From Gemmatimonadota bacterium (GTDB lineage Bacteria > Gemmatimonadota > Gemmatimonadetes > Gemmatimonadales > Gemmatimonadaceae): a DNA stretch of 64,000 nt. The notes beneath the pieces were generated by a model. It had not been told where the DNA came from. It worked only from the letters and a program-made list of their open reading frames with translations, and did not search any database. The DNA lies in NCBI GenBank assembly GCA_023249375.1, contig JAHFCT010000009.1, positions 1 to 64,000 of the forward strand, written 5' to 3'. The translations under genes and the position numbers were made by a program. Shown here piece after piece: positions 1-64,000 of the stretch; the first letter of the stretch is position 1, and each line of letters begins with the position of its first letter.

Positions 1-545
1 TCGCCGCGGCTGCGTGGCGCCGCGGAGCCGACGTGACGCTCATTGCCGGTCCGCTCAGCGTGGAGTTCCCCAGCGGGCCGCGCGTGGTGTCCGTGGAGAA
101 CACGCAGCAGATGGCCGACGCGGTGCGCGAGTCCCTGGGCTCCGCCGACGTGCTCATCATGGCCGCCGCGCCCGCGGATTTTCGCGCGCAGGGCGTCGAA
201 GGGCAGAAGATCAAGAAGGGCGCCGATGCGCCGAGCATTGCGTTCGCGTTCACGACCGACATCCTGCAGTCCACGCGCGACGCGCGCCGGCCCGGCTGCG
301 TCGTTGTGGGATTTGCGCTCGAGACCGAACAACTCGAAACCGGCGCCAAGGCCAAGCTGCAGAAGAAGGACCTCGACCTTATCGTCGCCAATCGCGTCGA
401 GGAGGGGGCCGGCTTTGGCACCGATACCAACCGCGTGACGCTGTTCGCGCGGAACGGTGCGCGTGACGACCTCCCGTTGCAGTCGAAGGCCGACGTGGCC
501 GATGCCATCCTCGATCGCGTGGCCGGGCTCCTCGATGGACGCTAG
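1..545 (+). CDS. coaBC: CoaBC C-terminal part (phosphopantothenate-cysteine ligase domain), 5' truncated
   Basis: The reading frame is open from base 3 and starts AAAWRRGADVTLIAGPLSV, the conserved nucleotide-binding region of the CoaB domain, which joins cysteine to 4'-phosphopantothenate in coenzyme A synthesis. Further family features are the PADFR and KIKK segments and VANRV near the end. The N-terminal CoaC decarboxylase half would lie upstream of the window, so whether this is a CoaBC fusion or CoaB alone is inferred. The 3' end overlaps the next gene by 11 nt, suggesting translational coupling. Confidence 0.9.
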   Translation, partial: AAAAWRRGADVTLIAGPLSVEFPSGPRVVSVENTQQMADAVRESLGSADVLIMAAAPADFRAQGVEGQKIKKGADAPSIAFAFTTDILQSTRDARRPGCVVVGFALETEQLETGAKAKLQKKDLDLIVANRVEEGAGFGTDTNRVTLFARNGARDDLPLQSKADVADAILDRVAGLLDGR

Positions 546-1491
546 GGAGCGCCTGCGGATCTACCTCGAACAGCGCCGTGACATGGGGGAGTCGGAGTTG
601 GTGCTCGACTCGATGCCCGTGGACGACGTGCTGCGGCTGATCGCCGACCAGGGAACCGCGCCCGTGCGTGGCTCGTCCGCGGCAGCCTCAAAATCGGGTA
701 GCGCCACGCCGCCGCGGTCCGAGGCCCCTGAACATCCTGCGAACTGGCGCGACGCGCTCTCATCGATCGGAGCCGAGTCACCGCACGCTGGCGCGAGTGA
801 GAGGGCGACGGCGAAGCCGAAGCCGGTGGCGCCGCCGGAGCACACCGAACTCGCGGCTCCCGCGCTTCCCGCCGCCGGCCTCGTTGTCGGCAGCGCCGCC
901 CGCGAACCGCTTCCGGGGCACATCTCGGCGCTGCACTCGCTCGACGAACTGGCCAAGCACGTCGCTGCCTGCCAGGGCTGCTCGCTCTACAAGACTGCCA
1001 AGAACCCGGTGCCGGGCGAAGGAAATCCGCACGCCGGCTTCGTCTGCGTCGGCGAAGCGCCGGGCCAGACCGAAGACGAACTCGGCCGCCCGTTCGTGGG
1101 ACGCGCTGGCGACCTGCTGACCAAGATTCTTGAGGCCATCAACTTCAAGCGCGAGGATGTCTTCATTTGCAACGTCCTCAAGCACCGTCCGCCCGGCAAT
1201 CGCAATCCTGCGCCGGATGAGATCAAGGCGTGCAGTCCGTATCTGCTGCGCCAGCTTGAATTGTTGCAGCCGCGCGTGATTCTCGCCCTCGGCACATTTG
1301 CGTCGCAAACACTACTACAGACCACCACGCCGATCGGTAAGTTACGGGGTCAAATTCACCGCTTTCACGGAATCCCCCTGATCGTCACGTATCACCCTGC
1401 CGCGCTTCTGCGAAACCCCGCATGGAAGCGCCCCACTTGGGAAGATGTCCAGCTCGCCCGTCGAATTTTCGATTCCGCAGCCCAAGGCTGA
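535..1491 (+). CDS. Family 4-like [4Fe-4S] uracil-DNA glycosylase
   Basis: Predicted 318-aa base-excision repair enzyme that removes uracil from DNA. Residues 1-40 form a charged leader, about 41-130 are Ala/Pro-rich and probably disordered, and 135-318 are the catalytic domain with GEAPGQTEDELGRPFVG (173-189), RPPGNRNP and the C-terminal YHPAALLRNP motif. Cluster cysteines C146, C149 and C233 are visible. The usual third ligand, in a VKCRPP context, is His217 here (LKHRPP), with C212 nearby. The ATG at 535 was chosen because it gives the normal coupling overlap with coaBC and a conserved-looking start; an upstream GTG in frame would lie deep inside coaBC. The 3' end overlaps dnaB by 47 nt. 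Confidence 0.88.
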   Translation: MDARERLRIYLEQRRDMGESELVLDSMPVDDVLRLIADQGTAPVRGSSAAASKSGSATPPRSEAPEHPANWRDALSSIGAESPHAGASERATAKPKPVAPPEHTELAAPALPAAGLVVGSAAREPLPGHISALHSLDELAKHVAACQGCSLYKTAKNPVPGEGNPHAGFVCVGEAPGQTEDELGRPFVGRAGDLLTKILEAINFKREDVFICNVLKHRPPGNRNPAPDEIKACSPYLLRQLELLQPRVILALGTFASQTLLQTTTPIGKLRGQIHRFHGIPLIVTYHPAALLRNPAWKRPTWEDVQLARRIFDSAAQG

Positions 1492-2866
1492 TCCGTTCCG
1501 CGACCGGCGCCCTCCGTATTCGGAGGACGCCGAGCAGGCCGTGCTGTCGGCAATGTTGCTCGACGCCGACGCCGTGTCGCGCGCGTCCGAACTCGTCGAC
1601 GAGACGATGTTCTACCGCGAACCGCACCGGCGCATTTTCAAGGCGATGCTCACGCTCCACCGCGACAACTCGGTGGTGGATCCGCTCACGCTGTCCAACG
1701 AGTTGGATCGCATGGGCTCGCTCGCGGCGGTGGGGGGCAAGGACTACTTGGCCACGCTCATCGACATCGTGCCCACCACGGCCAATGTCGAGCACCACTG
1801 CAAGATTGTCCGCGAAAAGGCGCTGCGTCGCCGCCTCATCGAGGTGGCCACCGGCATCGTCACCGAAGCGTACGAGGGGCAGCACCCGTCGCACGACCTC
1901 ATCGATCTTGCCGAGCACAAGATCATGGAGGTCGGCAAGGATCGCGGCGCCGAGGGGTTCGTTCGCATCAAGAACCTCCTCTGGACCGCGATGGAGCGCA
2001 TCGATGCGCTGCGCGCCAGCGGGGGTGACCTCACCGGCGTGCCCAGCGGATTCCCCGATCTCGACAAGATGACGCTGGGCTTCCAGCGCTCCGACTTGGT
2101 GATCGTCGCGGCGCGTCCGTCGATGGGCAAGACGGCGCTGGTGCTGAATATTGCGCAAAACGCGGCCATCGACCGCAATGTTCCGGTTGCGGTCTTTTCC
2201 CTCGAAATGAGTAGAGAGCAGCTGTTGCTCCGTATGCTCGCTTCGGAGGGTCGCGTGGACGCACAACGAATTCGCAGTGGCAAGCTCACCCAGGACGACG
2301 ACGCGCAGCTCGCCCGCGCCGCCGGATTCCTCGGCAATGCCCCAATCTGGGTGGACGACTCGCCCGGCCTCAGCATCTATGACATCCGCTCGCGGGCGCG
2401 CCGGCTGAAGGCGACCTCCGACATCGGGCTCATTGTCGTGGACTACCTGCAGCTCATCCAGCCGCCGCCCGACAGCGAGAACCGCACGCAGGAAATCTCC
2501 GCCATCTCGCGTGCGCTCAAGATCCTTGCCAAGGAACTCGATACGCCGGTCATCGCGCTGTCGCAGCTGTCGCGCAGCGTCGAGCAGCGCACCGACAAGC
2601 GTCCGTTGCTCTCCGACCTTCGTGAGTCGGGCTCCATCGAGCAGGACGCGGACGTCGTGATGTTCATCTATCGCCCGGAGTACTACGAAGGCGCGTACGA
2701 TGAGCAGGGCGTCGCCAAGATGCTCAAGGACACCAACATCCCGCTCGACGGCCTCGCCGAGGTCATCATCGCGAAGCACCGCAACGGCCCCACGGGGATG
2801 GCGCGGCTGAACTTCCGCAAGCAGTTCACGCGCTTCGAGAGTTACACGTCACGCCCGGTGGGTTGA
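1445..2866 (+). CDS. dnaB: Replicative DNA helicase DnaB
   Basis: 473-aa hexameric 5'-3' helicase that unwinds the replication fork. The N-terminal primase-binding domain covers residues about 24-125 (SEDAEQAVLSAML). The RecA-like motor has Walker A RPSMGKT at 224-230 and Walker B LIVVDYLQLI at 329-338, followed by SQLSRSVEQR and the DLRESGSIEQDADV helicase motif. Length is normal for the family. No intein or insertion is seen. It starts inside the glycosylase gene and its stop overlaps the radA start as TGATG. Confidence 0.97.
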   Translation: MSSSPVEFSIPQPKADPFRDRRPPYSEDAEQAVLSAMLLDADAVSRASELVDETMFYREPHRRIFKAMLTLHRDNSVVDPLTLSNELDRMGSLAAVGGKDYLATLIDIVPTTANVEHHCKIVREKALRRRLIEVATGIVTEAYEGQHPSHDLIDLAEHKIMEVGKDRGAEGFVRIKNLLWTAMERIDALRASGGDLTGVPSGFPDLDKMTLGFQRSDLVIVAARPSMGKTALVLNIAQNAAIDRNVPVAVFSLEMSREQLLLRMLASEGRVDAQRIRSGKLTQDDDAQLARAAGFLGNAPIWVDDSPGLSIYDIRSRARRLKATSDIGLIVVDYLQLIQPPPDSENRTQEISAISRALKILAKELDTPVIALSQLSRSVEQRTDKRPLLSDLRESGSIEQDADVVMFIYRPEYYEGAYDEQGVAKMLKDTNIPLDGLAEVIIAKHRNGPTGMARLNFRKQFTRFESYTSRPVG

Positions 2867-4260
2867 TGCCCGCCAAGGCCAAGACGCTCTATCGCTGCAG
2901 CGAATGCGGCGCTGACCACGCCAAGTGGCAGGGCAAGTGCGACGCGTGCTCGGCGTGGAACACGCTCGTCGAGGAAATCGTCGCGGCGGCGGCTCCCTCC
3001 AAGAACGCACGCCGCGCCGCGGGCTCGGGTGGCTTTGGCCACGGCGGTTCGGTGCTGCACACGCCGCGCTTGCGCGATGTGGCGGGCACCGAGAGCCATC
3101 GATTCAAGACCGGCCTGCTCGAGTTCGACTTCGTGCTTGGCGGCGGCGTCGTCCCCGGCTCGATGACGCTCGTGGGCGGCGAGCCGGGCATTGGCAAGTC
3201 GACCATTCTGCTGCAGGTCGCCGCGCGACTCGAAGCGGCCGGACACGCCGCGCTCTATGTGAGCGGTGAAGAATCGCCGCTGCAAGTGAAGCTGCGCGCT
3301 GACCGGCTGGGCGGCGGCTCGCTCGACGTGTCGCTGCTCGGCGAAACGAATCTCGAGACGATCCTCGCGACGGCGGCCAACGCGCGTCCGTCGGTGATGG
3401 TCGTCGATTCGATCCAGACGGTGTACACCGGCGATCTCGAGGGAGCGCCCGGAAATGTCGGGCAGGTGCGCGAATGCGCCGCGCGGTTGATGCGTTATGC
3501 CAAGGAGAGCGGCACGGCCGTCTTCGTTGTCGGCCACGTCACCAAAGGCGGCGGCATTGCCGGACCGAAGACGCTCGAGCACATCGTCGACACCGTGCTG
3601 TACTTCGAAGGCGAAAGCACGCTCGACTATCGCATCCTGCGCGCCACCAAGAATCGCTTCGGCTCGGTGGATGAGATTGGCGTCTTCCGCATGACCCCCG
3701 AAGGGCTCATCGCCGTGGAGAACCCGAGCGCGCTCTTCCTCGGCGACCGTGCCGACGTGATTTCTTCGGGGAGCGCAGTGACGGCGCTCATCGAGGGTTC
3801 GCGCCCCGTGCTGCTCGAGATTCAGGGGCTGGCGGCCAAGGCGGGCTACGGCACGCCGCAGCGCGTGAGCACCGGTTTCGATGCACGGCGTCTCGCGCTG
3901 CTGCTCGCCGTGCTCGACAAGCGCGCCGGCCTTTCGTTTGCGCAGCTCGATGTGTTCCTGAATGTCGTTGGCGGTGTGCAGGCGGGCGAACCCGCTGCCG
4001 ATCTCGCGGTGGCCGCCGCGCTCGCGTCGTCCGTCTACGACCGCGCGCTGTCGCGCGACGCCGTGTTCGTTGGTGAACTCGGACTCGGCGGCGAAATCCG
4101 CCCCGTATCGCAGATCGACCGCCGGCTCGCCGAAGCGTCGAAGATGGGAATGAAGACGGCGTACGTGGCCGGACGTGCGATGCCGCGTCGCTCGGCGAAA
4201 TCGATGGACGTCGTCGGCGTCAGCGACATCACGGCGCTGCTCAAGGAGCTGTTTCGGTGA
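2866..4260 (+). CDS. radA: DNA repair protein RadA/Sms
   Basis: 464-aa RecA-paralogue helicase that processes recombination intermediates. It has an N-terminal zinc finger (C11, C14, C25, C28), Walker A GGEPGIGKST near 104-113, the RadA-specific KNRFG motif and a C-terminal Lon-protease-like domain that lacks a protease role in this family. The ATG at 2866 overlaps the dnaB stop; a TTG three bases earlier is possible but less likely. Its 3' end overlaps ispD by 4 nt. Confidence 0.96.
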   Translation: MPAKAKTLYRCSECGADHAKWQGKCDACSAWNTLVEEIVAAAAPSKNARRAAGSGGFGHGGSVLHTPRLRDVAGTESHRFKTGLLEFDFVLGGGVVPGSMTLVGGEPGIGKSTILLQVAARLEAAGHAALYVSGEESPLQVKLRADRLGGGSLDVSLLGETNLETILATAANARPSVMVVDSIQTVYTGDLEGAPGNVGQVRECAARLMRYAKESGTAVFVVGHVTKGGGIAGPKTLEHIVDTVLYFEGESTLDYRILRATKNRFGSVDEIGVFRMTPEGLIAVENPSALFLGDRADVISSGSAVTALIEGSRPVLLEIQGLAAKAGYGTPQRVSTGFDARRLALLLAVLDKRAGLSFAQLDVFLNVVGGVQAGEPAADLAVAAALASSVYDRALSRDAVFVGELGLGGEIRPVSQIDRRLAEASKMGMKTAYVAGRAMPRRSAKSMDVVGVSDITALLKELFR

Positions 4261-4949
4261 GCGCCGCCGATGTCGGCGTGGTCATCGTGGCCGCCGGCTC
4301 GTCGTCTCGCACCGGCGACGGCGAACTCAAGCAGTTCAAGTGGGTCGCGGGCCGCCCCATGCTGCTGCACTCGTTGCAGCTCTTTCAGTCGCGCGCCGAC
4401 GTCGCCATGGTGGTCTGCGTGCTGCCGCGCGAATACGTGGGCGATCCGCCGCCATGGATCTTCCAGAGTGACGGCGAACGGCTGCTGCTGTCGGTGGGCG
4501 GGCGTACGCGCGCCGAGAGCGTGCGCAACGGCATGGCCGATCTTCCAGAGGCGTGCCGCGTGATTCTCGTGCATGACGCCGCGCGCCCGCTCGTGCCAAT
4601 GCCGGTCGTCGATCGCGTCGTCGAGGCCGTGCGCGCTGGCACGTCAGCCATTGCCGCGCTCCCCGTCGTTGATACGCTCAAGGAAGTGGACGCCGACGGT
4701 CGCATCGTACGCACGGTGCCGCGTGACGCGCTCTGGCGCGCGCAGACGCCGCAGGGTTTCCCGCGCGACGTCCTCGTGCGGGCGCATCGTGCCGCCGAAG
4801 ACAGCGGCTACGATGGCACCGATGACGCGGCGCTCGTCGAGCAGATCGGCGAGCCGGTGCTGGTGGTGCGGGGAAGCGAGCGCGCTCTCAAGGTGACCGA
4901 AGCGGCCGATTTCAGCCGGGCGGAGGCGATGCATGATCTCGCCGACTGA
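4257..4949 (+). CDS. ispD: 2-C-methyl-D-erythritol 4-phosphate cytidylyltransferase IspD
   Basis: 230-aa enzyme of the MEP isoprenoid pathway that makes CDP-ME from CTP and MEP. The nucleotide-binding start VIVAAGSSSRTG is followed by LKQF, then VHDAARPLV and the C-terminal LKVTEAADF, all characteristic. GTG start overlapping the radA stop. In many bacteria ispF follows directly or is fused to ispD; here ispF lies about 48 kb downstream, fused to another domain. Confidence 0.95.
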   Translation: MSAADVGVVIVAAGSSSRTGDGELKQFKWVAGRPMLLHSLQLFQSRADVAMVVCVLPREYVGDPPPWIFQSDGERLLLSVGGRTRAESVRNGMADLPEACRVILVHDAARPLVPMPVVDRVVEAVRAGTSAIAALPVVDTLKEVDADGRIVRTVPRDALWRAQTPQGFPRDVLVRAHRAAEDSGYDGTDDAALVEQIGEPVLVVRGSERALKVTEAADFSRAEAMHDLAD

Positions 4950-5610
4950 CCTGCGCCCCGTGCCATTCTGGTCGCCGGCGGAAATCGACGCCGCCATCCC
5001 GCGCGTCATCGCGCACATCCAGAACGGTGGCGTGCTCGCGTATCCCACCGAAACCGTGTACGGCTTCGGCGGCGCCATCGACACCGACGCCGTCGGCGCG
5101 CTCGTCGGGCTCAAGGATCGCCCGCTCGGCAAGCCGTTCCTGCTGCTCGTCTCCAGCAGTGCGATGATCGGTCGCCTCGGCTTGCAGATGACGCACGCCG
5201 CATCGTCGCTCGCCGCGCGATTTTGGCCCGGCCCGCTGACGCTCGTGCTCCGCGGCGCGGAAAAGCGCGTGCCGGCGCGCTTGCGCGGCCCCGAAGGCGG
5301 CGTCGCCGTGCGCTGGACGTCGCATCCCGCGTTGCAGCGTCTCATCGCGTCGCTCGGAGATCCGCTGACGTCCACAAGCGCCAACCGGCCGCGGCAGCCC
5401 GCGGCGCTGTCGGCGAGTGAAGTCATCGCGCAGTTCTCGCAGCCGGTGGCCGCCGGCGCGCTGATGGTGCTCGACGGCGGCCGGCTTGAGCCCTCGCCGC
5501 CGTCCACCGTCGTCGATTGCACGGGTCCGCATCTCCGCGTCATTCGCCCCGGTGCGCTGCCGGCAGAAGCGCTTCGCGCCGTCGTCCCCGATCTGCTGGG
5601 TGATCAATGA
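4933..5610 (+). CDS. tsaC: Threonylcarbamoyl-AMP synthase (TsaC/YrdC/Sua5 family)
   Basis: 225-aa enzyme that makes threonylcarbamoyl-AMP from threonine, bicarbonate and ATP for the t6A modification of tRNA. The YrdC fold shows YPTETVYGFGG, LKDRPLGKPF and TSTSANRP. It lacks the extra C-terminal Sua5 domain, so it is the short TsaC type. It overlaps ispD by 17 nt and the next gene by 4 nt. The neighbourhood with a YwlE-like phosphatase resembles the ywlC-ywlE area of Bacillus. Confidence 0.92.
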   Translation: MISPTDLRPVPFWSPAEIDAAIPRVIAHIQNGGVLAYPTETVYGFGGAIDTDAVGALVGLKDRPLGKPFLLLVSSSAMIGRLGLQMTHAASSLAARFWPGPLTLVLRGAEKRVPARLRGPEGGVAVRWTSHPALQRLIASLGDPLTSTSANRPRQPAALSASEVIAQFSQPVAAGALMVLDGGRLEPSPPSTVVDCTGPHLRVIRPGALPAEALRAVVPDLLGDQ

Positions 5611-6083
5611 GCCGCAGTATTCTCCTCGTCTGCACGGGAAACACGTGCCGCAGCCCGCTCGCCGAAGCGATGACGCGCCGGCTGGCCGCTGAGCGTGGGC
5701 TCGACGTCATCGTGTCGAGTGCGGGAACGAGCGCGTGGGAAGGGGCGCCAGCATCGGATGGCTCTATCCTCGTCGGCCTCGAGCGCAATCTCGACCTGTC
5801 GTCGCATCGCGCCCGCGTTCTCACCCGCGAGCTGGTAACGGATGCCACGATTGTGCTTGGCATGTCGGAGCATCACGCGGCGCAGGCGCTTGCACTCGGC
5901 GGCGAAGGCAAGGTCTACGTGCTCGCCGATTACGCGGCGGGCAGCGACACGGGCCATTCGATCCACGATCCGTTCGGCGCCGGACTGGACGCGTATCGCC
6001 GCATGGCCGACGAAATCGACGCCGAGATTCCGCGCGTGCTCGAACGCCTCGCGCGCGAACCGATCTCGCCGGAGTCCGCGTGA
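5607..6083 (+). CDS. Low-molecular-weight phosphatase, YwlE-like (possible protein-arginine phosphatase)
   Basis: 158-aa LMW-PTP fold protein. The P-loop is C9-TGNTC-R15 and the general acid lies in HDPFG near residue 118. Classical tyrosine phosphatases carry CLGNICR. Thr at the position of Thr13 is the feature known to favour phosphoarginine in Bacillus YwlE, so arginine phosphatase activity is a reasonable inference, not proved. Arsenate reductase activity is a less likely alternative. Coupled to tsaC by a 4-nt overlap and to aroE downstream by a 4-nt overlap. Confidence 0.85.
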   Translation: MSRSILLVCTGNTCRSPLAEAMTRRLAAERGLDVIVSSAGTSAWEGAPASDGSILVGLERNLDLSSHRARVLTRELVTDATIVLGMSEHHAAQALALGGEGKVYVLADYAAGSDTGHSIHDPFGAGLDAYRRMADEIDAEIPRVLERLAREPISPESA

Positions 6084-6867
6084 GCGCGCTCCCGGGGCGC
6101 GTTGTGCTCCTCGGCCACCCGGTGTCGCACTCGCTGTCACCGACGTTTCAAAATGCCGCACTGCGGCGCGCATCATTGCCGTTGACGTACGAGGCTATGG
6201 ACATCGCACCCGACGAACTGGCGTTCGCCGCGTCGCTGCTTCGCGCCAACAATGCCGCCGGCAACGTGACCGTCCCGCATAAGGAGTCGTTCGCCGCGCT
6301 CTGCGACACGCTGTCTCCCATCGCCGCGCGCGTCGGGGCGGTGAACACCTTTTGGGTCGACGATGGTGCGCTCGTTGGTGACAATACCGATGTGGGCGGG
6401 TTCGAGCAGGCGATCGCGCAGTCGTTTGGCGCCGAGCGCGAATGGCCCACGATGGCGCTGATCGGCGCGGGCGGCGCGGCGGCGGCCGTGGTGGCGGCGG
6501 CCGAACGTTGGACCGGAAGCCGCGTCGCGGTCTGGTCAAGGAATAGGGCGCGCGCCGAGCGCCTGGCCGAACGGTTTCCACACGCGCAGTGCGCGGAGTC
6601 ACTCGAGCACGCACTCGCGGACGCAGCGCTGGTCGTGCACGCGACGCCGCTCGGCCTGCGTGCCGCCGACGCGCTGCCGGTTCCGGTCCAGTCGTTGCCG
6701 GTAAGAGCCTGCGTCTTCGATCTTGTCTATGTGCGCGGTGAGACGGCCTGGGTGCACGCCGCGCGCGCGGCGGGGCATCAGGCCGCCGATGGACTCGGGA
6801 TGCTCATCGCGCAGGGCGCGCTCTCGTTCGAGCGCTGGTTTGGCCAAGTGCCGGACCGCGAGGCGAT

Positions 6868-6889
<22 letters not shown>
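6080..6889 (+). CDS. aroE: Shikimate dehydrogenase AroE
   Basis: 269-aa NADPH-dependent enzyme that reduces 3-dehydroshikimate. The substrate-binding start is LLGHPVSHSLSPTFQNAA, the catalytic Lys is in NVTVPHKE, and GDNTDVGG and the NADP fold GAGGAAAAV follow. GTG at 6080 was chosen because it overlaps the previous stop as GTGA and places the conserved N terminus correctly. The frame is open further upstream, but that stretch is a shadow of the phosphatase gene. Confidence 0.95.
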
Positions 6890-8672
<1,783 letters not shown>

Positions 8673-8681
8673 GACTCACCC

Positions 8682-9878
8682 ATGAACAAGCGTACCGTCG
8701 CCACACTGGCGCCGGCGGAGATGAAGGGACGGCGTGCCCTCGTTCGCGTGGACTTCAATGTCCCGCTCGGCGAGGGCGGCACCGTCTCCGACGATACCCG
8801 CATTCGCGCCGCACTTCCCACGCTGCAGCTGCTCATCAAGGGCGGCGCCCGCGTGGTGCTGTTCTCGCATCTCGGCCGTCCCAAGGGCGGCCCCGATCCC
8901 AAGTACTCCATGGCGCCCGTGGCTCGGCGCCTGCAGGAACTCCTCGCCAAGCCAGTGGCCTTCTGCCCATTCGTTGTTGGCGCTGAGGCCGAGGCCGCTA
9001 CACGCGCGCTCAAGGACGGCGAGGTGCTGCTCCTCGAGAATACGCGCTTCGAGAAGGGCGAAGAGAAGAACGACGCCCTGCTCGCCGAGGCGATGTCGAA
9101 GCTCGGAGACTTCTACGTCAACGATGCCTTCGGCTCGGCGCATCGCGCGCACTCGAGCACCGAGGCCGTGGCCAAGCTGCTGCGCCCCGCGGTGGCCGGG
9201 CTGCTGATGGAAAAGGAACTCGAGTACCTCGGCAACGCGCTCGAACATCCGAAGCGTCCGTTCGTGGCGATTCTCGGCGGCTCCAAGATCTCGGGCAAGA
9301 TCGACGTCATCGAGGCGCTGCTGCCCAAGGTGGACGCGTTGCTCGTGGGCGGCGCGATGGCGTGCACGTTCTACAAGGCGATGGGACTTGAGACCGGCAC
9401 GTCGCTGGTGGAGCCCGATCGCATCGAAATGGCCAAGGCGCTCGTCGAGCGCGCCGGCACCGTGCTGATTCTCCCGCACGACGCCACGGTGGCGCCGTCC
9501 ATTGCCGAAGGCGGCAAGGCGCACGCGGTGAAGAAGGATGAGATCCCCGCCGGCGAGGCGATGCTCGATATCGGCCCCGATTCGGCGGCTTCGTATGCCC
9601 GCGCCATTCTCAGCGCCAAGACGGTCGTGTGGAACGGCCCGATGGGCGTGTTCGAGCATCCGCCCTTCGATGCCGGCACCAGCGTGATCGCACGCGCCAT
9701 GGCCGACGCCACGGCCAAGGGATGCACGACGGTGGTGGGCGGCGGCGATTCGGCCGCGGCAGTGGAAGGCGCGGGGCTCGCCAGCAAGATGAGCCACGTC
9801 TCAACGGGCGGCGGCGCGTCACTCGAATTCCTCGAGGGGAAGGTACTCCCCGGCGTTGCAGCACTCGACGACAACTAG
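8682..9878 (+). CDS. pgk: Phosphoglycerate kinase
   Basis: 398-aa enzyme that transfers phosphate from 1,3-bisphosphoglycerate to ADP. Family signatures are [16 protein letters not shown], the [13 protein letters not shown] segment, LGGSKISGK and the C-terminal [10 protein letters not shown] with [14 protein letters not shown]. Full length. It is 9 nt after gap. Confidence 0.97.
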
Positions 9879-9912
9879 GCTTCGCCCCGTTGCGGTAGCC
9901 GACGACAACTAA
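9867..9912 (+). repeat. 12-bp direct repeat at the end of pgk
   Basis: CGACGACAACTA occurs at 9867-9878, where it forms the last codons and part of the stop of pgk, and again at 9901-9912, ending in TAA just before tpiA. The copies start 34 bp apart, so they are in different frames. This could be a small duplication or slippage relic. Confidence 0.7.
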
Positions 9913-9920
9913 GGACTGAA

Positions 9921-10670
9921 ATGAAGCAGCCGATTTTTGCGGCCAACTGGAAGATGAATCACGCGCCGGCGGACGCGACCGCTTTTATGCGCGCGTTTCT
10001 TGCGCATTTTGGCAAGCGTCAGGACCGGGGCGTGATTTTCTTCCCGCCGGCGCTGTCGTTCGGCGCCGTGGTGGGTGCGCTCAAGGACCGCCCCGACATT
10101 CAGCTCGGGGTGCAGAACATCTACTGGGAAGACAAGGGCGCCTTCACGGGAGAGAACTCGGCAACGATCGCACGCGCGTCCGGCGCCAAGTACGTCCTCG
10201 TCGGACACTCCGAGCGCCGGCACGTGTTCGGCGAGACCGAGGAAGAGACGGGTAAGAAAGTCGCGGCGGCCACGCGCGCCGGGCTCACGCCCATCGTCTG
10301 TGTGGGGGAGACGCTGGCGCAGCGCGAAGCGGGCGAAACGGAAATGGTCGTTTTGCGCCAGCTGCGCGCTGCACTGTCCACGGTGAGCAGCAATGACGCG
10401 GGAAACGCCGTGATTGCGTACGAACCCGTGTGGGCGATCGGCACGGGCAAGACGGCGACACCCGCCGACGCGAGCACGGTACACCAGGCCATCGGGGCCG
10501 AGCTGCGCCGGCTGCTCGACAGCGGCAGCACGGCGGTTCCGATTCTGTATGGTGGCTCGGTGAATCGCGGCAACGCGGCCGATCTGCTCGCGGCACCGGA
10601 GGTCGATGGTTTGCTCGTTGGTGGTGCGAGCTTGGACGCCGAGGGGTGGGCGTCGATCGTACTCACTTGA
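9921..10670 (+). CDS. tpiA: Triosephosphate isomerase
   Basis: 249-aa TIM-barrel enzyme interconverting DHAP and glyceraldehyde 3-phosphate. N-terminal AANWKMN holds the substrate Lys, VLVGHSERR holds the catalytic His, AYEPVWAIGTGKTA holds the catalytic Glu, and LYGGSVN and GLLVGGASL bind phosphate. The ATG at 9921 follows AAGGA. Confidence 0.97.
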   Translation: MKQPIFAANWKMNHAPADATAFMRAFLAHFGKRQDRGVIFFPPALSFGAVVGALKDRPDIQLGVQNIYWEDKGAFTGENSATIARASGAKYVLVGHSERRHVFGETEEETGKKVAAATRAGLTPIVCVGETLAQREAGETEMVVLRQLRAALSTVSSNDAGNAVIAYEPVWAIGTGKTATPADASTVHQAIGAELRRLLDSGSTAVPILYGGSVNRGNAADLLAAPEVDGLLVGGASLDAEGWASIVLT

Positions 10671-10686
10671 TCTGGCGGCGTAAGTC

Positions 10687-10707
10687 GCTTACCATTCAAG
10701 GCTTACC
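10687..10707 (+). repeat. Direct GCTTACC repeat upstream of secG
   Basis: GCTTACC is present at 10687-10693 and 10701-10707, 14 bp start to start, in the 60-bp tpiA-secG spacer. It could be a regulator site or chance; no good -35/-10 pair is visible. Confidence 0.35.
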
Positions 10708-10730
10708 TACAGAATCACCCCAGGACTTCG

Positions 10731-11129
10731 ATGTACACCAGATTTCTTGTCATCCTGCTGATCCTCGATAGCATCGTGCTGGTCGCGGCCATTTTGCTCC
10801 AGAGCGGAAAGGGCGGCGGCATGGCCGCGAGCTTCGGCGGTGCATCCTCGTCAGCCGACGCGCTCCTCGGCACGCGTCAAGCCGGCAACCTGCTGACGAA
10901 GGCGAGTTGGTGGGCCGGCGGCATTTTCATCGCGCTCGCGTTTGTCCTGCAGGTGGCGTCATCGCGCGGTCGCGCGCCGACGTCCGTGCTCGACAAGGCC
11001 GTCGCGGTGCCGGCACAGTCAGCGCCAGCGACGCAGGGCAGCGCCGCGCAGAGCGTCGTGCCACTGCAGACAGCGCCAGCGGCGCCCGCTCCGGCGGCGC
11101 CGGCACCAGCACCCGCCAAGAAGCCCTGA
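10731..11129 (+). CDS. secG: Protein translocase subunit SecG
   Basis: 132-aa inner-membrane component of SecYEG. Two hydrophobic helices (about 3-23 and 54-74) flank the conserved LLQSGKGGGMAASFGG loop. Residues from about 90 are a long Ala/Pro/Gln-rich tail ending in KKP, typical low-complexity sequence in high-GC SecG proteins. It follows the glycolytic genes as in many bacteria. Confidence 0.93.
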   Translation: MYTRFLVILLILDSIVLVAAILLQSGKGGGMAASFGGASSSADALLGTRQAGNLLTKASWWAGGIFIALAFVLQVASSRGRAPTSVLDKAVAVPAQSAPATQGSAAQSVVPLQTAPAAPAPAAPAPAPAKKP

Positions 11130-11136
11130 CGGCGCG

Positions 11137-12252
11137 GTGACGACGCTGCTCGACGAAACACCGGGGTTCCTCCTCCTCGAGGACGGAACCCTTTTTCGTG
11201 GGCGCTTGGCGGCTCCCGTGGATGCGCCGTGCGTCGCCGAGGTGGTCTTCACCACGAACATGAGCGGATATCAGGAGGTCTTTAGCGACCCCTCGTTCCG
11301 CTCGCAGATCGTCGTGATGACGGCACCGATGATCGGTAACTACGGTGTCAACCTCGAAGACCCGGAATCCGCGCGCCCGCAGATTAGTGGCATCGTCGTG
11401 CGCGAGCTCTCCGGGACGTTTTCGAATTGGCGTGCGTCGGGCAGCCTCTCCGACTACCTCACGAGCGCGAAAGTCCCGATCCTGGTTGATGTTGATACCC
11501 GCCGGCTGACGCGGCACTTGAGGACGGTGGGTGTGCTCCGCGGCGTCATCGCCGCCGGCGACGATGTCGGCAAGGAGGCGCTCGCCGCACTTGACGCCTG
11601 TCCTCCGATGGCCGGGCTCGATTTGGCGTCGGTGGTCACGACGGACAAGACGTATGAATGGAGCGCCGGAGTGAGTGGCGGCCGGCACATTGTGGCGTTC
11701 GACTACGGGATCAAGCGCAACATCATGCGCTTGTTCGAAGAGCGCGGCTGCCGCGTCACCGTGGTCCCGTCCACCGCGTCGGCGGAGGAAGTCGTCGCGT
11801 TGCGTCCCGATGGAGTGTTTCTCTCCAACGGGCCCGGTGATCCGGAAGCGGTGACGTATGCGCCGGCCGCCATCAAGTCGCTGGCCGAGCAGAGGATACC
11901 CATCTTCGGCATCTGCCTCGGGCATCAGCTGCTGGGGCTGACGTTTGGGGGGCGGACGACGAAGCTGCCGTACGGACATCGAGGGGGAAATCACCCGGTG
12001 AAGGACCTCGCCACGGGCAAGGTGCTGATCACCTCGCAGAATCACGGATTCGCGGTCGAAGGCGGCCAGGACGGCATTCCGGGGGCGCCCGATCTACAGG
12101 TGACGCACGTGAACTTGAATGACGGCACAATTGAGGGATTGAAGCACAAGTCGTTGCCAATCTTCGCAGTGCAGTACCACCCTGAGGCGGCGCCGGGTCC
12201 GCACGATGCGCGGCCGCTCTTCGACGAGTTCATGAAGGCAGTCGGCGCGTAA
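11137..12252 (+). CDS. carA: Carbamoyl-phosphate synthase small subunit
   Basis: 371-aa glutamine amidotransferase subunit that supplies ammonia for carbamoyl phosphate (arginine and pyrimidines). The N-terminal CarA domain has GYQEVFSDPS; the class I amidotransferase domain has SNGPGDPE, nucleophile C260 in GICLGHQLLGL, and the catalytic His/Glu in QYHPEAAPGPHD. GTG at 11137, 7 nt after secG, is preferred; longer in-frame extensions would run through secG. carB is not in the window. Confidence 0.95.
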   Translation: MTTLLDETPGFLLLEDGTLFRGRLAAPVDAPCVAEVVFTTNMSGYQEVFSDPSFRSQIVVMTAPMIGNYGVNLEDPESARPQISGIVVRELSGTFSNWRASGSLSDYLTSAKVPILVDVDTRRLTRHLRTVGVLRGVIAAGDDVGKEALAALDACPPMAGLDLASVVTTDKTYEWSAGVSGGRHIVAFDYGIKRNIMRLFEERGCRVTVVPSTASAEEVVALRPDGVFLSNGPGDPEAVTYAPAAIKSLAEQRIPIFGICLGHQLLGLTFGGRTTKLPYGHRGGNHPVKDLATGKVLITSQNHGFAVEGGQDGIPGAPDLQVTHVNLNDGTIEGLKHKSLPIFAVQYHPEAAPGPHDARPLFDEFMKAVGA

Positions 12253-12281
12253 CCGAAGTCCTGCGCGAGCGTTAGGTCCAG

Positions 12282-12316
12282 CGCCCAGTTCCCGAGTGTC
12301 GAAAGGGGGCTGGGCG
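12282..12316 (+). terminator. Hairpin after carA
   Basis: CGCCCAGTTCCC (12282-12293) can pair with GGGGGCTGGGCG (12305-12316), a 12-bp stem with two G-U pairs and an 11-nt loop. It is followed only by a weak T-containing stretch. Probable terminator for the gap-carA run, since a separate promoter follows. Confidence 0.6.
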
Positions 12317-12325
12317 TCATTGTGC

Positions 12326-12354
12326 TTGACACTTAGGGCGTAACATCCTACTAT
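12326..12354 (+). promoter_or_regulatory. Sigma70-type promoter of the HU/IHF gene
   Basis: TTGACA (12326-12331) is a perfect -35 element, followed by a 17-bp spacer and TACTAT (12349-12354) as -10. The ATG at 12396 leaves about 35 nt of leader. It is the clearest consensus promoter in the window. Confidence 0.85.
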
Positions 12355-12395
12355 TTCGTCAGTTACGGCATTCTTGCGCCCTTTCAGAGGATCGA

Positions 12396-12716
12396 ATGAC
12401 CAAAGCTGATCTCGTCGAGCGTGTCACCGAGGCGATCGAACGGACCTCTGGGCCGATGATTTCGAAGAAGGACTGTGCCCGTGTCGTCGATTCGTTTCTC
12501 GACGCCATCAAAGACGCGCTCATGGAGCAGCGCAACATCGAGGTGCGGGGATTCGGCACGTTCAAGATCCGGCAGCGCAAGACACGCATGGCGCGCAATC
12601 CGCGCACGGGCGCGCCGGTTGAAGTCTCCGCTCGTCCCGTGCCGGTCTTCAAGCCGTCCAAGGAACTCCGCGCGATGGTGGCCGGGGTGGACGAGTCGGA
12701 ACTCACGGACGACTAA
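12396..12716 (+). CDS. HU/IHF family DNA-binding protein
   Basis: 106-aa nucleoid protein that bends DNA. It begins MTKADLVERV and has the conserved GFGTFKIRQRKTRMARNPRTG arm (split here by the reader at RQRK) that enters the minor groove. The tail past residue 95 is acidic (DESELTDD). It has its own promoter and a hairpin terminator, so it is probably a monocistronic, highly expressed gene. HU versus IHF-type cannot be settled by reading. Confidence 0.92.
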   Translation: MTKADLVERVTEAIERTSGPMISKKDCARVVDSFLDAIKDALMEQRNIEVRGFGTFKIRQRKTRMARNPRTGAPVEVSARPVPVFKPSKELRAMVAGVDESELTDD

Positions 12717-12739
12717 CGGATTGCGCCTGTTGTAGGACA

Positions 12740-12768
12740 GCTCCGGCGGCGCAGCGCGCTTCCGGAGC
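12740..12768 (+). terminator. Terminator hairpin after the HU/IHF gene
   Basis: GCTCCGG (12740-12746) and CCGGAGC (12762-12768) form a 7-bp stem with a 15-nt GC-rich loop, followed by ATTCTCTTATT. It lies 23 bp past the stop. Confidence 0.65.
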
Positions 12769-12791
12769 ATTCTCTTATTAGCTTGCTAGGC

Positions 12792-13037
12792 GTGATCACC
12801 GTGGACGTCCTCCTCTTCGCGTCGTATGCCGATGCGGCCGCGGCCTCCAGCGTGCGGGTGTCCGTGGCGGAGGGCGCGCGCGTGGCCGACGTCGTTGCGG
12901 CGGTGCGAGCCGCCGCACCCGCCATCCCGCTGCCGGCACGGCCCGTAGTGGCCGTCAATCACCGGTACGCCTCACCGGACGTCGTGGTCGCGGCAACTGA
13001 CGAAGTCGCGTTCATTCCACCGGTGGCCGGCGGCTGA
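12792..13037 (+). CDS. moaD: Molybdopterin synthase sulfur carrier subunit MoaD
   Basis: Ubiquitin-fold sulfur carrier, about 81 aa, ending in the obligatory Gly-Gly (FIPPVAGG) that is thiocarboxylated. The start is uncertain: TTG 12783, GTG 12792 and GTG 12801 are in frame and none has an ideal ribosome site; the middle one gives a normal-length MIT-VDVLLFAS start. The stop overlaps the moaE start as TGATG. Confidence 0.88.
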   Translation: MITVDVLLFASYADAAAASSVRVSVAEGARVADVVAAVRAAAPAIPLPARPVVAVNHRYASPDVVVAATDEVAFIPPVAGG

Positions 13038-13516
13038 TGCGCACGGCACTCGTGGGCCGGCGGCTGGACGTCGGTGCCATCGCGTCCGAAGTGTGGGCGC
13101 CCGCCAATGGCGCGCTCTCCTTGTTTGTCGGGACGGTGCGGAACGTCAACGACGGCCGCGCGGTGGCCGGCATCGAATACAACGCGTACGCGCCAATGGC
13201 CGAGCGCGAACTGGGGGCGATCGCCCGCGAAGCGGCGGTGCGATTCGGCACCGAGCACATCGTCATCGAACATCGCACGGGTTTTCTGCCGCTGGGCGAA
13301 GCGAGCGTCGCGATTGCCGTGGCGCATCCGCATCGCGCACCGGCCCTCGACGGCGCGCGCTGGATCATCGAGGAACTCAAGGCGCGCGTCCCCATCTGGA
13401 AACGCGAGCACTACACCGACGGCACGCGCGAGTGGGTGGCGCAGGGCGCGGTGGCTCAGGCCGCGCCGGCTGAGGGCGCGCCGGCTGCCGCCACGCGAGG
13501 GGTGTCCGATGCGTGA
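13037..13516 (+). CDS. moaE: Molybdopterin synthase catalytic subunit MoaE
   Basis: 159-aa partner of MoaD that converts cyclic pyranopterin to molybdopterin. Family segments are LFVGTVRNVNDGR, EYNAYAPMAE, HRTGFLPLGEASV and the active-site PIWKREHYTDG. A short Ala/Pro-rich C-terminal tail follows residue 135. It overlaps moaA by 8 nt. Confidence 0.94.
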   Translation: MRTALVGRRLDVGAIASEVWAPANGALSLFVGTVRNVNDGRAVAGIEYNAYAPMAERELGAIAREAAVRFGTEHIVIEHRTGFLPLGEASVAIAVAHPHRAPALDGARWIIEELKARVPIWKREHYTDGTREWVAQGAVAQAAPAEGAPAAATRGVSDA

Positions 13517-14483
13517 CCAATTCGGCCGCAGCATCGAGTACCTGCGCATCTCGGTCACGGACCGCTGCAACTTCCGCTGCATCTACTGCATGCCGGAGAG
13601 CGGCATCGCGTGGCTGCCGAAGCCGCAGATTCTCTCGTACGAAGAGATCACCGAGGTGGTGCGCCAGCTCGCGCCGCTTGGCCTGAAGCGGCTGCGCGTC
13701 ACCGGCGGCGAACCGACGGTGCGCCCCGAACTCGCGACGCTCATCGCCATGCTGCGCGGCGTGCCGGGCATCGAGGACATTGCGCTCTCCACCAACGGCG
13801 CCAAGCTCCCGCAGATGGCCGCGGCCTTGCGCGCCGCCGGCTTGGACCGCGTGAACATGAGCTCCGACTCGCTGCGTCCCGAGCGCATTGCGGCTATCGC
13901 GCGCCGAAACCTCGGCTTCGATCCGGTGGCGGCGGCGCTCGCGGCGGAAGCGGCCGGCCTTGACCCGATCAAGCTCAACGTCGTGGTGATTCGTGGCGTG
14001 AATGATGACGAAGTGGAGGACTTCGCCGCGCTCACGGTCGATCATGCGTGGCACGTGCGCTTCATTGAGTTGATGCCGGTGGGCGATCTCGCCGGCACGG
14101 AGTTCGAGCGCGTCGTGCCGAGCGACGAAGTACTGGCCCGTGTGGCGGCGCGCTTCGGCGCGCTCGACGCGAACGACGGACCGGCGCGTGGCAACGGGCC
14201 CGCCCGCTACCAGCGCATTCCGGGCGCACTGGGGAGCATCGGCGTGATCACGCCGCTCTCGCACACCTACTGCGATTCGTGCAACCGTGTGCGGCTGACG
14301 GCCGACGGACGGCTGCGCACGTGTCTGTACGGCGATCACGAGGTCAACCTGCGTGACGCGCTGCGCGCCGGCGAACCGATGGCGCCGCTGTTCGAGCAGG
14401 CGCTCGCCAACAAGCCGCGCGAGCACGAGCTGCTCAAGCTCCGCGTGGGCGGATTGAAAGCGTTGAGCGAAGTGGGCGGGTAG
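13509..14483 (+). CDS. moaA: GTP 3',8-cyclase MoaA
   Basis: 324-aa radical SAM enzyme starting molybdenum cofactor synthesis. The SAM cluster motif is C20-X3-C24-X2-C27; the second C-terminal cluster motif is CDSC-X13-C (CX2CX13C). The chain ends in Gly-Gly, as needed in MoaA. ATG 13509 lies inside the end of moaE; an earlier start in the same frame would be a moaE shadow. With moaDE this gives a compact moaDEA operon; moaB, moaC and moeA are not in the window. Confidence 0.95.
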
Positions 14484-14617
14484 GGGAATCCATCTGTTCG
14501 CGTAGGGCAATCGGAGCAGCTGTTGCGGGAGTATTCGCGTTTACATCTTCGCGCACGAGCCGTAACTTTCCGCCGATCCGGCTGCATCGTTTCGTTCTCT
14601 TTCTCCCTGCTATCCAT

Positions 14618-15547
14618 ATGGTCAACAAGATTACCGTGGTCGGGGCCGGCAACGTCGGCGCCACGACCGCCCAGCGCATCGCCGAGAAGGAATTGGCCCG
14701 CGTCGTCGTGATGGTGGACATCGCCGACGGCATTCCGCAGGGAAAGGGACTCGACCAGTGGGAGTCGGCGCCGATCGAGCTGTTTGACTCGCGCGTCATC
14801 GGCACCACGGGGTACGAGGAGACGGCGGGCTCGGATGTCGTCGTCATCACTGCCGGCATCGCCCGCAAGCCCGGCATGTCGCGCGACGACTTGCTCAACA
14901 CCAATGCCGGTATCGTGAAGTCGTGCGCCGAGCAGATCAAGGCGACGTCGCCCAACGCGATCGTCATCGTCGTGTCGAATCCGCTCGACGTGATGTGCTA
15001 CGTGGCGAAGGAAGTGACCGGCTTCCCGCGCGAGCGTGTCATCGGTATGGCGGGCATTCTCGACACGGCGCGGTTCCGTTCGTTCCTCGCGATGGCGCTC
15101 GACGTGTCGGTGCGCGACATCCAGGCGATGGTGCTCGGCGGCCATGGCGACACGATGGTGCCGCTCATCAGCTACACGTCGATCAGCGGCATTCCGATTA
15201 CGCAGTTCATGACGAAGGACGAACTCCAGGTGCACGTGGACCGCGCTCGCAACGGCGGCGCCGAGATCGTGAAGTTGCTCAAGACCGGTTCGGCGTACTA
15301 CGCGCCATCCTCCGGCGCCGTGCAGATGGTCGAAGCGATCGTCAACGACCAGAAGCGCATCCTTCCGTGCTCGGCCTGGCTCGACGGCGAATACGGCATG
15401 AAGGGGCTCTTCCTCGGCGTGCCCTGCAAGCTGGGGCGCAACGGTCTCGAGAAGATCGTCGAGATCGCGCTCACCGATGACGAGAAAGCAGCGCTGGCGA
15501 AGAGCGCCGATGCGGTGCGCGAGCCGATGAGCGTGGTGAAGCTGTAA
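14618..15547 (+). CDS. mdh: Malate dehydrogenase (LDH-like)
   Basis: 309-aa NAD-dependent TCA enzyme. Rossmann motif [13 protein letters not shown]-binding Asp in VDIADG, mobile-loop arginines in [10 protein letters not shown], and catalytic His in [10 protein letters not shown]. The 134-bp spacer before it holds no recognisable promoter or RNA gene. A strong hairpin follows the stop. Confidence 0.95.
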
Positions 15548-15557
15548 GCAGGACGGG

Positions 15558-15582
15558 CGGGGCCGGCACAGCGCCGGCCCCG
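15558..15582 (+). terminator. Terminator hairpin after mdh
   Basis: CGGGGCCGGC (15558-15567) and CGGGGCCGGC read in reverse complement (15573-15582) form a perfect 10-bp stem with a 5-nt ACAGC loop, 11 nt after the stop. Only two T residues follow closely, so it may be an intrinsic terminator of the low-U kind. Confidence 0.7.
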
Positions 15583-15695
15583 TTCCGCATGTGGTGCGAC
15601 AACGAGAGCCGCGCGCACGAAGGATGCGCCGCACCGGACATCCCGATACGCCGTTGGCTCTTTCGTCTCTCGACTACCGACACTCGTCTAACTCC

Positions 15696-16352
15696 ATGCT
15701 CAAGTTCTGGAATTCTTCGGTCGGCAAAAAGGTGGTGATGGCGCTCACGGGGCTCGTCCTCGTGGGATTCGTCATTGGCCACATGGCCGGCAACCTGCAG
15801 ATCTTCGCGGGGCCGGAGCGCTACAATGCGTACGCGCGGCTCCTGCAGCACGACATCATCGAGCTGACGTGGGCGGTGCGCGTCGCGCTCTTCGTCTCCG
15901 TGGTGCTGCACGCGCTTTCGGCCTGGCAGCTGACGCGGCGCAGCTGGGCCGCGCGCCCGGTGGAGTACGCCATGCAGGAGGCGCAGGTGAGCACGTACGC
16001 CTCGCGGACGATGCGGTGGGGCGGCGTCTTCCTGTTCGTCTTCCTCATCCTGCACATCGGCCAGTTCACGCTCGGCTGGAAGTGGCTGCTGCCCGAGTAC
16101 GTGCCGGACGGCGCGTATGGCAATGTGGTGCTGGCCTTCGGGCGCCCGCTCTGGGTGGTCGTGTACCTCGTGGCGATGTTCTTCCTGATGCTGCACCTGC
16201 TGCACGGCACGTGGGCGGTGCTGCGCACGCTGGGTGTGGCGAAGAACGCCGCCGAGCCCCTGCAGCGGCAGCTGCCGCTGATCATCGCCGTTGTCGTGAC
16301 CGTGGGCTTCAGTCTTGTGCCGCTGGGCGTCGCGCTCGGCGTCGTGCGCTGA
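15696..16352 (+). CDS. sdhC: Succinate dehydrogenase/fumarate reductase cytochrome b subunit
   Basis: 218-aa membrane anchor of the b558 diheme type. About five hydrophobic helices are seen (near 13-33, 60-80, 105-125, 147-167, 190-212), with several His residues in or near them that could ligate two hemes. The start [19 protein letters not shown] is typical. It is the sole anchor, as expected for type B complexes that use menaquinone. sdhA follows after 13 bp. Confidence 0.88.
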
Positions 16353-16365
16353 GGCGGAGAGACAT

Positions 16366-18279
16366 ATGAAACTCGACTCGAAGATTCCGTCCGGCCCGCT
16401 CAAGGACAAATGGGACAAGCACCGCTTCGACATGAAGCTGGTGAATCCCGCGAACAAGCGGAAATACCATGTCATCGTGGTGGGAAGCGGTCTGGCGGGC
16501 GCCAGCGCGGCCGCCTCGATGAGCGAGCTGGGCTACAACGTCAGCTGCTTTGCGTATCAGGATTCGCCGCGGCGCGCGCACTCGATTGCGGCGCAGGGCG
16601 GCATCAACGCGGCGAAGAATTACCGCAACGATGGCGACAGCATTCACCGCCTGTTCTACGATACGGTGAAGGGCGGCGACTTCCGCGCGCGCGAGGCGAA
16701 CGTCTACCGCCTGGCGCAGGTGTCGAACAACATCATCGACCAGTGCGTGGGGCAGGGCGTGCCGTTCGGGCGCGAGTACGGCGGATTGCTGGCCAACCGT
16801 TCGTTTGGTGGCGCGCAGGTGAGCCGCACGTTCTACGCGCGAGGGCAGACCGGACAGCAGCTGCTGCTCGGCGCCTATCAGGCGCTGGAAAAGGAGATCG
16901 CCAAGGGCGGCGTGAAGATGTACAACCGCCACGAGATGCTTGAACTGGTCGTCGTGAATGGCGTGGCGCGCGGCATCATTACGCGCGACATGGTGACGGG
17001 CGCCGTGGAAGCGCACGTCGCCGATGCCGTCGTGCTCGGCACCGGCGGCTATGGCAACGTCTTCTATCTCTCGACCAACGCCAAGGGGTGCAACGTCACG
17101 GCGACGTATCGCGCCTACAAGAAGGGCGCGGCGTTTGCGAATCCGTGCTATACGCAGATCCATCCGACGTGCATTCCGGTGGCGGGCGAGCATCAGAGCA
17201 AGCTGACGCTGATGTCGGAGTCGCTGCGCAACGACGGGCGCGTGTGGGTGCCCAAGCGCAAGGAAGACTGCGGCAAGAAGCCGTCGGAGATCGCCGAAGC
17301 GGACCGCGACTACTATCTCGAGCGCAAGTATCCCAGTTACGGCAATCTGTCGCCGCGTGATATCTCGAGCCGCGCGGCGAAGGAAGCGTGCGACGACGGG
17401 CGCGGCGTGGGGCCAGGCGGGCGCGGTGTCTATCTCGATTTCGCCGATGCCATCAGCCGGCTCGGTGCGCCGGAGATCTCGGACCGCTACGGCAATCTCT
17501 TTGACATGTACCAGCGCATCACGGACGAGAATCCGTACGAAGTGCCGATGCGCATCTACCCGGCGGTGCACTACACGATGGGCGGGCTCTGGGTGGACTA
17601 CAACCTCGAGACGACCATCCCCGGGCTGCACTGCATCGGCGAAGCCAACTTCAGTGACCACGGCGCCAACCGGCTGGGCGCGAGCGCGCTCATGCAGGGG
17701 CTGGCGGACGGCTACTTCGTGCTGCCGTACACCATCGGCCACTATCTGGCGTCCAACAAGTTCGAGAAGGTCACCACCGATCATCCGGAGTTCCAGGCGG
17801 CGCTCGCGTCGGTGCAGACGCGCACCACGAGGCTGCTGGGCATCAAGGGCAAGCGCACGGTGGATTCGTTCCATCGCGAACTGGGCAAGATCCTGTGGGA
17901 GAAGTGCGGCATGGCGCGCAATGCGACGGGCCTCAAGCAGGCGCTGCAGGAGATCCCGTCACTGCGCGAGGAGTTCTGGAAGGACGTGACGGTGCCGGGG
18001 AGCGGCGACTCGTTCAACCAGTCGCTCGAGAAGGCCGGCCGCGTGGCCGACTTCATGGAGTTCGCCGAACTGATGGTCACCGACGCGCTGCACCGCGAAG
18101 AGTCGTGCGGCGGCCACTTCCGTGAAGAATATCAGGAAGCGGGCGAAGCCAAGCGCAACGACGAGCAGTATGCGTACGTCGCCGCCTGGGAGTACGCCGG
18201 CGACGGCCAGGCGCCGGTGCTCAACAAGGAACCGCTCGAGTTCGAGAGCGTGCATCTCGCCACCCGCAGCTACAAGTGA
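16366..18279 (+). CDS. sdhA: Succinate dehydrogenase/fumarate reductase flavoprotein subunit
   Basis: 637-aa FAD subunit oxidising succinate. The dinucleotide motif [13 protein letters not shown] lies near residues 39-51, the FAD-linking His is in [10 protein letters not shown], and the active site includes [12 protein letters not shown] and [13 protein letters not shown] 16366 follows a GGCGGAGAG ribosome site; upstream codons in the frame belong to sdhC shadow. Length and the C-terminal HFREEYQE motif fit the type B family. Confidence 0.95.
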
Positions 18280-18290
18280 GTGACTGACGA

Positions 18291-19076
18291 ATGTCTGGAA
18301 CCATGAACATCACACTCAAGGTCTGGCGGCAGTCCGGCCCGAGCGCGCCCGGCGCGTTCGAGACCTACAAGGCGCCCGGCATCAGCCCCGACATGTCGTT
18401 CCTCGAGATGCTCGACATCGTGAACGAGCGTCTCATCGAGGGCGGCAAGGATCCCATCGCGTTTGACCATGACTGCCGCGAGGGGATTTGCGGGATGTGC
18501 GGCCTCGTGATCAACGGCGCCGCGCACGGACCGAGCAAGCTGACGACGACGTGCCAGCTGCACATGCGCTCGTTCAAGGATGGCGACTCCATCACGATTG
18601 AGCCGTGGCGCGCCAAGGCGTTCCCCGTGATCAAGGACCTCGTGGTCGATCGCGCGCCCCTCGACCGCATCATCCAGGCCGGCGGATTCATCTCGGTGGC
18701 GACGGGCGGACCTCAGGACGCGAACGCGCTGCCGGTCGGCAAGCCGGAGGCCGAGCAGTCGATGGACGCCGCGGCGTGCATCGGGTGCGGCGCCTGCGTG
18801 GCGGCGTGTCCGAACGCATCGGTGAGCCTGTTCACCGCGGCGAAGATCAGCCATCTCGGGTTGTTGCCGCAGGGGCAGCCGGAGCGGTATCGCCGCGCGC
18901 TCAAGATGGTGGCGCAGATGGATCTCGAAGGGTTCGGCGGATGTACGCTGTTTGGCGAGTGCATGGCGGCGTGCCCCAAGGGAATCAGCATCGACTTCAT
19001 CAAGCGGATGAACGGCGACTACATCTGGGGCAGCGTGACCGAAGCGCCGGTGAAGGTGACGCTCGGCGGTGGGTAG
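18291..19076 (+). CDS. sdhB: Succinate dehydrogenase/fumarate reductase iron-sulfur subunit
   Basis: 261-aa subunit linking the flavin to quinone. The [2Fe-2S] site is [10 protein letters not shown], and [13 protein letters not shown] and [14 protein letters not shown] bind the other two clusters. Two starts are possible, ATG 18291 and ATG 18303; the second has GGA at a good distance. Completes sdhCAB. Confidence 0.93.
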
Positions 19077-19146
19077 TCCGCGTTGATGATTTGCTGATCG
19101 CGCGAAGCGCTGAAGGGCGCGAACTCGCGCGAAGAGCGTCAACCGG

Positions 19147-19176
19147 GAGGGAACTGCGATGGGCTGCGGTTCCCTC
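19147..19176 (+). terminator. Terminator hairpin after sdhB
   Basis: GAGGGAAC (19147-19154) and GTTCCCTC (19169-19176) form a perfect 8-bp stem that can be extended by a GC pair inside the loop, followed by TCGTCGT. Confidence 0.6.
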
Positions 19177-19235
19177 TCGTCGTGAGGGTTCACTGCCGGT
19201 GATACACGCGGCCGTTTCGCGGGGTAGAATACGGT

Positions 19236-20570
19236 ATGGGACGATTCACCAGAGGACGGCTGATCGCGGCGCGCCGTGTGCTTGCGGCGGTGGCGCTCCT
19301 CGCGGCGGCCTGCAGTGCGTCGGCGCCGAACACCTCGACGCCGCCAACACAGCCGGCTGATCCAAACCAGCCGAAGTCGCCGACGACTGCTACACCGCCG
19401 CCGGAGTTGACGTCGCTGCCGCGCGCCCTGACCACGGGCGAAGTGAAGGTGCGCGACGCGTCCAACGCCTTCGCATTCGCACTGTGGGGCAAGATCGCCG
19501 CCGCGCAGCGGGACTCCAACGTCTTCGTGTCGCCGCTCAGCGCGTCGTTTGCGCTGGGCATGACGATGAACGGCGCCGCCGGCACCACCGCCGACCAGAT
19601 GCGCAGCGCGCTGCAGTTTGGCGGCGCGACGCTCAACGAGATCAACGGCGGCTACAAATCGCTCATCGCGCTCCTGACGTCGCTCGATGCGACGACGCAG
19701 ATGCAAATCGCGAACTCGATCTGGTACCGGCAGGGATTTCCGTTCCGGCAGGCGTTCTTCGACACCACCAGGACGTACTTTGACGCCGCGGTGCAGGGGC
19801 TCGATTTCACCAGCGTGCCCGCGTCGCTCGCGACCATCAACGGGTGGGTGAGCGACAAGACCATGGGCAAGATTCCCAAGGTGCTCGACTCGATCGAGGC
19901 GCAGCAGGTGATGTTTCTGATCAACGCGATCTACTTCAAGGGACAGTGGCGGCTGAAGTTCGATCCGGCGCAGACCGCAGCGGCGTCGTTCAGCGCGGCG
20001 GGCGGCGGCGCGCAATCGGTGCAGTTGATGCACCGGCTCGATACGCTGTCGTACGCCGAGGGCACGACGTATCAGGCCGCCGACCTGACGTATGGGAATA
20101 GCGCGTTCACGATGACCGTGCTGCTGCCGAAAAGCGGCACCGACGTTGAGACGCTGGCCGCGTCACTGACGCCCGCCGCGTGGCAGGGCATCACGGCGGG
20201 ATTCCAGACGCGCAAGATCGACTTCTCGATGCCGAAGCTGACGCTGCGATACGAGCGCAAGCTCAACGACGACCTCAAGCGCCTCGGCATGGTGGTACCA
20301 TTTTCGCCGGGCGGCGCCGACTTCACGCTGATGGCGCCCGCGCCCACCGGCAATCAGCTCTACATCGATTTCGTGAAGCAGAACACGTTCGTCGACATCA
20401 ACGAGGAAGGAACGGAGGCGGCCGCGGTGACGACGGTCGGTGTCGGCGTCACGTCGGCGCCGGTGTACCCGGTGATGCGCGTGGACCACCCGTACCTCGT
20501 CGTGCTGCGCGAGCGGCTCACGGGGACGGTGCTCTTTATGGGCAAGATCGTGCGGATGCCGTCGTCGTAG
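19236..20570 (+). CDS. Serpin-family protease inhibitor, probable lipoprotein
   Basis: 444 aa. A basic start and hydrophobic stretch end in LLAAAC (C26), a probable lipoprotein signal, then a Pro/Thr-rich linker to about residue 65. The serpin domain shows SNVFVSPLSASFALGM, FLINAIYFKGQWRLKF and DHPYLVVL near the end. The reactive-loop hinge GTEAAAV is made of small residues, as in inhibitory serpins. Alignment by eye puts the P1-P1' bond near Thr-Ser (VGVTSAP), so no trypsin-like target is suggested. It would act at the cell surface or periplasm. TAGAAT at 19225-19230 is a possible -10 only 5 nt before the ATG. Confidence 0.9.
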   Translation: MGRFTRGRLIAARRVLAAVALLAAACSASAPNTSTPPTQPADPNQPKSPTTATPPPELTSLPRALTTGEVKVRDASNAFAFALWGKIAAAQRDSNVFVSPLSASFALGMTMNGAAGTTADQMRSALQFGGATLNEINGGYKSLIALLTSLDATTQMQIANSIWYRQGFPFRQAFFDTTRTYFDAAVQGLDFTSVPASLATINGWVSDKTMGKIPKVLDSIEAQQVMFLINAIYFKGQWRLKFDPAQTAAASFSAAGGGAQSVQLMHRLDTLSYAEGTTYQAADLTYGNSAFTMTVLLPKSGTDVETLAASLTPAAWQGITAGFQTRKIDFSMPKLTLRYERKLNDDLKRLGMVVPFSPGGADFTLMAPAPTGNQLYIDFVKQNTFVDINEEGTEAAAVTTVGVGVTSAPVYPVMRVDHPYLVVLRERLTGTVLFMGKIVRMPSS

Positions 20571-20598
20571 CACGCCCCCCACGCTGGAGATGCCCGAG

Positions 20599-21111
20599 AT
20601 GGCCGTCCCCCCAAGTGTGCGCGCCGAGCGATTGGCGCCAACGTTCGCGGCGCGTCTCATTCGGACGGGCATCACCATCGGTGTCGTTGATGCGCTCTGG
20701 GCGTTTGTGCTCACGGCGGCGTACGGGCGTCCGCTGTTCAGCGTGTGGCGTGGTGTCGCCGCCGTGCCGTTCGGCAAGGAGATGCTCGACGGTGGTGTGC
20801 GCGCAGGGGCGATAGGACTCGGCCTGCACTTTTGCGTCGCCTTCACCTGGTCGGCCGTCTGGCTCATCGCACACGTCAACTCCGCGGCGCTGCGGCGACT
20901 CACGAGTACCGCGGCAGGCGTGGCGGCGGCGTCGGTGCTCTACGGGCCGTTCATCTGGTGCGTGATGTCGCTCGTCGTGACGCCGTCGTTCACGCACAAC
21001 GCTCCGGTGATCACGGCACGCTGGGTGATCCAACTGTGCGGTCACATGGTCTTCGTGGGGCTGCCGATTGTGTGGAGTGTGGCGCGCGGGGGAACCGCGA
21101 CGACTTCGTAG
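20599..21111 (+). CDS. Small four-helix membrane protein, unknown function
   Basis: 170 aa from ATG 20599, which has GGAG 9 nt upstream; ATG 20590 is in frame but too close to that site. Hydrophobic helices lie near 22-42, 68-92, 104-128 and 140-162, with short loops. No catalytic or binding motif was recognised. It follows the serpin by 28 bp, so co-expression is possible. Convergent with dcd. Confidence 0.7.
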   Translation: MAVPPSVRAERLAPTFAARLIRTGITIGVVDALWAFVLTAAYGRPLFSVWRGVAAVPFGKEMLDGGVRAGAIGLGLHFCVAFTWSAVWLIAHVNSAALRRLTSTAAGVAAASVLYGPFIWCVMSLVVTPSFTHNAPVITARWVIQLCGHMVFVGLPIVWSVARGGTATTS

Positions 21112-21166
21112 TTCCCCCGCGTCGCACACTGACCGACGCCACGGCCCGAGGCCGCGACGGGCTGTA

Positions 21167-21721
21167 TCAGATCTTCGGCAGCGTCACGCCCACCTGGCCC
21201 TGGTACTTGCCCTTCTTGTCCTTGTAGCTCGTGACGGGCGGCTCGTTGCCCTGGAAGAACAGCACCTGCGCAATGCCTTCATTGGCGTAGATCTTCGCCG
21301 GCAGCGGAGTCGTGTTGCTGATTTCGAGCGTCACGTAGCCTTCCCACTCCGGCTCAAACGGCGTGACGTTGGTAATCACGCCGCAGCGCGCGTAGGTGCT
21401 CTTGCCCACCGTGATGGTCATCACGTCGCGCGGAATGCGGAAGTACTCGACGCTGCGCGCCAGCGCAAACGAGTTGGGCGGCACGATGCACACGTCTCCT
21501 TCCCACTCGACGAAGCTCTTGGGGTCGAAGTTCTTGGGATCGACGATGCTGTTCAGCACGTTGGTGAAGATCTTGAACTCGCGCGCCACGCGCATGTCGT
21601 AGCCGTAGGCACTCACGCCATACGAAATGACGCCGGCTCGCACCTGGGAGTTCTCGAAGGGCTCAATCATCCCGTGCTTGGTGGCCATTTCCGTGATCCA
21701 GCGGTCGTTCATGATGCTCAT
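21167..21721 (-). CDS. dcd: dCTP deaminase
   Basis: The only clear minus-strand gene in the window. 184-aa trimeric enzyme converting dCTP to dUTP for thymidylate synthesis. Conserved segments are [34 protein letters not shown] and the catalytic Glu region [15 protein letters not shown]. Start ATG is at 21721; a second Met three codons later is possible. It is divergent from nuoA across a 348-bp spacer. Mono- versus bifunctional (dUTP-forming or dUMP-forming) is not settled. Confidence 0.95.
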
Positions 21722-21794
21722 CGGGCGCGTGGGGTTGAGGGTTGCGGCAAAGATAGGGGGGACGCGTGGCGGGAAGCTAGGCAGTCGCGATGCA

Positions 21795-21893
21795 GGCGCC
21801 GCTAGGGTGCCGCTAGGGTGCCGCTAGGGCGCCGCTCGGACGCCGCTCGAACACGGCTCGCACTCCGCTCGGACGCCGAAAGAACAGCGCCGG
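21795..21893. repeat. Degenerate 11-bp tandem repeat array (about 9 units)
   Basis: Units read GGCGCCGCTAG, GGTGCCGCTAG, GGTGCCGCTAG, GGCGCCGCTCG, GACGCCGCTCG, AACACGGCTCG, CACTCCGCTCG, GACGCCGAAAG, AACAGCGCCGG with exact 11-bp spacing from 21795. Copies two and three are identical and later ones drift. 11 bp is close to one DNA helical turn, so each unit faces the same side of the helix. Confidence 0.9.
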
Positions 21894-21991
21894 AACGCCG
21901 CGCAGGCGTAATCCGAAGGCTCAGTTCCACCTCCTGCAAAAACCCTGACAATTCTTCGGGTAATGCCTTAGCTGCATTCTATAAGTGCGCG

Positions 21992-22021
21992 TTGACACTC
22001 TCGGCGCACGGCGCCTAGTTT
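21992..22021 (+). promoter_or_regulatory. Candidate nuo operon promoter
   Basis: TTGACA (21992-21997), an 18-bp spacer, then TAGTTT (22016-22021). The -35 is perfect and the -10 is weak, as would fit a regulated promoter. The start of transcription would fall inside the palindromes just downstream. Confidence 0.55.
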
Positions 22022-22022
22022 T

Positions 22023-22054
22023 CGTGATCTTCACGCTCGTGAAATTTTTCACGA
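22023..22054. promoter_or_regulatory. Paired palindromic operator before nuoA (CRP/FNR-type)
   Basis: CGTGA-TCT-TCACG at 22023-22035 is followed by TCGTGA-AATTTT-TCACGA at 22037-22054. The second has the GTGA-N6-TCAC architecture bound by CRP/FNR-family regulators. Placed 16 nt before the nuoA start and over the predicted transcription start, it would suit repression, or activation of a different promoter. Confidence 0.7.
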
Positions 22055-22069
22055 AGTCGGACTAACGGC

Positions 22070-22474
22070 ATGGATCGCAACTACCTCCCCGTCCTCTACT
22101 TGCTGGGCATCGCCGTCATCTCGGCGGCCGCCATTATCGGACTGTCGGCCCTCGTCATGAGGAGCCGTCCGACCCCGGTCAAACAGCAGGCGTACGAATC
22201 CGGCATGCCCCCGCTGGGCGATGCACGAGAACGATTCTCGATCAAGTTCTACATGGTCGCGATGCTGTTCATCGTGTTCGACATCGAAACGGTGTTCATG
22301 ATCCCGTGGGCGGCGTACTACCGCCAGCTCTCGTGCAGCGTGCCGCTCGTCGCGGGCGCGTGCCCGGCGGGCCAGATCTCGTTCTTCGGCCTCGGCGAAA
22401 TGCTGGTCTTCATGCTCATCCTGCTCGCCGGCTTTGCTTACGTCTGGAAGAAGGGAGCCCTCCAATGGGACTAA
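22070..22474 (+). CDS. nuoA: NADH-quinone oxidoreductase subunit A
   Basis: 134-aa three-helix membrane subunit of complex I. The loop with [20 protein letters not shown] and the following [10 protein letters not shown] are the family hallmarks. First gene of the complete 14-subunit operon. Overlaps nuoB by 10 nt. Confidence 0.95.
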
Positions 22475-23091
22475 TCGACGCACCGGCGCCGAGCATCGTC
22501 TCGGTTGATCCGGCACAGAGTGAGGGGTGGATTGCCACCCGGCTCGATTTCCTCGTCAACTGGGGCCGCGCCAACTCGCTATGGCCGATGCCGTTCGGCA
22601 CTGCCTGCTGTGCCATCGAGTTCATGGCGACTGCTGCGTCCAAGTTCGATCTCGCGCGCTTCGGCATGGAACGCATGGGATACTCGCCCCGCCAGGCCGA
22701 CGTCCTGATCTGCGCGGGGCGCGTTCCATTCAAGCTGGCGCCCGTGCTGCGCCGCATCTGGCAGCAGATGCCGCAGCCCAAGTGGGCCATCTCGATGGGC
22801 GCGTGCGCCTCCACCGGCGGCATGTTCGACAACTACGCGGTGGTGCAGGGCATCGACACGATCATCCCGATCGACGTGTACGTGCCGGGCTGTCCGCCGC
22901 GCCCTGAAGCGCTCATTTACGCGATCATGATGCTGCAGAAGAAGGTGATGAAGGACCGCATGTCCGACACGGCGGCGCGCATGGAGATGGAGCCGGATCC
23001 GCTGAGCCAGCTCTACATTCCGCCGTCGCGCATCGACGCGCTCTCGCAGCAGTTCGGCAACTCCGTTCCCCAGACGCGGAGCGGACAGTGA
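22465..23091 (+). CDS. nuoB: NADH-quinone oxidoreductase subunit B
   Basis: 208-aa subunit carrying the terminal N2 [4Fe-4S] cluster next to the quinone site. Cluster cysteines are in [22 protein letters not shown] and [15 protein letters not shown] 22465 is inside the end of nuoA; frame extension upstream is nuoA shadow. Confidence 0.95.
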
Positions 23092-23783
23092 GCGATTTCA
23101 CGGTCATCCACGCCGGCACTGCGCCTGGCCTGCCGGCGCCGGCAACGCCCAAGAACGTGCCGAACCGCGGTGGCGAGGCCAACCCGTCAGCCGACGCGCT
23201 GAAGGCGCAGTTCGGGGACGCGATCAAGCGCGTTGACGTCGTGTGGGGCGAAACGAACGTCACCATCGACATCGCGCGCGCCCTCGACATCGTGCGCTGG
23301 CTGCACGACGATCCGTCGCAGAGCTACGAGTATCTCTCCGACGTCACCGCCGTCGAGTTCCGCGATCGCGGCCTGCCCATCGAAGTCATCTGGCATCTGC
23401 GCTCCATCAAGTACCGCCGCTTCCTGCGCCTCAAGGGTCTGATCGCCAAGGGGCAGCCGCTGAGCGTGCCGTCCGTCTGGCCGGTCTACAAGGGCGCCGA
23501 TTGGCTGGAGCGCGAGTGCTACGACATGTTCGGCATCAAGTTCGAAGGCCATCCCGACCTGCGGCGCATCCTGCTGTGGGAGCAGTACGCGGAAGGCTTC
23601 CCGCTGCGCAAGGACTTTCCGCTCCGCGGCCGTTTCAGCCGCGCCGAGCAGCTGCGCCAGGCGCTCTCCGCCAACCCCGAGGCCCGCTACTCGATGGAAG
23701 AACTCTCCATCGCCGATGCGTTCTCGGAACTTCCGCTCGACATGCGCGCCCGTATCAAGGGCGGCGAATCGACGGGGGAATAG
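23088..23783 (+). CDS. nuoC: NADH-quinone oxidoreductase subunit C
   Basis: 231-aa peripheral-arm subunit (30 kDa type). The C-terminal half has the signature [20 protein letters not shown] followed by [11 protein letters not shown]. It is a separate gene, not fused to nuoD. GTG start overlaps the nuoB stop by 4 nt. Confidence 0.94.
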
Positions 23784-23786
23784 CCA

Positions 23787-25103
23787 ATGGCCACCAAGCG
23801 AACTGTTGAAGTCGAACTCTCGACCACCGGCATTGGCCGCGACGGCAAGCCGCAGCGTGTACCGCTCTTCGTGGGTGAAGGCGGAGAAGGCGGCGGTCCG
23901 GCCGTGGCCGCGCCGCCGAGCACGGAGCCCGAGCTGGAAGGCGAGCACATGCTCATCAACATCGGACCGCAGCATCCGGCGACGCACGGCGTGCTGCGCC
24001 TGGTGCTCGAACTCGATGGCGAGACCGTGGTGCGCTGCATTCCGCACATCGGCTACCTGCACTGCGGGTTCGAAAAGATCGGCGAGTATCGCCAGTACAA
24101 TCAGATCATTCCCTGGACCGACCGCGACGACTACCTGAACTGCGTCGGCAACAACATCGCGTTCTCGCTCGGCGCCGAGAAGCTGTTTGGCATCGAGATC
24201 ACGCCGCGCTGCACGGTGCTGCGCGTGATCGGCATGGAACTGTCGCGCGTCATCTCGCACCTGGTGTGGATGGGGACGACGGCCATCGATATCGGCGCGT
24301 TCACGCCGTTCCTCTGGTCGTTCCAGGAACGCGAGAACGTGTACAACCTGTTCGAGGGCTGGGTGGGCGCGCGGCTGACGACGAGCGCCTCGCGCGTCGG
24401 CGGCATGGCGGCCGACATTCCCGATGGGTGGCTCGACGGGCTTCGCGCGTTTGTGCGCACCTTCCCGAAAACGCTCGACGAGTGCGACCGCATGCTCACC
24501 AAGAACGCCGTGTGGGTGGGCCGCACGGTTGGCCTGGGCGTGATGTCGCCTGAGGAAGCGCTCAACTACGGTCTCTCGGGTCCGATGTTGCGCGCTTCCG
24601 GCGTAGACTACGACGTGCGCAAGGACTTCCCGTATCTCGACTATGAGACGTACGACTGGGAAGTGCCGGTGGGTGTAAACGGCGACGTGTACGACCGCTA
24701 CCTGGTGCGCATGGAAGAAATGCGGCAGTCGATCCGCATTCTCGAACAGGCCATCGCACGCCTGCCCGACGGGCCGGTGAACATCGATGACCCGCGCGTC
24801 ATCCTGCCGCCCAAGCACAAGGCGACGAGCGAGATGGAATCGATGATCCATCACTTCAAGAACGTGATGGAAGGGCCGCGCCCACCGATTGGCGAGGCCT
24901 ACGTCGCCGTCGAAGCGCCCAAGGGCGAGAAGGGCTACTACATGGTGTCCGACGGTAGCGCCAAGCCGGTGCGCTGGCGCATCCGGCCGCCGTCGTTCGT
25001 CAACCTCTCGGCCATTCCCAAGATGGTCGAGGGCCACCTGCTGTCGGACGTGATCGCGATCAACGCGTCGATTGACATTGTGATGGGAGAGATCGACCGA
25101 TGA
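23787..25103 (+). CDS. nuoD: NADH-quinone oxidoreductase subunit D
   Basis: 438-aa 49 kDa-type subunit forming the quinone pocket with NuoB. After a roughly 50-residue Gly/Ala-rich N-terminal extension the core begins with NIGPQHPATHGVLRL; IGYLHCGFEK and RPPSFVNLSAIPKM are also conserved. Only 3 bp follow nuoC. Confidence 0.95.
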   Translation: MATKRTVEVELSTTGIGRDGKPQRVPLFVGEGGEGGGPAVAAPPSTEPELEGEHMLINIGPQHPATHGVLRLVLELDGETVVRCIPHIGYLHCGFEKIGEYRQYNQIIPWTDRDDYLNCVGNNIAFSLGAEKLFGIEITPRCTVLRVIGMELSRVISHLVWMGTTAIDIGAFTPFLWSFQERENVYNLFEGWVGARLTTSASRVGGMAADIPDGWLDGLRAFVRTFPKTLDECDRMLTKNAVWVGRTVGLGVMSPEEALNYGLSGPMLRASGVDYDVRKDFPYLDYETYDWEVPVGVNGDVYDRYLVRMEEMRQSIRILEQAIARLPDGPVNIDDPRVILPPKHKATSEMESMIHHFKNVMEGPRPPIGEAYVAVEAPKGEKGYYMVSDGSAKPVRWRIRPPSFVNLSAIPKMVEGHLLSDVIAINASIDIVMGEIDR

Positions 25104-25134
25104 CCGCCGAGCGCCAGAACGCGAGAGTGCACGC

Positions 25135-25689
25135 ATGAGCCACGGACCTTCCGCCACCGGCGGCGCCGACATTCAGGGCGCCCCGCACGGCCACCACGAC
25201 GATCCCCACGTTCCGGTCTTCACGGCCGGCTCGGCGCCGCGCGCCAAGCTCGACGACATCCTGTCGCGCTACCCCACGAAGATGGCGGGGCTGCTGCCCG
25301 CGCTGTGGATCGTGCAGGACGAGCGCGGCTGGATCAGCGAGCACGCCATGAAGGAAGTGGGCGACGTGCTCGGCGTCACCGCCGCGTATGTGAAGGGCGT
25401 GGTGACGTTCTACACCATGTACCACCAGCATCCGGTCGGGAAGTACTTCATCCAGGTCTGCACGACCTCGTGCTGCAACTGCATGGGGGCCGAGGATGTG
25501 GTGAAGGCGTTCCTCGAGAAGACCGGATGCGGCGAGCTGGGCCTGACGTCGCCGGACGGCAAGTACACAGTGATCGAAGTGGAGTGCCTGGGCGCGTGCG
25601 GTTTTGCGACGCCGATCATGGTCAACGACGACTTCGTTGACAGCGTCAGCGTCGAGCGTGTGCCGGAGATTCTCAAGAAGTACAGCTGA
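25135..25689 (+). CDS. nuoE: NADH-quinone oxidoreductase subunit E
   Basis: 184-aa thioredoxin-like subunit with a [2Fe-2S] cluster (N1a). Ligands are in VCTTSCCNCMG and VECLGACGFATP. The first 40 residues are His/Gly-rich and extend the usual family start. Accompanies nuoF in the NADH-dehydrogenase module. Confidence 0.93.
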   Translation: MSHGPSATGGADIQGAPHGHHDDPHVPVFTAGSAPRAKLDDILSRYPTKMAGLLPALWIVQDERGWISEHAMKEVGDVLGVTAAYVKGVVTFYTMYHQHPVGKYFIQVCTTSCCNCMGAEDVVKAFLEKTGCGELGLTSPDGKYTVIEVECLGACGFATPIMVNDDFVDSVSVERVPEILKKYS

Positions 25690-25741
25690 AGCAGGGTTGG
25701 CCAGAGCGCGACCAAATAGAAATCCCGGACACGACAGCTCT

Positions 25742-25769
25742 ACCGTCAACCGTCTACCGTCTACCGTCT
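25742..25769 (+). repeat. Four tandem 7-bp repeats before nuoF
   Basis: ACCGTCA, then ACCGTCT three times, at 25742-25769, five nucleotides before the nuoF ATG. The run occupies the place where a ribosome-binding site is expected and contains no purine-rich motif. Confidence 0.85.
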
Positions 25770-25774
25770 GATCC

Positions 25775-27082
25775 ATGGGCTATCCCCACAAATCGCACCC
25801 GCGCGAAACGCCGATCCTCAGCAAGTACTTCGGTGACCCCGAAGCACGCACGCTCGAGGGCTGGAAGGCGCGCGGCGGCTACAAGGCGCTGCCCGATGCG
25901 CTGGCCACTGATCCGGTGGCGATCCAGAACGTCGTCAAGGAATCCGGACTGCGCGGCCGCGGCGGCGCGGGCTTCCCGACCGGCCTCAAGTGGTCGTTCA
26001 TGAAGATCGGCGACGGCAAGCCGCACTATCTGTGCTGCAACGCCGACGAATCCGAGCCCGGCACGTTCAAGGACCGCGAGATCATGCGGTGGACGCCGCA
26101 CGCCCTCATCGAAGGATGCGCGATTGCCGCGCACGCCATCGGCGCGGAGACGTGCTACATCTACATCCGCGGCGAGTTCACCGAGCCTATCGCCATCATG
26201 GAGCGCGCCCTTGAAGAAGCGCGCGCCGCGGGCGTCATCGGTGACAATGCGATGGGGTCGGGCAAGAAGGTCAACATCTGGGTGCATCGCGGCGCGGGCG
26301 CGTACATCTGCGGCGAAGAGACCGCGCTGATGAACTCCATCGAGGGCAAGCGCGGCAATCCGCGCATCAAGCCCCCGTTCCCGGCGGTGGCGGGCTTGTT
26401 CGGCATGCCGACGACGATCAACAATGTCGAAACGCTTGCCGCGGTACCGCACATCCTGAACAACGGCCCCGAGTGGTACAAGGCGATGTGCCTTGGCAGC
26501 CCGAAGAGCAACGGCAGCAAGCTCTTCTCGGTCTGCGGCAACGTGGCCAAGCCCGGCAACTACGAAGTGGTGATGGGCTTCTCGTTCAAGGAATTCCTCT
26601 ACGACCTGTGCGGCGGCCCGCTGCCCGGGCGGAAGTTCAAGGCGATCATCCCCGGCGGCTCGTCGGTGCCGGTGATCACGATCGAGGAAGCCGAGCAGGT
26701 GAAGATGGACTACGAGGGCTTCATGGAGTTCGGCACGATGCTGGGCTCCGGCGGCGTCATCATCTTCGACGACGCGCAGTCGATGCCCAAGCAGCTCGCG
26801 CGCCTCGCGCGCTTCTATGCACACGAGAGCTGCGCCCAGTGCACTCAGTGCCGCGAAGGCACGGCGTGGATGACCAAGATCCTCGAGCGCATCTGCGCCG
26901 GGCAGGGGACGTTTGAAGACCTCGACACGATCTTCGAACTGACGGAGAACATGACGGGCAAGACCATCTGCGTGCTGAGCGATTCGTGCGGCGCGCCGGT
27001 GTGCAGCGGGATCACGCGATTCCGCGGCGAGTTTGAGGCACTGATCACGGGCAAGCGCTCGTCGACCGTGGCGGTGGGCTGA
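25775..27082 (+). CDS. nuoF: NADH-quinone oxidoreductase subunit F
   Basis: 435-aa subunit that oxidises NADH with FMN and cluster N3. NADH/FMN-binding motifs are GLRGRGGAGFPTGLKW and GAGAYICGEETALMNS; N3 ligands are ESCAQCTQCREG plus the Cys in TICVLSD. The 85-bp gap before it contains the 7-bp repeats. Its stop overlaps nuoG as TGATG. Confidence 0.96.
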   Translation: MGYPHKSHPRETPILSKYFGDPEARTLEGWKARGGYKALPDALATDPVAIQNVVKESGLRGRGGAGFPTGLKWSFMKIGDGKPHYLCCNADESEPGTFKDREIMRWTPHALIEGCAIAAHAIGAETCYIYIRGEFTEPIAIMERALEEARAAGVIGDNAMGSGKKVNIWVHRGAGAYICGEETALMNSIEGKRGNPRIKPPFPAVAGLFGMPTTINNVETLAAVPHILNNGPEWYKAMCLGSPKSNGSKLFSVCGNVAKPGNYEVVMGFSFKEFLYDLCGGPLPGRKFKAIIPGGSSVPVITIEEAEQVKMDYEGFMEFGTMLGSGGVIIFDDAQSMPKQLARLARFYAHESCAQCTQCREGTAWMTKILERICAGQGTFEDLDTIFELTENMTGKTICVLSDSCGAPVCSGITRFRGEFEALITGKRSSTVAVG

Positions 27083-28611
27083 TGGCGGACACCAAGCTCA
27101 TCAACCTGACCATCGAGGGGCGCGCGGTCAGCGTCCCGGCGGGGACGACCATTCTCGAAGCGGCCAAGACGGCCGGTGTGCTGATCCCGCATTACTGCTA
27201 CCACCCCGGGCTCGAAATCGCGGGCGTCTGCCGCATGTGCCTGGTGGAAGTCGAGAAGATGCCCAAGCTGGCGCCGTCCTGCGCGACGACGGTCGCCGAA
27301 GGGCAAGTGGTGAACGTGTACACGCAGAAGGCGCTCGACGCGCGCAAGGGCGTGCTCGAGCTGCTGCTCATCAACCATCCGCTCGACTGCCCCATCTGCG
27401 ATCAGGCGGGCGAGTGCGAGTTGCAGGACTACACGTTCCAGGAAGGACGCGCCGACTCGCGGTATCACGAGCCAAAGCGCTTCAACCCCGCCGAGGACTT
27501 TGGCGGTGACGTGCTCTACGTCACCAACCGCTGCATCCTCTGCACGCGCTGTGTGCGCTTCATGGGTGACGTGGCGGGAGACGAAGCGTTGTGCGTTGAG
27601 GAACGCGGCGACCGGGCGCACATCGGCATTGCGCCCAACCACGATCTGTCGCATCCGTGGGCGGCCAACGTCGTTGATCTGTGCCCCGTGGGCGCGCTCG
27701 TCAGCAAGGACTTCCTGAACAAGGCGCGCGCGTGGGAACTCGACCGCACCGCGTCGGTCTGCCCCAACTGCTCGCAGGGGTGCAACATCACGCTCGAAAC
27801 GCGCGACGAGAATGTCGTGCGCATGAAGCCGCGCTCCAATGACGCGGTGAATCATTTCTATCTGTGCGACGAAGGGCGGCTGAACTACAGCTGGATCAAC
27901 CGCGACGACCGATTGGAGACGCCGGTCGTGGCGGGGAAGCCGGCCACGTGGGAGCAAGCGCTGGCTGCAGCAGGTGCCGCGCTCAAGGGCGCCACGGCGC
28001 ACGTCGTGGCAAACGGTTCGCTCAGCAACGAAGCGCTCTGGCTGCTCAAGCAGGCGGTCGGCACGGGCAAGTTCCGTGTCGCGAAAGGCTCAGAAGCGGC
28101 GTTGACTGGCGTGAAGGACCTCGCGCTGCGCGCCGATCGCACGCCGAACGCCACCGGCGCGGAGATGCTTGGCTTCACGCGCGCCGAGCAGCCGCTCGTC
28201 GGTGCCGGCAAGGTGGTGGTGATCGCCGGTGAGATGTGTGATGGACTCGACACCTCTGCGATCGCGGGCGCCACCACGGTGATCGTTCTCTGTACGGTGA
28301 TCCCGAAGAGCTTGCCCGCCAACGCGATTCTGCTCCCGATTGCGAACTTCGCGGAGGAGGAAGGCACGTTCACCAACCTGCGCGGACGGGTGCAGCGTTT
28401 CCTGCAGGCGCGTCCGGCGCCTGGCCACGCCCGAGCCAGCTGGATGGTGCTGTCAGAACTCGCGGCAGCCGCCGGCAAGAAGGGCGGCTACGCGTCGGCC
28501 GAGGCGGTCTTCGCCGCGATGGCCGGCACCGAAGCCACGTTCGGCGGAATGAGCTATGACTCGCTCGGCCTCAAGGGCCAGGTGGCAGTGGCCGCCGGAG
28601 TGAACGCATGA
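27082..28611 (+). CDS. nuoG: NADH-quinone oxidoreductase subunit G, short form
   Basis: 509 aa, shorter than the roughly 700-900 aa common in the family. N1b cysteines are C39, C50, C53 and C67; HPLDCPICDQAGECELQD and RCILCTRCVRF with CPVGAL bind N5 and N4. The extra N7 motif CX2CX3CX27C is intact (CPNCSQGC to HFYLC). The molybdopterin-oxidoreductase-like C-terminal region is reduced to about 250 residues. nuoH follows directly in the same run, so the short form is not caused by a visible frameshift. Confidence 0.93.
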   Translation: MADTKLINLTIEGRAVSVPAGTTILEAAKTAGVLIPHYCYHPGLEIAGVCRMCLVEVEKMPKLAPSCATTVAEGQVVNVYTQKALDARKGVLELLLINHPLDCPICDQAGECELQDYTFQEGRADSRYHEPKRFNPAEDFGGDVLYVTNRCILCTRCVRFMGDVAGDEALCVEERGDRAHIGIAPNHDLSHPWAANVVDLCPVGALVSKDFLNKARAWELDRTASVCPNCSQGCNITLETRDENVVRMKPRSNDAVNHFYLCDEGRLNYSWINRDDRLETPVVAGKPATWEQALAAAGAALKGATAHVVANGSLSNEALWLLKQAVGTGKFRVAKGSEAALTGVKDLALRADRTPNATGAEMLGFTRAEQPLVGAGKVVVIAGEMCDGLDTSAIAGATTVIVLCTVIPKSLPANAILLPIANFAEEEGTFTNLRGRVQRFLQARPAPGHARASWMVLSELAAAAGKKGGYASAEAVFAAMAGTEATFGGMSYDSLGLKGQVAVAAGVNA

Positions 28612-29894
28612 CGCACTCGATGTCGCTTCTCCTGCAGGTGGTCGACCCGCAGCTTCCGCCGACCGACGGCATGTTCGCGCTCGTCGGACTCATCAAGGTG
28701 GCAGTGGTCTTTGGCATCTACATGTTCTGCGTGGCGTACACGACGTTCCTCGAACGCCGCGTCGCCGGCTGGATCCAGGACCGCCACGGCCCGAATCGCG
28801 TGGGACCGCAAGGCATCTTCCAGGTGCTTGCCGACGGCATCAAGAACTTCATGAAAGAAGAGACGATGCCGGGCGGCGTGAACAAGGCGCTGTTCATTCT
28901 CGCCCCGGCCATCGCGTTTGTGCCGGCGATGCTCACGTGGGCCGTGATCCCGTTCGCGTCGCCGCTGCCCGTGCCGGGCGTTGGCCTGGTGGACATGGTG
29001 GTGGCCGACCTGCCGGTGGGCTTTCTCTTCACGCTCGCCATCAGTTCGCTCGGGGTGTACGGCATCACCATTGCCGGATGGTCGTCCAACAACAAATACG
29101 CGCTCCTCGGCGGCCTGCGCGCCTCGGCGCAGATGATCTCGTACGAGATTGGCATGGGAATGAGCACGGTCTGCGTGCTGCTTCTCGCCGGCAACGTGAA
29201 CTTGAACCAGATCGTGCACCAGCAGGCGACGCAGAGCTGGAACGTGCTGCTGCTGACGATGGCGTTCTTCATCTTCGCCGTCGCCGGCCTCGCCGAGACC
29301 AACCGCGTGCCGTTCGACCTGCCGGAGGCGGAGTCGGAGCTGATTGCCGGTTATCACGCCGAGTACAGCTCCATGCGCTATTCGATGTTCCCGATCGCCG
29401 AATACGCGAACATCATCACGTCGAGCTCGCTGATGATCACGCTGTTCTTCGGCGGCTGGGACATTCCGTTCACGCAGTGGGACAACCTGCCGCCGTGGAC
29501 GATCACCAAGACGCTGCTCACCATGGGGCTGTACGTGGCCAAGGTGATCTTCTTCGTCTTCTCGTTCATCTGGCTGCGCTGGACGCTGCCGCGCTTCCGC
29601 TACGACCAGCTGATGTCCATCGGGTGGAAGGTGTTGCTGCCGATGGCGCTCATCTATATCACGGTGGTGGCCAGTCTCATTCTCGGGCTCGACGCGGCCG
29701 GGCTGGCGCGGACGAGCATCGGCTTCCGCGGTGCGATGCTCGGCATGAACGTGCTCTTCGTGGTGCTCGTCTTCTGGGTGCTCGATCGCGGACGGATCGT
29801 CAGCCCGGCGTACTCGCGCATTGAGCGCGCGCGCATCGCGACGCTCCGCCAGGTGTCGGAGCGCAGCGATCTCGTCAGCGAGAAGGGGGCCTGA
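28608..29894 (+). CDS. nuoH: NADH-quinone oxidoreductase subunit H
   Basis: 428-aa membrane subunit at the quinone-channel entrance, with about eight to nine helices. TTFLERRVAGWIQDRHGPNRVG near the start and ETNRVPFDLPEAESELIAGYH are signatures (each split by the ~20-residue limit). It is longer than the usual 320-350 aa; the surplus is in loops and at the C terminus. Confidence 0.95.
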   Translation: MTHSMSLLLQVVDPQLPPTDGMFALVGLIKVAVVFGIYMFCVAYTTFLERRVAGWIQDRHGPNRVGPQGIFQVLADGIKNFMKEETMPGGVNKALFILAPAIAFVPAMLTWAVIPFASPLPVPGVGLVDMVVADLPVGFLFTLAISSLGVYGITIAGWSSNNKYALLGGLRASAQMISYEIGMGMSTVCVLLLAGNVNLNQIVHQQATQSWNVLLLTMAFFIFAVAGLAETNRVPFDLPEAESELIAGYHAEYSSMRYSMFPIAEYANIITSSSLMITLFFGGWDIPFTQWDNLPPWTITKTLLTMGLYVAKVIFFVFSFIWLRWTLPRFRYDQLMSIGWKVLLPMALIYITVVASLILGLDAAGLARTSIGFRGAMLGMNVLFVVLVFWVLDRGRIVSPAYSRIERARIATLRQVSERSDLVSEKGA

Positions 29895-30391
29895 TGGCCA
29901 TTACAACGAGGGTCGTCGAGCGGCCCATCGAAGAAGCCAGTTACATGCGGGCTACCTTCAAGGGGCTTGCGTTGACGTTCAAGCACCTGGTGGATCCGCA
30001 CAAGGTGACGGTGCAGTATCCCGAGGAGAAGTGGGACATCGGGCCGCGCTGGCGCGGGACGCATCGCATGCTGACCACCGAAGACGGCAAGGCCAAGTGC
30101 GTCGCGTGTGGTCTGTGTCCGACAGTGTGTCCGGCCAACTGCATCAAGCTGGTGCCCGGCGTGGACGAGCAAGGCAACCGGTACCCGGTGGTGTTCGACA
30201 TCGACGAGTTCCGCTGCATCTTCTGCGGCTACTGCCAGGAAGTCTGCCCCGAAGAAGCCATCCACCTCGGGCGGCACTACGAAAACGCCGAGACGGATCG
30301 CAAGGACTTCATCTACGACCTCAAACGGCTGACGGCCCAGACGCACCCGGTGTGCGAGATGTGGGACCCGGCCGACCCCAGGGGCGAGTGA
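29894..30391 (+). CDS. nuoI: NADH-quinone oxidoreductase subunit I
   Basis: 165-aa ferredoxin-like subunit with clusters N6a and N6b, bound by CVACGLCPTVCPANC and CIFCGYCQEVCPEEA. The start codon overlaps the nuoH stop and the stop overlaps the nuoJ start, both as TGATG. Confidence 0.96.
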   Translation: MAITTRVVERPIEEASYMRATFKGLALTFKHLVDPHKVTVQYPEEKWDIGPRWRGTHRMLTTEDGKAKCVACGLCPTVCPANCIKLVPGVDEQGNRYPVVFDIDEFRCIFCGYCQEVCPEEAIHLGRHYENAETDRKDFIYDLKRLTAQTHPVCEMWDPADPRGE

Positions 30392-30960
30392 TGCAACCCA
30401 ATCAATTCCACTCGCTGGTCTATGAGTTCGCCTTCTATTTCTTCGGGCTCACGGCCATCGCGAGCGCCATCGCGTTCGTGACGCGCAAGAGCCCGGTGGC
30501 GGCGGCCATGTGGCTGGTGAACGTGATGTTCTGCCTCGCCGGCCTTTACGTGATGCTCGACGCGCAGTTCATCGCCACGATGCAGGTGCTCGTCTACACC
30601 GGTGCCATCATGGTGGTCTTCCTGTTCGTCATCATGCTCCTCAACCTCGGCCATCCGTCGGATCTGGCGGATGCCCGCGGCAAATGGGGCTACATCATGG
30701 CGCTGTTCGTCGGGCTCGCGCTGCTCGCCGAGGTGATGGTGCTGAACCGGTCGAACGCGATCGAGCGGTTGATTCCGCCCGATCTCGCCGCCAAGGCCGC
30801 CGCGGCGGCCGCGGCCCCGCTGGCCGGCGGCATCATCGGCCCTGTGGCGGCGCCGCTCTTCAAGGAGTACCTGCTGGCCTTCGAGCTGACGAGCGTGCTG
30901 CTGCTCGCCGCCATCGTCGGTGCCGTGGTGCTCGGCAAGCGGAGGACCAATGCTCGGTGA
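30391..30960 (+). CDS. nuoJ: NADH-quinone oxidoreductase subunit J
   Basis: 189-aa five-helix membrane subunit; the third helix region [20 protein letters not shown] is characteristic. ATG 30391 was chosen because it overlaps the nuoI stop; the longer frame upstream is nuoI shadow. The last 11 nt overlap nuoK. Confidence 0.93.
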
Positions 30961-31243
30961 AGCGCTCGCCCTGTCGGCGGTGCTGTTTACGATCGGCGTC
31001 ATCGGCGTGCTCACGCGCCGCAACGCCATCATCATCTTCATGTGCGTCGAGCTGATGCTCAACGCCGTGAACCTGTCGTTCGTCGCGCTCAGCAAGGTCT
31101 ACGGCGCGACGGGCCAGGTGTTCGTGGTCTTCACCATGACCGTTGCCGCGGCTGAGGCCGCGGTGGGGCTGGCGATCATCATCGCGATCTTCCGCCATCA
31201 GCGGTCGGTCAACCTCCAGAACATCAACCTGCTCAAGGGATGA
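30950..31243 (+). CDS. nuoK: NADH-quinone oxidoreductase subunit K
   Basis: 97-aa three-helix subunit with the membrane glutamates of the proton channel in [11 protein letters not shown] and [18 protein letters not shown] ribosome site precedes ATG 30950. Overlaps nuoL by 4 nt. Confidence 0.95.
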
Positions 31244-33447
31244 TGAACCCGGCCTTGATTCCTGAGGGGGCACACCCGCTCGCGGCGACGATCGCGCGGC
31301 TGGTCTGGCTGCTCCCGCTGCTGCCGCTCGCGGGGTTCCTGATCAACGGAACCTTGGCGATGCTGGGCGCGGCAAAGGTGGGCCCCGCCGATCCGTCGGC
31401 AGGGCACGATCATGCGGGCGACGCGCACGGCCACGACGCGCACGGCCACGACGCGCACGGCCACGACAGCGCGCACGATGACCATCACGTGCCGGTGCGC
31501 CACAAGTTCGCGCCGATCGTGAGTCTCATCGGGCCGGGCGTGCTCGTTGCGGCGTTCGGGCTTGCCGTCGCGTGCTTCTTCGCCATGCGCGGCGTGTCGA
31601 TGGAGCACCCATACATCGTCACGCTGTATCAATGGATGCCCGTCGGCGATTTGAACCTCAACGCCACGATGCTCCTTGATCCGCTGTCGATGGTGATGGT
31701 GCTCGTCATCACTGGCGTCGGTATGCTGATCCACGTGTTCAGCGTCGGCTACATGCAGGACGATCCGGGATACCCGCGCTACTTCGCGTATCTCAACCTG
31801 TTCGTCTTCTTCATGCTGATGCTTGTGCTCGGCGGCAGCTACCCGCTGCTCTTCGTCGGCTGGGAAGGCGTCGGGCTCTGCTCGTATTTGCTCATCGGCT
31901 TCTGGTTCTCAGAGAAGGCCAACGCCGACGCCGGCAAGAAGGCGTTCATCGTCAACCGCATCGGCGACTTCGGCTTTCTCGTGGCGATGTTCCTGATGTT
32001 CAGTAATCTCGGCACGCTCGATATTGGCGGCGTGGCGGCCAAGGCCGTGGAACTCCCGATGGGCGGCGCTGTCATCACGGCGATCGCGCTCTTCCTGTTC
32101 CTCGGCTGCACCGGCAAGAGCGCGCAGATTCCGCTCTACGTGTGGCTTCCCGATGCCATGGCCGGCCCGACGCCAGTCTCGGCGTTGATCCATGCGGCGA
32201 CAATGGTCACCGCCGGCGTGTATCTCGTGGCGCGCAGCTCGGCCATCTTCTCGATGGCGCCGGTGGCGCAACTCACCGTGGCGCTCGTCGGCGGACTCAC
32301 CGCGTTCTTTGCGGCGACCATCGGCCTGAAGCAATGGGATATCAAGAAGGTGCTGGCGTATTCCACGGTGTCGCAGCTCGGCTACATGTTCGTGGGCGTT
32401 GGCGTCGGGGCGTACACGGCGGGTGTCTTCCACCTCGTGACGCACGCCTTCTTCAAGGCACTGCTGTTCCTCGGGTCGGGCTCGGTGATCTTCGTGATGC
32501 ACGCGGCGTATCACCACACGCACAACCACGATGATGCGCAGGACATGCGCAACATGGGCGGCCTCAAGCAGTACATGCCCGTGACGTTCTACCTGATGTG
32601 GACGGCGACGCTGGCCATCGCCGGCATCCCGCTCTTCTCGGGCTTCTTCTCGAAGGACGAAATCCTCGGGTCGGTCTTCGCGCGCGTGAGCCATTCCACG
32701 CTCGCCGAGTCGTCGCTGCTCGGGATTCCGGGCGGCACGGTGTTGCTCGTCGTGTACGGCCTCGGCCTCGCGTCGGCGCTGATGACGGCGATCTACATGA
32801 CGCGGATGATGCTCTACACGTTCCACGGTCCCAACCGAACCGGCGAGGCCGAGCGTGCGCACTTGAAGGAGGCACCGTGGATCATGACGGGGCCGCTGGT
32901 GGTACTGGCCGTGCTCGCGGCCTTTGGCGGCTGGCTGAACGTCCCGGAGCTTCTCAGCGCCATCGGCCCCGTGGGCAGCCTCGAGCACTGGCTTGAGCCC
33001 GTGGTTGGTGCGGCAACGCTCCGGACGACGCTGGGCGCCGCGCCGGAGATGGCGCACCAGACGGAACTGCTTTTGGTGGGAACGGCCATTGCCATCGCGA
33101 TGGCGGGCATCGCGTTCGCCGTCATTCGCCTGAAGCCCGCGGCGCTCGTGCCGAAGAAGGACTATCCCGCGGCCGAGGGCATCGATCGCGTGCTCGAGAA
33201 CAAGTACTTCGTGGACGAGGGCTACGACGCGGCCTTCGTGCGGCCCACGGTTGGCGTGTCGCGCGCGGTGCTGTGGAAGGGCGTCGACGCCGGCATTATC
33301 GACGGCCTGTTCGTCAACGGCAGCGCGCTGCTCATGCGTGCGTTCGGTTGGATGGGATCCCAGCTGCAGACGGGCCAGCTCGGCACGTACGCGTGGGTCC
33401 TGCTGATCGGCGCCATCACCATCCTCGGCGCCTTCACCCTTCGGTAA
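31240..33447 (+). CDS. nuoL: NADH-quinone oxidoreductase subunit L with a His-rich insertion
   Basis: 735-aa antiporter-like proton-pumping subunit with [17 protein letters not shown], the pump-site [14 protein letters not shown] and about 15-16 helices. Between helices 1 and 2 (residues about 55-90) there is a loop with roughly 12 His and many Asp, including (AHGHD)x3 at residues 62-76. The insertion is written in three identical 15-nt repeats. Confidence 0.95.
31423..31467 (+). repeat. Three perfect 15-bp tandem repeats inside nuoL
   Basis: GCGCACGGCCACGAC occurs three times in a row (31423-31437, 31438-31452, 31453-31467), in frame, each encoding AHGHD. Copy number may vary among strains by slippage. 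Confidence 0.95.
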
Positions 33448-33450
33448 CCC

Positions 33451-35034
33451 ATGACCGCGTTCCTGTCGTCGATCAATTACAACGCCTGGATCCTGCCGGT
33501 CCTGCTGCTGCTGCCGCTGTTTGGCGCGCTCGGGATCTGGGCGCACGCGCTCGTGTCGGCCAAGGATCCGGCCGAAAAGCGTTGGCGCGAAGTGAGGCTC
33601 CTGGCCTTCTGGTTCTTCCTCATCGAGGCCATCCTCTCGCTCGGACTCTGGTGGTCCATCGACCCGGCGAATCCGGCGTGGCAGGCGATGGTGGACCTGC
33701 CGTGGATTCCGCAGTGGGGCGTGCGGTTCACCGTCGGTCTCGACGGCATCGCGCTGACGCTCGTGCTGCTGACGACCCTGATGATGCCCCTCGCAGTGCT
33801 GGGAAGCTGGACGAGCATTCGCACCAAGCCGCACGCGTATTACGTCATGCTGCTGCTGCTCACCATCGGCATGCTCGGCGTCTTCCTGTCGCTCGATCTC
33901 GTGCTCTTCTACGTGATGTGGGAGATCATGCTGGTGCCGATGTACATGATCATCGGCGTCTGGGGCGGGGAACGGCGGCTCTACGCGGCGATCAAGTTCT
34001 TCATCTACACGATGATCGGCTCGCTGCTGATGCTGGTGGCGATTCTGTATCTCGGCTACGTGTCGTCGAAGGTGGCGGGCTCACCGACGTTCAGCTACGA
34101 CTTCATCATCAACAACGTGGCGTTGCGGCCGGAGACATCGCTGTGGCTGTTTGGCGCGTTCGCGCTGGCGTTCGCAGTCAAGGTGCCGATGTTCCCGTTC
34201 CACACGTGGCTGCCCGACGCGCACGTGGAGGCGCCGACCGCCGGCTCCGTGATCCTGGCCGCGATCATGCTGAAGATGGGGACGTTTGGCTTCATCCGCT
34301 TCGCGTTGCCGCTCTTCCCCTCGGCCGTCATGAACCCGGCGGTGCGCGGTTTCGTGGTCGCGCTGGCCGTCATCGGCATCATCTACGGCTCGCTCGTGGC
34401 GCTGGTGCAGCCTGATTTCAAGAAGCTCGTGGCATACTCGTCCGTGAGCCACCTCGGCTTCGTGATGCTCGGCATCTTCGCGATGAACGTCGAATCGATG
34501 CAGGGTGCGTTGATGGTGAACATCAACCACGGCGTCAGCACGGGCGCACTGTTCCTTCTCGTCGGCATGATCTACGAGCGGCGCCACACGCGCATGATCG
34601 AAGACTACGGCGGCATTGCCAAGGTGGTGCCGATCTTTGCCACCATCCTGACCATCGTGTCGCTGAGCAGCATCGGCGTCCCTGGGACCAACGGATTCAT
34701 CGGCGAGTTCCTGGTGCTGGTGGGGTCGTACAAGACCCAGCCGGTGGCGTCGGTGATCTCGGCGACGGCCGTCATCTTCGCGGCCGCGTATCTGCTCTGG
34801 GCGCTGCAGCGCATCATCTACAATCCGCTGACGAAGCCCGAGAACGCGGCCATCAAGGATCTCAACTGGCGCGAAATCGGCCTGCTGACGCCGCTGCTTA
34901 TCGCCATCCTCTGGCTCGGCGTCTATCCCAAGCCGCTCCTCGACAAGACGGAGCCCGCGGCGCGTCGCCTCGTGGAGTACGTCCACGCGACGGCCGCCGG
35001 CGTCAACAACTCTGCTCTCAACCGGTCGCGATAA
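33451..35034 (+). CDS. nuoM: NADH-quinone oxidoreductase subunit M
   Basis: 527-aa antiporter-like proton-pumping subunit. The conserved WEIMLVPMYMIIGVWGG, LPDAHVEAPTAGSVILA and KKLVAYSSVSHLGFV segments are present. Starts 3 bp after nuoL. Confidence 0.96.
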   Translation: MTAFLSSINYNAWILPVLLLLPLFGALGIWAHALVSAKDPAEKRWREVRLLAFWFFLIEAILSLGLWWSIDPANPAWQAMVDLPWIPQWGVRFTVGLDGIALTLVLLTTLMMPLAVLGSWTSIRTKPHAYYVMLLLLTIGMLGVFLSLDLVLFYVMWEIMLVPMYMIIGVWGGERRLYAAIKFFIYTMIGSLLMLVAILYLGYVSSKVAGSPTFSYDFIINNVALRPETSLWLFGAFALAFAVKVPMFPFHTWLPDAHVEAPTAGSVILAAIMLKMGTFGFIRFALPLFPSAVMNPAVRGFVVALAVIGIIYGSLVALVQPDFKKLVAYSSVSHLGFVMLGIFAMNVESMQGALMVNINHGVSTGALFLLVGMIYERRHTRMIEDYGGIAKVVPIFATILTIVSLSSIGVPGTNGFIGEFLVLVGSYKTQPVASVISATAVIFAAAYLLWALQRIIYNPLTKPENAAIKDLNWREIGLLTPLLIAILWLGVYPKPLLDKTEPAARRLVEYVHATAAGVNNSALNRSR

Positions 35035-36549
35035 ATGATCTTCGATCTCGCGCATCCGTCGCAGCTCATGCAGGCGTTCGGCCCCGATCTGCTGCTCATG
35101 GCCGGGGCGATGGTCCTGATGCTGTGGGCCGCGTGGCGGCCGGAATCCAACGAGCACCAGCGCGCGGTGGGCATGGCGTCGCTGGTTCTCATCGCTGCGA
35201 CCATGGCGCTTTGCTTCTGGTACTCGATGCGGGGACTCTCGTCCACGCAGGGCATCATTGCCGTCGACAACTTCCGCTGGGCCGTTGACATCATTTGCCT
35301 GCTCGGCGCCGCCGGCGCCATTGCGCTCGGGATGGAGTACAACGCCCGCGAGCACATCCTCCCCGCGGAATCTCACGTGCTGGTCCTGTTCGCCACGTCG
35401 GGCATGATGGTGCTGGCGGCGGCACGCGACCTAATGATCGTCTTCCTCGGCATCGAGCTCATGTCGGTGGCGATTTATGTGCTCGCCGGGCTGAACCGCC
35501 GCAGCGCGAAGTCCGCCGAAGGGTCGCTGAAGTACTTCCTGCTTGGCGCGTTCGCCACTGGCTTCCTGCTGTATGGCATCGCACTCGTGTACGGCGCCAC
35601 CGGCTCCACGAGCCTCGTGGAGATTAGCCGCCGCACGGCAGGTCAGGCGCTGCTGCTGAATCCGATGATGCTCGTCGGCACCGGCCTGTTGGTGATCGGC
35701 TTCGGCTTCAAGATTGCCGCCGCGCCGTTCCATATGTGGGCGCCGGACGTGTACGAGGGCGCACCGACGCCCATCACCGCGTTCATGGCGACGGCGGTGA
35801 AGGCGGCCGCGTTCGCCACGTTCCTGCGGGTCTGGGTCGAAGCGATGCCCGGCATGGGTGCGGCGTGGCTCGGACCCATCTGGTGGCTGGCCGTGGCCGC
35901 CATGTTCATTGGCAACGTGGTGGCGCTGTCGCAGCGCAACCTCAAACGGCTGCTCGCGTACTCCTCCATTGCGCACTCCGGCTATCTCCTCGTGGCGGTG
36001 GCCGAGGGGACGACGCGCGGCGCGACGGCGTTCCTGTTCTATCTCGTCGCGTACACGCTGGCGTCGTTCGGCGCCTTTGCCGTCGTCATCATGGTCGGGC
36101 GCGAAGGTGATGCCAACAACGACCTTGTGGATTACGAAGGACTCTGGCATGTGAGGCCTGCCCTCGCGCTCGCGATGGGCGTGTTCATGCTGTCGCTCAT
36201 GGGCTTCCCGGTGTTCGGCGGCGTCGGGTTCTTCGGCAAGTGGTATCTGCTGACCGCCGCCATCAACGCACCGCGCCCGCTGATCGTGCTCGCCGTGGTC
36301 CTGGTCATGACGTCAGTGGTGTCGGCAGGCTACTACTTGAACGTGATTCGGCTGATGTTCATGAAGGCGCGTCCGGACGGTGCTCCCGTGCCGGAGCGGG
36401 CAGGCGGCCTGACGCGCAGCGTGGTGTTCATTGCGGCCGCGGCCGTGTTGATCCTCGGGATCGTTCCCGGCCGGCTGATCAACTGGAGCCGCGACAGTGT
36501 GCCTCGAACGCAGCAAATGGAGGCGGCGGCCGCAAACGCCGTGCACTGA
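35035..36549 (+). CDS. nuoN: NADH-quinone oxidoreductase subunit N
   Basis: 504-aa third antiporter-like subunit, ending the operon. Signatures include FLGIELMSVAIYVLAG, PFHMWAPDVYEGAPTPITAF and KRLLAYSSIAHSGYLLV. ATG is adjacent to the nuoM stop. A 9-bp hairpin follows. Confidence 0.96.
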   Translation: MIFDLAHPSQLMQAFGPDLLLMAGAMVLMLWAAWRPESNEHQRAVGMASLVLIAATMALCFWYSMRGLSSTQGIIAVDNFRWAVDIICLLGAAGAIALGMEYNAREHILPAESHVLVLFATSGMMVLAAARDLMIVFLGIELMSVAIYVLAGLNRRSAKSAEGSLKYFLLGAFATGFLLYGIALVYGATGSTSLVEISRRTAGQALLLNPMMLVGTGLLVIGFGFKIAAAPFHMWAPDVYEGAPTPITAFMATAVKAAAFATFLRVWVEAMPGMGAAWLGPIWWLAVAAMFIGNVVALSQRNLKRLLAYSSIAHSGYLLVAVAEGTTRGATAFLFYLVAYTLASFGAFAVVIMVGREGDANNDLVDYEGLWHVRPALALAMGVFMLSLMGFPVFGGVGFFGKWYLLTAAINAPRPLIVLAVVLVMTSVVSAGYYLNVIRLMFMKARPDGAPVPERAGGLTRSVVFIAAAAVLILGIVPGRLINWSRDSVPRTQQMEAAAANAVH

Positions 36550-36558
36550 GAGTCCTGG

Positions 36559-36580
36559 ACGCCTCGCCACCGCGAGGCGT
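36559..36580 (+). terminator. Terminator hairpin of the nuo operon
   Basis: ACGCCTCGC (36559-36567) and GCGAGGCGT (36572-36580) form a perfect 9-bp stem with a CACC loop, 10 nt after the nuoN stop, followed by TCGTGTCTCC. Confidence 0.75.
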
Positions 36581-36630
36581 TCGTGTCTCCGGTTGGGTAA
36601 GTTTCCGTATCCTATCGTCCCATTCGACCA

Positions 36631-37995
36631 ATGATCAACCCAGGCATCTTCCGGCAGTATGACATTCGGGGCGTCGTCGGCGACGACCTCACGACCGAGG
36701 CCGCTGAGGGCATCGGCCGCGGATACGCGACGCTGCTCGCGGAGCGCGGCATTCACGGCGCCGTGGCCATTGGGCGCGACAACCGCCACAGCGGCGGCGC
36801 GCTGCGCGATGCGCTCGTCAAAGGGCTCACCGAGTGCGGCTGCGACGTCGTGGACATCGGCATTGCCCCGACGCCCGTGCTCTACTGGAGCCTGCATCAC
36901 TGCGGCGTTGTCGGCGGCATCCAGGTGACCGGCTCGCACAACCCGCCTGAATTCAATGGATTCAAGCTGAGTGTTGGCGCGACGTCGCTCCATGGTGATG
37001 GCATTCAGCATCTCTACGGCCTCATCGCGCAAAGCGGGAACGCCGCCAAGACGGGCAGTGTGCGGACCGTGCAGGTGCTCGACGACTATGTGAAGGACAT
37101 CGCGGCGCGCATCGGCCCGATCAAGCGCCCCATCAAGGTCGTGGTCGACTGCGGCAACGGCGTCGGAGCGCTCACCGCGCCCCAGGTGTGCAACGCGCTT
37201 GGCGTGGAGACGACGCTGCTGTTCGCCGAGAGCGATGGCACATTCCCCAACCATCACCCCGACCCAACGGTTGTCGCGAATCTCCAGGACCTCATCGCCG
37301 CCGTGAAGCGCACGGGATCCGAGCTCGGCATCGGGTTTGACGGCGACGCCGATCGCATCGGCATCGTGGACGGCAATGGCACCATCATTTGGGGCGACTA
37401 CCTGCTGCTGCTGTACGCGCGCGATGTGCTTGCTCGCACCGGCACGGGGCAGTCGATCATCTTCGACGTGAAATGTTCGCAGGCGCTCCCCGACGCGATC
37501 CGCGGCGCCGGCGGCGTGCCGCTGATGTGGAAGACGGGGCACTCGCTCATCAAGGAGAAGATGAAGGAGCTTCACGCCCCGCTCGCGGGCGAGATGTCCG
37601 GGCACATGTTCTTCACCGAAGGCTTCTACGGCCACGACGACGCGATCTACGCGGCGGCTCGGTTGCTGCGCATTCTCGGCGACAGCGGCAAGCGCGTGGA
37701 TGAACTGCTCGCCGACGTCCCGCGTTTTGTGAGCACGCCCGAACTGCGCATCGACTGCCCCGATGACCGGAAGTTCGAGATCGTCAGGGCCGCACAGCAG
37801 CACTTTGCGAAGACGCGCGAAGTCATCGACGTGGACGGCGCGCGCATTCTGTACGGCGACGGGTGGGGCCTCATTCGCGCGTCCAACACGCAGCCCATCC
37901 TCGTCTGCCGCTTCGAGGCGCGCACCGACGCTCGGCTCGGCGAGATTCGCGGCGAGGTGGAAGGATGGCTCAAGACACAGGGCATCGGCGCGTAG
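36631..37995 (+). CDS. manB: Phosphomannomutase/phosphoglucomutase
   Basis: 454-aa alpha-D-phosphohexomutase that interconverts hexose 1- and 6-phosphates for sugar-nucleotide and envelope polymer synthesis. Catalytic phosphoserine is S102 in QVTGSHNPP, Mg2+ is bound by DGDADR, and the sugar loop is AGEMSGHMFF. PMM/PGM bifunctional AlgC-like activity is the likely assignment. A TATCCT at 36608-36613 is a weak -10 candidate. Confidence 0.92.
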   Translation: MINPGIFRQYDIRGVVGDDLTTEAAEGIGRGYATLLAERGIHGAVAIGRDNRHSGGALRDALVKGLTECGCDVVDIGIAPTPVLYWSLHHCGVVGGIQVTGSHNPPEFNGFKLSVGATSLHGDGIQHLYGLIAQSGNAAKTGSVRTVQVLDDYVKDIAARIGPIKRPIKVVVDCGNGVGALTAPQVCNALGVETTLLFAESDGTFPNHHPDPTVVANLQDLIAAVKRTGSELGIGFDGDADRIGIVDGNGTIIWGDYLLLLYARDVLARTGTGQSIIFDVKCSQALPDAIRGAGGVPLMWKTGHSLIKEKMKELHAPLAGEMSGHMFFTEGFYGHDDAIYAAARLLRILGDSGKRVDELLADVPRFVSTPELRIDCPDDRKFEIVRAAQQHFAKTREVIDVDGARILYGDGWGLIRASNTQPILVCRFEARTDARLGEIRGEVEGWLKTQGIGA

Positions 37996-37996
37996 C

Positions 37997-40459
37997 ATGA
38001 CGGCGCGACGCGGCCTCGCGCTTGCCGGCGCGGCGCTCGCGCTGGCGCTCATCGCGGGGCGCGTGCTCGCGCACGCCTACGCCGAGTGGGCGTGGTTCGG
38101 CGCGCTGGGGGCCGGGTCGGTGTGGACCGTGCGGTTCGTCGCGCTGACCACGCTGCGCACCGGACTCTTCGCCGCGTCGTTTGTCTTTGCATTCGTCAAC
38201 CTGTTCGTGATGCGGAGTTCCATTGTTTCGCTCGTCCTGCCGCGCCGCGTCGCGAACCTCGAGATTGGCGAAGCGATTTCGAGCCGCCAGCTTACGGGCA
38301 CGGCCGCGCTGCTGAGCACGGTGATTGCCGCCATCGTCGCGCTGCCGCAGCGCGATTGGGTGGCGTTGGTGCGCGCGCAGTGGGCCACCACACTCGGAGA
38401 AAGCGACCCGTATCTCAATCGCGACATCGCGTTCTGGACCGGGTGGCTGCCGTTCGAGCGCACGATGCACGAATGGGCGGTCACGCTGGCTGTTGTCGTG
38501 GGCGCCACGGTAGTGACGCTCTATGCACTGACGCCATCGATGCACGTGCAGCGTGGACGGCTGCACGTCTCCACCTGGGTGCGACGGCACTTCGCGCTCT
38601 ACTCGGCGTTTCTGCTGGTGCTGGTCGCCTGGGGCTACCGCCTCGACTCGTTCGATCTGCTGATCCACGGCAGCGGCCTGCGTGAAGCGTTCGTCGCGTT
38701 CGATCATCGCGTGCTGTATCCGTACTACATCGCGCTCGGCATCGGCACGGCGGCCGTTGGCGTGCTGGTCGCGTGGACCGGATGGATGGGGTACCAGCGC
38801 GCCACGCTCGGCGCGCTGCTCATCGTGCTGGTTGCCGGACCGCTCGGCCGGCTCGGACTTCCGCTGCTCGACCGACGCGCCGCGACGGAGCGCGAGCGTT
38901 CGTCGCTCGATCGTCCGTATCTGCACGCGCGGGCACTCTACACGCGCCGCGCGTTCCGTGTCGACGACATCATCCTCGGCGCGGGAGCCGACAGCCTGCG
39001 CGTTCCGCAGGAGGCGCTGTCGCGCCGCGTCAGCGGATGGGATCCCGCCGCACTCGCACTCTCGGTGGGCGACGAACCCGGGCTCACGCCCACGATGGGC
39101 GCCGGCGCGTGGCGCATCGCGGGCGGCGATTCACTGCGTGCGGTCGTCGTCTATGGCGGCGGCGCAGCCGAAACGTCGCGACGACCGCTCGTTGTCCAGG
39201 AGGCCGACCCCGCGGATGCCGACGAGCGCGGCGCGCCATGGCCGTCCGGTTCGCCGACCATGGTGACGCTGCCACCGCTGACCGTCGGACTCGACGTGGC
39301 ACCCGTGGCGGTGGTGAGCGATACGCTCGGCCGCCTCGCCGCGCCGCCGTTCAGCGCGGGCTGGCGTCGCATCGCGCTGGCGTGGGGCGTGCGCAACCTG
39401 CGACTGGCGTTCAGTGATGCGGATCCGCCGCGCGCACGTTTGCTTGTCCGCCGCGACGTGCGTGAGCGCGTGCAGGCCGTGCTGCCGTTCTTCACGGCAG
39501 GCACCACGCCGCAGGCGCTCGTTGTACACGATTCGTTGTGGTGGTGCGTGGAGTTGTTCAATGCGAGCGTTGACTATCCGCTGACCGAACCGGTGTTGCT
39601 GGCCGGCGCGCAGCAGCGCATGGCCGTGCCGGCCGGCATCGCCCTCGTGAATGCGCACAGCGGCCGGCTGCAAGTGGTACTGCCGGAACACCCCGACAAG
39701 ATGACGCGCTGGTGGCGCGATCATCTTCCGGCGCTCTTCGTCGCGCGCCGCGCGCTCGACGACGACGTACTCATGGCGCTGCCAGCGCCCGTCGACCGCG
39801 CCGTGGTGCAGGGCAATGCGCTCGGCCGGACGGGCTTCCGCAACGACACGCTGTCGGCGCGTCCGCTCTTTCATGCCGACGACGCCGATGCCGACTTGCT
39901 GCCGGGCGCCCCGACGCCGTTCGTCAGCGAGGCCGACGGCCATCCGTTGGCGTGGGGTGTGCCGGCCGTCGATGGCATGGATCGGGTGCGCGGCGTCTTT
40001 GTGGCGGTTGGCGGCCGGGAGCCGCGCATCGCGCTCGTGGAGCAGCCCGATTCGCTGCGGTGGACTGCGCTGCTCGATCACCTGCAGCGCGCCGCCGACT
40101 CCGCGCACATCAGCCGCACGCGCCGTCATCCGCGGCGCGGCCGCGTGCAGGTGGTGCCAACGACGGCGGGTCCGCTCGTCGTGCAGGCGTTCTATGAATG
40201 GCTCCCGGATCGCGCGCCGTCCCAAGCCGGCGTGGCGATGATCGCCGCGGGCGCGCGGCACGCCGGCGCCACGCTGGCGGTCGTGCTCGGAGGCATTGGC
40301 CATGAGGCGCGCGCTGATGCCGGTTTGCGCACTCGCCTTGCACGATTGTACGCCGCGCTGCAGGAGGCCCGCCGCCGCGGCGATTGGGTGGCCTTTGGGC
40401 GCGCGATGGATGGGCTCGGCCGGCTGATCGAAGGTCGCGCCCCAGGTCCGGTGCCGTGA
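37997..40459 (+). CDS. UPF0182 family membrane protein
   Basis: 820 aa. The first ~300 residues contain about seven hydrophobic helices, including YSAFLLVLVAWGYRLDSFDL, after which a large soluble, presumably extracytoplasmic region begins with the SLDRPYLHARALYTRRAF segment that resembles the family's ERPYIxxNIxxTRxAY element. The C terminus ends in a helical GDWVAFGRAMDGLGRLIE, also typical. Function of the family is unknown. ATG 37997 is one base after the mutase stop. Assignment is by pattern, not by database search. Confidence 0.8.
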   Translation: MTARRGLALAGAALALALIAGRVLAHAYAEWAWFGALGAGSVWTVRFVALTTLRTGLFAASFVFAFVNLFVMRSSIVSLVLPRRVANLEIGEAISSRQLTGTAALLSTVIAAIVALPQRDWVALVRAQWATTLGESDPYLNRDIAFWTGWLPFERTMHEWAVTLAVVVGATVVTLYALTPSMHVQRGRLHVSTWVRRHFALYSAFLLVLVAWGYRLDSFDLLIHGSGLREAFVAFDHRVLYPYYIALGIGTAAVGVLVAWTGWMGYQRATLGALLIVLVAGPLGRLGLPLLDRRAATERERSSLDRPYLHARALYTRRAFRVDDIILGAGADSLRVPQEALSRRVSGWDPAALALSVGDEPGLTPTMGAGAWRIAGGDSLRAVVVYGGGAAETSRRPLVVQEADPADADERGAPWPSGSPTMVTLPPLTVGLDVAPVAVVSDTLGRLAAPPFSAGWRRIALAWGVRNLRLAFSDADPPRARLLVRRDVRERVQAVLPFFTAGTTPQALVVHDSLWWCVELFNASVDYPLTEPVLLAGAQQRMAVPAGIALVNAHSGRLQVVLPEHPDKMTRWWRDHLPALFVARRALDDDVLMALPAPVDRAVVQGNALGRTGFRNDTLSARPLFHADDADADLLPGAPTPFVSEADGHPLAWGVPAVDGMDRVRGVFVAVGGREPRIALVEQPDSLRWTALLDHLQRAADSAHISRTRRHPRRGRVQVVPTTAGPLVVQAFYEWLPDRAPSQAGVAMIAAGARHAGATLAVVLGGIGHEARADAGLRTRLARLYAALQEARRRGDWVAFGRAMDGLGRLIEGRAPGPVP

Positions 40460-40507
40460 GGCGCGTGCGTTGTTCGTGACCCACCGGGCTGCGTGCTTCT
40501 CAGAAAA

Positions 40508-40525
40508 CCCTACGCGCCGTAAGGG
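40508..40525 (+). other. Hairpin in the UPF0182-sucC spacer
   Basis: CCC-TACG-cgc-CGTA-a-GGG forms a short stem with one bulge. It may end the upstream gene or be part of the sucC leader. Confidence 0.4.
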
Positions 40526-40583
40526 CTCTCGGACCTCCCGATAGCAGACGCACAACGGTAATTTCCAGAGGCTGTCATTGACC

Positions 40584-40599
40584 GGCGCCGCTCGGCGCC
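40584..40599 (+). other. GGCGCC inverted repeat in the sucC leader
   Basis: GGCGCC occurs at 40584-40589 and 40594-40599 with a 4-nt loop, ending 24 nt before the sucC start. It could hide or shape the ribosome site region. No clear promoter is visible in the 164-bp spacer. Confidence 0.45.
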
Positions 40600-40623
40600 G
40601 TGAACATCTCCCTCGGAGTTCCC

Positions 40624-41769
40624 GTGAACATCCACGAATATCAGGCGAAGGAGATCCTCCGCGGATTCGGCGTGCCGATTCCTGCCGGCAAGATCGCCAC
40701 GACGCCTGTTGAAGCTGAAGCCATCGCGAAGGAGCTGGGCGTCGCGGTGATGGTGAAGGCGCAGGTGCACGCCGGCGGCCGCGGCAAGGCGGGCGGCGTG
40801 AAGTTCTGCAAGAATCCGGCGGAAGCGAAGGAGAAGGCCACCGCGATTCTCGGTATGCAGATCAAAGGGCTGACGGTCGAGAAAGTGCTCGTTACGGTCG
40901 CCGCCGACATCGGCAGCGAAGCGTACGTCGGCATCATCGTCGATCGCCAGCGCAAGAAGCCGGTGTTCATGGTGTCGGCCGCCGGTGGCATCGACATCGA
41001 GCAGGTCGCGGCCCAGACGCCTGAGAAGATCCTCTATCTCCCCGTGGACACGCGCTACGGGCTGCGCGGATTCGAAGCCATGCGCATGGGGTTCTTCCTC
41101 TACAGCGACGTCAAGTTGGCCAAGCAGGCGGCCAAGATCATGCAGCAGCTCTACGCGGCGTTCATGGCGAGCGGCTGCTCGCTGGCGGAGATCAACCCGC
41201 TCGTTGCCACGCCCACCGGTGAATTGATCGCGGTGGACGGCAAGATGGTCGTTGACGACAACGAACTCGACCGCCACGCCGACATCGAGGCGTTGCGCGA
41301 CGTGTCATCGGAGGCGCCATCCGAAGTGGACGCCCGCAACTGCAACCTCACGTTCATCAAGCTCGACGGAAACGTGGGCTGCGTGGTGAACGGCGCCGGC
41401 CTCGCGATGGCCACCATGGACCTCGTGAAGTACTACGGCGGCGAGCCGGCGAACTTCCTCGACATCGGCGGGTCGTCGAATCCGGAGAAGGTGGTGAACG
41501 CGCTGCGTATCATCACCGCGGATCCGAACGTGAAGTGCATTCTGTTCAACATTTTCGGCGGTATCACGCGCACCGATGACGTGGCCAACGGCATCGTCAC
41601 GGCCACCAAGGCGAATCCGCTGAAGGTGCCGATCGTGATCCGTCTTACCGGCACCAACGAAGAGATCGCCATGAAGATCCTCACCGAGAACGGCTTCTCG
41701 GCGTCGGCCGACATGGATGAAGCCGTCGTGAAGGCTGTTGCGATGGCGAAGGGAGGACAGGCCGCGTGA
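40624..41769 (+). CDS. sucC: Succinyl-CoA synthetase beta subunit
   Basis: 381-aa ATP-grasp subunit that makes ATP/GTP from succinyl-CoA in the TCA cycle. The start [12 protein letters not shown] is near universal, so GTG 40624 is preferred to the in-frame GTG 24 nt upstream. CoA/succinate features include [13 protein letters not shown] and [13 protein letters not shown]. Overlaps sucD by 4 nt. Confidence 0.96.
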
Positions 41770-42638
41770 GCATCTTCATCAATAAGGACACCAAGCTGGT
41801 GGTGCAGGGGATCACGGGCCGCGACGGCTCGTTCCACACCAAGCAGGCCATGGAGTACGGCACCAACGTCGTCGCCGGCGTCACGCCCGGGAAGGGCGGC
41901 CAGATGTTCGAAGGCACGGTGCCGATCTTCAACAACGTGTACGACGCGGTCGCCAAGACGGGTGCCAACACGTCGGTCATCTACGTGCCGCCGATGGGCG
42001 CGGCCGACGCCATCATGGAAGCGGTCGACGCCGGCTGCGCCACCGTGGTCTGCATCACGGAAGGCGTGCCGGTGCTCGACATGACTCGCGTGTATCCCTT
42101 CGTCAAGGAAAAGGGCGCGCGCCTCATCGGCCCCAACTGCCCGGGCGTGATTTCTCCGGGGCAGGCAAAGGTCGGCATCATCCCGGGGCGTATCTGCATT
42201 CCGGGCAATGTCGGCGTGGTCAGCCGGTCCGGCACGCTCACCTATGAAGTCGTCTATCAGCTCACGCGCGCCGGCATCGGCCAGACCACGTGCGTTGGCA
42301 TCGGTGGCGATCCGATCAACGGCACCAACTTCATCGATTGCCTCGACGCGTTCGAGAAGGACCCGAACACGCACGCGGTCGCCATGATGGGCGAGATTGG
42401 CGGCACCGACGAGCAGGAAGCGGCCGACTTCGTCAAGAACAAGATGACCAAGCCCGTCGTCGGCTTCATCGCGGGTCAGACCGCGCCGCCGGGACGCCGT
42501 ATGGGACACGCCGGCGCCATCATCTCGGGTTCGGCAGGCACGGCCGCCGAGAAGATCGAGGCCTTCAAGGCCGCGGGCATCGGCGTTGCCGTCCGCCCGA
42601 TGGACTTTGTGGAACTCATCAAGGCAAAGCTGAAGTAG
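41766..42638 (+). CDS. sucD: Succinyl-CoA synthetase alpha subunit
   Basis: 290-aa CoA-binding subunit. CoA fold near the start (VQGITGRDG), phosphohistidine H248 in [10 protein letters not shown], and [13 protein letters not shown] start. Confidence 0.96.
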
Positions 42639-42661
42639 TCCGTACTGCCGCTCAAGAAGGC

Positions 42662-42728
42662 CGAAGGACGCGAAGGAATGCGAAGGGACTGGCCGATCGG
42701 CCCCCTTCGCGGCCCTTCGCGCCCTTCT
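42662..42728 (+). terminator. Large stem-loop terminator after sucD
   Basis: Nested complementary parts: GAAGG (42663-42667) with CCTTC (42723-42727), CGCGAAGG (42669-42676) with CCTTCGCG (42714-42721), and GCGAAGGG (42680-42687) with CCCTTCGC (42703-42710). The loop itself is the palindrome GGCCGATCGGCC. TATCTTTG follows. Confidence 0.75.
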
Positions 42729-42774
42729 ATCTTTGTGGTGGCACTTTCCAACTGAACTGAGGACCAACCTGATC

Positions 42775-43194
42775 ATGGCCGGCAACCGCACCCTCGCGAT
42801 CATCAAGCCCGACGCTTTTGGCTCGGGGAAGGCAGGCAAGATCATCGCGCATCTCGAGGCCCAGGGCTTTTCCGTCATCTGCGCCCGCGTCATTCATATG
42901 AGCACGGCCGAGGCCGGCGCCTTCTACGAAGTGCACAAGGGGCGCCCGTTCTATGGCGAACTGGTGGAGTTCATGAGTTCCGGCCCGTGCATGCCCATGG
43001 TGCTGCAAAAGGCCGACGCGGTGGCGGCGTATCGCGCTGCCATCGGCGCCACCGACCCCGCTGAAGCGGCCGACGGAACGGTCCGCAAACTGTACGCCGA
43101 GTCGAAGGGGCGCAACGCGGTGCACGGGTCGGATTCCGATGAGAACGCGCGCCACGAGGGGATGTTCTTCTTCGGCGCCGCGGCACTGATCTGA
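42775..43194 (+). CDS. ndk: Nucleoside diphosphate kinase
   Basis: 139-aa enzyme balancing nucleoside triphosphates. It starts MAGNRTLAIIKPDAF and has the phosphohistidine H117 in NAVHGSDS. ATG 42775 sits after CTGAGGACC; the in-frame GTG 42 nt upstream adds non-family residues. Confidence 0.96.
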   Translation: MAGNRTLAIIKPDAFGSGKAGKIIAHLEAQGFSVICARVIHMSTAEAGAFYEVHKGRPFYGELVEFMSSGPCMPMVLQKADAVAAYRAAIGATDPAEAADGTVRKLYAESKGRNAVHGSDSDENARHEGMFFFGAAALI

Positions 43195-43218
43195 GTCCGA
43201 GCGAGAAAAGCCCTAAGT

Positions 43219-43248
43219 CTAGGTCATTCCAGAACTTGACCCTAGGTC
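43219..43248. repeat. TAGGTC repeat pair around the -35 element
   Basis: CTAGGTC appears at 43219-43225 and 43242-43248 as direct copies, and the first can also pair imperfectly with TGACCCTA at 43237-43244. The position over the -35 could make it a regulator site for the lipid genes. Confidence 0.45.
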
Positions 43249-43264
43249 TCACCCCGAGTACCTT
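43236..43264 (+). promoter_or_regulatory. Promoter of the yceD-rpmF-fab run
   Basis: TTGACC (43236-43241), a 17-bp spacer, TACCTT (43259-43264). The predicted start of transcription, about 43270-43272, almost coincides with the yceD ATG at 43273. Confidence 0.7.
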
Positions 43265-43272
43265 ACTTGGCT

Positions 43273-43791
43273 ATGCTGTCGTTTGACATTCGGTCGCTGG
43301 AACATGAGGCAGCCACGGTAGATGCCGTGTTGCCTGCCAATGATGGCGTCTGGATTGACGAGGACATTCTCCGTCCGTTGGGCGAAGGCATCCGGGTAAC
43401 CGGGCGCCTCTCGGCCGCCGGGTCGGGGCGGTACTACTTCAGTGGGCATCTCTCGGGTGCCACGCATCAGGAGTGCCGGCGTTGTCTCGCCCCGGCGCAG
43501 GCCGCGGTGAACGCCGAAATGCATGTGCTGTACGCCGAATCTGGCGGTGAGGATGATGACGACCCGGATGTGTTCCCTGTGGGGGGCGCCAAGGGCGATG
43601 TCATCGACCTGACCGCCGCTGTACGAGAGCAGTGGCTGCTGGAAGTTCCACCATTTCTGCTGTGCCGCCCGGACTGCAAGGGCCTATGCCTGAAATGTGG
43701 AGCCGATCTCAATGCCGGAGCGTGCAGCTGCGCGCCGGACGCCGATCCCCGATGGGATGCGCTGCGGAAGGTCCGCGGCTCGCCCGAATAA
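43273..43791 (+). CDS. yceD: YceD/DUF177 family protein
   Basis: 172-aa protein of the family that almost always precedes rpmF and is linked to 23S rRNA accumulation. Two Cys-containing parts, ECRRCLAP and a C-terminal CX3CX3CX2C-like segment (CRPDCKGLCLKCG), suggest metal binding. ATG 43273 is preferred to TTG 43267 upstream. It heads the ribosome/fatty-acid operon. Confidence 0.85.
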   Translation: MLSFDIRSLEHEAATVDAVLPANDGVWIDEDILRPLGEGIRVTGRLSAAGSGRYYFSGHLSGATHQECRRCLAPAQAAVNAEMHVLYAESGGEDDDDPDVFPVGGAKGDVIDLTAAVREQWLLEVPPFLLCRPDCKGLCLKCGADLNAGACSCAPDADPRWDALRKVRGSPE

Positions 43792-43814
43792 CTTGACCCT
43801 GTCACGAGACGACG

Positions 43815-43997
43815 ATGGCCGTCCCGAAGAGAAAAACTTCCAAGCGTAAGAAGCGGGCCCGCAACACGCACAAAAAGGCCCCGGCGATCAACATCCAGGC
43901 CTGCCCGAAGTGCGGCGCCCAGAAGCGGCCGCATCGCGTCTGCGCTGAGTGCGGCTTCTACGCCGGCGAGCAGCGGGTCAAGACGAAGGAAAGCTGA
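43815..43997 (+). CDS. rpmF: 50S ribosomal protein L32
   Basis: 60 aa with a basic N-terminal arm MAVPKRKTSKRKKR and a zinc ribbon (C30, C33, C43, C46), so it is the zinc-binding form. Located between yceD and plsX, the usual order. Confidence 0.97.
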   Translation: MAVPKRKTSKRKKRARNTHKKAPAINIQACPKCGAQKRPHRVCAECGFYAGEQRVKTKES

Positions 43998-43999
43998 CG

Positions 44000-45025
44000 T
44001 TGGCGCGCATCGCGTTGGACGCCATGGGGGGCGATCATGCCCCCACGGCGACGATTGCCGGCGCACTGCTCGCCCTTCAGGAACTCCCTCCCGAGCACGT
44101 CATTCAGCTGGTCGGCCGCACGGATGCCATCCGCGCGGAACTTGACGCGCAGCTGGCGGCGGCGTTGCCGGCTGTCCGTGAGCAAGCGGGCCGCCTGACC
44201 ATCGTCGAGGCCGCCGAAGTGATCGAGATGACCGACAAGCCGTCGGTCGCGATCCGCGGCAAGCCCAACAGCTCGATGGCCGTGGGACTGCGCCTGCAAG
44301 TGGACGGTCAGTCTGACGCATTCGTCAGCGCGGGCAATACCGGCGCGCAGATGGCGGCCTCCACGTTCATCCTGCGCCTGCACGACGGCCTCACGCGTCC
44401 CGCCATCGGCACGCTGTTTCCCAGCGCACGCGTCCCGGTGGTTGTGCTCGACAGTGGCGCCAACGTCGATTGCTCCGCCAGCGAGCTCGTGCAATTCGCG
44501 CGACTAGGTGCGGTGTACGCCGAGGATGTGCTCGGGCGCCCGAACCCCGCCATCGCGATGCTGTCAGTGGGTGAAGAGCCGGAGAAGGGCAACGCCGCCG
44601 TCAAAGAGGCGCATCGCGAATTGGCGTCAGGCTCAGGCCTCAACTTCATTGGCAACGTCGAAGGGCGTGACCTACCGATGGGGATGTGCGACCGCGGTCC
44701 GGTAGACGTCGTGGTCTGCGATGGCTTCGTCGGCAACGTGCTGCTGAAGTTCTATGAAGCGGTGCCCAAGCTGATCGTCGGCCTGCTCGTCAAGGGCGGC
44801 GTCGCCAAGGAACAGATCGGCGCGGCCTTCACTGGCCTCGATTACGCGGCGCACGGCGGCGCACCGCTGCTCGGCGTGAAAGGCGTCTCCATCATCTGTC
44901 ACGGCAAGTCGTCGCCCGAGGCCATCAAGAACGGCATTCTCGTGGGGCTGCGCGCCTCGCAGTCGCGCATGAGCGACCACATTGGCCAGCGCCTCGCAGC
45001 CGGCATCCAGGGAACCCCCGCATGA
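44000..45025 (+). CDS. plsX: Phosphate acyltransferase PlsX
   Basis: 341-aa enzyme converting acyl-ACP to acyl-phosphate for phospholipid synthesis. The family start ARIALDAMGGDHAP is at residue 2, giving TTG 44000, 2 nt after rpmF; an upstream ATG in frame at 43949 would overlap rpmF by 49 nt. SNVDCSASEL-like and GNVLLKFYEA segments are typical. Confidence 0.94.
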   Translation: MARIALDAMGGDHAPTATIAGALLALQELPPEHVIQLVGRTDAIRAELDAQLAAALPAVREQAGRLTIVEAAEVIEMTDKPSVAIRGKPNSSMAVGLRLQVDGQSDAFVSAGNTGAQMAASTFILRLHDGLTRPAIGTLFPSARVPVVVLDSGANVDCSASELVQFARLGAVYAEDVLGRPNPAIAMLSVGEEPEKGNAAVKEAHRELASGSGLNFIGNVEGRDLPMGMCDRGPVDVVVCDGFVGNVLLKFYEAVPKLIVGLLVKGGVAKEQIGAAFTGLDYAAHGGAPLLGVKGVSIICHGKSSPEAIKNGILVGLRASQSRMSDHIGQRLAAGIQGTPA

Positions 45026-46011
45026 AGCGTCCGATCGCGATGATTGCCGGCACAGGTCACGCCGTGCCGAAGAAGGTCCTGACGAACAACGACTTCGCCG
45101 CGCTCGGCATCGACACGAACGACGAGTGGATCACGGATCGCACGGGCATCAAGCAGCGTTATATCGCCGGTGAGGGCGAATCGCTGACGTCGCTTTCGGC
45201 CGACGCCGCGCGCATCGCGATGAAGGCGGCCGGGGTCACGGCCCCGGAACTCGACATCATCGTGCTCGGCACGGCATCGCCCGACCGGCTGTTGCCAGCC
45301 ACCGCAGTCGAGGTGCAGGCGGCCCTCGGCGCCACGCGCGCCGCCGCGTTCGACATTTCGGCGGCGTGCAGCGGCTGGGTCTATGGCATGCAGATCGCCG
45401 AAGGGCTGATGACACTCGGCAGCGCGGAGACGGTGCTCGTGATTGGATCGGAGACGCTCTCGCGCATCGTGAACTGGAAGGACCGCAATACGTGCGTGCT
45501 CTTCGGCGACGGCGCCGGCGCCACGGTGGTGAAGCGCTCGACGAAGGGGCGCGGCATTCTCTCGGCGTTCATGCGCAGCGACGGCACGCTCGCCGACCTG
45601 CTGCATCGCCCCGCGGGCGGATCGCTGCGCCCCGTGACGCCCGAGGTGATTGCCGAAGGCAGCAACTGCATCACGATGGCGGGACGCGAGGTCTTCAAGA
45701 ACGCCGTCCGCTCGATGGCCGAAGCGTGCGACCGCGCGCTCGACGGCGCCAAGCTGGCGTCGAGCGACATTGACCTGCTGATCCCGCATCAGGCCAACAT
45801 CCGCATCATCGAAGCGACGGCCAAGCACGCCGGCATGCCGATGGAGAAGGTGTACGTGAACGTGGACCGCTACGGCAACACGTCGGCGGCGTCCATTCCG
45901 ATCGCGCTCGACGAAGCGCTGCGTTCGGGACGCATCAAGGAAGGGATGACGGTGATGTTCGTCGCCTTTGGCGCGGGCTTCACGTGGGGCAGCCTGGTGG
46001 TGCGCTTCTGA
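45022..46011 (+). CDS. fabH: Beta-ketoacyl-ACP synthase III
   Basis: 329-aa enzyme that starts fatty-acid chains by condensing acyl-CoA with malonyl-ACP. The catalytic triad is C116 (AACSGW), H256 (IPHQAN) and N286 (YGNTSAAS). Overlaps plsX by 4 nt. Confidence 0.97.
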   Translation: MKRPIAMIAGTGHAVPKKVLTNNDFAALGIDTNDEWITDRTGIKQRYIAGEGESLTSLSADAARIAMKAAGVTAPELDIIVLGTASPDRLLPATAVEVQAALGATRAAAFDISAACSGWVYGMQIAEGLMTLGSAETVLVIGSETLSRIVNWKDRNTCVLFGDGAGATVVKRSTKGRGILSAFMRSDGTLADLLHRPAGGSLRPVTPEVIAEGSNCITMAGREVFKNAVRSMAEACDRALDGAKLASSDIDLLIPHQANIRIIEATAKHAGMPMEKVYVNVDRYGNTSAASIPIALDEALRSGRIKEGMTVMFVAFGAGFTWGSLVVRF

Positions 46012-46065
46012 GTTGAACGCGGCCCCGCGGACCGTGCTGGTTCGCTGGGCCCCTGCCTGGTGTTC

Positions 46066-47007
46066 ATGCAACTACTCCTCCTGTTTCCCGGCCAGGGCTC
46101 ACAAAAGCCCGGCATGGCCAAGGATCTTGCCGAGCATTTTCCCGCGGCGCGCGCGGTGTTCGCCGAGGCGGATGCCGCGCTCGGCACGTCGCTGTCGTCG
46201 CTGTGCTTCGACGGCCCGGCCGACGAGCTGACGCGCACGCACAACGCGCAGCCGGCGTTGCTTGCCCACGGCGCGGCGGTGTGGGCTGTGGTGAAGGACA
46301 CGGCCGCGCCGCACGTGGCGGCGGCGGCCGGCCACTCGCTGGGTGAGTTCTCGGCGTATCACGCCGCGGGATCGCTCTCGCTGACCGACGCGGTGCGTCT
46401 CGTGCGGAGGCGCGGCGAACTCATGTACGAGACCGGCGTGGCGCGTCCGGGTGCGATGGCCGCCATTCTCGGCGACCTGCAGCGGCCGATCGACGAGGTC
46501 TGCGCGGAGGCCAGCGCCGAGGGCGTCGTCGTGCCGGCGAACTACAATGCCATCGAGCAAGTGGTGATTTCGGGTGAGGTGGCGGGCGTCGAGCGGGGGA
46601 TGGAGCTGGCGAAGGCCGCCGGCGCCAAGCGCGCAATTCGGCTGCAGGTGAGCGGGGCTTTTCATTCGCCGCTGATGCGGCCCGCCGAATCGGGGCTGGG
46701 CCAAGCCTTGGCGCACGCGGCGTGGCGCGCGCCAAGTTGGCCCGTGTATTCCAATGTGACGGCGGGCCCCGTGACGGACGCGACGACGGCGAATGACGTG
46801 TTGCTGCGCCAGCTCACATCGCCCGTGCGATGGGTGGCGGTCATTCACGCGATGGCGTCGGCCTACCCCGACGGCACGTTTGTCGAGATGGGGCCGGGCA
46901 ACGTGCTCACTGGCCTCCTCAAGCGTCTCGCCCCCAAGCACGCCGCCAAGACCTGCGGCACGCTGGCGGAAGTCGAAGCACTCTTGTCGGCGCTGTCTCC
47001 CCCGTGA
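46066..47007 (+). CDS. fabD: Malonyl-CoA:ACP transacylase
   Basis: 313-aa enzyme loading malonyl on ACP. FPGQGSQKPGM near the start, active Ser S91 in GHSLGE, and GAFHSPLM with the catalytic His. ATG 46066 is chosen; GTG 46060 is also possible. Confidence 0.96.
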   Translation: MQLLLLFPGQGSQKPGMAKDLAEHFPAARAVFAEADAALGTSLSSLCFDGPADELTRTHNAQPALLAHGAAVWAVVKDTAAPHVAAAAGHSLGEFSAYHAAGSLSLTDAVRLVRRRGELMYETGVARPGAMAAILGDLQRPIDEVCAEASAEGVVVPANYNAIEQVVISGEVAGVERGMELAKAAGAKRAIRLQVSGAFHSPLMRPAESGLGQALAHAAWRAPSWPVYSNVTAGPVTDATTANDVLLRQLTSPVRWVAVIHAMASAYPDGTFVEMGPGNVLTGLLKRLAPKHAAKTCGTLAEVEALLSALSPP

Positions 47008-47130
47008 TGCGGTGCGCGGCGCGCTCCGTCACCGCGGTGCATCCGGGTGCGGGACGGGCCGCCGCCGCACTCGGAGCTGGATCGTACGTACTGTGCTTGC
47101 TGTCCTTCTTCTAGAACGAGGCCCCTGATC

Positions 47131-47862
47131 ATGATCACTCTCACCGGAAAGACCGCGCTGGTGACCGGCGCCGCGCGAGGCATTGGACGCTCGATTGCCG
47201 AAACGCTGGTCGCGTGCGGCGCGCGCGTGGCCATTGCGGACCTCGATTTGGCCGCCGCCGAGAAAACGGCTGCGGAGATCGGCAACGCGCGCGGCTTTGC
47301 CTGCGACGTCTCTGATCCCGCCGCCGTCACCGCGCTCATCGAGACCGTCGAGACTGAGTTTGGTTCGCTCGACATCCTCGTCAACAACGCGGGCATCACG
47401 AAGGACAACCTGATGGCGCGCATGAAGGACGAGGATTGGGACGCGGTGATGAACGTGAATCTGCGCTCGGCGTTCGTCGCGACGCGTGCCGTGCAGCGCG
47501 GCATGGGAAAGCGGCGTTTCGGGCGCATCATCAACATCGCGAGCGTCGTCGGCATCATGGGCAACAAGGGGCAGGCCAACTATTCCGCGTCCAAGGCGGG
47601 GCTCATTGGCCTCACGAAGACCGCGGCCAAGGAGCTGGCTTCGCGCAACATTCTCGTGAACGCCATCGCCCCCGGGTTTATCCAGACGGCGATGACCGAG
47701 AAGCTGCCGGAAGAGGCCAAAACCGCCCTCGCGGCGCAGATCCCGCTGGGGCGCCTCGGCGGGCCCAAGGACATTGCCAACGCGGTGGCCTTTTTGGCCT
47801 CCGATTTGGCCGATTACATCACCGGCCAGGTCTTGGTGGTAGATGGCGGAATGGTGATGTAG
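47131..47862 (+). CDS. fabG: 3-oxoacyl-ACP reductase FabG
   Basis: 243-aa short-chain dehydrogenase using NADPH. Cofactor motif TGAARGIG, NNAG, and the catalytic Tyr/Lys in ANYSASKAG. ATG 47131 follows ACGAGG; the frame upstream is not conserved sequence. A 123-bp gap separates it from fabD, without an evident promoter. Confidence 0.96.
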   Translation: MITLTGKTALVTGAARGIGRSIAETLVACGARVAIADLDLAAAEKTAAEIGNARGFACDVSDPAAVTALIETVETEFGSLDILVNNAGITKDNLMARMKDEDWDAVMNVNLRSAFVATRAVQRGMGKRRFGRIINIASVVGIMGNKGQANYSASKAGLIGLTKTAAKELASRNILVNAIAPGFIQTAMTEKLPEEAKTALAAQIPLGRLGGPKDIANAVAFLASDLADYITGQVLVVDGGMVM

Positions 47863-47928
47863 CGGAACGCGACAACGACTATATTAACAAGTCTCCCTTC
47901 CACTCCAACGTTACTGAGGATCCAGGGT

Positions 47929-48165
47929 ATGGCCGACCACGGCAACAAGGTGAAGGACATCATCGAGAAGGAACTGGGCGTCGAGCGCGAGAAGCTGACG
48001 GCGGAAGCGAGCTTCATCGAGGACCTGGGTGCCGACAGCCTCGACATCGTCGAACTGGTGATGGAGTTCGAGAAGGAATTCAACATCGACATCCCGGACG
48101 AGGATGCCGAGAAGCTGCGCACGGTCGGCGACGCCATTGCGTATCTGAACCAGAAGATCGGCTGA
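47929..48165 (+). CDS. acpP: Acyl carrier protein
   Basis: 78-aa acidic four-helix carrier. The phosphopantetheine site is S37 in [15 protein letters not shown]. Preceded by TGAGGATCC. A TATATT at 47880-47885 in the 66-bp spacer could be an extra -10, but no -35 accompanies it. Confidence 0.97.
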
Positions 48166-48169
48166 TCCG

Positions 48170-49414
48170 ATGAAGCGCCGGGTCGTCGTCACCGGTCTCG
48201 GATGCGTTACCCCCGTCGGTCTTGACGTGGGATCGTCTTGGCAGGCGCTCCTCGACGGCAAGTCGGGAGGCGCCGCCATTACGCACTTCGACGCCGCGCA
48301 CCACAAGGTGCGGTTCGCGTGCGAGGTGAAGGGTTACGATCCGGCGCTGTACATGGACCGCAAGGAGATCAAGCGGTCCGATTTCTACACGCAGTACGCC
48401 ATGGGCGCGGCCGTGCAGGCCATGGCCGATGCGGGGCTGTCGGGCGGACAGGGCTATGACCCGCTGCGCACGGGCGTCGTCATCGGCAGCGGCATTGGCG
48501 GCATCAACACGTTTGAGGAGCAGCATAAGGTGCTGCTGGCGTCGGGGCCGGGGCGCATCTCCCCGTTCTTCATCCCGATGTTCATCAGCGACATTGCGTC
48601 GGGCGTCGTCTCGATGCGCTTTGGCGCCAAGGGGCCGAACTTCAGCACCGTGTCGGCCTGCGCGTCGTCTGGTCACGCGATCGGCATGTCGTTCCGCGCC
48701 ATTCAGTACGGCGACGCAGACGTCATGATCACGGGTGGAGCCGAGGCGTCGGTGACGCCAATGTCGATGGCGGGCTTTGCGAACATGCAGGCGCTTTCCA
48801 CGCGCAACGAGGAGCCGGCGCGCGCGTCGCGGCCGTTCGACGTCACGCGCGACGGGTTCGTGCTCGGCGAGGGCAGCGGTGTCGTGATTCTCGAGGAGTT
48901 GGAGCACGCCCGCCGCCGCGGTGCGCGCATTTACGGCGAGTTGGCCGGCTTCGGGATGACCGGAGACGCGTACCACCTCACCGGACAGCCCGAAAATCAC
49001 GAGGGCCTGCAGCGCGCGATGCGCGGTGCGCTCAATGATGCCGGCCTTTCGGTGGCGGAGCTGCACTACGTCAATGCGCACGGCACGTCGACGCCGCTGA
49101 ATGACTCCAACGAGATCCGCGCCATCAAGGCGGTCTTCGGCTCGCACGCGTCGGCGGTCAACGTGAGCTCCACCAAGTCGAGTACCGGGCACATGCTGGG
49201 CGCGGCAGCCGCGGTGGAGACCATTTTCACGACGCTGGCCATTCACCACGGCATTGTCCCGCCGACCATCAACCTGCAGTCGCCCGACCCTGAGTGCGAC
49301 CTCGACTGCACGGCGAACGTGCCGGTGAAGCGCACGGTGAGCGCCGCGCTCAACAACTCATCCGGTTTCGGCGGGCACAACACTTCGCTCGCGCTCGTCC
49401 GGTTCCGGGACTGA
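48170..49414 (+). CDS. fabF: Beta-ketoacyl-ACP synthase II
   Basis: 414-aa elongating condensing enzyme. Nucleophile C164 in VSACASSGHAIG, catalytic His residues in NAHGTSTPLND and KSSTGHMLGAA. Ends 4 bp before mqnE, linking lipid and menaquinone genes in one transcript. Confidence 0.97.
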   Translation: MKRRVVVTGLGCVTPVGLDVGSSWQALLDGKSGGAAITHFDAAHHKVRFACEVKGYDPALYMDRKEIKRSDFYTQYAMGAAVQAMADAGLSGGQGYDPLRTGVVIGSGIGGINTFEEQHKVLLASGPGRISPFFIPMFISDIASGVVSMRFGAKGPNFSTVSACASSGHAIGMSFRAIQYGDADVMITGGAEASVTPMSMAGFANMQALSTRNEEPARASRPFDVTRDGFVLGEGSGVVILEELEHARRRGARIYGELAGFGMTGDAYHLTGQPENHEGLQRAMRGALNDAGLSVAELHYVNAHGTSTPLNDSNEIRAIKAVFGSHASAVNVSSTKSSTGHMLGAAAAVETIFTTLAIHHGIVPPTINLQSPDPECDLDCTANVPVKRTVSAALNNSSGFGGHNTSLALVRFRD

Positions 49415-49418
49415 GCGG

Positions 49419-50588
49419 ATGGCCGCGGCACCGCAGGTTCCGTTTGACCGCATCCATGATCCGGTGCTTCGCCGCCTCGGCGAACAGGTCGCGGCCGGCA
49501 ATCGGCTGACCGCCGCCGACGGGCTCGCGCTGTACCGCAGCGCCGACCTCACGGGACTTGGCGTGCTGGCCGACGCCGTGAATCGCGCGAAGAATGGCGA
49601 CGTGGTGACGTTCGCGTCGAACCAGCACATCAATCCGACGAACATCTGCGTCCTGCGAAAGACCTGCGTCTTCTGCGGCTACGCACGACTGCCCAAGGAA
49701 GAAGGCGCGTACCGATACACCCTCGACCAGGTGCTCGGCGAGGCGGCGCACGCCGCCGACGGAATGACGCGCGAGTTCCACATCGTCGGCGGCCTCGACA
49801 TGAAGGCGGGGCTGGCCTACTACGAGGAGATGTTTCGCGCGCTCAAGGCCAACTTCCCGCACGTCCACATCAAGGGGCTGACGGCGGTCGAGATTGCGCA
49901 CATCGCGCGCATCGAGAAGATGTCCTGGCACGACGTGCTGGTAGCGCTCAAGGCGGCCGGGCTCGACACGATGCCGGGCGGCGGCGCCGAGACGTTCAGC
50001 GCCGCGGTGCGCGACCGCATCGCGGACAAGAAGCTCGCCGGCGCTGAGTACATTGGCGTGCACCGCACCGCGCACGAACTCGGCATTCGCACCAATTGCA
50101 CGATGCTGTACGGGCACGTCGAGACGCTCGAGGATCGGATGGAGCACTTGCAGGCGCTGCGCGACTTGCAGGACGAGACGGGCGGTTTCCTCGCATACAT
50201 TCCGCTCGCGTATCACCCCGATGACAACGAACTAGGCAAGGAACTCGGCCGCCAGGGGACCGCGACGACGGGATGGGATGACCTGCGCCAGCTCGCCGTC
50301 GGGCGGCTCTTCCTCGACAACTTCCAGCACGTGAAGTCGCACTGGATCATGGTCACGCCGTTCCTCTCCCAGGTGGCGCTGCACTACGGCGTCAACGACC
50401 TCGAGGGGACGGTGGTGCGCGAGAAGATCTATCATGCGGTCGGTGCGCACACCCCTCAGGGCATGTCGCTCGCCGCGCTGCTCACGCTCATTCGCGGCGC
50501 GGGCAAGGTGCCGGCGGAGCGCGATTCGTTCTATCGCATCCTGCGCACGAGCTTCGACGCGGAGCCGGTCGCCGCCGGAGTCGCCTGA
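49419..50588 (+). CDS. mqnE: Aminofutalosine synthase MqnE
   Basis: 389-aa radical SAM enzyme joining the MqnA product to SAM to give aminofutalosine in menaquinone synthesis. Family segments are NQHINPTNIC, FHIVGGLD, KGLTAVEI, DTMPGGGAETF and YIPLAYHPDDN. The cluster motif reads C77-X5-C83-X2-C86, two residues longer between the first cysteines than the usual CX3CX2C. Placement beside mqnA and mqnC supports the assignment. Confidence 0.93.
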   Translation: MAAAPQVPFDRIHDPVLRRLGEQVAAGNRLTAADGLALYRSADLTGLGVLADAVNRAKNGDVVTFASNQHINPTNICVLRKTCVFCGYARLPKEEGAYRYTLDQVLGEAAHAADGMTREFHIVGGLDMKAGLAYYEEMFRALKANFPHVHIKGLTAVEIAHIARIEKMSWHDVLVALKAAGLDTMPGGGAETFSAAVRDRIADKKLAGAEYIGVHRTAHELGIRTNCTMLYGHVETLEDRMEHLQALRDLQDETGGFLAYIPLAYHPDDNELGKELGRQGTATTGWDDLRQLAVGRLFLDNFQHVKSHWIMVTPFLSQVALHYGVNDLEGTVVREKIYHAVGAHTPQGMSLAALLTLIRGAGKVPAERDSFYRILRTSFDAEPVAAGVA

Positions 50589-51433
50589 TGCGCGTCGGCC
50601 GCATTCCGTATCTCAACTGCGCCCCGGTGTACGGCGCCGTCGACCGCGGCATCGTCTCGCTCGACGCCGAGCTGGTGAGCGGCGTGCCGTCCGTGCTGAA
50701 TCGGGGGATCGCCGAGGGAACGATTGACGTGTCGGTGGTGTCGGCCGTCGAGTATGCGCGCGAGGCGGGCAAGTATCTGTTGCTGCCCGATCTCGCCATC
50801 TCGTGCGACGGCCCCGTGCGCAGCGTCATGCTGTTCTCGACGCGTCCGGCGCATGAACTGGGTGGCGCGCAGGTGCTGGTGACGCGCAGTTCGATGACCT
50901 CGGTGGCACTGCTCGACCTGCTGTTTGAGCACGTGTGGAAGGCGGCTCCGGTGTTCGTCCCAGGCGACGCCGAGGCCGACGATCTGCGGCGCGACCAATC
51001 ACCGGTGGCGGCGCGGCTCGTCATTGGGGACGCGGCGCTCATGCTGCGTCACCGCGAGCACCCGGTGGCGGCGGCGCACGGGCGCGAGTACCCGTACCTC
51101 TACGATCTCGGCGCGGAGTGGAAGCGCTGGACGGGACTGCCGTTTGTCTTTGCGGTCTGGGTGGCGCGCCGCGAAGTGAATGCACGGCAGGCGCTGCAGG
51201 TGCATGGCGCGCTGATGGAGAGCCGCAACTGGGGGCTCGCCAATCTGGCGCGGATCGCGGCGGAGGCCTCGGGAGTGTGCCAACTGCCGGCGGCGGTCGT
51301 GCACGAATATCTCGCCGGCCTCGACTATGGACTTGGGCTTGAGTACCTGGAAGGACTCTCCGAGTTCTTCCGGCGGCTCGAGCTTGCGGGAAAGGTGCCG
51401 CAGGGCAAGCTCGTCTTCCTGCCGGCAGCGTGA
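50588..51433 (+). CDS. mqnA: Chorismate dehydratase MqnA
   Basis: 281-aa periplasmic-binding-protein-like enzyme making 3-enolpyruvyl-benzoate from chorismate, the first futalosine-route step. RIPYLNCAPVY near the start and the VSVVSAVEYAR, LLDLLFEH and GDAALMLRH regions fit. Overlaps mqnE as TGATG. Confidence 0.92.
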   Translation: MRVGRIPYLNCAPVYGAVDRGIVSLDAELVSGVPSVLNRGIAEGTIDVSVVSAVEYAREAGKYLLLPDLAISCDGPVRSVMLFSTRPAHELGGAQVLVTRSSMTSVALLDLLFEHVWKAAPVFVPGDAEADDLRRDQSPVAARLVIGDAALMLRHREHPVAAAHGREYPYLYDLGAEWKRWTGLPFVFAVWVARREVNARQALQVHGALMESRNWGLANLARIAAEASGVCQLPAAVVHEYLAGLDYGLGLEYLEGLSEFFRRLELAGKVPQGKLVFLPAA

Positions 51434-51457
51434 CAATGAAAGAGCGGGCGGTCCGCG

Positions 51458-52534
51458 GTGGACTGGCCCGGTGCGGCCCCCATTTTTCGCGACGCCGACA
51501 TGTCTGAACTTCAAAATCTCCTCGACCTGTACCAGCACGCGCCGCTCCTCGAGTTGGGTGCGCTCGCCGATGAACGGCGCCGCGCGCTGCATCCCGAGGG
51601 CGTGGTCACCTACATCGTCGACCGCAACATCAACTACACCAACGTCTGCGTGGCCGACTGCGGATTCTGCGCCTTCTATCGGCGCCCGAAGCACGGCGAA
51701 GGGTACACGCTGTCTTACGAACAGATCGGCGAGAAGATCGAGGAAACGAAGGCGCTCGGCGGCATCCAGATCCTGATCCAGGGCGGCCACAATCCGTACA
51801 TCCCGTTCGAGTGGTATCTGGAGCTCATCAAGTACATCAAGCGCCATCATCCCATTCATGTGCACGGCTTCTCGCCCAGCGAGGTGGATTTTTGGTCGAC
51901 GCTTTATCGAATGGATGCGCGCGAGGTGGTGCGTCAGCTGATCGCGGCGGGCCTCGATTCGATTCCGGGAGGCGGCGGCGAGATTCTCGTGCAGCGGGTG
52001 CGCGACATCGTTGCCCCCAAGAAGGCCGGCGCCGACCGCTGGCTGGAGATCATGGAGATCGCGCACCAGGAAGGGCTCAAGACGTCGTCGACGATGATGT
52101 TCGGCATTGGCGAGACGCTGGAGGAGCGCATGGAGCATCTCGTGCGCCTGCGTGACGTACAGGCGCGCACGGGGGGGTTCACCGCGTTCATCACGTGGCC
52201 GCTCCAGCCGGAGAACACGCCGACGCTCAGCCATCAGCCAAAGACCGACGCCGTGGAGTACCTTAGAACCGTGGCCTTTTCGCGGTTGGTCCTCGACAAC
52301 ATCCCCAACATCCAGGCCAGCTGGGTCACGATGGGCATGAAAGTGGGGCAGATCGCACTGTCGTATGGCTGCAATGACTTTGGATCGCTGATGATCGAGG
52401 AGAATGTGGTTTCGGCAGCAAACACCACGTACAGCACGACCACCGATGAGATCGAGCGGCTCATCACCGACGCCGGCTTCACGCCACGGCGCCGGCGGCA
52501 GGACTATCAGCTCATCGCGTCCGCCGCCGCATAG
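51458..52534 (+). CDS. mqnC: Cyclic dehypoxanthine futalosine synthase MqnC
   Basis: 358-aa radical SAM enzyme forming the spiro intermediate of menaquinone synthesis. The motif C64-X3-C68-X2-C71 lies in NVCVADCGFCAF; IQGGHNPYIPFEWY, HGFSPSEVDFW and GLDSIPGGGGEI are MqnC-like. GTG 51458 has an AAAGAG upstream; ATG 51500 would shorten the protein by 14 residues. MqnB and MqnD are not in the window. Confidence 0.93.
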   Translation: MDWPGAAPIFRDADMSELQNLLDLYQHAPLLELGALADERRRALHPEGVVTYIVDRNINYTNVCVADCGFCAFYRRPKHGEGYTLSYEQIGEKIEETKALGGIQILIQGGHNPYIPFEWYLELIKYIKRHHPIHVHGFSPSEVDFWSTLYRMDAREVVRQLIAAGLDSIPGGGGEILVQRVRDIVAPKKAGADRWLEIMEIAHQEGLKTSSTMMFGIGETLEERMEHLVRLRDVQARTGGFTAFITWPLQPENTPTLSHQPKTDAVEYLRTVAFSRLVLDNIPNIQASWVTMGMKVGQIALSYGCNDFGSLMIEENVVSAANTTYSTTTDEIERLITDAGFTPRRRRQDYQLIASAAA

Positions 52535-52548
52535 GAGGCAAGCGCTTC

Positions 52549-53499
52549 ATGGGTGTCCGGTTCGGATCAGGAGCACGCAAGGCCATCGATGCCGCGATGG
52601 TGGAATCCGAGCGTCACGGACTCGACCTGCCCAACTCGCTGCACCTGCTGCTGGGGATGCTGAAGACGCCCCGCGGCACGGCGGCGCAGATGTCCGCCAT
52701 GCTCGGCATGCCCGTGGAGCTGTTGGTGCGCGCCGTGGAATCGCGTTTGTCGGGGGCGGGCGCCATCGCGATGGCGGAGAGCGAGGATGCCGCCGAGGCC
52801 ATCCTGCGCGCGGCGGGAGAAGAGGCGGAGCGTCGCGGCGGTGGCGTCGTCACTGAGGGGGACATTCTGCGCGCGATGGGGCACAGCCCTGCCAGCGGCG
52901 CCGGTCGCGTACTGCAGGAGGCCGGTGTGACGCCTGCCCGACTAGACGAGCTTCCGCTCGACACCAGCGCCGACACGTCGACCGCGGCGCCGACTCGATT
53001 CACCGTCCGCGTGCGCACGGGTATCGGCTACGACTCGCACCGGTTTGCGCCGGGTGACGGAATTGTGCTTGGCGGCGTGCTCATTCCGTCGTCGCAGAAA
53101 CTGGTCGGGCACAGCGACGGCGACGCGGTGGCGCATGCGGTCACGGACGCGATTCTCGGCGGTGCAGGCGTTGGCGACATCGGAGAGATGTTCTCCGACA
53201 CCGACGCGCTGAACAAGGGGCGCGATTCCATCGAGATGCTGCATCTGGCGGTGGAGCGCGTACGCCTAGCCGGATGGACGCCCAAGCAAATCGATGTCAC
53301 GGTCATCGCCGAGGCGCCGAAAATTGGGCCGTACCGCGGGTCGATGCGCGAACGGCTGGCGCACGCGCTGGGCCTTCACGTGGCTGATGTCATGGTGAAG
53401 GGAAAGACCAACGAAGGCATGGGCTGGATCGGGCGCGGCGAAGGCATCGCGGCCATCGCGGTGGCGACGCTCAACTCCTTCGAGGTCGAGCACCGGTGA
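52549..53499 (+). CDS. ispF: Clp N-terminal domain fused to 2-C-methyl-D-erythritol 2,4-cyclodiphosphate synthase (IspF)
   Basis: 316 aa in one uninterrupted frame. Residues about 6-68 and 80-135 are two repeats of the ClpA/ClpC N-terminal (Clp_N) fold: ARKAIDAAMVESERHG, LHLLLGML, EEAERRGG, ILRAMGHS, GRVLQEAGV. Residues 136-154 are a Thr/Ala linker. Residues 155-316 are a whole IspF of normal length: metal ligands D162 and H164 in GYDSHRF, H196 in AHAVTDAIL, plus DVTVIAEAPKIGPY and KTNEGMGWIGRGEGI. IspF makes MEcPP in isoprenoid synthesis. A GTG at 53011 (residue 155) could start a free IspF but has no visible ribosome site. Confidence 0.93.
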   Translation: MGVRFGSGARKAIDAAMVESERHGLDLPNSLHLLLGMLKTPRGTAAQMSAMLGMPVELLVRAVESRLSGAGAIAMAESEDAAEAILRAAGEEAERRGGGVVTEGDILRAMGHSPASGAGRVLQEAGVTPARLDELPLDTSADTSTAAPTRFTVRVRTGIGYDSHRFAPGDGIVLGGVLIPSSQKLVGHSDGDAVAHAVTDAILGGAGVGDIGEMFSDTDALNKGRDSIEMLHLAVERVRLAGWTPKQIDVTVIAEAPKIGPYRGSMRERLAHALGLHVADVMVKGKTNEGMGWIGRGEGIAAIAVATLNSFEVEHR

Positions 53500-54119
53500 A
53501 CACCTTGATGGACTGGGTGGCCGCCCTTGACCTCTCCGCCCTGTACGCCCTGCTGGCTCTCACGGCGTTTATCGAGAGCATCTTTCCGCCCGCGCCCGCC
53601 GACGTGGTCGTGGCGCTCGGCGCATTTCTCGCGGCACGCCGCGGCGCGAGCTATCCGATGGTCGTTGCCTCCATCGTCAGCGGCAGCGCGATTGGCGCGA
53701 TGGTGATCTATGGCGCTGCGCGCCGGTTCGGCGCCGACTGGATGCACGCGCAGCTGCGTCGGCTGAAGCTCATCGGCGCGGAGGAAAAGCTGGAGCGCAT
53801 GTACGACCACTACGGCCTCGCCGCGCTCTTCGTCAGCCGGTTTGTTCCGGGCCTGCGCGCGGTGGTGCCCCCGATGGCCGGCGCCTTGCGCGTGCCGTGG
53901 TTGCGCACCGTGGTGGTGATCGCCTTCGCGAGCACACTGTGGTACGGCATTATCATCTGGATCTCGTTCCGCGTCGGCGACGACTGGGAACAGGTGCGCG
54001 CGACGCTGCACATCGTCGGACGGCGCGTCGGACTGACCGCCGTGGTGCTCATCGTGGCGCTCGCGTATGTGGGCCGCCGCCTGTGGCTTCGGCACCGCGC
54101 CAAGCATCCGCTGGCGTAG
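53496..54119 (+). CDS. DedA family membrane protein
   Basis: 207-aa polytopic inner-membrane protein. The signature ALFVSRFVPGLRAVVPPMAG sits at about 109-128 and EsIFPPAPADVV near 24-35. DedA proteins act in lipid transport and envelope homeostasis; flippase activity for some members is reported. GTG start overlaps the ispF stop by 4 nt. Confidence 0.88.
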   Translation: MNTLMDWVAALDLSALYALLALTAFIESIFPPAPADVVVALGAFLAARRGASYPMVVASIVSGSAIGAMVIYGAARRFGADWMHAQLRRLKLIGAEEKLERMYDHYGLAALFVSRFVPGLRAVVPPMAGALRVPWLRTVVVIAFASTLWYGIIIWISFRVGDDWEQVRATLHIVGRRVGLTAVVLIVALAYVGRRLWLRHRAKHPLA

Positions 54120-55030
54120 TGACCGACGCGGGCGATCCTCTCCGGCCATTTCTGCTCGAGCGATTCGCCGAGTTTCTGACGCTCGAGCAGGGCAGCTCTG
54201 CGCGCACGGACGAGAGCTACGCCCGCGACCTGCGGCGGCTCGCGGAGTGGAGCGCCGCGCACGGGGCGCCCGATCCGGCCGCGCTCAGTGCCACGCACCT
54301 GAGGGAGTACGTCTACTACCTCAAGGACCTGGGGCTGTCGCCGTCGTCGATTCGGCGCGGCGTGTCGGCCATGCATACGTGGTTCAAGTTCCTCATGGCC
54401 GAAGGCGTGGTGAAGGCGGATCCCAGCGAGCGACTGGAAACGCCGAAGAAATGGCGCACGCTCCCCGAAGTGCTGACGCCGGCCGAGGTGGAGAAGCTGC
54501 TCACGGCGATTCCGATTGACGAGCCGCTCGCCTTTCGCGATCGCGCGATGCTCGAACTCGCCTATGGGGCGGGTCTCCGCGTGGGCGAGTGGATCACCAT
54601 CAAGGTGAGCGACTTGATGCTCGACGCCGGCGTGGTCCGCGTCTTCGGCAAGGGCAGCAAGGAGCGGCTGGTCCCCGTGGGAGGAAGCGCGACGGGAGCG
54701 GTGGCGATCTACCTGCGCGAGCTGCGCCCTCGTTTGGAACGCGGCAAGGGCGCGGGCGTACTCTTCCTCAACGCGCGTGGTGCGCCGTTGAGCCGAATGG
54801 GCGCCTGGAAGATTCTTCGGAAGTACGTCACGCTGGCCGGCATCACCAAGCTCGTGACGCCGCACACGCTGCGCCACTCGTTCGCCACGCATCTGCTCGA
54901 AGGCGGCGCCGATCTGCGTTCCGTGCAGGAAATGCTGGGGCACGCCGACATCGGCACCACCCAGATCTACACCCACGTCGACCGCGAGTACCTGCGATCG
55001 GTGCACAAGCAGTTCCATCCCAGGGGATAG
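54119..55030 (+). CDS. xerD: Site-specific tyrosine recombinase XerC/XerD
   Basis: 303-aa recombinase that resolves chromosome dimers at dif. The full catalytic set is readable: R154, K178, H249, R252, H275, Y284. The SAM-like N-terminal domain spans about 8-95. XerD-like rather than phage integrase by the EMLGHADIGTTQIYTHV end. GTG start overlaps the dedA stop by one base. No dif-like site was found in the window. Confidence 0.92.
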   Translation: MTDAGDPLRPFLLERFAEFLTLEQGSSARTDESYARDLRRLAEWSAAHGAPDPAALSATHLREYVYYLKDLGLSPSSIRRGVSAMHTWFKFLMAEGVVKADPSERLETPKKWRTLPEVLTPAEVEKLLTAIPIDEPLAFRDRAMLELAYGAGLRVGEWITIKVSDLMLDAGVVRVFGKGSKERLVPVGGSATGAVAIYLRELRPRLERGKGAGVLFLNARGAPLSRMGAWKILRKYVTLAGITKLVTPHTLRHSFATHLLEGGADLRSVQEMLGHADIGTTQIYTHVDREYLRSVHKQFHPRG

Positions 55031-55073
55031 TGGGCTGGCGGCGCCGAACTCCGAAGGCGATTAGGTTCCGCTC

Positions 55074-55667
55074 GTGATCCTCGTCATCGACAACTACGAC
55101 TCCTTCACCTACAACCTCGTCCAGTATCTGGGCGAGATGGGTGAGACGCTGCGCGTCGAGCGCAACGACGCCATCGCCGTAGACGACGTCGCGGCCATCG
55201 CGCCCGCCGCCATTGTGCTGTCGCCCGGCCCGGGCACGCCGGCGGAGGCGGGCATTACCGTGCCGGTGATCACGCGCTACGGCGCACGAATCCCGATACT
55301 GGGCGTCTGTCTCGGCCACCAGGCAATTGGCGAGGCATACGGCGGGCATGTCATCAGGGCGCCGCGCGGCGTGATGCACGGCAAGACGTCGGACGTCCTG
55401 CACGACGGCACCGGGCTCTTTGACGGGCTGCCGTCTCCGCTGCGGGTGATGCGCTACCACTCGCTCGTTGTGGAGCACGGCACGCTGCCATCGTGCCTCG
55501 AGATCACCGCGCGGGCCGCGGATGACGCCACGGAGATCCACGCGTTGCGGCACCGCAGGGATCCCGTCTGGGGCGTCCAGTTTCATCCGGAGTCGATCCT
55601 CACGCAGGAAGGGAAGCGGATGCTCGCCAACTTCCTCCGGCTCGCGCGCGCGGGCGCGCCGTCGTGA
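55074..55667 (+). CDS. trpG: Anthranilate/aminodeoxychorismate synthase glutamine amidotransferase subunit
   Basis: 197-aa class I amidotransferase. It starts with IDNYDSFTYNLVQYLG, has the nucleophile C79 in GVCLGHQAIGE and the catalytic His/Glu in FHPESIL. No trpE or pabB is next to it, so it may serve tryptophan, folate or both. GTG start. Overlaps the next gene by 4 nt. Confidence 0.92.
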   Translation: MILVIDNYDSFTYNLVQYLGEMGETLRVERNDAIAVDDVAAIAPAAIVLSPGPGTPAEAGITVPVITRYGARIPILGVCLGHQAIGEAYGGHVIRAPRGVMHGKTSDVLHDGTGLFDGLPSPLRVMRYHSLVVEHGTLPSCLEITARAADDATEIHALRHRRDPVWGVQFHPESILTQEGKRMLANFLRLARAGAPS

Positions 55668-56848
55668 AGCATCTGCGCCGCCTGCTCGTCGCGCTCGGGG
55701 TCGCGCTGCCGCTGGCCGCGCTGGTCTTCTTCTTCGTCGTGGCCCGCGTGGTTGGCGGGCGCATGAATAGGATCGACGAGTCCAAGGCGATCACCGTCTC
55801 CGAGCGCGCGCTGAAGCTGCACCAGACGCTGCGCATCGCCGACCTGCACAACGACTTGCTCCTCTGGGACCGCGACCCGCTGCAGCTGGGCTTTTCGGGG
55901 CACACCGACGTCACGCGGATGGTGGAAGGCAACCTCGCCGTGGAGGTGTTCTCAACCGTCACCAAGACGCCCAAGGGGCAGAACTACGACCACAACAGCG
56001 CCGCCTCTGACAACATCACGCTGCTCGCCGTGGCGTCGCGCTGGCCGATCCGCACGTGGAACAGCCGTCTGCAGCGGGCGCTGTACGAGGCGTCCAAGCT
56101 CGACCACGCCGCCGGGATTTCCGAGGGACGGCTCGTGCTCGTGCGCACGGCCGCCGACTTGAAGAAGGCGCTCGAGTTCCGGGCCGGAACGCCGGGGATC
56201 AAGCCCGTCATCGGCATCCTCAACACGGAAGGACTGCAGGCGCTGGACGGCGACGCCGCGAATGTCGACACCCTCTTCGCGCATGGTTTCCGGATGGCGG
56301 GACTCGCGCATTTCTTCGACAACGAGTTTGCGGGCTCGGCGCATGGCGAGTTGAAGTCCGGCCTCACGCCGCTGGGCGTCGCGGCGCTGCACCGGATGCA
56401 GGCGCTCGGCATGCTGGTGGATCTTGCCCATGCCTCGCCCAAGGCGTTTGACGAGGCGCTCGCCATATCGACACGGCCGCTGGTGGTATCGCATACCGGC
56501 GTTCAGGCGACCTGCAAGGGACCGCGCAATCTCACCGACGATCAACTGCGGGCCCTCGCGCTGCACGGGGCTCTGATTGGCATCGGGTTCTGGGACGGCG
56601 CCGTGTGCGATGCATCGCCACGCGCCATCGCGCAGGCCATTCGCCACGCGGTGGACGTGGCCGGACTCGCGCATGTGGCGCTGGGCTCTGACTGGGATGG
56701 CGCTACGACCGTGGCCTTCGGCGCCGACGACATCAGCCAGGTAACCGAGGCGCTGCTGCAGGCGGGGTTTTCGGAAGACGAGATTCGTGCCGTCATGGGC
56801 GAGAACGCCATCCGCTTCCTCTTGGAAAACCTGCCGCCGTCTGCGTAG
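55664..56848 (+). CDS. Membrane dipeptidase, peptidase family M19
   Basis: 394 aa. A single N-terminal hydrophobic helix (about 7-29) anchors it or acts as a signal. The binuclear zinc enzyme shows ADLHNDLLLWDRD, NTEGLQAL, HFFDNEFAGSAHG, VDLAHASPKA, VSHTGVQA and LGSDWDG. Hydrolyses dipeptides, possibly D-amino-acid-containing ones, outside the membrane. Confidence 0.9.
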   Translation: MKHLRRLLVALGVALPLAALVFFFVVARVVGGRMNRIDESKAITVSERALKLHQTLRIADLHNDLLLWDRDPLQLGFSGHTDVTRMVEGNLAVEVFSTVTKTPKGQNYDHNSAASDNITLLAVASRWPIRTWNSRLQRALYEASKLDHAAGISEGRLVLVRTAADLKKALEFRAGTPGIKPVIGILNTEGLQALDGDAANVDTLFAHGFRMAGLAHFFDNEFAGSAHGELKSGLTPLGVAALHRMQALGMLVDLAHASPKAFDEALAISTRPLVVSHTGVQATCKGPRNLTDDQLRALALHGALIGIGFWDGAVCDASPRAIAQAIRHAVDVAGLAHVALGSDWDGATTVAFGADDISQVTEALLQAGFSEDEIRAVMGENAIRFLLENLPPSA

Positions 56849-56941
56849 CTTCCAGTTGTCTTCGTGACGGACTGCCCCCGCCGTATTGGCCGACGCGAAG
56901 GGCATCCTGCATCCACCCATACACATCTCCTGGAGCATCCC

Positions 56942-57574
56942 GTGACCGTTCGCATTGGCGACGAAGCCCCCGACTTCACCGCGGACACCACGCAGGGCCG
57001 AGTCCACTTCCACGACTGGAAGAAGGGCAGCTGGACCATCCTCTTCTCTCATCCGCGCGATTTCACGCCCGTCTGCACGACGGAACTCGGTACGGTGGCG
57101 AAGATGATGCCGGAGTTTGTGGCGCGGAACACGAAGGTGATTGGCCTCTCGGTTGATCCCCTCGAATCGCATCACACGTGGGAGAAGGACATCGGCGAAG
57201 TCATGGGCACGGCCGTGAACTTCCCGATGATCGCGGACCCCAATCGGGCCGTCGCAATGCTGTACGACATGATTCACCCGAACGCCAGCGACACGGCCAC
57301 CGTCCGCTCGGTCTTCATCATCGGACCCGACAACAAGGTGAAGCTGTCGCTCACCTATCCGGCGTCGGCGGGCCGCAACTTCGACGAGATCCTGCGCGTG
57401 CTCGATGCGTTGCAGCTCACGGCCAAGTTCCCGGTGGCGACACCGGCCAACTGGCGCCCGGGCCAGGACGTCATCGTCGCGCTCTCGATGAGTACGGAGG
57501 ATGCGCGAAAGACCTTTGGCGATGGCGTGAAAGAGCTGAAGCCATATCTGAGAACGACGCCTCAGCCCAAGTAG
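56942..57574 (+). CDS. 1-Cys peroxiredoxin (Prx6-like)
   Basis: 210-aa peroxidase reducing hydrogen peroxide and alkyl hydroperoxides. The only cysteine is C45 in HPRDFTPVCTTELG, so no resolving cysteine exists in the chain. GTG 56942 follows CTGGAG. A longer frame upstream has no conserved residues. A strong terminator follows. Confidence 0.93.
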   Translation: MTVRIGDEAPDFTADTTQGRVHFHDWKKGSWTILFSHPRDFTPVCTTELGTVAKMMPEFVARNTKVIGLSVDPLESHHTWEKDIGEVMGTAVNFPMIADPNRAVAMLYDMIHPNASDTATVRSVFIIGPDNKVKLSLTYPASAGRNFDEILRVLDALQLTAKFPVATPANWRPGQDVIVALSMSTEDARKTFGDGVKELKPYLRTTPQPK

Positions 57575-57593
57575 AGGCGACCGCGGCGTTTCG

Positions 57594-57620
57594 AAGGGGT
57601 TCGGCGCTCGCCGGCCCCTT
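57594..57620 (+). terminator. Intrinsic terminator after the peroxiredoxin gene
   Basis: AAGGGG (57594-57599) pairs with CCCCTT (57615-57620), and an inner GGCG/GCC extends the stem. TTGCT follows, so the run after the stem is short but T-rich. Confidence 0.75.
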
Positions 57621-57658
57621 TTGCTCGTATGACCTCCAGAAAATCTGCAAAAAGAGGC

Positions 57659-57690
57659 CCCGAGATCACTATCCCTATCGCATTCTCGGG
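57659..57690 (+). other. Second hairpin in the kdsB leader
   Basis: CCCGAGA (57659-57665) and TCTCGGG (57684-57690) form a 7-bp stem with an 18-nt loop, 64 nt before the kdsB TTG. Its place in the leader, after a separate terminator, suggests an RNA structure controlling kdsB, or a second terminator. Confidence 0.45.
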
Positions 57691-57753
57691 CCCCAGCCAT
57701 ATATTGCGTGGCGTGGATTTTGCATCTACGACCTCGCTTCCGGGGGGTGCCGG

Positions 57754-60185
<2,432 letters not shown>

Positions 60186-60188
60186 ATC

Positions 60189-61022
60189 ATGCCCGCATCG
60201 TTTCCGCGCGACCAGCTCTTCCTGATTGCCGGCCCGTGCGTCGTGGAGTCCGACGACGTGATGCTGCGCGTCGGCGAGCATCTTGCGCGCCTCGCCGAAC
60301 GCGTGCCCGGCGGCATCATCTACAAGGCGAGCTTCGACAAGGCCAATCGCTCGAACGCCGATGCGCATCGTGGTCCCGGCGTGCAGGAAGGTCTGGCGGC
60401 GCTTGACCGCGTGCGCGCGGCGACCGGGCTGCCCGTGATTACGGATGTGCATCTCCCGGAGCAGTGCGCGGTGGTGGCGCTCGTTGCCGATGCACTGCAG
60501 ATCCCGGCTTTTCTGTGCCGGCAGACCGATTTGCTCGAAGCGGCGGGCGCGGCGGGCAAGCCCGTGAACGTGAAGAAGGGTCAGTTCCTTCATCCGGAGG
60601 GCATGCAGGGCGCGGTGAAGAAGGTGCGCGAAGCCGACCCCACGGGTGCACGAGGACCGGGTGAGATTGAAGTCGCCGTGACGGAACGCGGTTCGTTCTT
60701 CGGGTATGGCGATCTGGTGGTGGATATGCGCGCCATTCCGCGAATGCGCGATGCGTGCAACTGTCCCGTGATCTTCGATGCCACGCACTCCGTACAGCAG
60801 CCGGGACGCGGCGAGGGCGGCGCGTCGGGCGGCGTGCGCGCCATGATCCCGCATCTTACGCTGGCTGCCTGCGCCGCCGGGGCGGACGGTCTTTTCATGG
60901 AAACGCATCCCGATCCAGACCATGCGCCCAGCGACGGGCCCAACATGATGCCGCTGCACCAACTGGACGATCTGATCTACCGTGCGGTCGATGTCTGGGC
61001 CGCGGCCAAGGGGCGGGGATGA
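60189..61022 (+). CDS. kdsA: 3-deoxy-8-phosphooctulonate synthase
   Basis: 277-aa enzyme condensing PEP with arabinose 5-phosphate. C17 in IAGPCVVES marks the metal-dependent class, in which this Cys binds the metal (non-metal enzymes have Asn there). FDKANRSN, GQFLHPEGM, FDATHSVQQPG and ETHPDPDHAPSDGPNM are further signatures. Confidence 0.95.
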   Translation: MPASFPRDQLFLIAGPCVVESDDVMLRVGEHLARLAERVPGGIIYKASFDKANRSNADAHRGPGVQEGLAALDRVRAATGLPVITDVHLPEQCAVVALVADALQIPAFLCRQTDLLEAAGAAGKPVNVKKGQFLHPEGMQGAVKKVREADPTGARGPGEIEVAVTERGSFFGYGDLVVDMRAIPRMRDACNCPVIFDATHSVQQPGRGEGGASGGVRAMIPHLTLAACAAGADGLFMETHPDPDHAPSDGPNMMPLHQLDDLIYRAVDVWAAAKGRG

Positions 61023-61609
61023 CCGCGACCTTCATGACGAACAGCACGCCCGTCCTGGATGCCGAGGCCGCGAAGCGCGTCAAGTATGTGGTCCTCGATG
61101 TGGACGGCGTGCTGACCGACGGCGGCATCTTCCTCGGTGATGTCGACGGCAAGCGGCTGGAGTTCAAGAAGTACGACATCCAGGACGGACTTGGCATTCT
61201 GCTGCTGCGCTGGGCGGGCATTCGCGTGGCCATCATCACCGGCCGCGTGTCGGAGAGCGTCGCGCTGCGCGCCGCCGAACTCAAGGTGGATGACCTCGTG
61301 CAGGACGAACAGGCGCGCAAGCTCATTGCGCTGCGCAAGCTGTGCGCACGGCATGCCATCACGCTCGATGAAGTCGCGTTCGTGGGAGACGACCTGCCGG
61401 ATGTCGGCGTGCTGCGCGAAGTCGGATTGCCCGTGGTCGTCGCCAACGCCACCGCCGACGCCGTACAGGCGGCCAAGCTCCAGCTGACGCGCTCTGGAGG
61501 CGCCGGTGCGATTCGCGAGTTCTGCGAACTGCTGCTGCGCGCGCGCGGTGAGTGGGACGCGCTGGTCGAGCGCTATGTGTCGAGCCGGGTTGAGGTGCCA
61601 GTCAAGTGA
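61019..61609 (+). CDS. kdsC: 3-deoxy-manno-octulosonate-8-phosphatase
   Basis: 196-aa HAD-family phosphatase. The nucleophile Asp is in VLDVDGVLTDGGIF, followed by KYDIQDGLGILLL and GDDLPDVGVL. ATG 61019 overlaps the kdsA stop by 4 nt. No cap domain, as expected for KdsC. Confidence 0.94.
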   Translation: MTATFMTNSTPVLDAEAAKRVKYVVLDVDGVLTDGGIFLGDVDGKRLEFKKYDIQDGLGILLLRWAGIRVAIITGRVSESVALRAAELKVDDLVQDEQARKLIALRKLCARHAITLDEVAFVGDDLPDVGVLREVGLPVVVANATADAVQAAKLQLTRSGGAGAIREFCELLLRARGEWDALVERYVSSRVEVPVK

Positions 61610-62574
61610 CAACAGCTGCCGAGATCATCGCACGCGGACGCCGCGTCATTGAGATGGAGCAGGCCGCGCTGGCCCGCACCGCCGCGCGCATCGGCCCGAC
61701 GTTTGCCGCCGCCGTCGAGCTGATTGCCACGGCCAAGGGACGCACGATTGTCGCGGGCATCGGCAAGTCCGGGCTGATTGGCCGCAAGATTGCCGCGACG
61801 CTCACGTCGACGGGAACGCCGGCCACCTTTCTGCATCCCACGGAGAGCGTGCACGGCGACTTGGGTATCGTCGGTGCGAACGATGTGGCGATCCTGATTT
61901 CCAAGAGCGGCGAGACCGACGAATTGCTGCCGCTGCTGGAACAGCTCCAGCGGCTCGGGGTAGGGGTCATTGCCATTACGGGAGAGACCGACTCTACCCT
62001 GGCGCGCTCCGCTAACGTGGCGCTTGACGCGTCGGTTGAGGAAGAAGCGTGCCCGCACGATCTGGCCCCGACCACGAGCACCACCGTCACGGCGGCACTC
62101 GGCGACGCGATTGCGGTGGCGCTGCTCGAGGTGAAGGGATTCCGCCGCGAAGACTTCGCGAGGCTGCACCCCGGCGGTTCGCTTGGTCGCAAGCTGCTGA
62201 CGAAGGTGCGCGACGTGATGCTGACGACCTCGCTGCCGATGCTACCCGCGACCGCCACCATGCGTGAGGCGGTCGTGCTGCTCGCCGAGCGTCGCGGCAT
62301 CGTGCTCGTCGCGACCCCCGACCGCAAGTTGCAGGGGCTGCTGACCACCGGCGATCTCACCCGGCTGATGGAGCGAGTGCAGGACGTCTTTCCGGTGGTC
62401 GTGGACACGGTGATGGTGCGCGAACCAAAGACCGCGCACGCCGACGAGCTTGGCAGCGCCGTGGTGTACCGCATGGAGAAGCACGGCATTATGGCCATGC
62501 CGGTGCTCGACGACGCTGGCACCATCGTCGGTGTGGTGCACCTGCATGACCTGATGCGGGCGGGGGCGGCGTGA
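61606..62574 (+). CDS. kdsD: Arabinose-5-phosphate isomerase
   Basis: 322-aa KpsF/GutQ type. An N-terminal SIS sugar-isomerase domain (GIGKSGLIGRKIA, ISKSGETDELL, HPGGSLGRKLL) is followed by two CBS domains from about residue 210. It makes arabinose 5-phosphate from ribulose 5-phosphate, the first step of Kdo synthesis. GTG start. Confidence 0.95.
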   Translation: MTTAAEIIARGRRVIEMEQAALARTAARIGPTFAAAVELIATAKGRTIVAGIGKSGLIGRKIAATLTSTGTPATFLHPTESVHGDLGIVGANDVAILISKSGETDELLPLLEQLQRLGVGVIAITGETDSTLARSANVALDASVEEEACPHDLAPTTSTTVTAALGDAIAVALLEVKGFRREDFARLHPGGSLGRKLLTKVRDVMLTTSLPMLPATATMREAVVLLAERRGIVLVATPDRKLQGLLTTGDLTRLMERVQDVFPVVVDTVMVREPKTAHADELGSAVVYRMEKHGIMAMPVLDDAGTIVGVVHLHDLMRAGAA

Positions 62575-63161
62575 GGGAGCCGACGAGGGTTGGCGGCCGG
62601 TTGACAGTGCGTGCCGTGCATCGGGTGCTGTGTGCCGTGGTGCTCGCGATGGCCGCTGCCTGCAAGAACGCGCAGCCTCCCAAAGTGACCGCCAGCTCGT
62701 CGGTCATCGATCCGCTCGCCGATCAGGTGGTGTTCGGATCGCGTACGCTCGTGACCGACGGCGGGCTGAGGCGCGCCGAGGTGTTGAGCGACACCGCGTT
62801 GTTCTACGAGGACAATACGCGGATGGACATGCGGGTGGTGCAGGCGGTCTTCTTCAACTCGTCGGGCGCCAAGGACGCGGTGCTGACGTCGCGCACGGGA
62901 CGCTACCTCACGCGTGACAACGTGCTCGAGGCGCGCGGCAGCGTCGTGATCAACACGGTGGACGGGCGCCGGCTCACGACCGAGCAGATCAAGTTCGAAG
63001 CTATCAACAACCAGATTTCCTCGGATAGCGCGTTCGTCCTGACGGAAGAAGGGCGCGAGGTCACCGGTATCGGCTTCGTCTCCGATCCGGATATGAACAA
63101 CCTCCGCATCATCAAGGCGTCGCGCGCGAAGGCCCGCGACGTTAAGGTGCCTGGCACCTGA
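62571..63161 (+). CDS. lptC: LPS export ABC transporter periplasmic protein LptC
   Basis: 196 aa. A hydrophobic segment (about 18-30) ends in MAAAC (C31), a possible lipoprotein site; the rest is an LptC/OstA beta-jellyroll with a repeat of ADQVVFGSRTLVTDGG, GRYLTRDNVLEARGSV and TEQIKFEAINNQISSD. It would join the inner-membrane LptBFG to LptA. The GTG start overlaps kdsD by 4 nt. Confidence 0.85.
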   Translation: MREPTRVGGRLTVRAVHRVLCAVVLAMAAACKNAQPPKVTASSSVIDPLADQVVFGSRTLVTDGGLRRAEVLSDTALFYEDNTRMDMRVVQAVFFNSSGAKDAVLTSRTGRYLTRDNVLEARGSVVINTVDGRRLTTEQIKFEAINNQISSDSAFVLTEEGREVTGIGFVSDPDMNNLRIIKASRAKARDVKVPGT

Positions 63162-64000
63162 TGCGCGGCTGGCTGCTTGCGTGCGGGGTATGCGCTCCGC
63201 TTTTGCTGGCCGCCCAGAAGCCGGTGCAGCAGCGCACGTGCAATCTGGAACTGTTCAACTTCGACACGACGACCACGCTGCTCACGAAGATGCCGAGCGG
63301 ACAGTACAACGGTTTTTACGGCCGCGGCGTGCGGGGCAAGTGCACGAACACGGATCAGCGGCTCTCCGGCGACTCGCTGGAATCGATCGGCGACTCCAAG
63401 TCGTACACGATCATCGGGCATGCGCACTATGAAGAGAAGCGCGTCACGCTCGACGCCGACCGCATCAATTACTATCAGCTCGATGAACGCGTGCTGGCAG
63501 AAGGCAACGTCGTGGCCGTCACCGATAAGGGCACCACCATGCGTGGACCGCGCGCCGAGTACTATCGCGCGACGCCGGGGATGCGCCGCGAAACGAAGCT
63601 CGTCGCGACCGGACGTCCAGTGACCAAGCTGAGCCCCGACGATGCCGGCGGCGGTTCCAAGGACACGGTTGAAATCGTCGCGGACCAGGTGACCGATATC
63701 GCGGACTCGCTCATCTACGCTGGCGGCTCGGTGGTGATCACGCGCCCCGACCTCAAGTCCACGTCGGACAGTGCCACGATGGACGGCGGCAAGGAGTGGG
63801 CGCGCCTCACCGGCCGGCCGCGCATCGAAGGGCGCGGCGAGTCCAAGTTCACGCTCGTCGGCCGCCAGGTCGACATGTGGTCCAAGCAGAAGAAGCTGCA
63901 GCGCGTGCTCTCGGCCGACAGCGCGATTGCCACGAGCGACGATATTACGCTGGCCTCCGACACCATCGACCTGCGGCTGACCGAGCAGAAGTTGTCTCGC
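63161..64000 (+). CDS. OstA/LptA-like periplasmic protein, 3' truncated by the window end
   Basis: Open for 280 codons to the end of the window. Starts MRGWLLACGVCAPLLLAAQ, a likely signal peptide. The visible part has repeated OstA-type strands (ITLDADRINYYQLDERVLAEG; GPRAEYYRATPGMRRE; DTIDLRLTEQ) shared by LptA and LptD N-termini. Overlaps the lptC stop as TGATG. LptA or a longer OstA protein cannot be told apart without the rest of the gene. Confidence 0.8.
   Translation, partial: MRGWLLACGVCAPLLLAAQKPVQQRTCNLELFNFDTTTTLLTKMPSGQYNGFYGRGVRGKCTNTDQRLSGDSLESIGDSKSYTIIGHAHYEEKRVTLDADRINYYQLDERVLAEGNVVAVTDKGTTMRGPRAEYYRATPGMRRETKLVATGRPVTKLSPDDAGGGSKDTVEIVADQVTDIADSLIYAGGSVVITRPDLKSTSDSATMDGGKEWARLTGRPRIEGRGESKFTLVGRQVDMWSKQKKLQRVLSADSAIATSDDITLASDTIDLRLTEQKLSR

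Follow-up and report, generated by a model that had tools for sequence, protein, structure and literature searches.

A Clp_N-fold domain fused to the isoprenoid enzyme IspF in two genera of Gemmatimonadaceae

The window, a 64,000-nucleotide stretch of DNA from a member of the Gemmatimonadaceae, carries a gene in which a domain with the predicted fold of the Clp_N family precedes a complete 2-C-methyl-D-erythritol 2,4-cyclodiphosphate synthase (IspF). The Clp_N-IspF fusion gene spans positions 52549 to 53499 on the forward (+) strand, runs through 316 stop-free codons of a single frame (316 aa), has full-length homologues that bring the total to 13 genomes, and is the sole ispF found in its genome. 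An earlier note, made from the letters of the DNA, had described a Clp_N domain, a linker, and a complete IspF in one frame, and this arrangement was borne out by the open frame, Pfam, AlphaFold2, and Foldseek; above the Pfam cut-off, the 316 residues contain Clp_N and IspF only, and AAA+ ATPase domains are absent. Judged from sequence, the best explanation is that the product is a working IspF with a tethered Clp_N-fold module, a reading that, taken as a whole, we consider somewhat probable. No IspF-Clp_N protein is reported in the open-access literature searched, and as far as those papers show, the protein is a new architecture of two known families. The architecture is also conserved and under selection, and the enzyme that bears it belongs to a pathway that is usually essential.

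The IspF domain (residues 156-308; 53014 to 53472, + strand) matched the Pfam YgbB/IspF profile (PF02542) with 189 bits over profile positions 2-154 of 155 and scored 177 bits against NCBIfam TIGR00151. The metal ligands previously read from the sequence, D162, H164, and H196, were invariant across 24 aligned IspF rows, which together with the whole-domain YgbB match upholds the completeness of the enzyme. The protein shares with the YgbB family the complete catalytic domain, the metal ligands, and other invariant residues, and its gene sits at the same place in the mqn operon as the plain ispF of the family, but the fusion protein bears the additional N-terminal module. The bifunctional IspDF enzyme (NF006899) likewise has an N-terminal partner fused to IspF, and the IspF part scored 204 bits against this model (positions 222-383), with a total far under the cut-off of 417; however, the partner in IspDF is the IspD enzyme, whereas in the window's protein it is a non-enzymatic Clp_N fold. 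The two domains are joined by a variable, disordered linker (residues ~136-151; 52954 to 53001, + strand), with pLDDT < 50 at residues 139-151 and dN/dS of about 0.7, and the full-length AlphaFold2 model (pTM 0.54) contained two domains with undefined relative placement.

The N-terminal Clp_N-fold domain (residues 1-135; 52549 to 52953, + strand) was delineated by Pfam, AlphaFold2, Foldseek, VIA structural realignment, and purifying selection. The Pfam Clp_N profile (PF02861) matched residues 31-67 with 25.0 bits in the whole protein and 28.5 bits in the N-terminal part, above the cut-off of 20.7, giving the profile match, within repeat 1, that had been proposed as a check; the homologue L067 scored 23.3, and members of the second genus scored 15.7-18.4, slightly below the cut-off. 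ClpB was the only NCBIfam Clp model to match, weakly, over residues 9-133, and phmmer against the PDB recovered ClpC N-domains at E 3e-7. AlphaFold2 predicted two helical repeats (pLDDT 80, pTM 0.78; the remaining four models were less confident, 57.8-63.4), repeat 1 at residues 4-68 (52558 to 52752, + strand; helices 7-22, 30-39, 43-52, and 56-67) and repeat 2, seen by AlphaFold2 and VIA, at residues 77-133 (52777 to 52947, + strand; helices 81-95, 103-111, 117-124, and 129-133). Of the two Clp_N-like repeats claimed earlier, both are therefore present in the predicted fold, but only the first is detected by Pfam. Because the input alignment of the model held fusion proteins only, without ClpC or ClpB rows, the Clp fold was not imposed by hand. 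All 31 Foldseek rows against the PDB with E < 0.001 were ClpC/ClpB N-domains (best E 8e-5), and in the VIA realignment the best rows reached Z ~15-18 across 127-140 residues, above the level of about 13-14 quoted for chance helical matches. The predicted models show the N-terminal part with the full two-repeat fold of ClpC/ClpB N-domains.

A Shine-Dalgarno GGAGG, assigned from sequence, lies at 52534 to 52538 (+ strand), ten bases upstream of the ATG and overlapping the mqnC stop TAG (52532-52534). The congeners L066-L073 have GGAG or GAGG at a roughly equivalent place; in the second genus (g18), no GGAG/GAGG-like motif was visible before the start, and the ATG directly preceding a VRF motif is retained. 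Median dN/dS within the window's genus was ~0.12 for repeat 1, ~0.09 for repeat 2, ~0.11 for IspF, and ~0.68 for the linker, values that are rough, with synonymous sites near saturation. By these estimates, purifying selection acts on the Clp_N domain as strongly as on IspF while the linker drifts, a contrast that points to two selected domains joined by a drifting tether. A start at GTG 53011, from which IspF alone would be made and which the earlier note had set against the fusion, is ruled out in practice, since this codon, GTG in the window, is a non-start codon in four relatives (L066, L067, L068, and L071), purifying selection acts on the Clp_N part, and GGAG or GAGG precedes the ATG in the window and its congeners; on the same grounds, the N-terminal part is very likely translated. 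Plain ispF genes in these genomes can have long spurious open frames ahead of them, in keeping with an upstream frame that is open by chance in GC-rich DNA, but an artefact of this kind is barely credible for a frame with a conserved ATG and GGAG, no conserved start codon at 53011, purifying selection on its N-terminal part, a confidently predicted N-terminal fold, and a presence in 13 genomes.

The fusion was recovered from two of the 35 genera examined in the Gemmatimonadaceae (179 genomes) and from none of the other 33. Within the window's genus (g1), 10 of 11 species' genomes carry the full fusion, and the eleventh (G247) is truncated, its contig stopping 9 codons before the IspF match; in the second, distant genus, it is present in all three genomes. 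A sample of 395 phylum genomes yielded no additional fusion, and a scan of named records, with search patterns that closely resembled the window's protein, returned eight loci of the g1 type and two of the g18 type (L076 and L083), overlapping genomes already counted. The earlier expectation that a conserved fusion would point to function is thereby supported by its retention under selection in at least 13 species.

In trees, the Clp_N domains of the fusions formed their own group (SH-aLRT 98), provisionally placed between ClpB and ClpC, and the original label of a ClpA/ClpC-type domain was too specific, as the trees group the domain firmly with neither ClpC nor ClpB. The g1 and g18 domains are mutual nearest relatives (a query with the window's domain gave 42% identity at E 1e-16, against 37% at E 4e-8 for the next-best match) and form one clade with support of 100/100, or SH-aLRT 98 without long side rows, subject to a long-branch warning. 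The domain shares the two-repeat fold of the ClpC N-terminal domain (B. subtilis ClpC and M. tuberculosis ClpC1; Z ~14-18, ~19-28% identity) but is without AAA+ domains, has lost Glu32 and Glu106, and has Glu in place of Lys85. It has the same fold as the ClpB N-terminal domain (1khy, Z 17.3), which differs in belonging to a protein with AAA+ domains, and the trees do not place the domain firmly within ClpB. Clp_N folds without an AAA+ motor are also found in mycobacterial ClpC2 and plant ClpT1/ClpT2 (8b9o, 8ad9, 4y0b, and 4y0c), none of which, to our knowledge, is joined to a metabolic enzyme. ClpC2, a partial homologue of ClpC1, binds both cyclomarin A and DNA (PMC10030653).

The replacement of both phosphoarginine-binding glutamates, previously judged by eye, was confirmed by alignment to ClpC Glu32 and Glu106: Leu31 (52639 to 52641, + strand) is Leu in all aligned fusion proteins, and Gly104 (52858 to 52860, + strand) is Gly, Ser, or Ala in other fusions, with Leu and Ala at the two places in L076 of the second genus. 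A role as a phosphoarginine reader was rejected because these key residues are absent, and the Clp_N domain of the fusion is unlikely to read this mark. The cell itself probably uses phosphoarginine signalling, since the organism's own ClpC (contig C90) retains both glutamates and a McsB-type arginine kinase gene (contig C90 of genome G000, 14357-15744; L001 and L181) lies directly upstream of clpC. Residues common to both fused genera, in ClpC positions, are Leu at 32, Glu at 85, Gly at 92, Glu at 96, and Asp at 107, and these shared derived residues point to one putative conserved surface, unlike that of ClpC. In ClpC1, the lysine at position 85 is contacted by cyclic peptides (PMC12583610), and one ClpC1 structure among the Foldseek matches (6ucr) carries changes at positions 92 and 96. 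Because the hydrophobic-groove and phosphoarginine residues of ClpC are mostly replaced, the case for protein binding rests on fold and selection rather than on a recognised site.

The predicted Clp_N fold and the purifying selection favour a protein-docking role with new specificity. The module would be tethered to the N-terminus of IspF via a flexible linker of ~15 residues, and because IspF is a trimer, three modules would be displayed per enzyme. Its binding surface would have been repurposed, with the phosphoarginine pockets of ClpC lost and conserved acidic positions gained in repeat 2, and by holding IspF to a protein partner, it may control the location, stability, or activity of the enzyme. 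That repurposed modules on the trimer dock IspF to a partner in this way is, in our estimation, a little likelier than the reverse. In other settings, Clp_N domains bind proteins and peptides, among them unfolded segments, adaptors, and substrates carrying phosphoarginine (PMC12583610).

Selection on the module could instead reflect folding or solubility. A passive tag that aids folding or solubility or acts as a spacer, captured by chance and kept since its removal would harm IspF folding, would agree with the plain IspF encoded in the same operon by most of the family; this is quite improbable, as selection equals that on the enzyme and specific residues are common to two distant genera, which exceeds the needs of a tag. 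A sensing role, in which the module would bind unfolded or hydrophobic segments and alter IspF activity so that MEcPP follows protein damage, draws on the groove of ClpB and Hsp104 N-domains, which binds unfolded proteins (PMC12583610), and on MEcPP, the IspF product, as a stress metabolite that builds up in stressed bacteria and plants (PMC11192765). It is very unlikely, however, given Gly and Glu at ClpC positions 92 and 96 of the fusion domain and a flexible linker.

Binding of ClpC, ClpB, or an adaptor to IspF through the module, with control of its turnover or refolding, would fit the fold common to Hsp100 N-domains and a genome that encodes a ClpB and a ClpC with adjoining McsB. The nearest published idea is also its precedent for a link between Clp proteins and the MEP pathway, namely that in plants ClpC1 and ClpB3 control the turnover or refolding of DXS, the enzyme with which the pathway begins (PMC4729485). 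The plant case, however, works by Hsp70/J20 delivery and not by a fused domain; in Clp machines, the domain belongs to the unfoldase rather than the client, the phosphoarginine glutamates are lost, and ClpS, once suggested as a partner, is an unlikely one, as it was not found in this 96% complete genome. Such a tie to the Clp system is rather unlikely, and a coupling of IspF to protein quality control by the docking module, by which IspF level or MEcPP output would follow proteome stress, is similarly doubtful. If the module does dock to the Clp system, it would tie isoprenoid synthesis directly to protein quality control in a bacterium by means built into the enzyme, a connection so far known to us from plastids alone, where DXS is the enzyme affected.

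The fusion gene belongs to an operon of fabF, mqnE, mqnA, mqnC, ispF, dedA-like, xerD-like, and pabA/trpG genes, all of the same orientation (48170-55667). The order fabF-mqnE-mqnA-mqnC-ispF-dedA-xerD-pabA is common to nearly all Gemmatimonadaceae loci compared, with ispF placed among futalosine-type menaquinone genes across the family, and the mqnC-ispF distance is ~0-170 bases in nearly all plain loci and ~477 or 565 in fused loci. Since the order is the same and the distance wider in fused loci, the Clp_N domain is, on gene order and spacing, an addition made in place. An intermediate stage with Clp_N encoded by its own gene ahead of plain ispF was rejected, as the spaces that separate mqnC from plain ispF contain no Clp_N frame; apparent matches in plain loci, to residues 86-150 or 113-150 of the query, seem to be upstream mqnC read out of frame. 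Two plain loci, L106 and L112, have 419 bases between mqnC and ispF that are not Clp_N by profile. The neighbouring genes set g1 and g18 far apart and reject a single clade of fused loci (AU p 3.5e-58), as IspF itself does more weakly (p 0.029), and the history was either an early fusion lost many times or a transfer of the domain between lineages. Two contigs labelled Candidatus Kuenenia (L114) and Acidimicrobiaceae (L135) have a typical Gemmatimonadaceae ispF neighbourhood and are probably mislabelled or mixed bins.

Clp_N behaves as a portable module in Gemmatimonadota, of which the IspF fusion is one case, since related members of the phylum also carry it on a transporter, a cation exchanger, and on regulators of the GntR type. 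The exchanger fusions, of Na_Ca_ex (sodium/calcium exchanger) type (L042, 572 aa, and L187, 597 aa), occur in two genomes of the same taxonomic order and retain both glutamates of the EH motifs, and in the two fusions to a GntR-type DNA-binding domain, the glutamates are kept in L058 but not in L045. Short stand-alone Clp_N proteins are encoded in other Gemmatimonadota as well (L043, L051, L062, and L169).
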